DNA of 64,000 nucleotides from Antedon bifida (lineage: Eukaryota; Echinodermata; Crinoidea; Comatulida; Antedonidae). The stretch is taken from the NCBI GenBank assembly GCA_963402885.1, contig OY727094.1, positions 36,396,501 to 36,460,500 on the forward strand. The letters are read 5' to 3'. Shown here piece after piece: positions 1 to 64,000 of this stretch. The position numbers and the translations under genes are program-made. The notes beneath the pieces are model-generated. The model was not told the origin of the DNA. It saw only the letters and a list, made by a program, of their open reading frames with translations, and searched no databases. Positions within the stretch are counted from its first letter, which is position 1; each line of letters opens with the position of its first letter.

Positions 1-215
1 AATAAATTCTGTATTGTACAGTTAGTGTGGAAAATGAATATAAGGAAGTATTAAGAAATGAAATGGTAGCAGAAACTACATGTACTCCTCATGTCAGTAC
101 AGCAAATAGAAAATGCTATTCAGTTGCACATTATCAACAGTCTCAAAGCCATGTTTTGATTTAAGACATCATTCACAAACTAAAGCTTTGAATTGTTAAA
201 AATGACAGTACTTAC

Positions 216-327
216 TTTTTATAGAACACTAGAATAATCACACTGGCACATAACACCATGATAACCAACACCGCAGAAACACCACCAGCTAGAAGAGCTA
301 TGGTCACTGGGTCATCCTCACCAAGAC
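216..327 (-). CDS. EPH: Eph exon 8: transmembrane segment
   Basis: A 112-base exon. It begins by completing Gly536, reads LGEDDPVTIALLAGG and then a hydrophobic stretch of roughly 25 residues (VSAVLVIMVLCASVIILVFY), followed by Lys as the stop-transfer signal. The acceptor is TTATCAG|GT and the donor AAAAA|GTAAGT, leaving two bases (AA) for the next codon, probably a second Lys. This is the single membrane pass between ectodomain and kinase. Juxtamembrane and kinase exons are left of the window. Confidence 0.93.
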
Positions 328-3300
328 CTGATAAATTATATAATTATTTATACATAAATAAGAAGACATAATTGTAACACATACAAATAATTAGCAGAAC
401 TTTGGTTTACAACAATTATATATATGGCTGTAAAATGAACATGGAAGTAATGTAATTATATACAGTAGACTTTCTGAAATTATAATCAAAGGCAATTCTG
501 AATTCTCAATTTTGAAATATGCATTGAAGGTTTCATATTGATTTTGTTTAAATAATTATATTTCTATCTGTGAATCAATGGAAATATCACTAGCTTGTTT
601 AAACATGAACAGTGTACTGAAATCAAGGCATATGTTGAAAAGGAATTTATTTAGCGACGAAATGCTCAAAATGGTCTAAAACGTTTCCAAATGTATGAAA
701 GACAGAGAGGCAAGGTTCATCCTGCCAACCTCAGTTAGAAACAAGAATTGACATGGCGATTACTCATTGTCCCATTGCATATTCTAACTACTCTGTCGTG
801 AGATGCACCCTAGGGATGTACATCGGAGGATGGATAACAGCCCTGGGGATATGTAAACAGGTACAGAAGGGATGCATAACAAGACACAACATGAATACTA
901 AAGAGTTATTAGACTGGGAGTGTCTATCAAATCATGCCCAGAGGGTTCCAAGTAGTTATCATTGGTGCTCTAAGTGTAATAAATATCAGCAACCAAAAAC
1001 AATATCATTTTATGACAGTTTTCACGATTTTTATCATCAAAGTGTTATTTTTTTCTTGACTTTGTCATAATTAAATTTGAAATATGGCATTTTGTTGCAA
1101 TATTTTAGAATATGTGTGTGTACGGTAATTTTCACATTTTTCATGAAAACTATTGCATTATAAAATTGTCATTTGAAAAAATATTTCTGTATATTTTTAT
1201 ATTCAAAGTTGTCAAAATTCACAAATATTAAATCATCGATTTAGATAACGTTTTTAGAACTTAGGTGATAAAAATATTCTACAATCCAAAGACCCTGATT
1301 TAACAATGATACTACTAATTATGTAGTCAGATACCCAATAAAAAAAACCAATATATTTATATATGATTTTAAACATGTTAAAAATGGTAAATACTTACCA
1401 GTTGTGGAAGCAACGATTGGTTCAGAATATGAACCAAACCCAACTTCTGTTCTTGCTCTCACCTGAGAATGATAACAACGAGACCATTAACAATTAATGT
1501 AACAATTAGAAGTTATACTGGGAAATCAAACACATTTTTTCAACCAATTTTTAGAAAGAAAAACTATTATTGTTATAATAGTACATCTATTTTACTATAA
1601 TAGACAGCTATATTACTAAATAGTAACATTTATATTACTATGGTTTCCAGTACTAAAAGATCAGTATTAGTATCTGGTACTAGCTACAGTAGACATAGTT
1701 CTGTTGTAAACTGAACAACCATTTAAGTAGATTAAAACAATGTTAATAAAGAATTTAAAATTTAAATCACAGTATTATTATACTATTCATTCTTGGTATT
1801 AAATATTTATTCAGGTTTATGAAGGATAAGAAATTAAAAATTCATCCTCAACATCATACAGATTAAATGATATGAAATCGTCATATTGTGTAATTTATAT
1901 TATGATATGAATAATTAACCGCATATTCAACAAACCATGTATATCATTAGGGAATAGAAATATAACCAATTTTTAATCGATTCATATATTCTTCTGTATA
2001 CTTAATATATAAATTAAAATATTTATACAAAACGCCTTAAGTTCTTAGAAGATACAATACTTAAAAGCCTAAAGTATGTGCTTATACAATCAAGCTAAAT
2101 TTAAATTGTATCTGATCTAACAATGATATCAGCAAACACAGGATATAACAATAATAAAATATGAATTTCAATATGATTTCACTTCATAAAAACAATCTTT
2201 TATTTTCAAAATCTAATATCAGAAAAGATATTATATTCCTGGTTTACTGTTGATATTTGTGATATGATTTGCTTACAATTACAGATACAACTGCGTTATA
2301 TCATCTTTCTGCATAAGTTTCAAATAAAACAAAGATGAAGAAGGAAAATTATACTTTGTAACTAATTAGTCTACATACGAAAATTGGTATTGGCAATCTT
2401 ATGTTACATTTGATACGTAATAGGAAAGTGCTACGAAAATAGGTTGACGACAGTTTGCTATTAATCACAACAGAACATAATGTGTCGACTAATCAAAATT
2501 CCAAAAACGAGACAAACTAGCTAGAGACTAGATTGCTGGTTATATTGCCATTTGCTTGTAGATGATGTCCATACGCACCAATGAAACAACTAATAGCCTT
2601 AAGTACTAAGTCAACATCGAATAAATCGTAATAACGCAGCATTTACGCCGTAGGTAACGTCACATTGTCAATAAAGACACATTCTCTCGATAGGTTATTG
2701 TATATGTCATCGTTGATTTCCCCTAGCAAACCCTATCAGGTTGCATTAGTTAAATTGGATCACAGGTCGTGATAAATCTTTGTATTAATTATGCATTTTA
2801 ATCGACTCCTGACGATTTCCAGTTGATTTATTAGGAAATAAAACCAGCAGTAATATTGCTATCTCGACTAACGAACGAGGCATATGTCACAGAACCACAT
2901 GTGAATCTGTGAACATTAACATTCTACAGACTCTAGTCATTATAAATATGTGAATTCATGATGGAGATAAATAATACATACACACAAGGTGTGAGAAGCT
3001 TCTTCATTTTATATTCAATTTATTCTTCACTCCATGATTGCTCCTAACATTTGACATTTATTATCAGCATGTTTTGATACACGAGTTATTAAATGTATTA
3101 CTTTTAGTATTAAATTTAACATTGATTATTAAATCCTGTCAAAATGTATGGAAAACCCTGTGCAACAAAACTATAATCACTTTTTTCTTTAAAATTAGCA
3201 AGTTTTCATTTCAGGAAGATGGAGAACGAACGTTAAATCGACCAAATATAATGAAACAGAACGGTATGTACTATGCTTACACGCATGCACATATTAATCT

Positions 3301-6300
3301 TTTGTATAAAATTACCGTTTCCTCATCTACCGTCTCGAAGTAAAAGCTAGCTAATATATTTAACATAGCAACAGAATAAAAAGATTTTATAATATATCTT
3401 GACAAATGATGGTGAGTGTTTTCTTTTCATCTAACCTGGGATAGAAATAGCCTGTAGTATATTTTTGTAGGTTAACAACAACAATAAGCTGTGATTTTTA
3501 ATATCAAAACATAACAATAATCTGGGAAAAGTATCTAGAGAAATTTTGTGAACATTTCCATCAGAGCATATAGAGAGGAAAGGAGTTGTGGCTTGGTGGT
3601 TACGATGCTTGGCTACCAATACCTATGTTCAAGTCCTGTCCTGTCATGATTTTTTCTAATGATAATTTACAACTCACAAAGACTTGTAATAAGACTTTGT
3701 TTATTTATGTAGAGCATCTTGTTTATACGTTTGTCTTATGAACAAGATTGCCACCTTTAGTGAATGATTTCGCTTATGGCTATCCTTGGTAATTTGTCTA
3801 AATATAGAAAAAAAAATTAGTTGACATTGTACGTACCCTGAATTCATATTCCATGCCTGGTTTTAGGGAGTCAATTGTTGCTTCTTGTACCTCTCTGTTG
3901 ATTGGACTCTGAGTGTAATATTTGCTTTTCTCAATTGTTTCAGAGCTTGCACGGTAACAGACCTCGTAATCCAAGATCTGCCCATTTGGAAATTCAGGCA
4001 GATCCCAACGTAACACAACACTATCTTGAGAAACTTGCTTGATTTCAAAGTTCTTCACAGCAGATGGTACTGATTTTGATAAAAAATAAAAACCAACAAT
4101 ATAAATTACAATGTGCACAGATTTCAGCTATGAGACAAGTCATTCTTTGGAAGACAGTTAAATATATCAGGGCTGTAGCCAACAGTACGGTTGGTAAGTT
4201 TTCAACCCTAACAACTTTTTCACTTTGGCAACCCAGTGGCTTGAACAGAGATTGTTCCCTTTTTTTGCGAAACCCGGCCCACTTTATTTCTCGTGGCTAT
4301 ATCTCTGTACATTCAAATGTAACATCATTTACATCAATAGGTTATAAATAATACAGGTCAGAACATTATTTGTTACAGTTTGATATGTTGTACTGAAACC
4401 TATGTATGGCTAATGGTAATAATGTCAGAAAGAAATGGATAATCAGGTTTGTGTTTTACCATAATCATTCAATTTTAATTCTAAAAAACATTTTTATTCT
4501 AGATATCATAATAATAAAATTCAATTAGATTAACCTTTAAATGTAAAAAAACCTATAAATTTGATCAAAATGTCCATATTCATAAGAATATTTATAGGTA
4601 TCAGATTCCATAATTAAAAATGATAGGAGCCTAATGCATGCAACGAGGTGTGAAAAAATGACCTGAAGAAATGTGTATGACCTGTGCAATGGACAGTATC
4701 CATCTGCCATTAGTTACTCAATATAGACACTAATGTACATTTATGGACACACTAGATAAACACAATATAACTATTATGATTTGTTAAACGAGCAGGCTGA
4801 CAGGTCAGTGATTAATTGATCAGAAATTATTTGACAATTAAATCCTTTTATAGATTCTTGTGGACATACCATTTAAGCTTACACATTACTTTGAAATTTA
4901 TTAAGACATTTGATTTGTGAAAAAATGTATTTATAGTGCTTGAGATCTCTGAACAAATATTTCATTGCTGAAAATATTTCTCCTTTCAATAAAAAAAACT
5001 TTTAGGTTGTTATATAATATATGATGATTCATGTATTCTATTTCTCAGAAAATGTTATTGTTTACTGTATATCGTTCATAAAAGTCACGGGGAAACATTT
5101 AATAGTAATGAAGCATGCTGGTAGCAAAATCCCATGTCATCAAACTAAAATTCATATTTGAAAAAGGGGTTTTACTGTATAGTACAAGGTTGAATGCTGG
5201 GGCCTATGTACAAGAAAACAATTTAACAAAAATTAAATTATCTAATGATTGACAATACCTGAAGAGAATGTTGAAGCATTTGTAACAGCGTAGCTGGCAT
5301 CTCCATCACTGTACTTAGAAACTGCATTTTGTGAATAGATGAAAAATGAATACTGAGTGTATGAAGCCAAACGGCTCACGTTAACCTCATTGGAGAGCAG
5401 GTCTGACCAGCTTGGTGAAAAGTGGACATCTTTAGGGCAACGTGGACATGTTATAGAGTATTTGGTATCAGAGCGCCCTCCAGTTTCGCTTGGGCGTTCC
5501 CACGATAATGTGATTACAGACGTTTCCTTGTTGACCTTTGCTTGAAGATTTTTTGGTGGTCCTGGGGGAGCTGATATAAGAAATAACATTCATAAAGTCA
5601 GATACATTGAAGACATTATATCAAATCAAAAGAATCAAAGTTCAAAATGTTGTATCATGACTTTATATAGTTTCAACAATCTGATACAAAATCAATCTGA
5701 GAGAAGTAAAATATTAGCTTAGAGCATTGACGTATTAAGACCCATTGGCCTGAAACAAAATGCACACAGAAATGTAACTTAAGGCAACTGTGATTGATGA
5801 TACATTTTCTAAAAATTTGTAAAGTAAATGTCAGGTCATCAGATAAACAAACATGTGTCAACATTGATTAGTTAACTTAGTCTTTTTGAACATTAATTTC
5901 ATGATAGGGTAACATTACATGTAAATGTTAAACTAAATACTGAAAAGGCTAAATACACACATCTGCAGATACCCTAGGCAACATTCAGATTAGCTATCCA
6001 TTAAACACAAACAACACTGAAGACATTTGATGAAAATATTTAGTTAAGAAAATGAAACATGTTATATAAACTGCAGTGACAAAAAAAACCCACTTTATTA
6101 TACATTTTGTTACTGTACTACTTAATTTGATTTACAAAAAATGTAGACAAATTTAAGATCAGGTTAAAAACATTTCCCAATATACTTTGAAATATATATA
6201 TATATATATATATATCAACCTTACATTTTTATTTTTGATTTAAATGAGAAAGAACATTTTAAATCACTGAATTTATTTGAATTTAAACAACATTATTTGT

Positions 6301-9300
6301 GATACTATTAGAAGCTCTGTTTTGTATTCCCAGTACTCGGATAAATGATGCCAGACAAAAACAGAAATAGTCAGAATTAGAAAGTATGCTGTGAGTCAGA
6401 ATAACAAGTGGTTGGTATTTGATGGATTAAATGCATAAACATACTGATTAAATTATAGAAATTGAGAATAAAAGATTACTATAGTTCAAGAAAAAGTTTA
6501 AATTTGATTGTTTTGTCCTTGATTGGATTTTTGCATTCCATTAAAATAATTATTGTAATAAATTAAGCAAATTCTGGAAAAAAGGGTAGATATTCAATTC
6601 AATTTACATTATTTCATCCTCAATAAAAAGGAAATATACTTTTAGTGTATTTCATAGAATATAAAAATATATAAAACATATATGATTAGTCTTACCTGTA
6701 CAGGCTTTAGATGGTGGTTCTGATTCTGTTCTGTAATAACCAGCGATACACGTGCATGACGTCGTCCTGTTATGATCGGCATGGCTCTTAGCTGGACAAG
6801 GAGAACATGGTCCATTTCCAATCTCAGATTTATATGTTCCAATAGGGCAAGCTGCAATAAGAGAATAAACAGTGAATAAATAATATAATACCAAATCCAT
6901 CAATAAATCAGAATAAATTTAGCACAAATTAACTGTTGTTATGTATTTCAAAAATCATATAAATATTTAATATTAAAATAATAAAAAATTCATGAAGAAA
7001 TATACATTGTATAATCATTTCCACTAAAAATGCCATCATATACATGCCTTGAATTTTAACTTAGGAAAATACAGTGTGAAATTAAATGAAAAGTAGTATG
7101 CTGCCCTCTATAAGTCCTACTAACTTGACGCAAGTTGAAGGAGGCCCAACTTGTTTTTCTCTAAATCCATTGAATGAAACTCCCTTAGATATCACAAGTT
7201 TATTTCATATCAATTGAATTACAAAAGAATCATGTCATACACTTGAAAGTAAATTAGTAATATTTCAAATTGACTAATAAATTATTCCAGATTCATCGAT
7301 GGTAAGGTTTATTACTTGCAATTAAATTACTTAATGTTTCCAACATTCAATGCTTAGCACATTACTACAACATTCAATGCCTTAGTACATTACTACAAAG
7401 CCAGGCACATCAGGAATGGAGTACTTTTAGAATAATTGATACTCAGAAACATGTTTAAATTGATAAAACCTTGGATATAAAGGTAAGGAACATCATTAGC
7501 AAAAAAATTCCTACTGTGTTTATTATCATACCCTTAATCATACTTGACTAGCCTTGATGTAGGCAGTACTCAGCAAAGCTATAAGACACTGTAAACAAGC
7601 TAAAGTACATAATACATTGTGGTGCTGACACAGACTGATAAATATGAAGCTAAAAGCAATTCTAGAATTAACATTTCCAGGAAACTTAAAGAAGATGAAA
7701 TGACAAAAAGTAGAAGACTTTAAAAAGCATTTACAATAAGATTCTATGCATAATCAAAGAACAACATATTATTGCTTTTAGTAGAAATAATTACACATCA
7801 CCAACTTAGAAGAAGCTCATCCCACAGAATGGGATTATGTATGATTTTACTTAATCAAAAATAAATATTTCATTTATTACATAATGTATGAGGCCTATTC
7901 ATTTCAAAACTGTTCATACATTTTGCAACATTAATTATTTATTAATAATTCATTAAAAAATGTTATAAATATTTTATTTTATGTTTTTTCGTTTGCAATT
8001 GCCATAAATTCATCTATTTATTTATAACCTATTAAATGCTTTATAACATATTTATGTAAATAAATCCACTATTAAATAACTTCTTCTTTCAATGACGGGT
8101 AACTTACTTTAAGGAACATAACGTCTAATAGAATTAATCTCTCCAAGTAATAAAGACATAAAATTTATCAATTAATCTGGAAAACCTCATAAAGAAAACA
8201 GTCAATAGGCATTACCTGCATGAGTCAGGTACTGTGGAATGAACGTCACAGCATGTGTGTAGTTTATAATTAAAATGTTTCCAGTTTAGGCCTGGTTAAA
8301 TAATTTGAAATATAAACATGAACAAACAGACAAATAAATATAAAACATAAATGTCCTTAGTATAGTAATATAGTTTTATATATGTGCCTTTAAAACAAGA
8401 ACCTATGTTAACTTAATGCTGAATGTCAAAAGATAACAGAATTACCTTTTGTAATCTATCTTACTCTATTTCATACATATGATTTGTCATTTCAAGTTTA
8501 GTGATACTAATTTATTCAGTAAAAAGTAGAATACAAATCCGGAATCATTTTAACGATGCCATATTAATCAAAAATTTAAAATCCATAATTTACTGATGAT
8601 CTTTCAACATATGTAAATTGTGTAAATGGAAAGGTCACTATTTATATCCTTGTTGTGTTTGGCACTATGTGTTGGTTAGAGAGAAAAACTTTGTCATCAG
8701 AGCTAGGCTTGTGGGGCTTATTTACCATCAATGCAAAATTGGAGAATCATTTGAACCCTTTAACTTCTTGGTTACAGGCTTATTATTTCCTTTTAGGTAA
8801 ACTTGTAGACTGTAGGATTAGATTATTGTTTTTACGTCAATTACAGTACACAGTATTGGATATCTAAGTGAAATTGGAAAGGTGATAGTGTAAAATTATC
8901 TTCTACAGTCTTTAACAAAAAGCAATAAAAATGAAATTTCCAAAACATGTTTAAAAAATATAAAAAAACTTGAGGATCATGACTGATTTGAGAATACTGG
9001 TCTAGAGTAGTAGCATTCTAAGTACATCAGAAATTTGAGATTACTAAATTTGGCTGAATTTCTTTTCTAAAATTACAAATTTGAATCTTAAGCAACCTAA
9101 TGTTAAGAATGTTCATCTCATAAAGAATATCAAATGTAACATTCTGTCAGAAAAGGTTGCTAAGTTAACAAAGCTTAAGCTAGTGAAATTCAATCTTGAA
9201 AAATGAGAAATTTCTTCAGTTCAGGTCAAGATGGACAATTTACACGCCAGATGGTGGAGCATAAAATTAATTAGGTACCATTTTTCATTATATAAAACAT

Positions 9301-12300
9301 ATAAACTTGTGATTTTATTGTATTTATAAGTCTACTTAATACATTGGGTTATTCATCCCAACATAAATGAGAAAAGATATCATCTACAAAGTCTTGCACT
9401 GACTGAGAACTAGCCTACATCATCAATGTATTGTCTGAGCAGTAAAACTTAATATTTAAATTTATTTAAAACACACAGTATACAGTTATAAAATGCTATT
9501 TAAGTTTAAATAAACAAGTAGAATGATACTGTGGATAGTTGTCAATGTTTACATATGAAGAGAAAAATCAAGTGTTTACCTTACCTTGCCTTACAAAATG
9601 TGATAGCCCACACAAAATGACAGACAGGTATATTAACAACTGACAACATAGTCTTTAACAACATTTTAGGGCATTTTTCAAAATAACACAATAAAATAAA
9701 GGTTCAAATATTTAGAAACACTGTGCAGTTACAGAAAGAAACAAAACAACAAAACTAAATCTGTCAATTTTTTTTTAAATAAATATTCTGTAGGCAACAT
9801 TTAAATAGCAACATAAATATGTTAACAATTTACACTATATGTAAAGTTATGCAAGATGATTTAAGGCATGTTGTATTACCTTGAAACCAGTCTCAAACTG
9901 TATCATTTACATATTCTAAACTTTGACTTTCTCACACTTGGCCTATTTTTACTGCTCAATGTCAAACTCAATAACTAGACGAAGTTGTAGCGACAAAATA
10001 GGATTTTAATGCCAAAATATAATGCTATAATTACATTAAAATATAATGTTCTTGTAATACCATTACTCTGGGGTTTACACAGAATAATCAATTTTAACAA
10101 CGTTTTAATGGCCGTTGTCGGCAAATACAAACGATTATTTATCCGCTGTAACCAATAAATTAGAAATTGAATTATGGAAGATTTTATGCAATTATGCTGC
10201 TTGAAATTTTAATTAAAACAACTTAGTTTCAAATCCCAAATATTTGTGTTATAATTGTAGAACTTGTTAGTTAATACTTATGTTTTTATGTAAATTGATT
10301 ATGACAGACCAGATGGAATTGGATTGTAAACTTTGATCTAAAATAGCCGTAGAATTAAATCCTATCTCTTGTATTCTTTTGACAATCTGAAGCAGCTTCT
10401 ATACATATTAATGAGAAAGAATGAATAATTTACTACATAAAGGAGGTTTTTTTTTCAAATATACAATATGCACTATGATATTTATAGCACTATTCAAAAT
10501 TGTAAACAACAAAAAATATTCCAAAGTAATGCTATTTATTCTTTTACTATAACATAATAGAAATGTTGACATTTACATTGAATACAAAAACTAGGGTTAT
10601 TTTCATCAGTCATGTTTTAGGTGAATCACAGTCTCTGATAACCACTAAATTATGAACTAATAGCTATGAAAAACAAATAAATAAGGTATGTTACCCAAAT
10701 CTAAAAAAAGAAAAAACCAAAAAAAGTTGTGTTTGTCATTATTGTTTTGCATGCATCGCTTTGTCTCTGGCGACAGATAATACTTAAAGAAACACTACAG
10801 ACTACTTAACCTAGTAAAGTTGCCCTCTTAACTATCAAACAATCATACCTTATTCTTTATGTTACCCTTAAGAGTAAACTGACCAGACTATACACAAAAG
10901 AAGCAATATCAGGTAAAAAAAAAAATTAATAATTGGTCAGTGGGTAATGATAAGGATAAATGATATTGCTTTGATTAGTATTTGATAACAGACAGAACTT
11001 TTTTTTTGCTCAAACATTGCTTATTTAATTTCATATCAAAGACTGAAGCATATGCTTCTTATGATTGTGATTGGTCTAAACTTTTGGTGCTTAGTTACTA
11101 CTTCCTGATTGGTCAATAACTGTTTTAGTATTCTAGTGTATGATTGGTCAGTGAACTTTCATACTAACTACAGTAAGGTCAAATTAATGTCAAGCAGCAT
11201 TCAATAAAAGTAATAGAAAAGCAAAACTATTTCATTCAATTTGTAGCTGTACTTATTTTCTAAAAAAAAATACTTATACAGCAAAATAAAAATTCTTGAA
11301 ATAATTATATCATGACAACAGAAGCTTTTATTATTGTATTTCCTTAGGGCCCCATCAGCAACACAAAATTTATATTTCATCCAGTAGAATTTGATGTGGT
11401 TTTCAATCATTGTAGGCTAGTGTAGCCAAGGGAATTAACAAGAAGCTAAATGTGAATATGTAGAAAATCCTACCAAAGTCACATGACTTTGAATGAAAGT
11501 GTTTGTCATAAAACACACTGTCTGTAGAACAGTTTGAAAGGGTTGTTATTTTACATCTTGTCTGCTAGATTTACATGTTTTCTGAGCCAAAGACAGATTG
11601 CAGGGGTAAAGGTTCAAGAGAAGGATTAAATACTATAGTCTAGCATTTTAGCTTTAATCTCAATTTAAAGAAAAAAACTTGAAAGCAATAAACTAATCTG
11701 AGAGGCGAGTGATATAGGAGACAATAAAATATATCAAAGATAGCATTCATACGAAAAACACTATGAGTAAAACGACATAGTACTGTAAAAAGGTGATTGG
11801 CAACAACTTGTATACAAAATCTGATTCAAGAAGCTAAATGTGAATATGTAGAAAATCTTATTGTGTTGACAGAAGTGTATAAAAATTGGTTGTTGAGAAT
11901 GAAATACTTAAAGTGACATTCACTTCATTTTAAAATAGAATGTATTATAAAACCTTACTTTTCTAATGCAGACATTCAATATGATTGGGGAAATGTGTCA
12001 CATTGTACATATTGCTCATTATGTATTATAACATTAAAAATATATGGAAAGTCACAATCTAAGCTTAAATTACAAGATGTTTTTTTAATCCTCTCTTAAT
12101 ACATAATCATAATTTTTTAAATCCTTTCTCAATACATAAATCATAATTCACCAATAATAGCGAACTTAACCTCAATTTCATTTGTTATTTATACAAGAGT
12201 ATTAATATATTTCTGTCTCTCTTTAACATTGCTTTCGGCCAGCTTTACTCAAACTCCTACGTATCATAAATTTCTCATATAATGCAAACAACAAGATTTG

Positions 12301-15300
12301 TTACAAAGCATGTTAATGTAACAGGAAACTGGTATTAATCTGCTGAAATAATAATCATAATTCGACAAAAGTATACATATATATACTTTTTTAGTTATAT
12401 CTCGCTCTTCGAGGAGAAAGGGCTATTGTCGGTTTATCCAGGTAAGCTAGGCACGAAATAGACACTAATAACTCATTCTTATTCTCATAACTTTTATTGT
12501 AATATTTTAAAATGAAAATAACTAAACAGTCATCACTGCTGTCTAGAAACTGCTGACTTTTTGGGCCAATTGTTGAACTGCTTTTTATCCAGGGTGAATT
12601 GTAAGAAAGTATTTAAATCCAAATAAAAATATCCTTGGACTTTCAATGATTTTATTGAAATATGAGGCATTTAAATATTTATAGCAGAATCTGAAAAATT
12701 CCCACACATTTACAAGCAGTTTTAACTTATATTTATGGTAATAAATAAAGTACTAATAAAGATTGTCTTTTTTCTCACAACTTTATAGTTCTTTGGGGAA
12801 ATAACACTAATTGGTAATTTTTTAGCATATGCTTACATATCTGGAACAGAATGTGTTTTATCTAGTTCAGTGGGCCATAACACACATGTAACAATGGTGG
12901 ACCAATAAGAAAAGGAGTATACTTTGCATAATGAAATATGGCTGTCAATATAAAATTAGCACCATATCTTTCAGCTACTCAGCAGTACGTTTTTTGAATA
13001 ACTCCAAAGATATATAAACAACATACTTTCTGCTGATACTTATTCCTGGTTTTGGTTGAAAAAAAAGAAGCAAAATCAATAACTTTTACATTTGTTGTCA
13101 ATAAAATAACCATTATTTTAATTGGCAGTGTTAAACCTGCTAAATGACTTTTAAAAACCCAATTGATTAGATGTTTTAGCAGTTATTTTTTAGAACGCAT
13201 CCAGTTTTTAATTTTCGCCTTGTTTTTGTCATCAGAAAAAAAAGAAATTATCAGTAATTTATTTATATTAATATATTTGAAAGGATATTTTCTAGCAGCG
13301 AGACATAGGCCCATGGGCTTGTTTCTATTATTCAGGAAACACATTAATAATTAGCTTAGTTAAATAATAGATAATACTATTATAATTTTTTTTATGAAAT
13401 TAAAGATTTTCAGCCTCTAAATGTTATAGAACGACATTTATAATCAACACAAATGATATAACTTTAGATCTACAATATAAAAATATAAAAGTACACCACA
13501 ATACTGTATACAGATTACCAATTTGCATAATCTTTTAAAGTCATAGATTAAAAAAAGATGATGCGGTAATAAATTGACTTGCACTTATCCGAGTTCAACA
13601 ACATAATTTCTAAATTGAAAATGGCATTACTCTTTATACTATTAATATCATTGCTGCAATACGTGCTGTCTTCTTATCAACATCAAAACAACATTCAATC
13701 TTTATAACAATATTACTGTTTCTATGCTCTTTTGGTTATGAATACTCAAGAAAGAAAAACCAATTTAAGAAGGAGCTAGAGATTACAAAATCGTGATTAT
13801 GTTAAGACCTATGTTGAAATCGTCTGGTTTCTAATAATTTGTAATATGTTTACCTGGATTAACGCCAAAGAAAAATTCTATAACAAAAAGACCTAATGAC
13901 ATTATAGTAGTAGTAGTAGATTATGGCAGTAAGCAAGAAATAGCCAATGGAAGAACAGAAACACAGGTCTGCCCATGTAATAATAAGGCCGCCTACAAAT
14001 GAATGTTCACTTTCTTAGAATAGACTTAAGTACGTGTAGCCAAAGTATCATTAGAATTCTTAACAGCAGATGTCTATAAGCTTACCATTTCAATGAGGAA
14101 GAGAAGAGATTTGCAAAAACAGATACTACTTATAAACATGTAATTATAATATATTATTTATGTCTACTTCATTCTTTGGAAGTTTAAACAACTTGAGATG
14201 GTAGATATTTGGATATAGACAACATGTGACATTGATCTTTAAAATGAGATGCTAACAAAATCCAATTAAATAAAAAAATTCATGTCATATGAATAAGTCA
14301 TGATGTCATCAATATTCAATGAACTTGTAATCAATGTTTTAATGGATATATCACTATTTTTATACGCTTATTGACAGTTTAGGTAGATGCATGCATAATG
14401 ATCATGTTTATGAATATTCATGAGCCAACATTTTTTGCATTTAGTTGAATAAAAAATGTATAATTTTAATTAAATTTAAACAATTTAAGTATGTCCATCT
14501 TGAACAAAATTAACATAATTAAGAATAAGTTAAATATCATTTATTATTCCAAATTATGTTGTATGTATTTCAATAATCTGCAATATGTATTTAAGTTAAT
14601 TACAAGAAAACTCAATGGAATGTGTGGATGGTCAAGTCAACTAGTGGTATTAAGTATCCCTGCTAAATTGAAAGCAGCAGGCATGGATGATGTACCTGCT
14701 GTATGACATCCAAATCTGCCATAATTCATATCTACATTAAATAGGAATGTTAAGTTAGGTCTTTAATAACCAACCTCTCAGGGGTGCTGAAATGTTCTAA
14801 ACACAAGCTGAGCAATATGTACTACAAGCTTGCCACCTGTACAGTATATCAACATATTCATACTACTACCTAGGGTACTAACTAGGGTACTAACTAGCAC
14901 TATTATCAATTAACTACTGTGAGATTATGTTTAATTAAACATTCTACAATGGAGATAGCTCCATGATGCTAACTCAAATCAAATACCATATAGGTGGCTT
15001 ATATTTCTGTTCCACCTACTGTACGATTTTATAATTTGTTTTTCAAACGAGTACAAATACTAATTTTTCAACCATTTGACACAAGTGCCTGTACAATAAT
15101 CATCTCGATTAATCAACACAAGAGGCAACCTATCATTTGAAAGAAATAAGATACCCATTAGAGAACCTTGATGAAAATTGATGTATTTCATAGCCGTCTA
15201 TAAGCAACTATTTTTAACTGGAGATTGAAAGAGATTGAGAAAATGTAAATGAAGCAAAAGATTTCGGTCAAGAGATGAACTTGTTACGACTTATATTGAT

Positions 15301-18300
15301 TAGCTAAATTCAGAAAGGAAATCTAAAGCTCTGTCTACACTATCAAACTAGTTTGACAAAAAGTGTGATATAATAAATATGGTAGTGCTATGTTTAAATA
15401 TGGTAGTGATATGACATCATCATGTCCATATATGAGCACATCACTTTATATTGATTAGCTAAATTCAGAAAGGAAATCTAAAACTTAAACAAGCAAGCAA
15501 GTTTGAACACCTTTCTAAATAATACTCTGAAGAAAGCAGCTAAGAAGTCATCAATAACGTAAAAGTATAGAATACAATTATGGTAAACAACTACAATCAC
15601 TGACAAAAGCAGTAGAGATGTGCATTTAGCTGTGGATGATGATAATGTAAAAAACATTTTAAAAAATGTTCACCTTTTTTATAAATCTAAAGCCAATGCT
15701 TAAATAAGCAAGTCCAGTTTGAAAGATTAAATTGCAATCTTTATGTTATATCTTATCTTGATATTATATATATATGGCACTTTAAATTCATTTGAATAAT
15801 GCTAATAAAGGTATAATCTAATAACGCTTTCTTCACATATTATTATCATAGATAATTAATGCCTAAAGCAACACTATCTCTGATTAGGTGGTAATCAAAT
15901 TAGTATCTTTAACAGTTTTATTAATTAGCAGTGGTATCATTGCATTGTTTAATCAACACAACAGCTTAATACAATTACTTAAGCAAAATGTCTTTAAATG
16001 TATTATGTCATTTTTGAAAATGAAATATTAAATATTTAAAAAGTCTAAACATTTACATTTACAAACCTTGATTTATGTAAGACAGTTTAAGGGTTTTAAT
16101 GGCAATAATTAGAAAGAGAAATTCACACAATAAGTGAAAAGATCACAAAATCAATAACATTTATGATTCACTGTTATAACTTTCATCTAGTAGTATAGGT
16201 CTTAAATACACAAACGATGCAAAATTTCAATTTAATTTCAATTTAATTTTAGTTTCTTTTAGTAGTATACACACAATGACTGTATTGAAATAGTAAGTAC
16301 ATTAATTGAGCTAATTTTATTTTTCAATAAATACATTTTAACTTTCTAATGTACTCTCCTGAATAAATACTACATAAATAATAAAATGTAATATTAGTTT
16401 TATGAAAATAAATATTATAGTAACAGATGTTCAAAATATATTTATTATGCCAATAAAAATATAAATAATTTTTAATATAGTGAACTTATAATGTAGAACT
16501 ACTAGTACTTTCTGTACCTAGAAAGAATGTAATTAAAATAAAATACTGATTTATAATACAAATTACTCAGTAACCTACATGTCAGCAAATCTTTAACCTC
16601 TTTTTAATTTGTGATAAGTATCTAGGTTTATACTTTTGTAGCAGATTGAAATTACTAGAAAAACTAGTGCGAGGTAGCTTTCGCAATAAGAGCGGCAATA
16701 GCGGCTAGTAAATAATAATAGTCACAGCAGAGAGATTGAAGCAATAAACAGCGGTCAGATGGTTAAAACTTATATTGTCATCAAATAAGAGCGGAAGATC
16801 AAACGCTTGTTTATTGCTTACTCCGATTGCGTAAAAAGCTGTTTGCAAAACGTGATTATAAATATTTGTCACAACTGGCTTAATGGTGCGAGCAATGAAA
16901 CATTATATTTTGTATTCTGCTGTATGGTGGTTATTTTAACCAATACAATATTGTTACACAGCACTGATACCCACATGATACACTGATCACAAGATGTTCA
17001 GCACCAAGATGCAACACAGTTTACATTACAATGGGTATAATCTGACGTTCAACCTACATTCTCACTGTAGATGCAACACAATTTACAATAATCTTAGATG
17101 GATGTTAAGTTTACTTTTGCGGTTCCGTTCTGTGAATATAGTGGAAACAAGTGTGTAATTGGCAACATTAAGTAAACTGACAATCAGCATCTGTTGGAAA
17201 TGACTAAAATACATTTAACCATTTACAAATTATGAAAAGTAATATGAGTAAAAAAAACTACAAAAATACTGGTATAAAATTTGACTGTGGGCCTATTTAT
17301 AATTAATGGAAAAAAATACAAAATTGGTTCGTTTGGTTGCTCTACTTTATCTTATTCATAATGCCATAAATTAATTCTTTTTGAAAGTAATTTTTTTTTT
17401 ATATTTCCAATAAAAAGCAAACCTAGTTAGTTTTTACATAAATATTCAAAGAAGAAGATGAAATATAGAATCCAATATAACAAATTGCAATTTGAATATA
17501 AATTTGGAAGATTTTTCAAGTGAATGTATGCTCTGATTGATTGTCTGTTTAAGTTTTGAATTTTTAAAATCATTTATGTTGGGCTGTTATTGATGTTACT
17601 GTACAATATAAATATATACATTATATTTTTCAATAAATTTCAGTAGAAAAAAAAATCCTGTACATTACCTTATATATATTTCCATTCTGTATATATTGAG
17701 TCCTCAGGATACAGAGATTGCATCTTGTGTTATTCAATAAATGAGTTATGATATATGTGTATGTCCTACATGCTGTTCTAATCCAAATGGATAGCCTATC
17801 TGTAGTAGGCCTACTGGGATTTAAGTCATTCTATTTCATTACACAGGCTGAAAGGTGATTTAACATACCATACAATTGGTAGTTTCTGTATGGTATTTTG
17901 TGGTGAATGCAGGGAAATTGGAAAAAACTGTGTGGATGCCTACACAAATTTCACCCATGGGGGTATAACATTAATTCTATACTTCCATGTTCCAACTATA
18001 CAGGGAAGTTTGTGATTGACTAGCTTGTAAAAAAAGCATACAAATTGATGGAGTTGACATTGTATGTACACCAAGAAAGTAAAAATAACATGTCATAGGT
18101 GATATACATATTACTTTCTTAGAGCCAATTCACACACATAGCACTGTGTTGTGTTCATGAACATCAGGTAAAAACATTTATTTCTTTTTCACACAATTTG
18201 TATTGATCTGTCTACACAGCAAGTGTGCAATGTTTTGCCATAAAGAATGAGTTCATATGAAACATAAGCTTTGATTGTGTATGTAATGATATGATAATAA

Positions 18301-21300
18301 ACAGATTTAACAGAGAGTGTCACAAGACTTCTGTCAGCTACTTATTCAATTAATTATCAGAGTAAAGTAAAGATGGAATATGCATCCAAATTGCAAGAAG
18401 TTCAATGAGCTGCATGTGTATAGCAATATACTATATAGCAGTCATTTAATTATTTTTAGTATTAGAATAATGGTAAAAAGTTTCATCAGGTAAACACACA
18501 TACATGTACATTTAAAAGAAAAATGAGGATTTGTAGAGGCTAGATTGGAAGGGGGAGGGGTGTTGTACCTACTGTTCGGTTGTCATAGTAGTTTTTTTTT
18601 ATTATTGTTGTTATAAATTTTATAGCTAGAATGTGGTTTTTAGTAAATTGTGTTCGTAGAACGCACCTTCATATCGAAGTGTGCCACTGTTACAAAAGTG
18701 TATGTTCAAACATATTATTATTATTATAGCTATTTGTTATGCTATTACTGTAGTATATGCTTGTAAGATTTGGGAATTAGGCGAGTCGACAGATTTTTAT
18801 TGAAGAGAATGATAAATATGATATTACTGAACAAAAAACATTTCTGTGGTTGAACATTTTGCTACCAGTAAACTTTTGTAAAACTCTATTATTACTATAT
18901 ATTCCTTTGTCGGGGCTACAAAATAAAAACAATGATGATATAAAGGAGAGGGTGATGATGATTGTGGATTTTATTAACACAAAGGTTTTAATTTTCAGAG
19001 GGTAAAGATCTTGTGTCTTTTTTATATAATTGTAGTCTAATTAGTCTTAAAGTACAATAAACTCACAGGCATCTAAATGTACTGTGATAAAACAAACAAC
19101 CAGGCAACAGAATATTAGCAAGTTGTATATTTTTTTCTAAACGTCCAACGTACCAGTTCAAATCCCTGGTGACGCTTGGGCAAAGTGCAAAGAGAATTAG
19201 TCGCACTTAATATGCAAGAATCTTTACATCGTGAAATGTAGGCAATCTTAACGATGATGCATATCATCACCTTTTCTTGTAATCTTTTGAAGTCTGGCAT
19301 CCACTCATCCCCTCAGGCGATTCCAATAATTAGACAAAAGATAATAATAATAGCTAAGTTTGGTTAACCGCTAAATACTGTGTAGAAATAATACAACATG
19401 ACAATTGAGTTAGTGATATTGATTTGAGAACGCCACTTAATTTGGTTCTTATACCAATGATTCATCAGTGCACATTGAGGGTAAAGATCAATAAGGTGGT
19501 AGCTACATGAAGGTTCTGATAGAAAGTACAAAGTACTTAGAGATTGCGCTAACATTCTACATCATGGACTTTACAATGGTAATCAAAGAATTACAAAAAA
19601 TTATTTTTAACAACATTTTATTGAATAATCTGAGTAAAGTTGTGTTAATAATGCAATAGTTTTGTTAAATTTGTTTAACTACCGTATTTAAATATAATTT
19701 TAAAATCTAATATTTTGCTGAAATTTACATTTTGTTTGATATGTTAACTTAAATTCTTATTCACAAATGGATTTTGGACATGTTTTGTTTTCCGCATATT
19801 CAAATTCATCGTCATTGCATCAATAATTAAACTTGACAAAATCTTGGAGTTTTGACGACATTGTGCGATCAAGATACGAACATGCGAGACAGTTAAATAG
19901 AAGAATAGCTGTGAGAATCGAAATGATTCAATGAAGCGGACATTCCGTTGTCCTCACGGGACGATACAAATCTAATACTGTTCTGAAGGAGAAGGAATTC
20001 TACATTTGAGGCTTAAATTTAAATCGATGATGTCTGAGTTATTGACAGAAGTCATGTTCTTAAAGTTCGTCGATGACTTTTTGTGTTACTTGATCAACAT
20101 GATGGAGATAAAACAACATTAATTGTAACATTTCAATGTTCTTCTTGCCCTTAATATATCAATCAATGTCACTTAGATCAAGAGTTACATTAATGTAACA
20201 TATATTTGTCCAAATTAATATTTTACAAAATGTTTTCAAAATGCTTTTAATTTTAAATAAATGTATTCATATTTTTTTAAATGACAATATTTATTTTAAT
20301 AATTTTAGCTGGTTTTAATACAAGAAGGTACTGAAATATATAAATTGACACAATTTAATTTTTGAAAATAAATTGTGTTTGAACGTTTTTATCTAAATTT
20401 AAACAAAAACAAGTTATAATTTGACAAAAAAATTGAACGAAATAGTTGCATGTATTAATAAATTTTTAAAACTATGTTGATCACGTAATAAAATGTGGTT
20501 AGCATAAGGATAATGCCCTTTGATATTAGCAATATGGTGATGAAAATAATGTTCAAATAAAATAATGCTATTAAACAGATTTATAGAATATATTATTATT
20601 TAATATAATGACCATTTTATTCCTTTGATGTCTTTAGTTTCATTTTAATAATAAAATATATTCTTACATTTTAAAGTCTTTTCTCTTGTTTTTTGTAATT
20701 TTTTCTATATACTGTATAATGAAATTTAGACCAAATTTACTAAAAAATGCTTTTTTAAAATAAAGTTTAAAAAAGTAGGTTGGTTTTAATACTAGAACAG
20801 GAAGGAGGCAATTGGCACCTTACAAGTATATTTAACATAAGGGGAGGAAACAATTTAAACTTAAACATTAGCCACATGTGGCGACAAAAAACCAACCAGT
20901 CAGTTAAGTGGTTAAAATACTTCTTTCAAAATTATGTTCCTTTTACTTTACTTTTCTAATGTTGACAAACTTTTTTGTTGAGCTCATACATTTTTTTAAT
21001 AAAAAAATGAAATAAAATTTTGAAAAAAAAAAAAAAATAAGTGAATAGAATCATTAATTTCCTAGATTACTTTAATTAAGTTGGTTATTTTTGTACAGTC
21101 CCATGTCACTATTGTCAACAAAGACCATATGCTTTGGAATTAAAACAGAGTTTCCAATGAATTACATTTCCATTTATCACATGCCTCTATAGTATTTTAG
21201 GCTATCAGTTTACATAGCAGAGTCATCTTCAATGACACTATTAAAGCATTTTTAATAATGTAATGTCAAAGCAAATCTCCTAAAATGTTAGAATTTTGAA

Positions 21301-24300
21301 TTGGAATTATATTGAGAATGGGCCACAAAGAGGTTAATCAATAATTCTCTTTCTCTAATTAAACATGGCATATTAAGTAAAAGAATGTTCCTAAAGGGAT
21401 TTGTCTTTTAGGTTTGTGAATTTTAATTTGAATTGATTAAAAATAAAGAGTAATTTTGAAAAAAACCAAAAAAATAAATATCAATATCATAATTTGTTTT
21501 CAGTAAACAGGGATGAACAAATTCAAAACAAATCTTTCAAATGTACATTGATTAGAAAGTTAAAGCAAGATTTCCCATGGATGATGGTGTGAGCTTGTTT
21601 AATGAAAGTTAAGAACTTAAATGCATTCAGTGCACACATAAAAAGCAAAAGCAAATCTTTTGATAGCTTGGAAGAACATACTACATCAACAATACTATAA
21701 ACTGGATTTGTTTTTCTAAAAATGAAATGTATCAGAGATTTCAAACACCTAGGCATGAGTGCTCTTGATTAAACTTGCACCTGCGAAGTAGCCCTTTCAC
21801 CCACACAACATCAATTGTACAATATAGAGGTAATGATCTCCTATCTACGTCATTAACTATCGACAAAATATCTTTTTATTTCCAACTCATTATGTCTCGA
21901 CTTTTCATTCTTCACGTTATAAAAATCAGACCACTGACGATTGAATATCGTAGAATTTTCTCAAGTTTCAGATTCACGACTACTGTAGAATCATCTTCTG
22001 CAACAGATACGTACATTTGATATCAGATGAACTAGATAATAAAACTCTTTTCATAAACTATCTTTTGTTATAGTAACTTTTTTTTGTTGGTGTCATAAGA
22101 TCTATAAACTTTATATAATGCTGGTGTACATTGCCTGTTGTGTTAGATATCAACATTATTAGGTTACTGAACCTTAATAAATGTTGTTACTTTACACAAG
22201 TAATCTGGTAATTAAAGATCGTGATCATCATCATCTATTAAAGTAGTAGTTTACAAAACGCATTGAGATGGCAAGTGAACAGGGTATAGGCTTGCAGGTA
22301 CACAATCAATTTCACTATAATTTCAATCTATTTTGATTATCTTGATAATCTACAGTACACTGAAACTTTGTTATACTTTAATTCATTAGTAGTTTTAGAA
22401 TCTTTTGTTTTATGTGGTTTGAGGCAAAACACACAAAAACAGGACAGGACATATCAAACGCATATTTGTAGTGTGCAGTTTTTATGTGAATTATTAGTAT
22501 CTTAAAGCTTCTTGTAATGTCATAGTAAGACAAGAATTGTTATTAGTTAGTGCATCTTATTGAGATACATCAAATATCAAATTTTACTTCCTAAATACAA
22601 TTATTGTTAATAAACAAAAATGTTTGGATTTGCCTAATATTAATTAATTTCATTTTACTGAATATGAGTGTTATGAGAGTTGTTATGTCCATGAATTATT
22701 GAATCCTGTTGAGTCCTGTCGTCTATTAGATAAATGTATCAAACATCACTTTATCAGAAATGTTTTCAAAATCTAAATATGAATGCACTTTCCTGAAACA
22801 ACTTACGGAATGAGCCTTTATTGATACAACTGTAAAATTAATTGTAATGTACAGGCAAATTTATTTGTTATCTATGAATAAATATTTAGTATTAAGATTA
22901 AAACTGAACAGCTGCCTATGATTACCTATATCAACAACTGTAGCTGAAAGTTTAGCATCCAGCCAAAGAAAAATAACAGTATTGTCCAAAAATATAATTT
23001 GGTTATAGTAAACACTTCCATTTTACAAGGACACCCTGTTATACAGTTTGTACAAAAATGGGTAATTCTTAAAAATAACAGATGTGTGATCTCTGGTTAC
23101 ATCCTAGAATTGATTAGTTTTATGTGAAATTTGGTAAATGGCTCAGGATTTCTATACTAGTGTTATAATGCCTCCTAGGCAATGCTTGATGTGGGTTTGA
23201 GCAAAGTACATTGATACAATATTGGATTTATTTAACACAGCCTTGAGGATCTTGCTTATATGCTGGCCTGGTAAACAAAGCTATACTTGTACTTTCTTTT
23301 ATTTATGGTTTATTGACCTAAAAAGAAGGGTTGATATTGCTTTATTATTAACTCAATTAAAATTCATTTAAAGCAGAATTTTTTTTAAATATCAAAATTC
23401 TTTATTAAATAACAGACCACCTACAGTATATCAGATATCTATAAATCACACTTTCAAATTTTTTCTATTTTTAGCTACGATATTGTTGATGGTTTATACT
23501 AGAATTATTCTATTTTTATTTTATGCATTTATTTAATTAATTTGAATCATAATTATTACCAAAGAGAAATAATAAAATGATTACATAAATTTGGTTAATG
23601 AGAAATATAAGAAGTCCATAAGTCTAGACTGTAACTTATTTGAATACCAGTAAGTGATCAGTTCAGTTAGCAGACCTCTGATTGGACCTTAGTATTGACA
23701 ACTTAAGAACCTCATAAGTTCACTCCATCAGAGTTTGAGTTGCATGACATTATTTGTGTATCAACACAGGATTTCCACAATTAGTTAAAATGTCAATCAT
23801 ATATAGTTATACTTTGCACAAACTATCTTCAATCTATAGCAAACATATCAGGTTTCTACCACCTGAGATAATTACCACATGTGACATTGACATTTCATCA
23901 AGAAACGTCAATGTGATCTTGCACGCAAAAAAAAAAACCACTCACCGATCCATGACTCAATATTCTTTGGGGGCACAGAGATGCCCTCAAGGCTCCCCAG
24001 CTGACAGAGTCAATACGAATACTCAATGTAATACTTAATCCAATACTCTATGCACCGTATGCAATAATGTGTGTACTTTAAGTTATCACAGTAGTGCCTT
24101 CTATCATTTGATAATCAGATGCAAACATTATATTAAGGATTCAATTTAATGATAATTAAATAATAAACAATGGATAAGTTATTGTATTCATGAAATAAAT
24201 GTGGTACATTTGTGAGAACACCACTTTAAAAAAGGAAACAATATATTGCATCTTTTGAATAGGATTTATATACAGTTAAATCGATAGCATATTGGAACAA

Positions 24301-27300
24301 GTTGGCCATTCATAATAACCATGGCAACAATGAAATTAGCTTTAAGGCAAATCCAATTCATATTATTCTGCATAACTGAAAATGAAGATGATTTCATAGT
24401 GAAATATGCTTGGTCAAATGTGACAGTAAATTACATAAACAAAATCTTAATTTTGATAAACAAATGAAGACAATTATATTAATGTTAAAGTCAGCATCAG
24501 AGAAGTTTTTAATTTTGATAAACAAATGAAGACAATTATATTAATGTTAAAGTCAGCATCAGAGAAGTTTTAAATAATAATATAATATAATATATATATA
24601 AGATTTTAATGTCAAGAAAGTAGATGAGTGATAAGTTTGTATTCAGTGTTTCTTTCTACAGTTTAACAAATTCTAGTGCAATTTATGGTCAATCTATGGT
24701 AAATATAGCAGACCATGTAGTTTTGGTCCACTTGAGGGTGTGGTAACATTTATGGAGAGGTGTGTTCAATGAATTTGTATCAAGTCATATTTTGTTTTTT
24801 AGGAGAATAGGCTATTATTGGTTTATCCAAGTAAGCTAGGATATAAAATAAGACTAAAAATTCAAATTGTTATTTCATAAAATATTAAGTAAAACAAGTT
24901 ATCAACACTATTAAACATAGTTTGTCATAATAATAACAATTCATTAATAATATATTTATGCATAGAGAAAGAATGACAAGAGACAGTTACTAGTATAAAT
25001 TCCTTATAGCGCCAATGTTATTCATACATATTACATTCTTATTGTTCCTTAATCACTCCTTAACAAATCAAAGAGTCTTCTGACAATTTTGATGGACATA
25101 CTATTATTAGTTTCAAACGATTAATAGCAATCACATGACTAACAATAAATGATGAAAGTCAATGATGGTTTATAGCGCAAACTATAATTAAAAAATGGTC
25201 TTTGCACTTTTAAAAAATTCATGGAACGACGCTTTTCTTGCCAGGCACATCGCATAAAATACGAAATGACAGGAAATAATATTACTAATCCTAAAATTAA
25301 CGTTTTGTCGTTGATATTATCCTCCGACATCAATGTGTGCCGACTCTGTTTTAGCAGTAGTTGTTGAAATCCCTGGTGAAAACCCTCATTAATGTTGAAC
25401 TCAAAGTGTTGTAAATGATATTAATAATTCATTTTGCATAGTGTCGTAATAGTAGAGTTATGGTGAAATGGTTTGAGCAAAGTGCATTCACAGCACGTTG
25501 CTCTTCGCTCACATGTCTAATTATCATTGCACACAAGAGATCTAATTATATATTCAGGTTTTTTGTTAGAAATTGGAACACCCCAAAAATTAAAGGATGC
25601 AAGTCAAAGCGGTTTCTAAATAACTTCCTGTTTTCAAGCAATAAGTATGTACTTAACTAGAATACCAAGAAGAGGATCCATTTCTAATCATGGTTTAAAA
25701 CATAAGCAGAACATAGACCCCAGAGACACAGTGGAATTAAGCTAAATGCACAATATGAAAACGTTTATTTCACTAATTACAAGTAAATAAATTTACTTTA
25801 TCTTAATATTTTCTTATTTTTTCTTTTATGACTCTTTTTTATGCGACAATTTAAATTATCCATTGATTAAAATTCTGTCTAACTATAAATTATTCAATTA
25901 TTACATAATAAAATATATTGTCATCTTGTAATAATACTGGTAATAAATGTTGTCAAAGGTGACTGTACTTTTTATTGATTAACAAGCTATACAGAAATGC
26001 TATAATTATTCTAGCAGAAAAAAACAAGCTCTAAAAAAAGGAAATTAAATTAGATGGACTGGCTAAATATTATAACCTTGAAATTGAATACTAAACACCA
26101 ATCTTCTTCAACAGGGTGACCAGTAGTTTGTATGTATCACTGTGTTATAATTAATACCTGAATCCTAAAGCGATGTTTGTAACAAACTGAAGCTTGTCCA
26201 CAATTGTCTCACACGTTGCATTCTTATTACACATTTCACAAGACTAAAATGCGTTAAACGTCTTAAAATATTCAGATTTGCATCGCATCTGTCTTCCGAT
26301 TACCTGCATATATTAATTTCCTCTTCCCAGGTGGCTTAGTCAGGTTGTTTTATCCAAACTATTAATATTAATTTATTTCACGATATTACTTGATCATTTA
26401 CAGTCTTACTGGTTAGCTGGTAAAAGTCCTCAGAGAATATGGAGAATGGAAAGGAAATCTCCCAGCTTAGATATCCAGGATAAAGAATGTACTAAATAGA
26501 GATGAAAGGATTTAACTAAAGAAATATGATACTGTGCTGGTTATTAATATTCATACAATGTTTCTAACAATAAGATTAGGAGGAAAAAAAATGTGTTGTT
26601 AAAAAAAACAAGTTTTGACAATTGTTACAAAAACACAATAAATCCAAGTTATTATAAATATGTTATTATGTTATTTTAAACACATATGAAAATGGAAGAA
26701 GGTATCCTTAATGGATCAAGTCTAGCATGATGTCAGAACACTATTAGTTGACTCGATGCTATCTGTATCGATCCAATCTCTACAGCGATTGCTTTAAGTC
26801 TGTAAAGCACAGCAATTCTAGAAAGATGTCATGAACATTGTCATTGATTTTGATCAACTGAACACACCTGTTTGTAAATCAGAATGTTTCAGAGATGTGT
26901 CCTTTTAAATCAACTCAAAATGAGATTTCTACTTAAATGTTATGTTAGTATAATAAACAGTAGGATTACTATACAAAACAAATCTTTATTGATATCCGTT
27001 CCTTTGTAAATTGTAAGGAACGTCATTGGCTAGTCTGGGCAATTATATAACAGACAATGTTGCTACTTTCAATATAAATATTCCTATATAATTATTTTCT
27101 AATCGTTTTACTTCCAAGGATAAATAATAAATAAAATTGTTTATTTTTATTTGGAATGAACGTTAGTGTTTTAGTTGCATTTTATACAATGTAATATTGT
27201 GCCACTTATTGGGTTCTAAAAATAAAAACAAACCATCCTGTGACTGTATAACCCATGGTTAGCAATCAAATGACAGGCACATACTCAATATCATATAAGG

Positions 27301-30300
27301 TATGAGGTTGATATACAAGGTGTTAGGTTGGTGTAACTAATTCTAAATGTAAGAAAATACATTTCTTATTATTCTAAGGTGTTATGAACACAATAATTTA
27401 CACATATGGAAGGATGAGGTTGTGAAGATTTTGAACATGAACTTTGATATACTACAATAATTGTTATTCCATAAAGAAAATGTGACTTTAGAAGATTTTT
27501 AATTCCAAAATGACAAAAAAAAAATGTATTTGAATTTCCTTCTTTGATATCGCATGTCAAAAATGTGTTCTAATTCATTAATGGTTCAGTATCATTAGTT
27601 TATTATTTAAACAAAAATTGTTTAGTAGTTTTAATTATATTTAATAATTATTTTTCTATCTTTACACTAATAACTTCCACAGGATGCAACTTGATTTTTA
27701 ACTCTACAAAAATGTAAAATATATTAAAGTTCAATTTGTTAATCATATTCATAATCAATAATAAGGTTTGTAATTGTCAATACTGATGATTGACTTTCGT
27801 TACAAATAAATGGAATATTCACAAAATGGATTATCATATATATACAAGCTTCAGGCAGCAGGTTATTCCACTCTTGCAAAGGTATTAACATCAATTTTTA
27901 ATTCTAATATCTTTTTTGTACGACAACTTACCAAATTATTAAACATTTTTTATAAAAAAGTTTCACTGATAATGAGTTATGTTAATCTTATTCTTAACGT
28001 AAGAAGATGACTACTAATTTTGAAATAATGGTTGTTCTTTTGGGGGATGAATCATACTTTGAAATATACTATGAACACACAGATGATGACATTAGCAACA
28101 AGATCCCATAATGCATTTGTATCGGGGGAGCATAGCAAGGTCAAATTGAATGTACCAAACCATAACATCTCCCATCCCAAGTGCAAGGTAGATAATCACA
28201 TTTTAATATTAAAGATATTCAACCTTGAACAATTGACTGTAATAGACAGCAATAATTACAGAGTTGTAATTAGGGCGTATAATTCATATTTAGCCTACAT
28301 AGTAGTAGCCTGCCAAAGACTATAAAGGTGCTAAAATTCATGTGGAGGTCAGTAAAAGTGATACAGTTGAGGGGATCTTTTGCTGAAACATTAGTTATGT
28401 TTCTAATGTATGTAGTATGTTTCTGAACATGATCATAGAAAGTTTATGCACTTTTATGTTTTTGAAGTTTATATGGATACAAATTGGAATCTCTTGAAAT
28501 GGAATACTTGATTAGAAATATCACATGATATAATTCAGCAGGCGACTAGAATAAGAATCAAAAGATTTCAATTTTATGTGTTTTGTAGATTACATATCTA
28601 ATATGCCATTCTAGACCTAAATACAAATAAGCCTTTTTTGGATCATCTTGGTTTTATTGTAAATATTTTGTATTGTTTATTGAACCTATAATCAAGACAA
28701 AACACATGTAAAATGAATGTGCAATAAAAATCACAAAGATGTACAGGTAGTATCACCATTGAAACTAAATGATAAATAACTCTTCACAGAAAAACAGATT
28801 ACCTTTCAGAATTTTAATTTAAAAAATCAGCAAGTCAGCAATACACCTCCGTTGTAAACTTGTATAATGTTCATTAAGGTAATTTTTATTAACTGTAATA
28901 CTACGATGTAATAACAGAAATATAAGACTTGACTTTAGTAGCCCTAAAGGCTGAAATCAACTGCTGACATGTTATGTATCACAGTGTCATATATATACAT
29001 CAACTGCAGGCACTGAAAACTAATGTCTCATTCTAGAAACTAAATTGCATCATAATTTTTTGGATACATGTTAAAGGTTTTTTTTTATGAGTTTTTTTTA
29101 TCAAGGCCCTAGGGCTTAATCCTCTTATTAGATAGTTGAGCTGGTTCTTATATTATACTGCAAGTACAAACTAACTTTATTAAGTATATCATTTGTATGT
29201 TTTCATATATACATTTTGTTTGTTGCCTTTGCCGTGGATAAATAGACTTATTACTTAAGTACGCACAGAATTTCAATTTCAATAATTAGTGTTAGACGTT
29301 TTTGTACAATGTTGAAAAAAAAAAAGTTGAAAAGCATGGCCAGATCTTAAGTTCTATCTAATGACCTTATTGGTAATTCTTCGTCGTCCTCTGATGTAAT
29401 TTGTTTTGCAACATATTCAATTAAAACTGTTGAGAGTGGTTAATCTCTTTTCTGTAAATTTGTCAAGATTTATTTATAGTGAAGAATGAGCATTGTAGAC
29501 ATTACCGGATATCAAAGCCATGTAAGAGCCTGAATTAGATGTAAATCTCTAAGCTTTAACTTCACTCAATTATTGAAATATATTAAGTAGAAAATGCGGT
29601 CCAAAGTAGCCACTAGTGGTTGGTGATGCTGGTTGTCAAGTAGGTCGATGAATAGCTTTTATGTTTACTATGGAATGAGAGCAATGAACAGTAATTACCT
29701 ATCGCAAAAGATTTGCCAAAAAATCTTCATATTCATAGAAATTTAAAATAAAGCTGTAAATTACTAAACTCGACATTACCATAGTTTATCTCCTACAGGA
29801 CAACATTATCACTTTGTTGCATGTTGAGTGCTGTAAATTTAAGATATCCTTTATACATGGAAAATCAGACAAAAATGGGTCTTCATTATCGATAGATGAA
29901 AAAAGATAATTTGGAGGAGGATCAGCAAAAATGTTTAGGAACTTTAGGATAAAACATACAAAATACAAAACCATTGATGATACCATGTCAACTAAACCAG
30001 TTGATTTCAATATTGCAATCATAAAATCTATGCTGTTATAGAACTCGTTTCATAATTATCTAGATGTCGCTGCGGTACGGTATCAATATAATGAAAGCAT
30101 CAAAACTGCCCGTTATAATGGAATATCATCTAATAGATACACATTAAAAGAAATATGTTAAAAGAACTAAAGCAAAAAATAACTACGCTTGCATTTGATA
30201 AGCCTGTAGGGAAAGAATGCTAACAGACGTTGTCAGGGAATAAATGTGAAATTCAGACCTAGTTGTCAGTAATGAAATTCAAATAAATGAGGTTGACAGC

Positions 30301-33300
30301 AGGTATTAACATTAAAAATAGCACATCAACATTTGACCAATCAGATAGTTGGATGTTTGGTTTGTTTGTTTGTTTATTTTTATACTGGGTGACCTCTTCA
30401 GTCAAAGACTGGTCTCCCAGAGGGCCCATTATGTTTGTATCTCAACCACTGGTTTATTCTGGGGAAATAAAAATTTAATATTACATGATATTGAATAACT
30501 TATTTAGTAACAATATTTCAAGTTGATTTTAGTTAACGATTTATGAGAAACATATGCACACTTTAGGTGAGTGTTGTTACCAGTAAATCTAGAATCTTCC
30601 ACTATTTAAAATAATGCAATAACAAGAAATATAGGCCATGTAATGAAGATTATTAGATAACATAGTTTAGAATGCAGTTTCATAATAGGTGAATTGACAA
30701 TATGGCTCTAAACACCTTCATTTTTGCAATAAAGCAAAATGCAAAAATAACAATGGTAACGAATGACACTTTTTGAAATGAAATGGATCACTTTGAGCAA
30801 TCAAATCTTTCAAAATTGACATTTCTTAATAAATTGTTTTGAATCACCATACAATGTTACCAGTTGGCATGGAAACAATTCACTTGTTGTCATGGATACA
30901 CATTCCATTTTGTGTTGGCTAGGAAACTGTAATGAATTGCATCTGAACAAACTTTCATTTCTCAATATTTTAATATAAATGATTACATTAGACTCCTTGC
31001 AAATGTTATTGTGGCTGCAGAATCACAGAAATAAGTGCACTATAGCTGATTACGGTTTTTAGATTTAAACAAAGTACCTACCTTTTTTGGTCACATGGTT
31101 GTTCAGTTCTAACATTAAACACATTTTAAAAGAAAATAAATACTAATCACAGGTAAACTATTGCTATACCTTAAAATGCAACAATTAATCAAACCGAATC
31201 TGTTAACAAATGAATAGGATTTCTAGGCAGAGCACAAACTGAACATAAATTTTCGTAATTTAACATTAAGTCAGGTAAGTGCTGATTAATTAGGTGTTCA
31301 ACTAATAAATCAATTTCAATGAGAGCGCTAAACATGAGGAAAAAAACTACAATAATGAGGTTGAAAAGAAACATTAATGATAAGAAACTCTTCAAAATTC
31401 ACTTTAATGAAGAGATGAATCTTTGAGTTTTAGTGTGCTATCATAAATCAAGGAATGTATGCAGTAATGTTTTAAACTATCAAGCAGAATAGCAATTACG
31501 CAGATGTTACAATCACATCACAGCGGTATACTATTGTTTTATCACACTCAACAGAGGTCATGAGAGTACATTTTATAGAGATATTTTTTGTCCAATTAAT
31601 TCCAATTTTTAATACTGCAAGAACAAAAAGAACATGCTAGGCTTCTAACCAGTAAAAAAAGATGGGCAGAATATTTACTGGTACATATGAAAAGAATATA
31701 TATATTTAAATCCAAAGGCAAAGTACTGAAAAAATGACAATGCTGGATCTCAATGGAGATACAAAATAAAATAAGCAAGATCAAGCTAAATCAAAACGAT
31801 AAAGTAAAACAGCCAGAAAAATTATCAGTGCAAGTGTATATATAAAGTACCAGTTCCATACTGGGTACAGTGATGGGTGTGATAACAATTTCCTTCCTTT
31901 TCTGATCAAGAAGCCTCATCTAAGTTCAGGTACTTAATGACCAATAATCTTTGTATTTTTTTTATCAACTATTTTAGGATATTTTATTATTTTTTATATA
32001 TTTAAAAAAAAAATCAACTGACACGAGATAAAAACCTCCACTAAAAAGTTGATAAACATGAAACATTAACAATATACAAAAATATTTAAAATGTGTTTAC
32101 AAATATGCCATCAGTCTACCATCCCTTTCGGCAAAAAATTTAGTTTTTTATAATTAGCATCTTCTGTCAAATTTTAAGAATAGACAATTTGTTAAATATT
32201 TTCTAAAATGCCAAATATGTATCTGAAGTGCTCTTAGCTATTTCTACATTTTTTTAATTTAGAAAGAAATATTTATAATGGATGTTTTTTATGAACTTTG
32301 TGACCTTCTCTCTTTATTGAAAATTTTTCTAATCTTGAATATTTTCTCATTAATACTGTTCATATTTTATAATTTGTCTTTTGACAAAATATGTATTATT
32401 TGCATTTAAATATTGCGCTTATTACACAAGTATAAAAAGCTCATCAGAATGAGTTGGCAATACACTTCCATAATATCCAGTTGTTACTGACAAATAATAA
32501 TAATTTTGATTAATAATTGCACAATAGGTAGAGTTTTTAATCCTTGGAAGTAAATCTATAATCTATAATAAATAATAAAAGTTAAATAAAGTACTAAAAC
32601 ATTATTTTGATGTAAAAATGTTAGTGTATAATAATTATCTTTATATGTCCACTCCAGAAGATGCTTAAATTATGCTATTTGACTGTATGTACAGTACAGT
32701 ACATTATTTAAAGAATATGCTGTTATGATTGGTCATTTAAGAGTAAACAAATCATAATTAGTTAATTATCATGAATTGTTTTGTCTATCAAGTTTAAGGA
32801 TACACACATTTTTACACACTTTCAGGCCTACCTGATGTTTTGACAAGTCATTTTAGATAATGATATTGATGATACAGACTGACTAAAAGTAAACATTACT
32901 AAATGCAAATGGACATCTCTTTAGTTCAATACAAACACTTACCATAATAAGCAAACACTTAAAGTCCATTAAACTGTTATCTTATTAGATATAATTATCG
33001 TTGTTGTCAACATTCATAAGAGCAATTTAAACATTTTGCTGTTTTTACACTATTACTAGTATATGGTTAACTAGACACAGGAACTATATCAACATTGAAA
33101 CTCAAATTTTATTTATTCATAAATTCCAGGGCAAAGTTTCTAATTGGTTAATAATGATAGAAGACATGAACCACTCATTCATGTGTTGTCGGTCATTGCC
33201 GGGATTACAAACAAAAAACATTATTGAGGAATGAAAGAACGAAAGCATGTCCCGACTTCCCTGCATGCACACAATGAATTGGTATCAGAATAAAAGTGGT

Positions 33301-36300
33301 GTGGTTTTGGCAAGGAAAGAGGAACAATCTCTGTGCAGGCTACTGAGTTGTCAAAGGCCTCTGTGAAAAAGTGGTCAGGTTGAAACCTTACCAACCGTAC
33401 TGGTGGCCACGGCCTTAGATATGACCTAACTCGATCGGTCAAATCTAAATCTCCCTATTAGCAAACGTTCATGTGTGAAACACCCATAGTGAGGTGTGTT
33501 GATAAATTGCAACGACACATTTGTGTTATAAATATCATCTGCAAATTATCAACATGAAACTATATTTGATTTTTATTGCTAATGATTTTTTCTTTCTAAA
33601 TAAACATTAATGAAAACTGTCAACAAATACATTATGATGAAATGATAGGCATTTTGTGGATTATTTTTCTTATAACACATTCAAATTCCATAACTTGGGG
33701 TTTTTAATAATGAATTATTGCTTTGTTTTTCATCTAAATTTGACAGTAATATCGATCACCAGCTTTACATTTCATACTTCACTGAAAATCTCACAACTAT
33801 ATATTTATCGCTTCACAAGTTACATTTTTTTTGATTGAAAAATTATTGATGTAGTTGAACCCATGTTCAGGGATTCAACTACTGCAGTTATAATATAGAA
33901 ACAAATCACAAACTTGCATTTTAAATTGTATACCATTCAATAATTCCAATTTGCATTTAAATAGATAAGTTTATTCATCAAAGTATTCATATTTATTTTA
34001 AAAAATTAAATTGACAAAATAAATTAATCGCTCAGAAACTGAGCGCTATACGTGGTAAAGTAGAGGCCAATATTGAAGATACCGATATATATGTTTTCTT
34101 GAAAAGCATCTATAGTATAATTGGTATATTAGTGTATTTGTCACAAAAATGAGAATGAAAATTGTGGACATTATCATACAAACAAACATACATATAGAGT
34201 ACAAAGCAAGCAATAAGTTAGCCTTGAAAACCTAATAGAAAAAATAGGCCCCTATATAGTATAAAATGATTGAAATATCAGACATAGGAATACAGAGAAA
34301 CAATGTAATCAATGGCAACATCATTACCATTAATCTAATTTGGGATGTGATTATACTATAGGTACTTGATAATAAAGGTAAAGAAACTAATTGCATTGCT
34401 CATTTGGGTTGAAGACATGATTCAACACAATTGATATACTTGCATGTAATAATATTAAATCAACTTGCTCTGAGTATTTAAAGATAAATTAGGAACAAAC
34501 TTATTTACATTGCAGTAATAAAATTATGTAAATCTCTGTTGACAGAGGCCATCAGCCAGTTATGAATGTTTTGTAGGTATTATAAATTTATACCTCCGTG
34601 GTTACAGTCAGTGATGTAGCCACAAGAAATAAAGTGGTGCAGTTTTCACAAGAAAGGGAACAATCTCAATGTTCAAGCCAAACTTATTTACATTGTAGAA
34701 ATAAAATTATGTAAATCTCTGTTGACAGCTACCTTTGACATCAGCCTGTTTATGAATGTTAAAAAATTACGAACTAGTCTATTTGTATTAAACCTCCATG
34801 GTAACAGTTAAAACAAGATACATCTACGTTACTGAACTCCAGTTAGCATAATACATTAGCTTGGGTTTTTTCTTTAAAATCATTATCAGGAATATCCCCA
34901 AGCCCATGTGAGTTGTATTTGGACTCAGTAGAACAATGAATCAAACCAATGTGTCTAAATATTGTGTTTTATTTTAGCTGTCAAATTTACAAGGAAACAA
35001 AAGGTAATAAATGTTAACCACTGCTGTTTCTCAACAGAATATTTCATGTTTTTCTGTTTTTGCATTAAAGCTTTATAAATTGACAACATATGAACCTTAG
35101 AGGAAATGCCAGGAGATACTCATTGATGTGCTGACAAACAGCAGTTGAGTCTTATTCACAAACAACAAGCTCTTTACTACACTATAGAAATGCATAATAA
35201 TAGCAGTTTAAGTGATGCGTTACCATGGTGAATGTAATCATATTTTGACTGCAAATTTTTTCAAGTGTCAAATTAGAACCGTGAAAAAGGAAATTTAAGA
35301 TTTGAATTATGATCAGTGCTGTCGTCCATTTGTAAATATTATGTATGAATGAAGAGTATACAATATTGATTATAATAACAAAAATTATAAATATCAAATA
35401 ATTTACAAAATTATCCTAATTATTATACATGTCCAATAGTATGCTATGTGTGTGTACTATTTGTGTAAGGTGTTTCAGAAAATATAATTCAACATTGCGA
35501 CATGCGAAATTGTATTATTGTATTTAAGGATGTACTGTAGTAGTACTGTGTTGATTGCACTGTATGCTAAATTGTTATTTTCAAGGTATATCTCGCTCTT
35601 CGAGGAGAAAGGGCTATTGTCAGTTTATCCAGGTAAGCTAGGCACAAAATAGACTGTTATTTTCAATGAAACCAGCGATAATATATTATCAGGAAACAAT
35701 TTAAGAGTGGCTGTATTTTAAATTATTCTCAATATTTTCAGAAATGTCTAAGTGCGTATACATATTAATATTGACTATGGTACTATCTATCATTTTCAGA
35801 AGTGATTGTAAAAAAAAATGACGAAGAAGGCCCTAAATGCATATAGTAATTAACGATTCTATCGTTACTGTAGTACTGTAATTTGAAATTTAGCTTGGAG
35901 GAATTGTGGATATTACATTCAAGCTGAAGTCATGGTAAGAGTATGAACCAGAATAGGAAGCAAAGAATACATGCATAGTTTAAAAGTCTTCTTTTAATCC
36001 TCTGGTAAAAATGGTAATTTGAGTAAATCAATAATTTACACATGAATGCAAAATGCAGAGCAAAAATTAATATCATAATGATTTTTGAAAACCTTTCTTA
36101 TTTCAAATAAAAGAAACTAATCAGCATAAATTTAATAAAAATGCACATTTTATTTTACTATTTTTTTTATTCTTACACTGGGAAGCCTTTTCAGTAGAAA
36201 ACTACTGTTCTCTCACAGTGCCCAGGAATATTGATATTTTCAAGCATTATAGTGTTTTTTTATGTAGTATAAATATATTTATTTTATTTTATTATATTTA

Positions 36301-39300
36301 ACTACAACGAGAGAGACACTGTCTTATTTATTATTTCTTGAAAATGTTGTGCAGAATGCCATCAAAGAGCAAGCAGTGTTTTAAGGCATATAACACATCT
36401 GCAGATGCAAATTTATTGTTAAAGAACAAAGAAAAAGGCAAAAAGATTTAGATACAAATAAAAATGTAGGGGCAACCATTTCAAATATACTGAGCAAATA
36501 ACTGAAGGAGGCTGTAATGCATGTGGCCAACTACTTGAAAGAAGAAGTACACATTAAAAGCTGATGGGGATTTTGATTAACAATAGAAAAAGTAATAAAA
36601 GATTTAGCCAACAGGTAGTAAATACTTTGTGTGTATTAAATGCAACAACAGAATAATTGTTTAAGACAGTATTGTAATACAACACAATGGAATTAAATGA
36701 CTGACACTTTCAATGCACTTTTACCAATGGTTTACAGTGAATTTTATTAACAAATTAGTTGTTTGTTAGCAAACATAAAATGCTATCAAATTTCTTGTTA
36801 CTCCTACATAGTTTGAGGAACCTTGTATTACAAAAGACAAAATCATACTGTGAGGAATAACTGGTTAAATACTAATAGTGGATATATAAATCCAATTACT
36901 AAAACCAGACAAATGAAAATAATATTCAGAGTATAGTAACAATTACTTAAAAATCCCAGATCAACTGCGCGTTGCACAGAAAACTGAATACGCCTACATA
37001 ATGTTATATAATAAAACTGGACATGCGTATACAGTTTTGAACATGAGAGCTTGTAATCAACAGAATTTATCTTAATAGTCAAGGAGGAAGGATTAGACAT
37101 ACATCTTATATTAGATTGGTCATGAAATTCACTGTGTGCGTACGCTGGATAGTATTATCTTTAATCTGTGCTGTAATTCACTATTCAGCTTATAGCGTAA
37201 TTCCAATACAATTATCACCGTAATTTAGATTAGAATGGTCTCATTAATGAATGAACAACTTTTGCTTTTTTGACGAGGAGCATCAAACTAACAGATTCTA
37301 ACAACGTCATGATAATTCAAGTACGGCTCAATTAGTGTCACCATAGAAACCGGTTTAGCAGTTGACAAATGTTCTTGTTTGTTGGCGAAGCATTACGAAA
37401 TGAAAAAAAAAAAAAGAATAAAAATATATATCTAATGGGGTTTTTCGTTTATCTCATGTTGGGAATAAAGAACAAAAGTAAGAAGCTGATACTCGTTTTG
37501 TAGCACATTAACCGTCAGATTTTAAGTCCGACAAACAACAAATGAGCTGCAAACGGCTTTTTGCATAACGTGACCTGCTTTTTCTTTCGCTTGATAATAC
37601 TTGTATTTATCGACATTCAGAACTGGACTGGCTGTCAGTCGAAAAGAAACCAACAAATCAACAACCAGATGTGATCTGCAACAACCAGGGATTGAAGTGT
37701 ATATCTCTTGCAATTTAATGCATTTTGTACGATACAATGTCATGTAATTTGTGCGCATTGATGCGCTCATCTTTCACAACATGATTAACGACCCATAAAT
37801 ACTTTCATGTATCAAAGCCGAAACGACTGCCATTACTATTAAAACATATAAATATCACTAATAAATATCATCTTATTCCTGACAACCTTGAGAATATAAA
37901 TAGATGCATCTGAAAATAAGCTGCATGGAATTAAATGACAGTTTGGAGTAGTTACTGGAGATAAATACACATTTTCTTTGGATTGTAACTCAAAGAGCAT
38001 TCTGTTTCCAAGGGAAAAACAACAACTTTATTAATTCATTGTGGGACTATGCTTAATAAATCTTGACTTATATTTTATGAGAAATACTGCTGAGTTCTTT
38101 TGATTTATTATTTATGTTTTTCTGACACATATGTTTTGCTTTTTGGATTTATTTTTCCTTTTTTTATATTTTCACATACAAAGTATCAAGTGAAAGCTAC
38201 ATAACACTATTATTATTATATTTTAATAAAAAAAAAGATTTGTTTGCTATTGGAACTTCTGAAAACATGTGATGCAAAAATATTGATTGGTTGTATTGTG
38301 TTTTTAAATATTAATCTCTTTTTATCACTGCAAAGAAAATTTGTTAAGATGATAAAAAATGAATATATTTTATAGATAAATATTTTAATGATCGCAACCA
38401 AAGTACAATTTAAATATTTATTACTGATGATTGATACTGTCTTTTCTTCATTAAATTGTTGGTACTTACTACCTTATCATAAACTGACAGATTACCAGAG
38501 ATTATACATCATGATAAAAATAAAATTGAAAGCGTAAGCATAATATTGACGCCACATCTTCTATGTTGCACCAATTTGTTGATCGTCAAAACTATCTCAA
38601 AATATCACAATCAATTTATAAGTATCATTTACAGAACTACAGGCAAAATTTATTTCAAATACTTGTACTAACCATTGCATTCTTAATCTACTTATCAGTC
38701 AATCCATCTACCATCTCTCCAATAAGTATATCTTAGGCTATCTACTGATTAATACATTGAGTGCAAAACTTATGCTGAACATGATAAGAAATTATGACAC
38801 AAATAGTTTCCAAAACTACTACAGTAAGTTGATTTAACTAAAGTAGACTGGTAGATTTTAGCAATGCTTTTTGACTTGATTCCTTGTCAACATATTTTGC
38901 CAGACTCTTTCAATCTCACCTATTTACCAATAAACGCTACCCAAGATGTAGCAAACTGCGGTTCGTTATGGATGCAACATAAAGGATGTACACTGAAGTC
39001 ATTTGACCAATCACACAAGTGATAGGATTATTCAAAATGTGACAGATCAACAAACAGTAACTAGGTACAGACAATATATGATATAAGACTGGGTACAGAC
39101 ATATACAATATAATGATATAAGACTAGTATAAATTTGTTGCATTGCAGACAGCATTCTGCAGTCATTGGCCTAGGTGATTTACTAGAAAATCCAGCAGAA
39201 TACCTTGTTACTACTGATCAATTACTAGTCTCTAGGGACACATCATTGATCCAGATCAAAATATATATATTCCATAATATCAATGTAAGAACAGATTTGT

Positions 39301-42300
39301 ATATGTAAAGTAATCACATCAATCACAAAATGTTTGCTTTAAAATAACATTGGTTAAATAAATGATAAGTTTAAATATTGTTACAAAAATCTCATGTTTT
39401 ATGTTAAGGGGGTTAAACTTGACAAGAATAATCTTTTTTTTACTTCCTATTGCCATCTTTTTAGTTGATGTTATCCGGTTTTTCTTGTTTATTTTTCATG
39501 GCAATAAAAGTGAATGAATAAGTGAATGAATGAATGAATGAATAATAAATGAAATAACCATTTTGCAGATGAAGAAAGAAACCAACAAAAGTTATTAAAT
39601 TGAATTAACTAATAACCAGTTACAAATAAATAGTTTAGTTTATTGTACCAAAGACTTAAATAGTATAACTACCAAAAAAGAAGCAGCGATCTAGCATCTA
39701 AATAACCCCAAAGGCAAAACTCAAATCTCATCAATCTTTAGCTTGTGGCAAGAAAATAAATCATATATCAAATCCAATATCACAGTGAAATATCTAGTCA
39801 GGGAACAGTGAGTAACAGTGCTGTTAAGAAACCGCCAGGCAATGCGAGCGACAGTGTCGTGTTAGTTTATGAAGTGACTATAACGCCACAGGGCAGTATT
39901 TACGCCACCTAAGAAAACATCCACTAAATGATTTCAACTCTTTCCAACATGACTCCTTCGCAGATGAGCCGAGAAAGCACAGTTTGAATGCAACTCGATA
40001 CCGAAATTAATATCATCACGGACATTTGAGTTTGCCGGGATGGAATTTGTTCGTTAAAATTTCCAATATAAATGAGTGTCAGCCCCTGAGGGCTTGCCCG
40101 GTGGTTTAAGTTATCTTGCTATTGTTTGTTCTTTGACTTGGTTTAGTCTGTGGAGGATTTAAGATCACAGGGAGGCTAATAACTCTCAGCTGAAAATAAT
40201 ATTTTCACCTGAATCTGAAATTAGGTCCATTTACGCAGCAAAAAACAGAAATATTTCCGACTTATGACTTCACGAAAGTTAAAAGACTTTGACATAAAAC
40301 AGTGACATTACTTTTAATATCATAATTTAATAACAAATCATTCTTTAGTACCAGTATCTTGCATTCTGAGAATGTCATGAAACAACATTTTTAGAACAAT
40401 ATAATAAATTAAATTGTTTTTAAAGACAATAAATATCAGCATAAAGTGTGATCTTAAAGTCAACTGTGGTCTTCTCTATAAATTTGAATGATAAACAAGT
40501 ACATGCTTAAGGTGACCAATGTTATTTTATACTGGCAAATGATAATCAAACGTGATACTTTTACTGACTGTTATTTAGAGCTTGGTTTACCCAATGTACA
40601 CAAAGTTGAGTTCAATTATTGTTTTAAGGGTAATATATTTTAAAATTGTTTGAATTCGATCAACACATTTTTGCCTTTTAAAGGGGACATTACAAAATAA
40701 AACAGTGAACATGAGTTGAATCATCCTCAATTTTGTAAAACGATCATTTCAAATGAAAAATAAACTATCATCATTAAGTTTCTCAATGATTTTACATTGT
40801 AAAATTCAACTAGTTTCCTCTTATTTGAAATGTCACATTGAAGAAACACACCGGCTCATCCTACTAAAAACATTAATATCATGCCAAGTTATTTTGTATT
40901 CAATTTTGAATCCCATGGCCTTATTATTCTCACTGTCAATGAATGAAATTGATGTGTTCTAGAAACGAAGACCCGCAGGCTCCACGGAACCAATCATCAA
41001 ACTGAGTATTCAAGATTTTTTCTATATATACTGTAAAATATATCAGGTTTATTTGTGAAGACGGGTCTCACCAAAGAAGTACGTAATCCCAAGAGACAGA
41101 CTACAATAAGTGGATAAAAATAACAACAATATTGTACTTGCAGTTTAAACCAAAAGCAAATTACAGCAACTGTTACATTAATAATAAAACAGTTTCACGC
41201 AGGAAACACTTTGAATAACCGAAAAATGTGTATTAGTTATTCATACACATTTAATAAACAATTGAAAGTCTTTAAATTATTGACAAATACTCAAAAGCAT
41301 TAGAAACATTGATATGTATGTATACTATGTAAATCAATGTTAATCTTCCACAATGTTAAGACATTAGTATGCATTTGAAATATATTGAATATTACTTGAA
41401 GGTAAAATTTCATTCAACTAAAATGTATATATGTGTGCTATTACAAAAAGTTGGTAACACTGAATCAATGTTGTTCTTTTTAGTCCAAACCTTTGAACTT
41501 TCAAATCATACAGTAGTTAACATACTGTATTCATGAAATAAATACATGCATTCATGAATCAATATTCAGTTTTGCTTTAATACTCAATTGTTATTCTTTT
41601 TGCAGAATAGTTTACTAAGCACGTTCACTCAGCAGGCATGCTGAGCACATGCCTTTCTCGCTAGCCACCAATTCATTATACTATCAACAAAGTATATCAT
41701 GAATAAAATATAAATTTCCACTTTATTTTACTTTAAACATGGACTGCAGTCTACTGTTAATCTAAGTATGAGAAATGTAACTTGTAGCTAAAAACGTTTT
41801 CTTATTTTGTGAGCATTAGGTGTCTTCTGACAGTTCACCCGCCATAATATTGATTGCTTAGCCTAGCTTAGGAAATTACACTTTTGTATAAAATAAACTA
41901 TTATTAGTCAAGGGCAAAAGTTGCATACTCAAAGATTAAGAATAAATAATAAATATATTAGTTTTAGTATTTTATGTTTATCTTAATATAAATGTAGCAT
42001 GGCTGGTCAATATAGATTTTTTATATTTTACACACTGCTATCACATTAATCAGCTGATTTAAAAATAGCTTGTATACAAATTGTGTTTCTTATTCAACTG
42101 ACTTTTATGTCTTAACAACATGTACAAGATATCAATAAAACTTTGATCTACTAAAATTTAAGATTGGACAAAACAGATAATACATCAGACTTGCTGATTA
42201 GAATAAGCTGCTCTGTAAAAATCAGCAAACCTTGTCGGAATATCTACACTAAAATCTACTGTTGCAAATGCACAAAACAGCCGTCGGCAGCAATACATCA

Positions 42301-45300
42301 ATATCACGATTTGTGTTATGAAAACTGATTGGTTCGTTCTTTTTAAAGCATTTGTAATCAACCAATAAAATCAATCATTTAAAATTGTGTAGGATTAATT
42401 ATTTTTATGAAAATGCACTTTTCAGTAGCTTGGAGTGATAATTTGTTTATTTTTAGATGAATTTGTTGCAGCTAATGAAAATTGCTGTGAAAATTGTGAA
42501 AATATTAAATTTATTTTGTAATCTAATTTGTGGTACAAGACTGCTAAAACATCAACATACCAGAGAATATAAATTATTTTAATACTTGAAAGATTGTGTT
42601 CATTATAAAAATCAGTTATGTAAATTTAATCTCATTTGCTTTTACAGTGCATCATATAATTTTATTATATTTAAAAAAGAAAGAAGAAACCCGACAAAGT
42701 CATTAATAAAGATTATTAACCTTTTTTGTATATATTCCATCTTGTACAAGGCAGTAAAACATTCATTAAGAAATTAACATGGTATCAACATATTTTAATA
42801 GTATTTTATTAGTTTATACCGCAAAGGAACAAAGTCAATTTTCCGGTTCAAATTGTTGGCATTATGGGTTTATAAATATTTATTTGTTAATAATAAATGT
42901 CATTAACATCTGCCTTCATCTAGTCGTCAATTACCGAACAATTTTATTTTTGCAACAATTTTATTTTTACTTTTTAGTTTCATTTGAGTGGTTACAACAG
43001 GATATGTGGATGAGAAATATAGAAATTGAAGGAAATACAACATCTGTGAACGGACAGCAACAACCACTGAACGAAATCTCAGATACAATCAAGCATATGA
43101 CGATTGTTGCGTATGCTTTGCAACTCATCCAAACAACATCCTCTCATCCATCAAAAAAACGACAGAAGACCGGCAGCAAGCAATTTGCCTGCATCTATTA
43201 AGAGGAGGCAGATAAAGTTGTTTTGTTGAGAGATGAGTATGATACTAAAAGAGGCAATTTCAGTCGAATCTCCTACATTACATAAATTAGGACAGAGCAG
43301 TATTTACATTGAGATTGTTAGATTCAGTCTTTTTTTCAATTATATTAATTATCTGTAGGATTTTAAATTCAAGAAATTCCAGACTACTTAAAGTTGATGA
43401 GTTTGCGGCTCAACTTAAAGCCTTTTAAAGGAGATCCAAGGTAAACCAGTCCTGAACCAGTTAAAAAGTTTGTGTGTTTACAGAAAGTAGACTTCATTTT
43501 CAATAACAAATATTTGATTGAACTCAAGCATGAAGTTAAAGTTAAAAAAAAAAAAAGAAAAAACAAGAAGAATACGGTTAAAGTTTAAATTAAAAAATAG
43601 AAAGAAAAAAACAATCCAGAAGCACATCTACAATACTGTATACTACTTGGTGAACAACTGGTTTTAAGTGTGCAAAGCGGATAAAAAACAATATGGATCA
43701 AATAGGATTAACAAAACCAGATTAAGATTTACAGATTAGAGATGTGGCTACAAATAGAAACCACAGGACACCTGTAAATACAAGGAAGGGATTAGAAAAC
43801 TTAATCTGAACTTACATTTCAAACAGACTTGACACATTAATCTGAATTCAATAATGTTCAACATATTGTCTCTAATTAGTCTTCACAGATACTCAATAAG
43901 TTGTAGCAGTAATATGTTCTTATTGTATTGTATTGACTGATCTTTAGCGTTGATAAGACATGACAAAGGTTTTATGTTGTATGTACACCGAGCATAGAAC
44001 TTTTACTACTCAAACTACGCTCACATTTTGGGACTATTTAGGTGACACGTTTCTTTAAATGAATATGGGAAAAAATATGTTTTATACAGTACTATGATAA
44101 ACAGCCAGTCAACGACCCATATTAAGGGTTGTGAAGGTGTCTTTAATATGGTTCTACTAATGCTTTATTTTATTAATATAAAATTGAAGAGTCCACCCAT
44201 AGCTTTTATCATCACATACACACACAGATAGTCCATGAACTAGCAATCTAAATGGATCATCTGAAACACATAAAGCCCAAGGAAGGCGTGATTGTGTAAG
44301 TTACAAACACCTACAGTGATAAATATTCTTTTTTTGACAAACACTAAGCAAGAATTATAATCCAAAAAGATTTAATTTAATTTGTCAGTTTTTACAGTTA
44401 TTTTGGATCAGAGTATATGAATGTGCACAACCTTACTTTATAATATTATTTTGCAAGTACAGTAATCATTAAATGGTGAAATTGGTAGTTAATTTTCCAA
44501 AAAATTACATAAAAAAAACATAATTATTATGTTTTTATTGCATGATTAAAATATACTTGGTCATTGACTGTAAAATCTTTTGAAACATTCAACCTTGTAA
44601 ATAAATTAAAATTTATCTGACTTCAGTCAAATTTAATACAGTATTAGTAAGCAATTCATTTTCTGAGGACCAATTTACATTATTTATGTTATGTTCAGTG
44701 CTTAATTTGTAAACAGTTTGTAATCAATAAGCTCTTGACTTTGACATTAAATGAACTTAATCCTTGGTAAATTCACATCATCATAATTTCACAAATCATT
44801 AATTTTGTATCCCATACTGAATAGTGTTATCATATTAATTGCTGTAATTGTCAATCTCTAGGCTGGCTCACTGACCAATACAAATTTTACAATTTGCTTT
44901 CTGGATTACCGCCGTTATAATAGTTTGTTTTTCCGGTACGAAATTAAATAATAGTTAATACTTTCAGAAAACAATCTGTTAAATATGATAATATACAATA
45001 AGTATACCTAAAAACAGATTCAATCTGGACAGTTTGAACATTACTATTTAGCATAAACAGTATTAACTTACTTAGCATACTTGTTTAAATAACACCCCCC
45101 ACCCCGTATTCCAATTGATTATAATAAACTGTTCGTTTAGAACGTAATACTAACAGAATTAAAATAGCACACATTTCCGAAATCCCTATTAATATTTAAA
45201 TTTAGTGTAAATTCTTTTTAAACTATACAAAGTAGGTTATTGTGTTAATGAAATGACCAAATTAGTACATCCTAATTAATTTCATAAGTTAGAGTATATA

Positions 45301-48300
45301 TTACCAAACGTTTTTAAATTAACCAATTCTTTGATATTGATATCAAAACTGGTTAGTACAAACATTCAGTTAACCATGAAAAACACTTCAAAATAATTGT
45401 TTAAGATTTCCATGCGAGTTGGTATGTTAAAAAGAGTGTTGTATGGGCTCAACAGGTTTTCAGGAGCTCTATTACAAAAGGTGTTCGCTTTAGAAGTTCT
45501 TGTTATTAGTAAAGTATGATCTCAGTGGTATACAGGGACCAGTTAACAAAGAGGTTTGACATCGATAGGAGCAATTGAGAAGCATATTCATTCAAACATG
45601 ATTACTTCCAGTCATTGATCTTCTTAATATGAAATAATCAGACTGAATACTCAAGCTCACATTATCCCTGCTTCATTAACTCTCACCTGCATTCACTCAA
45701 AAGAAAACGTGGCGATAAATTCATTGAGAATTCAGCCAGTCCTAATGTGGTACAAAGAGGTAGTTATACTGACATCAGCTGACCAATGATATGTAACTAA
45801 TTTATGTAAACATCATGACAAGTTAAGAAAATATATTATATTTGTAGTTGTAGCCTACATCACACATTGTTGGTAGAAATTGTAAAATGGACGAGCGAAT
45901 AGAGACAACTCAATGTTCTGTGGTAACCAACTGGAAAATCATGCACGGGGACAACAAGCAGAGCCAATGTCATCTCCATCAATCAACGACCATGGCAGGC
46001 ATCATAACAAACAATGATATAATAAGTGAATTTGATCAAACGTCCAAATTGGTGTCTAAATTACAATATTGGTTTTTTAATCACGGTTGATTTAATATCC
46101 AAATTTCAGCTTTTGATAGAAATTTCACTTTGCATTCCAAAGTTAAATGCCATTACAACCTATAAACAGGTATGATTGAAAAAAAAGAGACAAGCAAATC
46201 AGGGAGTTGTAAAAAAATAGCAATCTTATTTTACAACTCCCTGAGCCAATGAGCAGAAAAATGTTTTGGAAAAAGTACTAGGAACCAACTAATATTACAA
46301 ATAAGTTCTATTAAGCAGGATATGATATTAAATGCGGTTTCACAATTACAGTACTTAAACCATGAAGGTAAAAATAAACAGTGCAATGCTAAAATCTTAC
46401 CTTCACATGCAGCATAGTTCTCAGTCTGATAGTAACCTTCTGAACAAACACATTCTCCTTGGATTACAGTCCATGTACCATCACTCCGACATTGATATGT
46501 GGGATCCTGAATGCCAACCTTCTTCGAGTTTGGTACGCACTCACCTTTTGCTTCAACCAAGGAAGTAACAAAATCGCCAGTAACCGTTTCTGGGAAGTTT
46601 GCCAAGTGCATCATAACCTTAGGACAAACTAGGTAATACACAAGTGTACGTAACAAGGCCATACACGCACCCTGATCTTGCATAGCAAGATAAAATCCAT
46701 TATTTACAATTGGTCCAAATCTTTCAGTTGCTTTGTTTATGACTTCATCAGAAGACAACGGATCTGAAAATCTTCCATCAGCTGCGATTCGCGAGATCTT
46801 TTTATATGGAGGTGAAGTATACTGCGGGATATTTTCACTGGAATTGTTCACATCACTGTAATACAGGTCAAATGTTTCTCTGCATGAGACGATGTCACTG
46901 TCAGTGTCAGTTCCATCATCTTGACATGAGAACATAGTGAAATCTGTTTCTACAATTATTAAGTTCGCTCGTTTTTTCTGGATGTACGGTAAACGAATCC
47001 AATTATTTTGATTGCGTTCATGTACTTGACACACTTGAAACTTGCGTGCGTAGCTTGCACCGGTTTCTGTCCACTGAAATGAAAATTGATGTAAGTCATT
47101 AATACTGGTAAAAGACAATAAATACACACACCAATGGGTGGTGTTGGTAGTACGAGTTCAACTTATACCGACATTTGCCCTTCTCTGTGACAGAACATAC
47201 AGGTACCAGTTGAAACTCAGTACTTAAAAATGTTCTTAACTAGTGGGATAATCTCCCAACATACCACCACAATAATCATTTCTTTTTGTACTGTAAAATA
47301 GTTACATGTTACACAGTTTAGTTTATCAAATATGGGCATACTGCAAACAAAAATTAGTTTAAAAGATAAACATTATAGTATTGCATCTCAGTGTAAACCA
47401 AGAAGTTCTAAAAAAACCCATTTAAACCTATGTAAAACGTTCTTTATGATTCCTCAAGATAATAATGAATTCATGCATAGCCTAATTTCTATGTATATAT
47501 TACATTCATAAATGTATCAATATGACGAATGATAGCAAATCACATGTATGTAGTGTATATTACAAGCTATGTGTCATAACACTAGCAGTATCAATTTCAA
47601 ATTATGTTAATGTGGATTATTATTTTCAGTGTCAAAATTATAAATTAGTATTACTTAACATGCAGCATACAAACACTGAATTCACAATGGAAAGATAGAC
47701 TACAGTATTAAGCTCTGTCTACTACACTATCAAACGTTATGTGAAAAAAAGTGTGATGTGCCCAAATATGGTAGTGATATGCTTAAATATGGTAGTGATA
47801 TGACATCATCATGTCCAAATATGGGCACAACACTTTTTTTTGTCACATAAAGTTTGATAGTGTAGACAGAGCTTTGGACTACAGCAACAACCCTATATCC
47901 GTTAATAAGCTTAAATGGGACCACTCTAAGAGTAGAATTGGATGATACTGTGCAGGTGAATAGCCATTGAAACCAACAAATAAAACACCCAACTGCCAAT
48001 AATTACTATTCAGTAGAACATGTATTTATTAGAGCATCACTACTTATAGGGGTTGAATAATTAATTTGGACGTGTGATTGTGAATAGAATAAGCTGGTCA
48101 TTACACAATGTATGGATTATCTTGCATGGTGATTACCCACACTTTCTATGGAGTCCTCTATTGTACACATTTCATGGGATAAACTCTGAGGTAATAAGTA
48201 TAGGAGATGGAACCAGGTTTAGATTTAAAAAAAAACAAAACAAAAACTGCACAGTAAACAGTATGATCATTGTACTAATAAACAATTCTGGTAGTAGACC

Positions 48301-51300
48301 TACCAAACAGGATGTTGGAATTGTAGTATTCACAAAGATAGAGTATAAAGACAGTGTCAGCATTGCCAATACCTCTATTTATACAGGAAAGAGTGAATTC
48401 ACTCTTTCCTCATTTATATAAATCGTATACAGGACATAGAATTACTTAAAAGTCATTGTTTTAATCACGTATGATAAATTGGTTACGATTAAGTTTCATT
48501 AAGTGACTATTAAAGCAACCCTTCCATTAGTTATAATTATATTTCAAAAATTCTTATCTGAATAACTAATTTTTTTCAGTGAAGTGGAAAATCCAATTAA
48601 TATTTTAAAAGGCAATGAAATAATATGATTGAATCTAACATTATGTAAATGAGTTTTGTGACCCTCTCACATCAAGTTAGTTAGTCTGCTATGCAATGTT
48701 GAATCCACTCAAGTGCAACGAATACGTAGAATCGAAGCTATCTCATAATTAAATGTAGAAAAAATCAAAAGTCATTATGAAATCCATGTTGAATTTCAAG
48801 TGGGGGTAATGAGTATTAAATTGAAATAATATGGCCATCATTGATCTTGTAGTTGTTGTGTAGGAATGAAATGTTGACAGTTACATCTACTACTAGTACT
48901 AGACACTTGATGTGGGCCTTAAAATTTGGATGAAACATACTGGTTGAGTTCTTATGCATAAGGAGCTCCTTCTATGCATGTTCAAATTTCAGTTGGATAG
49001 CAGTTGATTGGAATTGTAGATGGAGTATTTAACAACGTAAGTCGTAAATGACTCATGAATCAATAACCTCTTTAAATTTATCAATATTAATCCAATTCTT
49101 GAAAATGACAAGTATCACCTCCAACAGTATCAACCTACCAAGTAACCTACTAAGTACTTATAGGCTACTGTAAGTTATGAAAAACTAAACTAAAGGCACC
49201 ATGGTACTAAAAACATATTTAATAAATGATAATGATAATATTGATATTTCTAAGCATTGGAAAAGAAGTATATTTCCACCATGTTTCAAATGCTATATAA
49301 ACTTACTTGTTACATTTAAGAATAAAATGAGATCAAGTATTCTAATTTAATTCTGTACTTAATATATTAATTACAGCAACTTATAATTATATTAATTCAG
49401 TTTCAAAGAGGCTAGTCCAAGGTACAAATAATGAACATACGTTATGTTAAATTAAATATATCATAATAAATGTTAAATAAATTATAACCCTCTGTTTGTT
49501 TCCTCCTTCCTATTTTGCAAAAAAAAAAAAAAAATTCCTGGATCCACACTGACAAATATACCATAATAAATGTAGACTATTTGAATAAAGTATTTTTCAT
49601 TGTACTAACTACAGTACTACTAGGAAAATGCAAATTAGAAATGACCATAGCCCTCTGTTTCCTCCCCTACCATATTTTGCAACATATAGGATCTACCCTG
49701 ACAATGACATATACAGTAATGACAGATCATCAAATCCAATTTATTATCATAAGATCTATCTGCAGTAACACAGTGCACCAATTTATTATACCAATAACCC
49801 AAGATTTATTGGGGATTCTGGACATAATTTTCATTATATAACTAAAGAACCCTTGCATATCAATTAGTAAGAGTGTCTAGAATGTAAAGATGGAGTCAAC
49901 ACCTAGTCTTCAATGTCAGTGCAATTAGAGGAATCCTGTATAATCATTTAATAATTATAAATGGTAGCTTCTGCTGGTTTTATAGGCCATACATTGTAAT
50001 TTACTTTAATCTAATAAATTACACTGACATTGATGAGTGTAGTAAACATGTAAGATTTGTGAGCAAATGGTTTCCACAGATATGCAGGTTTGTCAGTTGC
50101 CTTTTTGCTGGCTACAGTAGTTTAAAGGCTAACACTAGTAGCAGTTTAAATAATTATGATGGAATACAACATATTAACAACAAAATTGTGTAATGATCTA
50201 AAATTCCATTCCATCAGAGTGATAATTAATTGTATTATAAAATATTTAGAAATAGGTAAAAGGACCTCCAAATATGGTCATTTTGTTTTCTGTTTAGTTA
50301 ATGATTTACTACTGTAAAAACATTTAAAATTACCCTGTAATGATGAAACATGCAGTTTGAAGGACTGTGTGATTATCATTGATAATGAATGTACTTGCTA
50401 GTGAATGTATATACAGTACTATCAAGGAGAACATTTTATTAAAATAACATACAGTATTGTACAGGTAGTACACTTTAGAAATAGGGTTTGCACAACAAGT
50501 AATACAGATCCAATACCCATATATCTCCATTTAGTTAAACTAATTAGTGGATTAGACCTTGGAATAAGTACCCAAACATGTATGCTTATTTAGGAGATTA
50601 TGACAAGTAACCCTTGATAGGTGTTGCCTAGGATTAGTATAATCCTATAGATTATGACAAGTAACCCTTGATAGGTGTTGCCTAGGATTAGTATAATCCT
50701 ATAGATTATGACAAGTAACCCTTGATAGGTGTTACCTAGGATTAGTATAATCCTATAGATTATAACAAGTAACCCTTGATAGGTGTTGCCTAGGATTAGT
50801 ATAATCCTATAGAAGAAACTTAATCTTGAATGGTTGTATAGTTTATAGGTACTGTGTACAGGCAGAATACCTTGTGTACAGGCAGAATACCTTGTGTACA
50901 GGCAGAATACCTTGTGTACAGGCAGAATACCTTGTGTACAGGCAGAATACATTGTTTGCATGTTCAAACTGGTTGATTTATTATACTGTAGAGTGTAAGT
51001 AAAGGATACATTCTAAGATTTATGAGCTAATAGGCTAAAGACATTTCTCTAATGTTTCCTGTTTAAAAACTAATATCTAGCCCCTTGCAAATTGGTATCA
51101 GCTAGCATCTTGTATGGAAAAAACCTGATATCTACACTAGCCCATTGCAAATTGGTATCAGCTAGCATCTTGTATGGAAACATCTGGTAATACAAAATCA
51201 CTAGAATGGAAGTTCACATTTTGAGGTAGATTTGGATTTAGTTTCTACTATTAATAATACCATCACCCACTAGAGGTCATCTACCATTGGATGGTAGCAG

Positions 51301-54096
51301 GCAGGGAGCCAGGGAGGCTGTTTCTATTTCTAAATTCCCATCACATTGGACCAATTGAATATTGTACAGTACAGGCATCCTGATAATGTGAGATGTGTTT
51401 ATTTACTTACAACCTGGGACTAGTAGGTTCACATTCCTTAGGGGATATTAAACACCTTAATGACTGATTTATGTCCAGAAATGTGTGAAATCAAAACATC
51501 AACCAACATAAGTGGAATGACCACTGTGTTACTGACCCAAAGGAAATGACCCAAAGTGGTCAAACTGGTGACCCATATTTAAAGTAAATGCCCTGACCTA
51601 GAGAATACTAAAGTTCATATTTTTAATTACAACAACTATTTTTTTCTAATCACCAGAGTACATTTGTGGCTCCCCTACAGTGAAGTAAATAAATCATATT
51701 CTCAACAAAAGAGGTTATTTTGACAGGTTAATTATTTGTACTTAATATAATGATTGATCACTGACTTTTCATAAACTTGTATTTAGGAATTTCTTAAATA
51801 TTGCAAGGTAAATCTGGTAGAAATTATATCCACATTATACCAAGGATGTCATAAAAATAGTCATCACTAAAAAGCTTTTTTTATGTCATCGCATAAAATA
51901 AAAGGAAGGAAAACCTTGAATTTGTAAATATGAAGAATATTTCCTATTTTTATTGCAGACAGTAGTCCACAATTTAGCAATAATTATGATATACTACTTA
52001 TTCATTGTCGTCAACTGCTAAAAAAAAAAAAAACGATTAACACAAAATTAAAACAACACTAGATTTGAACTCGTCACTACGGACGAGTTAGGTTATCCGC
52101 AGCACAAACGCCACGTGCACGTCATACGTTAGAATATTACGCGCAGAAAAACGATCATGCCATTGGAAAAATGTTAGTGCGCTCTCTATTTTGTGTCACG
52201 TCTAAGTATATACAGTACACTATATACTGTATACGTACTACATACAGTGCAGTATAGGTGAAAATAAGTGACCAAAGTTTTTGACGCTTTTGCACATGAT
52301 GACGTCATAACAATTTTAAAATTGTAAATCATGCGAAAAATAATTGATTGACCTAGACAATATAAAAAAATGGAGGGAAATGGAATATGGATAAGTGGAG
52401 ATGCGCTCTATTTAATGTGATGAGCTATGACGAAAGATACAAAAATCCTATATTTTATATTCGAGTGGCCATACGATGACGTCATAATGTCCGTTTAGCC
52501 ATATTGATTCATGATTCGATATTTACAACTCATCTACTTCCAGAATATGTAATTTAAAAAAAAGTTCACCAAGTAGTTTAAAATCTATGACTGTTTAAAA
52601 AAAGGCATAATTTTGACGAATTTTTGAACATTTTCATCAAAAACGTGCGCAAATTGTCCAATTCGACGTGCTCGTATGACGTTATATTATGTCGGAATTG
52701 TTTAAAAGTTGGTAAAATTACTAGAAAAGGCTGAAAAAACAAAAATCACGCAAAAAAATCTGTTTTTAACGCTACGTGCGCACCGCGCGCGTAAATTTTT
52801 GCGCGTACGTGGGAATTTTTGACATGCTTAAAATGACATGAAACGCGTAGAAAGTTGATTAGAAATTGATTTTTCGCATTTTGAAATTTTAAACGCGCGT
52901 GCGCACGTAACTTTCTATAAAACATGCCATTTTTAATCCATAGAAAGTTTGCCCTTGACATGACTTAAATTTTCACCTAGTGTCAATACAAAATGACTTT
53001 TGGTTTTTAATCTATGATCAATCATTGAAATTCATAAAATCGCGCGTAAGTCACGTTGCGCAACTCTAAAATCATAAAACAAAGTGTCTTGCACATCTAC
53101 AGTTAGAGGTCAATCTTCTGACAAAGTTATATAATCTTATGTTAGCAAGAATTAGAGATATGCTGCCAACAAAATTCTGGGAAAGAAAGAAGAATATAGA
53201 AAAAAAAAAAAAAAAAGAAAAAAAAAGATCCTGACAATAACAAGGGGTTATCCGCCAAGTGCGGATAACCAAAAAATCGCTGGCAATATTTACCCCTTTA
53301 TATGTTGCTATATCATCCGACGGTGGAAAGATGTCCCAGTTTAGACCAGCAAAAGAGTTGCTGTCATACAAAGTCACTGCAAACAAAAACAAAATTAAAT
53401 TTTAATTTTGATAATTGAGATTTCCAAAAATTGTTTAAATAAAACAAATTCCAGTTGTTTATGTTTGTGATTTTAACACCTATATTCATAATTTACAACC
53501 AAGGTACTAGGCCTGCTCCTCATCATCTGTTTTCACCGTTGCCAGGCGTCAAGGCAGAAAAATTCAGCTAAAATGCATTTTGAAGTTTGTGTAGAAAACA
53601 TATCATAAACAGGAAACAGCTTGACATATTATTGGGAGAATGAAACGTGACAAAAACCCAACTGGATTTATTTATGTTGGATTGTGATGGTCGTAAAGAT
53701 GTCAACTCCTGCACCATTGAGCAGACCCAAAGCATGACAATTCAATTAATTGGAGAAACTCTACACATACCATCCATACATGTGACATGGTGGTCTAAAA
53801 ACAAATACAAAACAATCTCTTGGCTGTATTCTTATTATGGATCTATTTAGGGCTGGCTTAACTTGTTCTGGCTGGCGGATAGTGGAACTTTAAGGTGCAG
53901 TGTTGAGTGTGGTGGGTAGATGCTGGTCATACGGTACTCACTCCCCCCTCCCTACACTACAGTCCGCACACCTGACTGAGGCTGAGCCTATAAATAAAAA
54001 CAAAAAATTACCTTTATTTGGACTGGATACATGAAATATTATACAGCCAAGGTATATAAATATCCAAATAGAGTAAGTATTCCCATATCCAGACAT
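216..54096 (-). CDS. EPH: Eph receptor tyrosine kinase, 5' eight coding exons (3' end outside window)
   Basis: Receptor tyrosine kinase for membrane-bound ephrins, acting at the plasma membrane in contact-dependent cell guidance. Seen here: join of complement exons 54096-54012, 53376-53294, 47073-46401, 6851-6696, 5570-5259, 4069-3837, 1462-1399 and 327-216, each with AG acceptor and GT donor and with matching phases. The 1718 coding bases give about 572 residues: signal peptide (1-25), ephrin-binding domain (about 29-210), cysteine-rich sushi/EGF modules (about 225-332), two fibronectin III domains (333-436, 437-535) and one transmembrane helix (about 542-571). This is the Eph family order and about the usual ectodomain length. 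Kinase, SAM and tail exons must lie left of base 1. No frameshift or internal stop is seen. Intron sizes are about 0.6, 6.2, 39.5, 1.1, 1.2, 2.4 and 1.1 kb. EphA or EphB class cannot be assigned. Confidence 0.96.
328..1398 (-). other. EPH: Eph intron 7
   Basis: AT-rich intron between the transmembrane exon and exon 7. Apart from the unassigned G+C-richer patch near 0.65-1.0 kb nothing is recognised. Confidence 0.85.
753..1070 (+). other. Unassigned antisense ORF in Eph intron 7
   Basis: An open frame of 105 codons with a WCSKC pair and a C-terminal half that becomes AT-rich and random-looking. Bases 650-1000 are more G+C-rich than the rest of the intron, so a decayed mobile element is possible. 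No family is recognised. Confidence 0.15.
1399..1462 (-). CDS. EPH: Eph exon 7: end of fibronectin III domain 2
   Basis: A 64-base exon coding for residues 515-535 plus one base: VRARTEVGFGSYSEPIVAST. Joined to exon 6 it restores EFRVRARTEVGFGSYS, the usual final strands of the second Eph fibronectin domain. The acceptor is TTCTCAG|GTG and the donor AACTG|GTAAGT. The exon is too small to appear as an ORF by itself. Confidence 0.94.
1463..3836 (-). other. EPH: Eph intron 6
   Basis: Mostly featureless AT-rich DNA. A somewhat CpG-richer patch lies near 2.55-2.9 kb and the SINE-like element near 3.6 kb. Confidence 0.85.
3574..3740 (+). mobile_element. tRNA-derived SINE-like element in Eph intron 6
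   Basis: Pol III A box TGGCTTGGTGG (3589-3599) and B box GTTCAAGTCC (3627-3636), about 30 bp apart as in a tRNA head. The cloverleaf is poorly kept, so it is a SINE or tRNA pseudogene and not a tRNA gene. The 3' limit is uncertain. Confidence 0.5.
3837..4069 (-). CDS. EPH: Eph exon 6: fibronectin type III domain 2, first part
   Basis: It encodes residues 437-514: VPSAVKNFEI start, VVLRWDLPEFPNGQILDYEV (strands B and C with the conserved Trp), YRASSE, then SLKPGMEYEFR. The exon stops inside the last strand pair and the following exon supplies the rest, a split also seen in vertebrate Eph genes. The acceptor is AAAATCAG|TA and the donor TTCAGG|GTACGT in phase 0. The open frame runs on both sides into intron, so the edges rest on splice sites and domain fit. 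Confidence 0.95.
4070..5258 (-). other. EPH: Eph intron 5
   Basis: It contains repeat R1 copy A close to the fibronectin III-2 exon; the rest is plain AT-rich sequence. Confidence 0.85.
4168..4300 (+). repeat. Dispersed repeat R1, copy A (intron 5)
   Basis: It shares an ordered series of words with 33293-33414 and 34616-34680, which are in opposite orientation: CAGTACGGTTGGTAAG, CAACTTTTTCAC, AGAGATTGTTCC, and CCCACTTTATTTCTCGTGGC. About 130 bp, non-coding. It is probably a SINE or MITE family. Confidence 0.65.
5259..5570 (-). CDS. EPH: Eph exon 5: fibronectin type III domain 1
   Basis: It encodes residues 333-436, a whole fibronectin III domain: APPGPPKNL start, TLSWERPSETGGRSD, YSITCPRCP with the Eph-typical Cys pair, then LASYTQYSFFIYSQNAVS, where tyrosines and the following strand match the F and G strands. 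The acceptor is TATATCAG|CT and the donor TTCAG|GTATTG. NVS and NAS are possible glycosylation sites near the end. The exon equals one domain, as in other Eph genes. Confidence 0.96.
5571..6695 (-). other. EPH: Eph intron 4
   Basis: Plain AT-rich intron with one (AT)n tract; nothing else seen. Confidence 0.85.
6190..6215. repeat. (AT)n microsatellite
   Basis: About 12 AT dinucleotides in Eph intron 4. Confidence 0.9.
6696..6851 (-). CDS. EPH: Eph exon 4: EGF-like cysteine-rich module
   Basis: It encodes residues 281-333. After Ala281 it reads CPIGTYKSE, CSPCPAKS, TTSCTCIAGYYR and PPSKACT, the spacing of the Eph tumour-necrosis/EGF-like cysteine-rich block that ends just before the first fibronectin domain. 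NRTT is a possible N-glycosylation site. The acceptor is TATTGCAG|CT and the donor ACAG|GTAAGAC, with one base left for the next codon. It follows the 39.5 kb intron 3. Because cysteine spacing and phase both continue smoothly from exon 3, no missing exon is needed in that intron. Confidence 0.95.
7339..7398. repeat. ~30-bp tandem pair
   Basis: CAACATTCAATGCTTAGCAC plus ATTACTA is followed directly by CAACATTCAATGCCTTAGTA plus CATTACTA. Confidence 0.75.
11440..11858. repeat. Pair of 31-bp direct repeats
   Basis: CAAGAAGCTAAATGTGAATA with TGTAGAAAATC is present at about 11439-11469 and 11827-11857, 388 bp apart. The sequence between them is unrelated. Confidence 0.8.
12080..12150. repeat. Imperfect ~40-bp tandem pair
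   Basis: TTTTTAATCCTCTCTTAATA with CATAATCATAATT is followed by TTTAAATCCTTTCTCAATAC with ATAAATCATAATT. Confidence 0.7.
12396..12463 (+). repeat. Short dispersed repeat R2, copy 1
   Basis: About 67 bp, containing ATATCTCGCTCTTCGAGGAG, AAAGGGCTATTGTC, GTTTATCCAGGTAAGCTAGG. It differs from copy 3 (35587-35654) at only about two bases. All three copies point the same way. Confidence 0.8.
15291..15482. repeat. 37-bp direct repeat around the truncated MITE
   Basis: The segments 15291-15327 and 15446-15482 are identical (TTATATTGATTAGCTAAATT and onward). This is too long for a usual target-site duplication. It looks like repair-associated copying of the left flank. Confidence 0.85.
15326..15445. 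mobile_element. Truncated copy of the same MITE, bracketed by a 37-bp duplication
   Basis: It starts with AAGCTCTGTCTACACTATC and follows the 47.7 kb copy through the doubled ATATGGTAGTG segment to GAGCACATCACTT, but lacks the right inverted end. The flanking 37 bp at 15291-15327 is repeated exactly at 15446-15482. Confidence 0.8.
16741..16817. repeat. Spaced inverted repeat in G+C-richer patch
   Basis: GCAATAAACA (16741-16750) and its exact complement TGTTTATTGC (16808-16817). Pairing extends to GCG/CGC with one bulge. The surrounding 150 bp carries repeated AGCGG words. Confidence 0.6.
19130..19215 (+). mobile_element. SINE fragment with B box
   Basis: AGTTCAAATCC (19155-19165) is followed by CTGGTGACGCTTGGGCAAAG, a tail style seen in tRNA-derived SINEs of marine invertebrates. 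No clear A box lies upstream, so the copy is probably 5' truncated. Confidence 0.4.
24447..24570 (+). repeat. Perfect 62-bp tandem duplication
   Basis: The unit 24447-24508 is repeated without change at 24509-24570 (starts TTAATTTTGATAAACAAATG). Being perfect in an AT-rich intron, it must be recent or an assembly artefact. Confidence 0.95.
24801..24853 (+). repeat. Short dispersed repeat R2, copy 2 (partial)
   Basis: AGGAGAATAGGCTATTATTG followed by GTTTATCCAAGTAAGCTAGG: the right three quarters of the R2 unit with more differences. It lacks the CTCGCTCTTCGAG hairpin part. Confidence 0.7.
30371..30478 (+). mobile_element. LINE 3'-tail-like repeat R3, copy 1
   Basis: T-rich lead, then CTGGG (30385-30389), an inner hairpin CAGTC-AAA-GACTG (30399-30411) and CCCAG (30416-30420), followed by GGGCCCA and an A-rich end. 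The same architecture recurs at 36.2 kb. Such stem-loops mark 3' ends of non-LTR retrotransposons. Confidence 0.5.
33293..33414 (-). repeat. Dispersed repeat R1, copy B (intron 3)
   Basis: The reverse complement contains CAGTACGGTTGGTAAGG, CCACTTTTTCACAGAGG and ACAGAGATTGTTCCT in the same order and spacing as copy A at 4.2 kb. It lies in a locally G+C-richer patch (33.19-33.43 kb). Confidence 0.65.
34498..34808. repeat. Diverged local duplication, offset 183 bp
   Basis: AACTTATTTACATTG starts both 34498-34608 and 34681-34808. Both continue with AAATTATGTAAATCTCTG, TTGACAG, CATCAGCC, ATGAATGTT and CCTCC.TGGT.ACAGT. The repeat R1 copy C sits in the first unit's tail. Confidence 0.8.
34616..34680 (-). 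repeat. Dispersed repeat R1, copy C (partial)
   Basis: The reverse complement reads TGGCTTGAACATTGAGATTG, TTCCCTTTCTTG, CCACTTTATTTCTTGTGGC, which is the 3' half of copy A. It lies between the two halves of a local duplication (34498-34608 and 34681-34808). Confidence 0.65.
35587..35654 (+). repeat. Short dispersed repeat R2, copy 3
   Basis: TATATCTCGCTCTTCGAGGA, then AAAGGGCTATTGTCAGTTT and CCAGGTAAGCTAGGCAC. It is nearly identical to the copy at 12.4 kb although 23 kb away. Confidence 0.8.
36160..36240 (+). mobile_element. LINE 3'-tail-like repeat R3, copy 2
   Basis: T-rich lead, CTGGG (36178-36182), inner hairpin CAGTAG-AAAA-CTACTG (36192-36207), CCCAG (36221-36225). The inner stem differs from copy 1 but still pairs. 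Confidence 0.5.
39061..39130. repeat. Imperfect ~33-bp tandem pair
   Basis: GGTACAGACAATATATGATA then AAGACTG is followed by GGTACAGACATATACAATAT then AATGATATAAGACTA. Confidence 0.65.
39470..39547 (+). repeat. (GAAT)n microsatellite at a probable retroelement tail
   Basis: TTATTTTTCATGGCAATAAA is followed by eight or so GAAT/GAATAA units ending at 39545. A tetranucleotide run right after such an AATAAA-bearing tail is typical of CR1/L2-like LINE 3' ends. No reverse transcriptase is present nearby. Confidence 0.5.
42965..43201 (+). other. Unassigned ORF in intron 3 with acceptor-like start
   Basis: After TTTTACTTTTTAG at 42969-42981 an open frame reads FEWLQQDMWMRNIEIEG and ends SKKRQKTGSKQFACIY at 43201 with TAA. 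The patch has a more even base composition than its surroundings. A second frame over 43030-43215 is also open. I recognise no family. It could be the end of an antisense nested gene, an old transposon fragment, or chance. Confidence 0.2.
46401..47073 (-). CDS. EPH: Eph exon 3: ephrin-binding domain and first cysteine-rich module
   Basis: The largest exon seen here, encoding residues 57-280. Hallmarks of the Eph ligand-binding jelly roll are visible: FQVCQV (68-73), the NNW motif (79-81), paired cysteines 106 and 120, CRETFDLYY (120-128), a short IAADGRF segment, NNGFYLAMQDQGACMALL, and a closing Cys-Pro after VYYLV. It continues into the sushi-like part with LANFPETV, GECVPNS, YQCRSDGTW and GECVCSEGYY. 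NNSS is a likely N-glycosylation site. The acceptor is CATTTCAG|TGG and the donor GAAG|GTAAGA. The last G pairs with CT of exon 4 to make Ala. Vertebrate Eph genes have a similarly large third exon, which supports orthology. Confidence 0.97.
47710..47874. mobile_element. Foldback MITE, complete copy, in Eph intron 2
   Basis: The ends are inverted copies: AAGCTCTGTCTAC with ACTATCAAAC on the left and their complement on the right. Similarity continues inward for about 55 bp through GTGTGATGTGCCCA. The centre holds a direct repeat of AATATGGTAGTGATATG. Left and right flanks show no clear target duplication longer than 2 bp. It has no coding capacity. It is a non-autonomous DNA transposon by structure; the superfamily is not assigned. 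Confidence 0.85.
49480..49740. repeat. Diverged duplication with poly-A tract
   Basis: CCCTCTGTTTGTTTCCTCC...CTATTTTGCA (about 49487-49520, followed by a 16-A run) resembles CCCTCTGTTTCCTCCCC...ATATTTTGCA (about 49649-49682). Both are then followed by GGATC..CACTGACA-like words. Confidence 0.55.
50596..50811. repeat. 54-bp minisatellite, four units
   Basis: Units start at 50596, 50650, 50704 and 50758 (GATTATGACAAGTAACCC...). Each contains the palindrome AGGATTA-GTA-TAATCCT. The units differ by one or two bases. Because 54 is a multiple of 3, the minus strand stays open, which gives a spurious repetitive ORF. Confidence 0.95.
50853..50953. repeat. 20-bp minisatellite, five units
   Basis: TGTGTACAGGCAGAATACCT starts at 50853, 50873, 50893, 50913 and 50933, essentially identical. 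It lies 40 bp from the 54-bp array. Confidence 0.95.
51061..51180. repeat. 60-bp tandem duplication
   Basis: TAGCCCCTTGCAAATTGGTA... (51061-51120) recurs as TAGCCCATTGCAAATTGGTA... (51121-51180). The right 42 bases are nearly identical. Confidence 0.9.
52020..53271 (-). mobile_element. CpG-rich non-autonomous element in Eph intron 2
   Basis: A ~1.25 kb block unlike its AT-rich surroundings, full of words such as GCGCGC, ACGTGCGC and GCGCGTACG. It has two full CRE palindromes TGACGTCA (52300-52307, 52477-52484). The right end is a perfect 10-bp hairpin, GGTTATCCGC / GCGGATAACC (53246-53255, 53261-53270). The left part has GGTTATCCGC again (52091-52100) beside an 8-bp hairpin AACTCGTC / GACGAGTT (52068-52075, 52082-52089). 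On the minus strand a B-box-like GAGTTCAAATC (52062-52072) is followed by a T-run, which could end a Pol III transcript. There is no credible protein; a short minus ORF at 52746-52961 looks random. Borders are approximate. Confidence 0.6.
53294..53376 (-). CDS. EPH: Eph exon 2: N-terminal strand of ephrin-binding domain
   Basis: It encodes residues 29-56, beginning VTLYDSNSFAGLNW and matching the family start pattern VTLLDS...GELGW of the Eph ligand-binding domain. The acceptor is TTTGCAG|TG and the donor is AAAGGG|GTAAAT. It joins exon 3 in phase 0 so that Gly56-Trp57 recreates the Gly-Trp usually found at this place. The intron side of the donor is unusual: a CpG-rich repeat element with a 10-bp perfect hairpin ends only 23 bp downstream of the exon. 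Confidence 0.92.
53377..54011 (-). other. EPH: Eph intron 1
   Basis: A 635-bp intron between the signal-peptide exon and the ligand-binding start. A plus-strand ORF at 53647-53850 looks accidental. Confidence 0.75.
54012..54096 (-). CDS. EPH: Eph exon 1: start codon and signal peptide
   Basis: Too short for ordinary ORF finding. It encodes 28 residues plus the first base of a split codon: a short polar N-terminus, a hydrophobic core IWIFIYLGCIIF at residues 10-21, then HVSSPNK, which fits a cleaved signal peptide with a site near residue 25. The donor is AAAG|GTAATT. The single leftover G joins TG of the next exon to give Val, running directly into the ligand-binding domain VTLYDS. An in-frame TAA lies 15 nt upstream of the ATG, so this start is well bounded. 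The ATG context has G at -3. The identity of this exon is inferred from phase, position and hydrophobicity; transcript data would settle it. Confidence 0.85.
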
Positions 54097-54189
54097 CTCG
54101 AAAGTTATTTCTTAGGCCCACCAAGTCTTAGGAATCTACTGAGCATCACGGCTAAAACACCAGACGACTCTACTTTGTTTTTCCTTTTC

Positions 54190-54260
54190 GTACTCGTGCT
54201 CAACATCAGAACCAATAGCCAATAGACACAGTGCAATTCTATTGGACGACTCCATTAAAA
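54190..54260 (-). promoter_or_regulatory. Cluster of three CCAAT boxes upstream of Eph
   Basis: CCAAT occurs at 54212-54216 and 54219-54223, and its complement ATTGG at 54241-54245: three boxes within 34 bp in mixed orientation, 116 to 150 bp upstream of the Eph start codon. NF-Y sites of this kind usually lie 60-100 bp before a transcription start, which would put a start near 54.13-54.15 kb. The promoter role is inferred from position. Confidence 0.4.
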
Positions 54261-54860
54261 TACGGGGATACCATTAAGTATGTGCTAAATGTTCGAATGT
54301 CGCCCTCAAACAAAGAAAACTTTTTAAAGTTTATTAACCTGTAAGATGTTTGTCATTATTGTTATGTAACGTTATTTTACGCTATCATAGAGTGGATGTT
54401 TAATTATGTTTGTTAGTATACTTCTTCAAATCGGTGAAAAATAGTTAATCTTACAACATATTTATTATGTGCGACAATATACTGTGGAAAGAATGACTTT
54501 TTTGTACGGCTTTCTAGGTTGACGGATACTGTGTATTCGAAGAGGTGATGATGTCTTTGGAATAGAATACGTAATAATATCAATTTATTGAAACTACACA
54601 TTTTACATCGATGACACCGCTTATTCAATCATTTATTCATTCAACCTTTTTAAAAAGATAAATACAACACAGGTGAAAATTTTATATATTGGATTATGAT
54701 AAACGATGATAAAAACCCAATTTAAAAATTTCAACCACCAGTAAAATCGACAGAGATGCCCAACCATCATCATTCGGCCGTCGCATTGGTATGTCTCAAT
54801 TTAAAACGTTCTATTTTGCAGAAAGTACTGTATTGTTCTGCTTGCTACAGAGGCACAGAG

Positions 54861-54971
54861 AGAGGGCGGACTTACTATTAAAAAGCAGAATAACAAAATC
54901 TACAACATACCTTTATTGAGTATAGAGGGCGTGAAATTACAGCATTTTTAAAGAAAAGCCATGCGCCCTCT
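54861..54971. repeat. AGAGGGCG direct and inverted copies
   Basis: AGAGGGCG at 54861-54868 and 54924-54931, with its complement CGCCCTCT at 54964-54971. The last two could form the termini of a very small foldback of 48 bp. It lies 0.8 kb upstream of Eph. Confidence 0.45.
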
Positions 54972-56637
54972 TCTACTTCTTCTACTTTAAATCGGAGCAC
55001 ATGATAGTGGAGCCTGATCTTATGTATATTCTTATACTTTCATAAACTAACCTGTATATACACTACTACGGTACGCATTTGGAGTGAACCCACCATCCTC
55101 ATCAGATCAGATGTAATTTTCTTGAGAGAGGACACAGAGAAACAACAATTAGTAGAAAACTGAGAGGCAGTGTTTTTTTTTATATCCGCCGATTTTATGA
55201 AACAGTCACCCGTAAGATCATCCTCAATAATTAAAAAAATGCTTATTATCGTTTTTTAATACTATTGGCTAACATTTTCCATATATTGCAATTGATTCAA
55301 TTTATGCCTGTAGATACATCGTTAGCAGCGGTACGGCCTTTGATCTGAGTTCGTAGAAGGACTACATCAATCATTTTAAAAAGGAATTAAATATTTGTAA
55401 TGGTTATAATGAAATTGTTGTGAAAGTTCAAATAATAATAGACATTAAATCATATCGGAAACGATTGACCTATGATAAAAGGTATACGGTCAGACAAAAG
55501 TCATTGAAGTTAATGCAAAGTTAGATATTTTTGCCATTTAAATTAAGCCAGTGTTTTAATACAGTAAGTTCATTACGAGGGCAATGAAATCAGGCCACAC
55601 GTAATCATTAATTACCAAATTTATTGAAATGTGAATAAATTACTAAAAATAACCTATAGGCCCTATCAGCAGTTAAGTTAAAGCATCTGATAAGAATCAT
55701 AACACCATCCTTATCTTGTTACATTTGTAGCTGTGAAACTTGTTGGGCAATCATCAAGTCGTCCATTTGGTAATAATGTAAGTTACATTGTTATACTCAA
55801 CAAGATTGTTGCTAAATCGGATGAGAGATGCCTTTGTTATGATAAATATCACCCTACGTTCTCTTTGAGCCAATATTAGATGTTAAAGTAATGTACTGGA
55901 ATAAAGTGACCGCCGCGGGTGTGTAATGTATATTGTAGGCCTATATTGTTTACAACAATATTTTAAATAATTATTGAAAATTAACATGTCTGGTATCTCT
56001 CCCCCAGAGAACAGCACTTCCAGTTACTGAACTCTAGGGAGTAGAAGTGGATTACCGATAGTCAGGTTTTAGTTATTTAGCAAAGTAGCACAAAGAGATA
56101 TACGTAATTTCACTCTTACCTGGAAATACTAAGTGCTGATTTTTGACTTTGTACTTCTGATCCTTCCCCATGTTAAGCAGCATTTATTAAAAACCAACAA
56201 GGAGACAACATGCATAAACAAGCTTAGACAAAACACATTCAATGTAAAATCATCAAAACAAGAACATTAGCCATCTATAGAATCACATTTCTTCTTGCTT
56301 TTCTGTAAATAGGCTTGATTTATAATCAATTAGAACCATAAAACTATATTTCACGTCATCAAAAATGTATGTATTGTAAATAATGTACCCATTATGATGA
56401 AATAGATAAGTTAATGCCATTCAAACATGTGCAACCATCTGAGCGGCTTATTTTTTTAAGGAGTTTATACGTTACTATAGGCTATATACATAATCACCTG
56501 TAGTAAATAATATGTATTTTCCGAGAAAGTGACACTATTCCAACACAAGTTAACAGTTACGTCATAATATTCACGTTATACATTTCTCAATTACATTATA
56601 CTTTAAAGAATTACTAAAGTTAATCATTATGGAAAAA

Positions 56638-57006
56638 ATGGGTTGATGGATTAGGCGTAGGCCTATGCAAAAAAAAACCCCTTTCTTTCTAAACGGGTTG
56701 ATGAATTTGAACAAAATGATAAACTAACCTGAATGGGTTGATGAATTTGAACAAAATGATAAACTTAACCTATGAAAAAAAAAGGCTTTGTAACAAATGA
56801 CAAAATACCGTAGCCTATGCAAATAGATATTTTCTTCACTAATGGGCTGATGTATTTAGGCTAAAGGACAAAGCAACCATCATGCAAAATAGACTTTGAC
56901 TTTACTGATGGGTTGGTGCATTAGGACAACAAACTAACCTATGCAAAAACGACGTTTTCTTCAGTGAATGGGTTGATATATTTGGACCAAAATGACAAAC
57001 TAGCCT
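56638..57006. repeat. Degenerate ~65-bp minisatellite upstream of the GPCR
   Basis: Six units, recognised by GGGTTGATG..TT at about 56638, 56695, 56734, 56843, 56909 and 56969, each followed by GGACAAA-like, AAACTAACC and CTATGCAAAA words. Unit length varies from 39 to about 109 bp. Confidence 0.85.
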
Positions 57007-58128
57007 GGCAATTAATTACAGTGTGTAATGCACAAGCTAAGAGATAATCACCATGAAAGTGGAGAATATTCAGTGAAGCATTAATCCTTTGATCCATTCA
57101 CTTTGTCGTATACATTTCTTGATGATGTTTAGAGGCAATTAGTGAAAACACGCCATCATCTCCCTCTCAGTAACACGATGTCAATCCTCTTCTAAAATCA
57201 ATAAGACATAAACCCTTTTTTTGTATCAAATTAATTTGAAGGCTACATAAAGTAATTAAATATTACCAGGGATGAGTGAAATTACATTTCTTTCCTGATA
57301 ATATTACTTGCAATTTTAAATATTGCAAATAATTCAGCAATCAATCAATCCATTTATTTCTTTTTTTTTTCATACAGAAAGTTTCCGCAGCTTCCTTATT
57401 CCTTTAGTATAGGCCTACATGTTGTTGTTAACTTTGAAACACCCACAGGTATACTACTGATTATGTATGCCATTTTGTTAACTTACAATTATAATGTATA
57501 TAAAACTGAAAAAACACGAGCACTAATGTATATTATACCTAGATGTTCGTTTATCATCATTTATATGACATTCCAAGGAAAAATAGATAATTAAATGGAT
57601 AACAACTCTCTGGTTGGATCAAAATGTATCTTTCTATCATTGTATTTCGTAATTAATATGCTAAATTTGAGAATGTCCAGATAAATGATGTACTATTACA
57701 TTCATTAAATGTTCTTTAAATGTATTAGGCTCCTACTTATCATTAAAATCTTAATAATCTGAATATCACATTAAACCTTAAAATGATGTATCACAAATTA
57801 GTAGTGAAACGAGTGGCGCTATTTTGGCGATATGCAATAATATAAAACATTAAGAAATGTGTATTTAAACTATTGATCTATATATTCTCTATCAGAAAAT
57901 TGAAATTGTCCTTCTAATGGATTTCAAATTACTCGGATTATCAATCGCAAGAATTGAAAATGAAATTTTTTGACAAAAACCAAAGAAGCACTTGTTGATT
58001 GTTCATTATTTAAAACGACTTGCCATTTTTTCGTTCAGCACATTTCTCTCAACCTTCAACCATGCCAGCAGTATCGAGGACAGTTTTTTTTTTATTTCGG
58101 AATATCCATTAGATTAATCCAGTACTTA

Positions 58129-58262
58129 TCCAGTGACGTATAACAGATCACGTGGGCAAAGTAGGTTGTATATCTAGAAACTATACGCATACTGTGGGCA
58201 TAACGAAACTTGACGGACGTGCAACTAAACCAGCTTTACGAGTATACCTCTGAAAAGTAAGT
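58129..58262 (+). promoter_or_regulatory. Candidate promoter and non-coding first exon of the GPCR
   Basis: TGACGTA (CRE-like) near 58133 and an E-box CACGTG at 58149-58154 are followed 100 bp later by a strong donor GAAAA|GTAAGTGA at 58257. The G+C content is higher than in surrounding DNA. If used, this exon would splice to 60151 across a 1.9 kb intron. This is an inference from motif arrangement only. Confidence 0.22.
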
Positions 58263-60140
58263 GACAAGATTGATCAACTTCGTGGGAGGATTCATCAATG
58301 CTATAACGGTAATTGTTATTTTTAATAATATCAATAATTGAAGGTACTTATTAATTGTGCACGAAAAACAGTGCAATAATTTGTGCTTTAATAGGGTACT
58401 GGTAATCTTAAATAATAAGAATGTTTAAGTAAATGTGCCATTCATAATTAATAATGTTAATAGTTAAACAAAGTTATAGGCTCTTTTTCTGAGTAAAAGT
58501 ATAGATATCGAGCAGATTCTATACCAGGATAGAGTCATGTTTTGGCCTCCATTTTATTTGATTTTAAATCTGTTGGGTTAAATTAAAAAGATATAGTTAT
58601 GGTCAATTAATCAGTTATTAATTAATACTTACATTCAATTCAAGAAATAAGCATATCTAACCTATCATGTGGGTTTTATGGCGGCTAATTATAGTATCAG
58701 GTTATACTATACTTGACTCTAGATTCGCGACAAACTTTAAAACCTCTAAGCCCCATATACCCCTGTATGATAGATCTACTCACAAATGTAATGAATAAAG
58801 GAACAATACAAATACAAGTTATTTTTAAGAACTTACATATTTAAACGACCAATTAGGTAATAACAATAATAATTTATAACGCGCGTACGTAGTCCACAAA
58901 AGTTTACCATTTTAATTTATTTTGTTGAATGAATCCGTAAACAGACTATTGACGACAAAAGTGTGTAACGCACCATCATAGCAGCACGATGTGGAAGAAT
59001 TAATAACTAAACGAATTCCTTCATGAATACACACGGAAATCGGATAAATCACATGGGCTTAGATTCATTAGTTGTTTGTATAATCAAGTTAATCGGTTAC
59101 CGCATCGGATGCTATTTTATTACCGCTAAAGCAACTTTGTTTAAATTTAGTTGGTACTGAAAGGACGTCACGTAGGCCCTATGCGTAACGCAAATAACAT
59201 GCCAGTTTAGAGAACTTTAGATTATTCGTCGATTGACGTCGGTTTAACGTTGCGTATAGGCAGCAAGCACAGAACGTTTGTAAAACGTAATCGAAACATA
59301 AGTCCAACTAATACAGTATACCAACCACGACCAGCATCAATCACCGGTGCATCAAGAACCGATGTAACTATAACGGTCGCGTTCAAATTCGCTCGTCAAC
59401 GATCTAAAAAATCGGACGGCCAAATATTTAGATTTACCTAATTAACAAGTGGCATTATGGATAACATTATAGTTTTTAAACTGAATTAAAAAAAGCTTTT
59501 GAACACCGTTGAAGTGAACCGTAATGAATCACTCATTCATGTTTGATTATCTAAGCCTTTAATTGGTACAGATCTATTTACATACATTTTATTTACAATT
59601 GGGAGTTGTTGCTTCGCTCTTAAAATGTGGGTGACGAAACACAATATTTATTTTATCTTTTTATGTCATATTTTTATGTTTGAAAACAACCTTCATCAAA
59701 CTCGTTCCCCACGTTCGATATGGTTTACATGACAACCTTTTAAACAACATAGAACATTCTAAACGTCATGTTGATAAAACATAATGTTCTAATACATTGT
59801 TTAACATTCCGTCCCCAATATGCATTAAGAAATGGATTGTAAAGCAATTTATCAGACGTATACGCGATGGGTGTGAAAGATCGCCCAATACAGATTCATG
59901 ATTTAATACATTTACTTTTTGTTCTACTTATATTAAAAGCAATATCTCAATTGTAATGTTCTTATCTCTTTAAAAGCGACATTTATGTTCCATTGACGAG
60001 TCTTGCAAATAGTAATGAGTTTAAAGAGTAATTTTGTTTACTATATTAGGGTACGGTTAGATGCCATAGACAATCTATTTTCTTTGTTTCATGAATTCAC
60101 CATAATAAGTATTACTGTGTGTTAAGTATCCATATTTTGG

Positions 60141-60159
60141 AAACTTTCAGATTGCCACT
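60141..60159 (+). other. Probable splice acceptor and short 5' UTR of the GPCR exon
   Basis: AAACTTTCAG ends at 60150, 9 nt before the ATG. This suggests that the coding exon is joined to one or more non-coding exons upstream. Its pyrimidine tract is modest, so an unspliced 5' UTR remains possible. Confidence 0.45.
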
Positions 60160-61284
60160 ATGGACGTATCCAACAACACCACCACCATTGAATACGACCT
60201 TGATGAGTATGTTGACCTGCATTTGTATCCAGCAATGGATCATGTGATCCTTCCGGTTATCTGGCCAATCATTATCATCGCTGGACTCATCGGTAATAGT
60301 GCAACAGTCGTGGTGCTACTGCGCGTACCACAGATGAAGACACCACTGAATGTCTGCTTGATTAGCTTGGCATTTTCAGATAGCGTGTTCTTAGCGGTGG
60401 CACCAATTCCGTTTTTTAGATCATATGCAGAAAATGACCTGCACGATAGTTTTGATCAGGGCGACTTCTCGCCTTACGTTTGCAAGATTATAGTGTTTCT
60501 CATTGATTCAAGTTTCCAAATTTCTAATGTCATGATTGTGTGCGTGTCAGCAGAACGCTACTTAGCCATATGTAAGCCATTTAAGTACCGCGAGAATGGC
60601 ACGCGGAGCCGCGCCTTCAAAATATGCACCGCTGTATGGCTTACTGTCTTTGCTTACCAATCTCGTCTGCTCTTTTCTGTTTTTACTCAAACATACAATT
60701 TCTCTTGGCCTGATGGATACCGCGGTCTACCCAGCGAGACGACTTTGTGTAGTTACTGTGGTCCTAATGCTTTAGCTTGTGAGATTGTACATAAACTGTA
60801 TGTAGCTGATATTGGCGTTGGGTTGTTGATTATTGTTGGTATGGTTCCAATGTACGTACTAATGGTCATGGAACTTCGCAAATCTCCTTTCAACGAATCA
60901 AAGAATGTTGAAAACCGGATTAAAGCTGAGCGGAAGATATTTAGAACAGTGGCAGTCACAGTTTCTATATATGCCATGTGTTTCCTGCCTTACAGGTTTC
61001 TCAATCTTTTTATCATGTACTATAACGATTTTGACCAGTATAAATTCATTAAAGTTGCAAATTTAACTCGCACACCCATGTTCATTAACGCTGCAATCAA
61101 TCCGATTATTTACACCCTCACCAACAAAACATACAGAGATGCCTTCTGCTGGTACTTCAACCCTTGTGGATGCGATGTTACGGTGAAAGGATCGAGAAAA
61201 AGGGTTGACAACAATTTGAAAGTCGTATCACAAGCAGTTTCATCTACTGCAACGGCAGCATCTGTCGTATCTGAACCGTGCTAA
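60160..61284 (+). CDS. Rhodopsin-class GPCR, peptide-receptor-like, single coding exon
   Basis: A seven-transmembrane receptor of 374 residues. The N-terminus has NNT glycosylation sites (5, 6). TM1 about 28-55 holds GN (45-46); TM2 64-86 holds Asp74; Cys108 opens TM3, which ends in ERY (132-134) in place of DRY; TM4 153-175; the second outer loop has CSYC (197-200); TM5 212-238; TM6 262-287 with CFLPYR (274-279); TM7 302-322 with NPIIY (314-318). Helix 8 is followed by cysteines 330, 336 and 338, possible palmitoylation sites. ERY plus LPYR recalls thyrotropin-releasing-hormone and ecdysis-triggering-hormone type receptors, but the ligand cannot be fixed. The start has A at -3 and G at +4, with an in-frame TAA at 60106. 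The last 20 residues come from the first unit of a minisatellite. Confidence 0.93.
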   Translation: MDVSNNTTTIEYDLDEYVDLHLYPAMDHVILPVIWPIIIIAGLIGNSATVVVLLRVPQMKTPLNVCLISLAFSDSVFLAVAPIPFFRSYAENDLHDSFDQGDFSPYVCKIIVFLIDSSFQISNVMIVCVSAERYLAICKPFKYRENGTRSRAFKICTAVWLTVFAYQSRLLFSVFTQTYNFSWPDGYRGLPSETTLCSYCGPNALACEIVHKLYVADIGVGLLIIVGMVPMYVLMVMELRKSPFNESKNVENRIKAERKIFRTVAVTVSIYAMCFLPYRFLNLFIMYYNDFDQYKFIKVANLTRTPMFINAAINPIIYTLTNKTYRDAFCWYFNPCGCDVTVKGSRKRVDNNLKVVSQAVSSTATAASVVSEPC

Positions 61285-62020
61285 GTTGTATCAGAAGCAG
61301 TTTAACTGCAACAACAGTATCTGTCGTAGCTGAATTGCGTGCCAAGTTGTAATCACAAGCACTTTCTTCTACTACAACACTATCTGTCGTAACTGAACCT
61401 TGCTAAGTTGTATCACAAGCAGTTTCATCTACTGCAACGGCAGCATCTGTCGTATCTGAACCGTGTTAAGTTGTATCAGAAGCAGTGTAACTGCAACAAC
61501 AGTATCTGTCGTAGCTGAATTGCGTGCCAAGTTGTAATCACAAGCACTTTCTTCTACTACAACACTATCTGTCGTAACTGAACCTTGTTAAGTTGTATCA
61601 CAAGCAGTTTCATCTTCTGCAACAGCAGTATCTGTCGTAATTAACTGAACCTTGTTAAGTTATATCACAAGCAGTCTCGTCTTTTGTAACACAGCATTAT
61701 CTGTCGTAACTGAACTTCATCTTCTGCAACAGCAGTAGGGCCTATCTATTGTAGCTGAACTTTGCAAAGTTGTATCAGAAACAATTTCTTCTACTACAAC
61801 AGAAGCTTTTGTCGTAGCTGAAGCATGTTAAGCTGTATCACAAGCAGCTTCATCTTCTGCAACAGCAGAATTTGTCGTAACTGAACCATGCTAAGTTGTA
61901 TCACGAGCTGCAGCAGCAGAAGTATCTGTCGCAGCTAAACCTTGCTACTGTAAGTCGTATCACAAGCAGTTTCATCTCTGCAACAGCATTATTAGTCGTA
62001 ATTGAACCATGTTAAGTCGT
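61219..62020 (+). repeat. ~62-bp minisatellite that starts in the GPCR coding tail
   Basis: About 12-13 units, each with the pattern TCACAAGCAG, then TGCAACAGCAG, then ATCTGTCGTA and CTGAACC followed by a TAAG stop. The first unit is translated as the receptor C-terminus (VVSQAVSSTATAASVVSEPC). The following units lie in the 3' UTR. Left units are ordered in a ~185-bp higher-order period. Right-hand units (after about 61.7 kb) are more degenerate. Confidence 0.9.
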
Positions 62021-62238
62021 ACACTCTGGTCACGGTGATAGGCCTAGTTCATCCCTAAGCGACTGAAAGTTAAAAATTGTGTTATGTTCATACGACTGGA
62101 TTAAGTGCCAGTTCCTTGTAGTGAGTGAATGTGTTATATTTCTGCCTAAATCGAAATTGTTTCCCGAACTTTTAAATATTAGAATTATATGTATTTCTGT
62201 GCTTGTTAAAATTCAACAATTTGTTTCGTGTAGATATA

Positions 62239-62244
62239 AATAAA
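62239..62244 (+). terminator. Polyadenylation signal of the GPCR gene
   Basis: A canonical AATAAA about 955 nt after the GPCR stop codon and just beyond the minisatellite. It is the first canonical hexamer noted downstream, so it is the most likely 3' end. Confidence 0.5.
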
Positions 62245-62299
62245 TGTTAAAATATTATGTCATTGGTGATTATTTGAATTATAGTAGATGCGAAATTGT

Positions 62300-62365
62300 G
62301 AATCCGTGATACCACACGCCCATCAGCAAAAGGTCACTGGTTCGAATCCCACCAGAAACAAAATC
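62300..62365 (+). mobile_element. tRNA-like fragment with perfect B box
   Basis: GGTTCGAATCC at 62339-62349 is a perfect B box, but the T-stem bases around it do not pair fully, and no good A box or acceptor stem is present. It is best read as a SINE or tRNA remnant lying 95 bp after the GPCR polyA signal. Confidence 0.4.
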
Positions 62366-62830
62366 TATATTTTATTTTATTCAATCAAAACCAACAGCGA
62401 TAATTACTGCCCCTTAAAGGTAATTGAAATAGAATTAACTTACATGTAATTGAATTATAATTAATCTATTCCGGATAAATAAAATCTGAAATGCTTATTT
62501 TTTGTTGTTGACCAAAAAAACCTCCACTGAGTACTAAATACCTTAGTGACGTTTAAACAAATACATTGCCTTACTTATGAAACAAACTTTTAATTTAATA
62601 ATTTAATCCGGAGTCTCATCCATACAAAACTTTTCTTTCTCGGTGCCCTTTTCATCATTATGTTTAGAACAAAGAGATAAAACCTACACTCAATAAACAA
62701 TCGGATTCCATCAAAGCTAAATTGTTTATCTAACTCAGTAGGAGGAGCTAATTACTTAATTAGCCCTCAATTAGCATTTCCTGTCACCAACTTTGGTGCT
62801 TAGTGCACATAATTATTATTGTTTTGTATT

Positions 62831-62885
62831 CACTTGATCTTGAAAATGGTTCTATGATGGTACCGAAACGTCGATCTCTCTTTTT
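62831..62885 (+). mobile_element. GAAACGTCG motif with short hairpin, Penelope-like remnant
   Basis: GGTTCTATGATGGTACC (imperfect hairpin) is followed by GAAACGTCGATC and a T-rich tract. From memory, this arrangement is common at ends of Penelope-like retroelements and related hammerhead-bearing repeats. No reverse transcriptase or GIY-YIG sequence is in the window. Confidence 0.35.
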
Positions 62886-64000
62886 GTCATTAAATTTTAT
62901 ATTGAAATTATATAGTAAACGTCTTTTAATTCGTATGTTTAGAACACTTTACAAACTATACATTGACGTCATGATCATGTGATGAATAAAGTAATCGTAT
63001 TCATTATACACACTACGAAGCATTTTACTTACTTTACCACCATACTTGTTTTTACTCGATTGGAATTTAGTAGATTGATTAAACTTAAAATGAAGTTTAT
63101 AGACAAATATAGAACACCGGTAAATCATATATTTCATATTTACAACATTTGTTGTTTGTGTTCATAATGATTAAGTTTTGTTCATAAACTGTTCTTGTTT
63201 ATGATCATAATTGCATTGCATTTTAATCTTTAATTCTCAAATAATAATTAGTTTATAAACTGTTTTCCTGATCATATCGGCATTGTTTTTTAATTTAAAA
63301 TTTAAATTTAATTAATTTACGAAACTTCCATCAATATTAATCCTGGAAAATCTTTTCTCTCATGATTAAATTTACTGAATGATTTTACAACAATGTTTTT
63401 ATTTTAAATCATCCTCATAACAAGAGATTATTTAATTTCTTATTGTGCAACATTTTTTCACGAGTTGGGTTTCAATTTGATTGATAAATTGATAGAAAAA
63501 ACCCAGCGAATTACATGGTCTCATATACCTATAAAAATAATAATACTTAAGGGAGTATCTAAAATAATAAACAATAAAAAAACGTTATGATATTTTGTTT
63601 ATCTATGATGTTGTTGTGAAATAGCGTAAAACGAAAACAAGTTTCGAATTCATTGTACATAATGGATTGAAGAGGCTGACGCCGGCTCTATTCATGCAAT
63701 TACCCAAATTGGTTTTAACGCACAAGACAGAAACTGAAGGAAATAGTTACGATAATATAAGTAATAAATGTCACGTATGCCGATGCCGTGTGCTTGATTG
63801 GTTCGTAGTATCATAATAAGGACCACTTCAATACAATAATATAGACACTATAAAAGAAACAAATTAAAATGTCTGTGTAAAAATCACCACTTTGCGAATA
63901 CATTTTTCAATATTTATTTTGTATATTTGCAATTAAATATATATATAAACTTTATTTAGACACGAGACTGATGTACAGCACAACTCGTTCGTTCAATCAA
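62886..64000. other. Downstream AT-rich region, no gene seen
   Basis: AT-rich sequence with overlapping short ORFs on both strands at 62.95-63.17 kb that look accidental. Nothing else is recognised. Confidence 0.7.

Follow-up and report, generated by a model that had tools for sequence, protein, structure and literature searches.

A class A receptor gene of Antedon bifida whose last codons form the first unit of a minisatellite

The receptor gene and its surroundings

We analyzed a 64,000-nucleotide stretch of Antedon bifida DNA (the window), in which an unbroken open reading frame encodes a GPCR of 374 residues (Table 1). Residues 45-318 match PF00001 (7tm_1) over profile positions 1-260 of 260 in a Pfam search (4.9e-36), and the protein thus carries the rhodopsin-type seven-helix domain that marks class A GPCRs. 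ERY, CFLPY and NPIIY, which we take to be class A landmarks, are present in the reading frame. Among the best 60 of 688 PDB matches, the closest solved relatives are peptide receptors, including CCKAR, NTSR1 and NMUR2. No relatives of the receptor were found in viral contigs (one stretch fit a pattern and was unconfirmed) or in prokaryote genome contigs (13 stretches fit the pattern, all without confirmation), collections in which relatives of an animal gene would not be expected. Directly 5' of the start codon, tttcag has the appearance of an intron acceptor, which would lie in the 5' UTR. The stop codon, TAA, occupies positions 61282-61284. AATAAA and ATTAAA are absent from 61200 to 62238; if the candidate poly(A) signal that follows is used, the tandem array described below would fall in the 3' UTR.

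Several other features of the window were recorded. Downstream of the receptor gene, GGTTCGAATCCC at 62339-62350 resembles a tRNA B box and is perhaps part of a tRNA-derived SINE; ARAGORN found no tRNA gene in the window, and no Rfam family reached its gathering score there. Eph receptor domains lie on the minus strand between 3798 and 47157, with the ligand-binding and cysteine-rich domains at 46231-47157, Ephrin_rec_like at 6652-6918 and two fn3 domains at 5242-5589 and 3798-4127; they probably belong to one gene extending over at least 43 kb, and they mark the AT-rich window as animal DNA. A plus-strand open reading frame at 49488-49841 contains CFLPYHILQ, which resembles GPCR helix 6, possibly by chance; its tblastn match to the receptor was not significant (E 1.8) and it has no Pfam match. 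Two near-perfect arrays at 50590-50967 (a 54-bp unit in 4.1 copies and a 20-bp unit in 5.2 copies, both with 98% matches) leave a 125-residue open reading frame open on the minus strand. At 24447-24575, TRF reports a 62-bp unit in 2.1 copies with 98% matches, apparently a recent duplication.

Table 1. Coordinates of the receptor gene, the repeat units and the elements at the array edges
Feature	Position	Strand	Evidence
Class A GPCR coding sequence, 374 aa, unbroken ORF	60160..61284	+	ORF, Pfam
Minisatellite, 13 units, sharp edges each with AAGTCGTA	61220..62021	+	TRF, unit alignment, flank tests
Left direct repeat AAGTCGTA, 8 bp, over codons 354-356	61220..61227	+	string search
U1, codons 355-374 VVSQAVSSTATAASVVSEPC and first base of stop codon	61220..61282	+	ORF, alignment
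U2	ends 61343	+	AAGT.GTA cut
U3	ends 61404	+	AAGT.GTA cut
U4	ends 61467	+	AAGT.GTA cut
U5	ends 61528	+	AAGT.GTA cut
U6	ends 61589	+	AAGT.GTA cut
U7, 67 bp, small insertion	61590..61656	+	alignment
U8a and U8b, damaged double unit, 110 bp	61657..61766	+	alignment
U9 (ends 61829) and U10 (ends 61892), 63 bp each, open in the frame of the tail, TAA end	61767..61892	+	alignment
U11 (59 bp, ends 61951) and U12 (62 bp, ends 62013)	61893..62013	+	alignment
185-bp block, U1-U3 (63+61+61 bp)	61220..61404	+	TRF, alignment
185-bp block, second copy, U4-U6	61405..61589	+	TRF, alignment
Right direct repeat AAGTCGTA, 8 bp; first two bases finish the TAA of U12; unit homology ends	62014..62021	+	string search, flank test
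AATAAA, candidate poly(A) signal	62239..62244	+	sole AATAAA in 61200-62400

The tandem array and its edges

A preliminary description of this DNA held that the C-terminus of the receptor is the first unit of a minisatellite, and our alignment bears this out: the last 20 codons of the gene lie within U1. The 13 imperfect units stand in tandem, head-to-tail, are within the 10-100 bp of a minisatellite and resemble each other well above chance; U1 scored 83 against U5-U12, whereas 1000 shuffled versions of U1 gave a mean of 15.3 and a maximum of 26. Unit borders were set at the recurring motif AAGT.GTA, and the split between U8a and U8b was placed by us at 61714/61715. TRF found the array at 61220-61715 with a period of 63 and again at 61751-61904. 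The unit size of about 62 bp given earlier suits 9 of the 11 intact units, which measure 61-63 bp; the full range of the intact units is however 59-67 bp, one pair is damaged, and a higher-order period of 185 bp is superimposed. Three TRF periods (63, 122 and 185) start at 61220, and that of 185 extends over 61220-61675 with 94% matches and a score of 806.

Unit identity is 67-90%, except for three recent pairs at 97-98%. The two 185-bp blocks differ at 4 of 185 sites, and U1 and U4 differ at two, both third positions that are silent in the tail. The three-unit duplication appears to be recent, and the near-identity of its two copies makes copy-number variation plausible.

The array does run past the stop codon, as had been described, but its borders lie at 61220 and 62021, and the flanks are no more unit-like than shuffled sequence. 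The score of the 63 bp to the left was equalled by 939 of 1000 shuffles, that of the 63 bp to the right by 666 of 1000 and that of the 129 bp to the right by 905 of 1000; in these comparisons no degenerate units were seen beyond the edges. Both edges carry the 8-mer AAGTCGTA, which occurs five times in the window (three times inside the array, twice elsewhere) versus a chance mean of 1.07. Of the 11 surviving starts of later units only that of U12 reads AAGTCGTA, and the other 10 read differently. The length of the array equals whole units plus 8 bp, which is the remainder expected for birth between 8-bp direct repeats. By our arithmetic, about 9 in 63 random phases would leave a remainder of no more than 8 bp, so the argument from phase is worth about 1 in 7. 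Elsewhere in the window the unit consensus has a single exact 16-bp match (21991-22006, E 0.001), which may be due to chance, and no other match at E <= 0.1.

Reading frames, composition and the origin of the array

The preliminary description had most later units end in the same stop codon as the receptor. Of the 12 unit ends that survive, 9 indeed have TAA, or 8 of 11 when the later units are taken alone, but it is absent from U2, U5 and U8b, and the end of U8a is lost; a stop in each unit was an overstatement. The whole 63-nucleotide frame of the tail is kept in 3 of the 12 later units, U4, U9 and U10, which read VVSQAVSSTATAASVVSEPC, VVSETISSTTTEAFVVAEAC and AVSQAASSSATAEFVVTEPC, respectively, each followed by a stop. 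The remaining 9 have frame-shifting breaks or lengths. With stops and frame-shifting indels after U1, the array does not have the single stop-free frame of a coding tandem repeat. The minimum numbers of substitutions at codon positions 1, 2 and 3 were 20, 13 and 14, respectively, counted in 10 of the 13 units (U4-U6 were omitted as recent copies) and only in columns with a U1 base. The lack of a third-position excess gives no sign of coding constraint across the array as a whole and, together with the frame-shifting indels, makes the later units unlike former coding repeats.

The GC content of the array past the stop is 0.405, compared with 0.420 in the coding sequence, 0.316 in the following 3' UTR and 0.304 in the window. 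None of 1098 overlapping non-coding 739-bp segments reached 0.405 (the highest was 0.402), a comparison that overstates independence because the array repeats a single unit; on the scale of a unit, 449 of 5750 non-coding 63-mers reached the GC of the consensus. The non-coding segments overlap, exclude 3700-7000, 46200-47200 and 60100-62060, and may contain unrecognised exons. With a codon model built from codons 1-353 of the receptor itself, the score of the consensus in the receptor frame was reached by 430 of 8213 overlapping non-coding 63-mers (best of six frames), and that of U1 by 31 of 8213, as expected for a unit that is coding now. A frame on the reverse strand outscores the coding frame in the consensus (3.1 vs. 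2.9), U9 (2.1 vs. 1.3) and U10 (6.2 vs. 3.7); in U1 the same frame scores 5.8 and the coding frame 6.7.

We consider it probable that the tail came first and that the array arose by tandem duplication of the end of the receptor gene. The sharp edges, AAGTCGTA at both of them, the geometry of whole units with an 8-bp remainder and a composition close to that of the CDS favour this order, for which they are modest evidence. The ancestral gene would have had one copy of the tail codons, the stop codon and the first UTR bases, with AAGTCGTA on either side, on the left over codons 354-356 and on the right beginning in the stop codon. These two copies of the 8-mer would have bounded the founding segment, and slippage or unequal exchange between such short repeats could have produced a second copy. 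Later exchange would have enlarged the array to 13 units, including the recent 185-bp duplication of three units. Because the copied segment brings its own stop, translation would end in U1 and the later copies would have turned into freely evolving 3' UTR. Exchange within the array would then change mainly the UTR length and the tail residues, and the stop would usually stay near its old place.

The opposite order had been suggested in the preliminary description, in which the tail arose from the repeat or was captured by it. In this order, a minisatellite already existing in the 3' UTR would have supplied the new tail from its first unit once a frameshift had occurred or an upstream stop had been lost. 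U1 is in frame and at the edge of the array, the receptor frame stays open through 20 codons of the consensus unit (fairly often so by chance), and the codon score of the unit is not unique to the coding frame, all of which suit this order. However, the edges share not only their phase but also an 8-mer spanning the junction of codons 354 and 355, the composition is CDS-like and the 63 bp preceding the array have no trace of a unit. These points favour the tail as the earlier element, although not decisively, and we regard a prior array as unlikely.

Two further explanations fit either direction, and their probabilities are therefore not shares of one whole with that of an original tail. The near-identity of the two 185-bp blocks might point to an assembly error in the duplication or in part of the array, but 4 sites distinguish the blocks, and there is an array even when they are set aside, which leaves such an error quite improbable. 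Very improbable, too, is the case that transcripts splice out the array or end before it, so that the genomic tail and the array are unused by the cell: a donor-like GTAAGT is present at 61950, close to the array end, but no exact GTRAGT (the only donor pattern searched) occurs on the plus strand from 60160 to 61949, the poly(A) hexamers are missing between 61200 and 62238, and the reading frame is unbroken up to its stop. The least probable origin is a long former tail of 21-residue repeats in which a stop arose and spread by exchange, since the length of U1, a multiple of three, and the frames of U4, U9 and U10 are outweighed by the frame-shifting units, the lack of a third-position excess and the TAA at most unit ends.

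Predicted effects of changes in the array

What would deletions within the array do to the receptor? We modelled in-register deletions that join U1 to a later unit (12 units x 82 alignment columns = 984 joins), counted per alignment column, gap columns included, and unweighted. The 82 joins to U4 always restore the present tail, and those to U5 and U6 nearly repeat those to U2 and U3. A 20-residue tail resulted from 432 of the 984 joins and a tail of 13-26 residues from 809. The 175 joins outside this range comprised 53 shorter and 122 longer products, with extremes of 6 and 47 residues; tails joined to U8b or U11 are commonly some 16-21 residues longer, and joins to U2 or U5 can shorten the tail to 6. 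As the stop stays nearby in most modelled deletions, the UTR length and the tail sequence would be affected more than the tail length. Of the instability that had been proposed for the array, copy-number variation is plausible from the 185-bp blocks; the tail length would be less unstable than had been suggested, since a stop comes with most units, although the 175 joins mentioned would take it outside 13-26 residues.

The tail has 7 Ser/Thr in 20 residues, so the phosphosites suggested earlier are possible, but the pattern is unremarkable. Using arrestin-type patterns of Ser/Thr spacing (phosphocodes), we counted 3 matches in the tail versus a shuffle mean of 1.07, and 9.8% of 5000 shuffles reached 3. 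The consensus has 3 such patterns, U9 has 4 and U10 has none. The phosphosite signal in the tail thus appears weak. RNA structure in a transcript of the array was considered and rejected; folding was no better than that of shuffled sequences (z -0.08), 10 of 20 of which folded at least as well.

It could also be imagined that the array is a store of spare receptor tails. Exchange of U1 with stop-bearing units would swap the last 20 residues and keep the stop, so that the arrestin-facing tail would vary fast from one individual to the next, and a runaway frame would be a limited risk. If this idea were true, the recent 185-bp block, whose start is the coding tail, would record an exchange of U1 of this kind; we think the idea very doubtful.

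Comparison with known systems

A tandem repeat is known in another GPCR gene, DRD4, whose exon 3 VNTR is entirely coding and belongs to a cytoplasmic loop. The VNTR of SLC6A3, which encodes the dopamine transporter, is not known to include the coding tail or the stop, and the repeats of CEL are C-terminal and translated in series. The present array shares with DRD4 the location of a repeat within a GPCR gene, and differs from it in being neither loop-located nor fully coding. As with the 3' UTR VNTR of SLC6A3 (PMC8096271), a signalling gene has a tandem array in its 3' UTR, but here unit 1 is coding. Like the coding VNTR of CEL (PMC8692231), it shapes the C-terminus of a protein, but here translation ends in unit 1.

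In the models of Haber and Louis and of Taylor and Breden (slipped-strand) for minisatellite birth, as outlined in PMC3389668, a segment between direct repeats of 5-10 bp duplicates and expands. The receptor array resembles these models in that a short direct repeat within this size range, AAGTCGTA at 61220 and 62014, lies at both ends and would have bounded the founding segment. It is unlike the cases of those models in that this segment would extend past the end of a reading frame, and a fresh copy would bring a stop. Among the literature matches listed, no title or abstract opening described a stop-bearing unit common to a GPCR tail and its own 3' UTR, which is no proof of absence.

This locus offers a readable case of a minisatellite seemingly born from the end of a gene, in which most copies have a stop. 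If orthologues agree, it would indicate that the tail of a receptor can reside in unstable DNA while its length is buffered, and would show a route from coding sequence to 3' UTR. The array is best explained by a known process, the founding of a minisatellite between short direct repeats, of which it would be a new instance; its twist, neat but modest, is that it straddles a stop codon.
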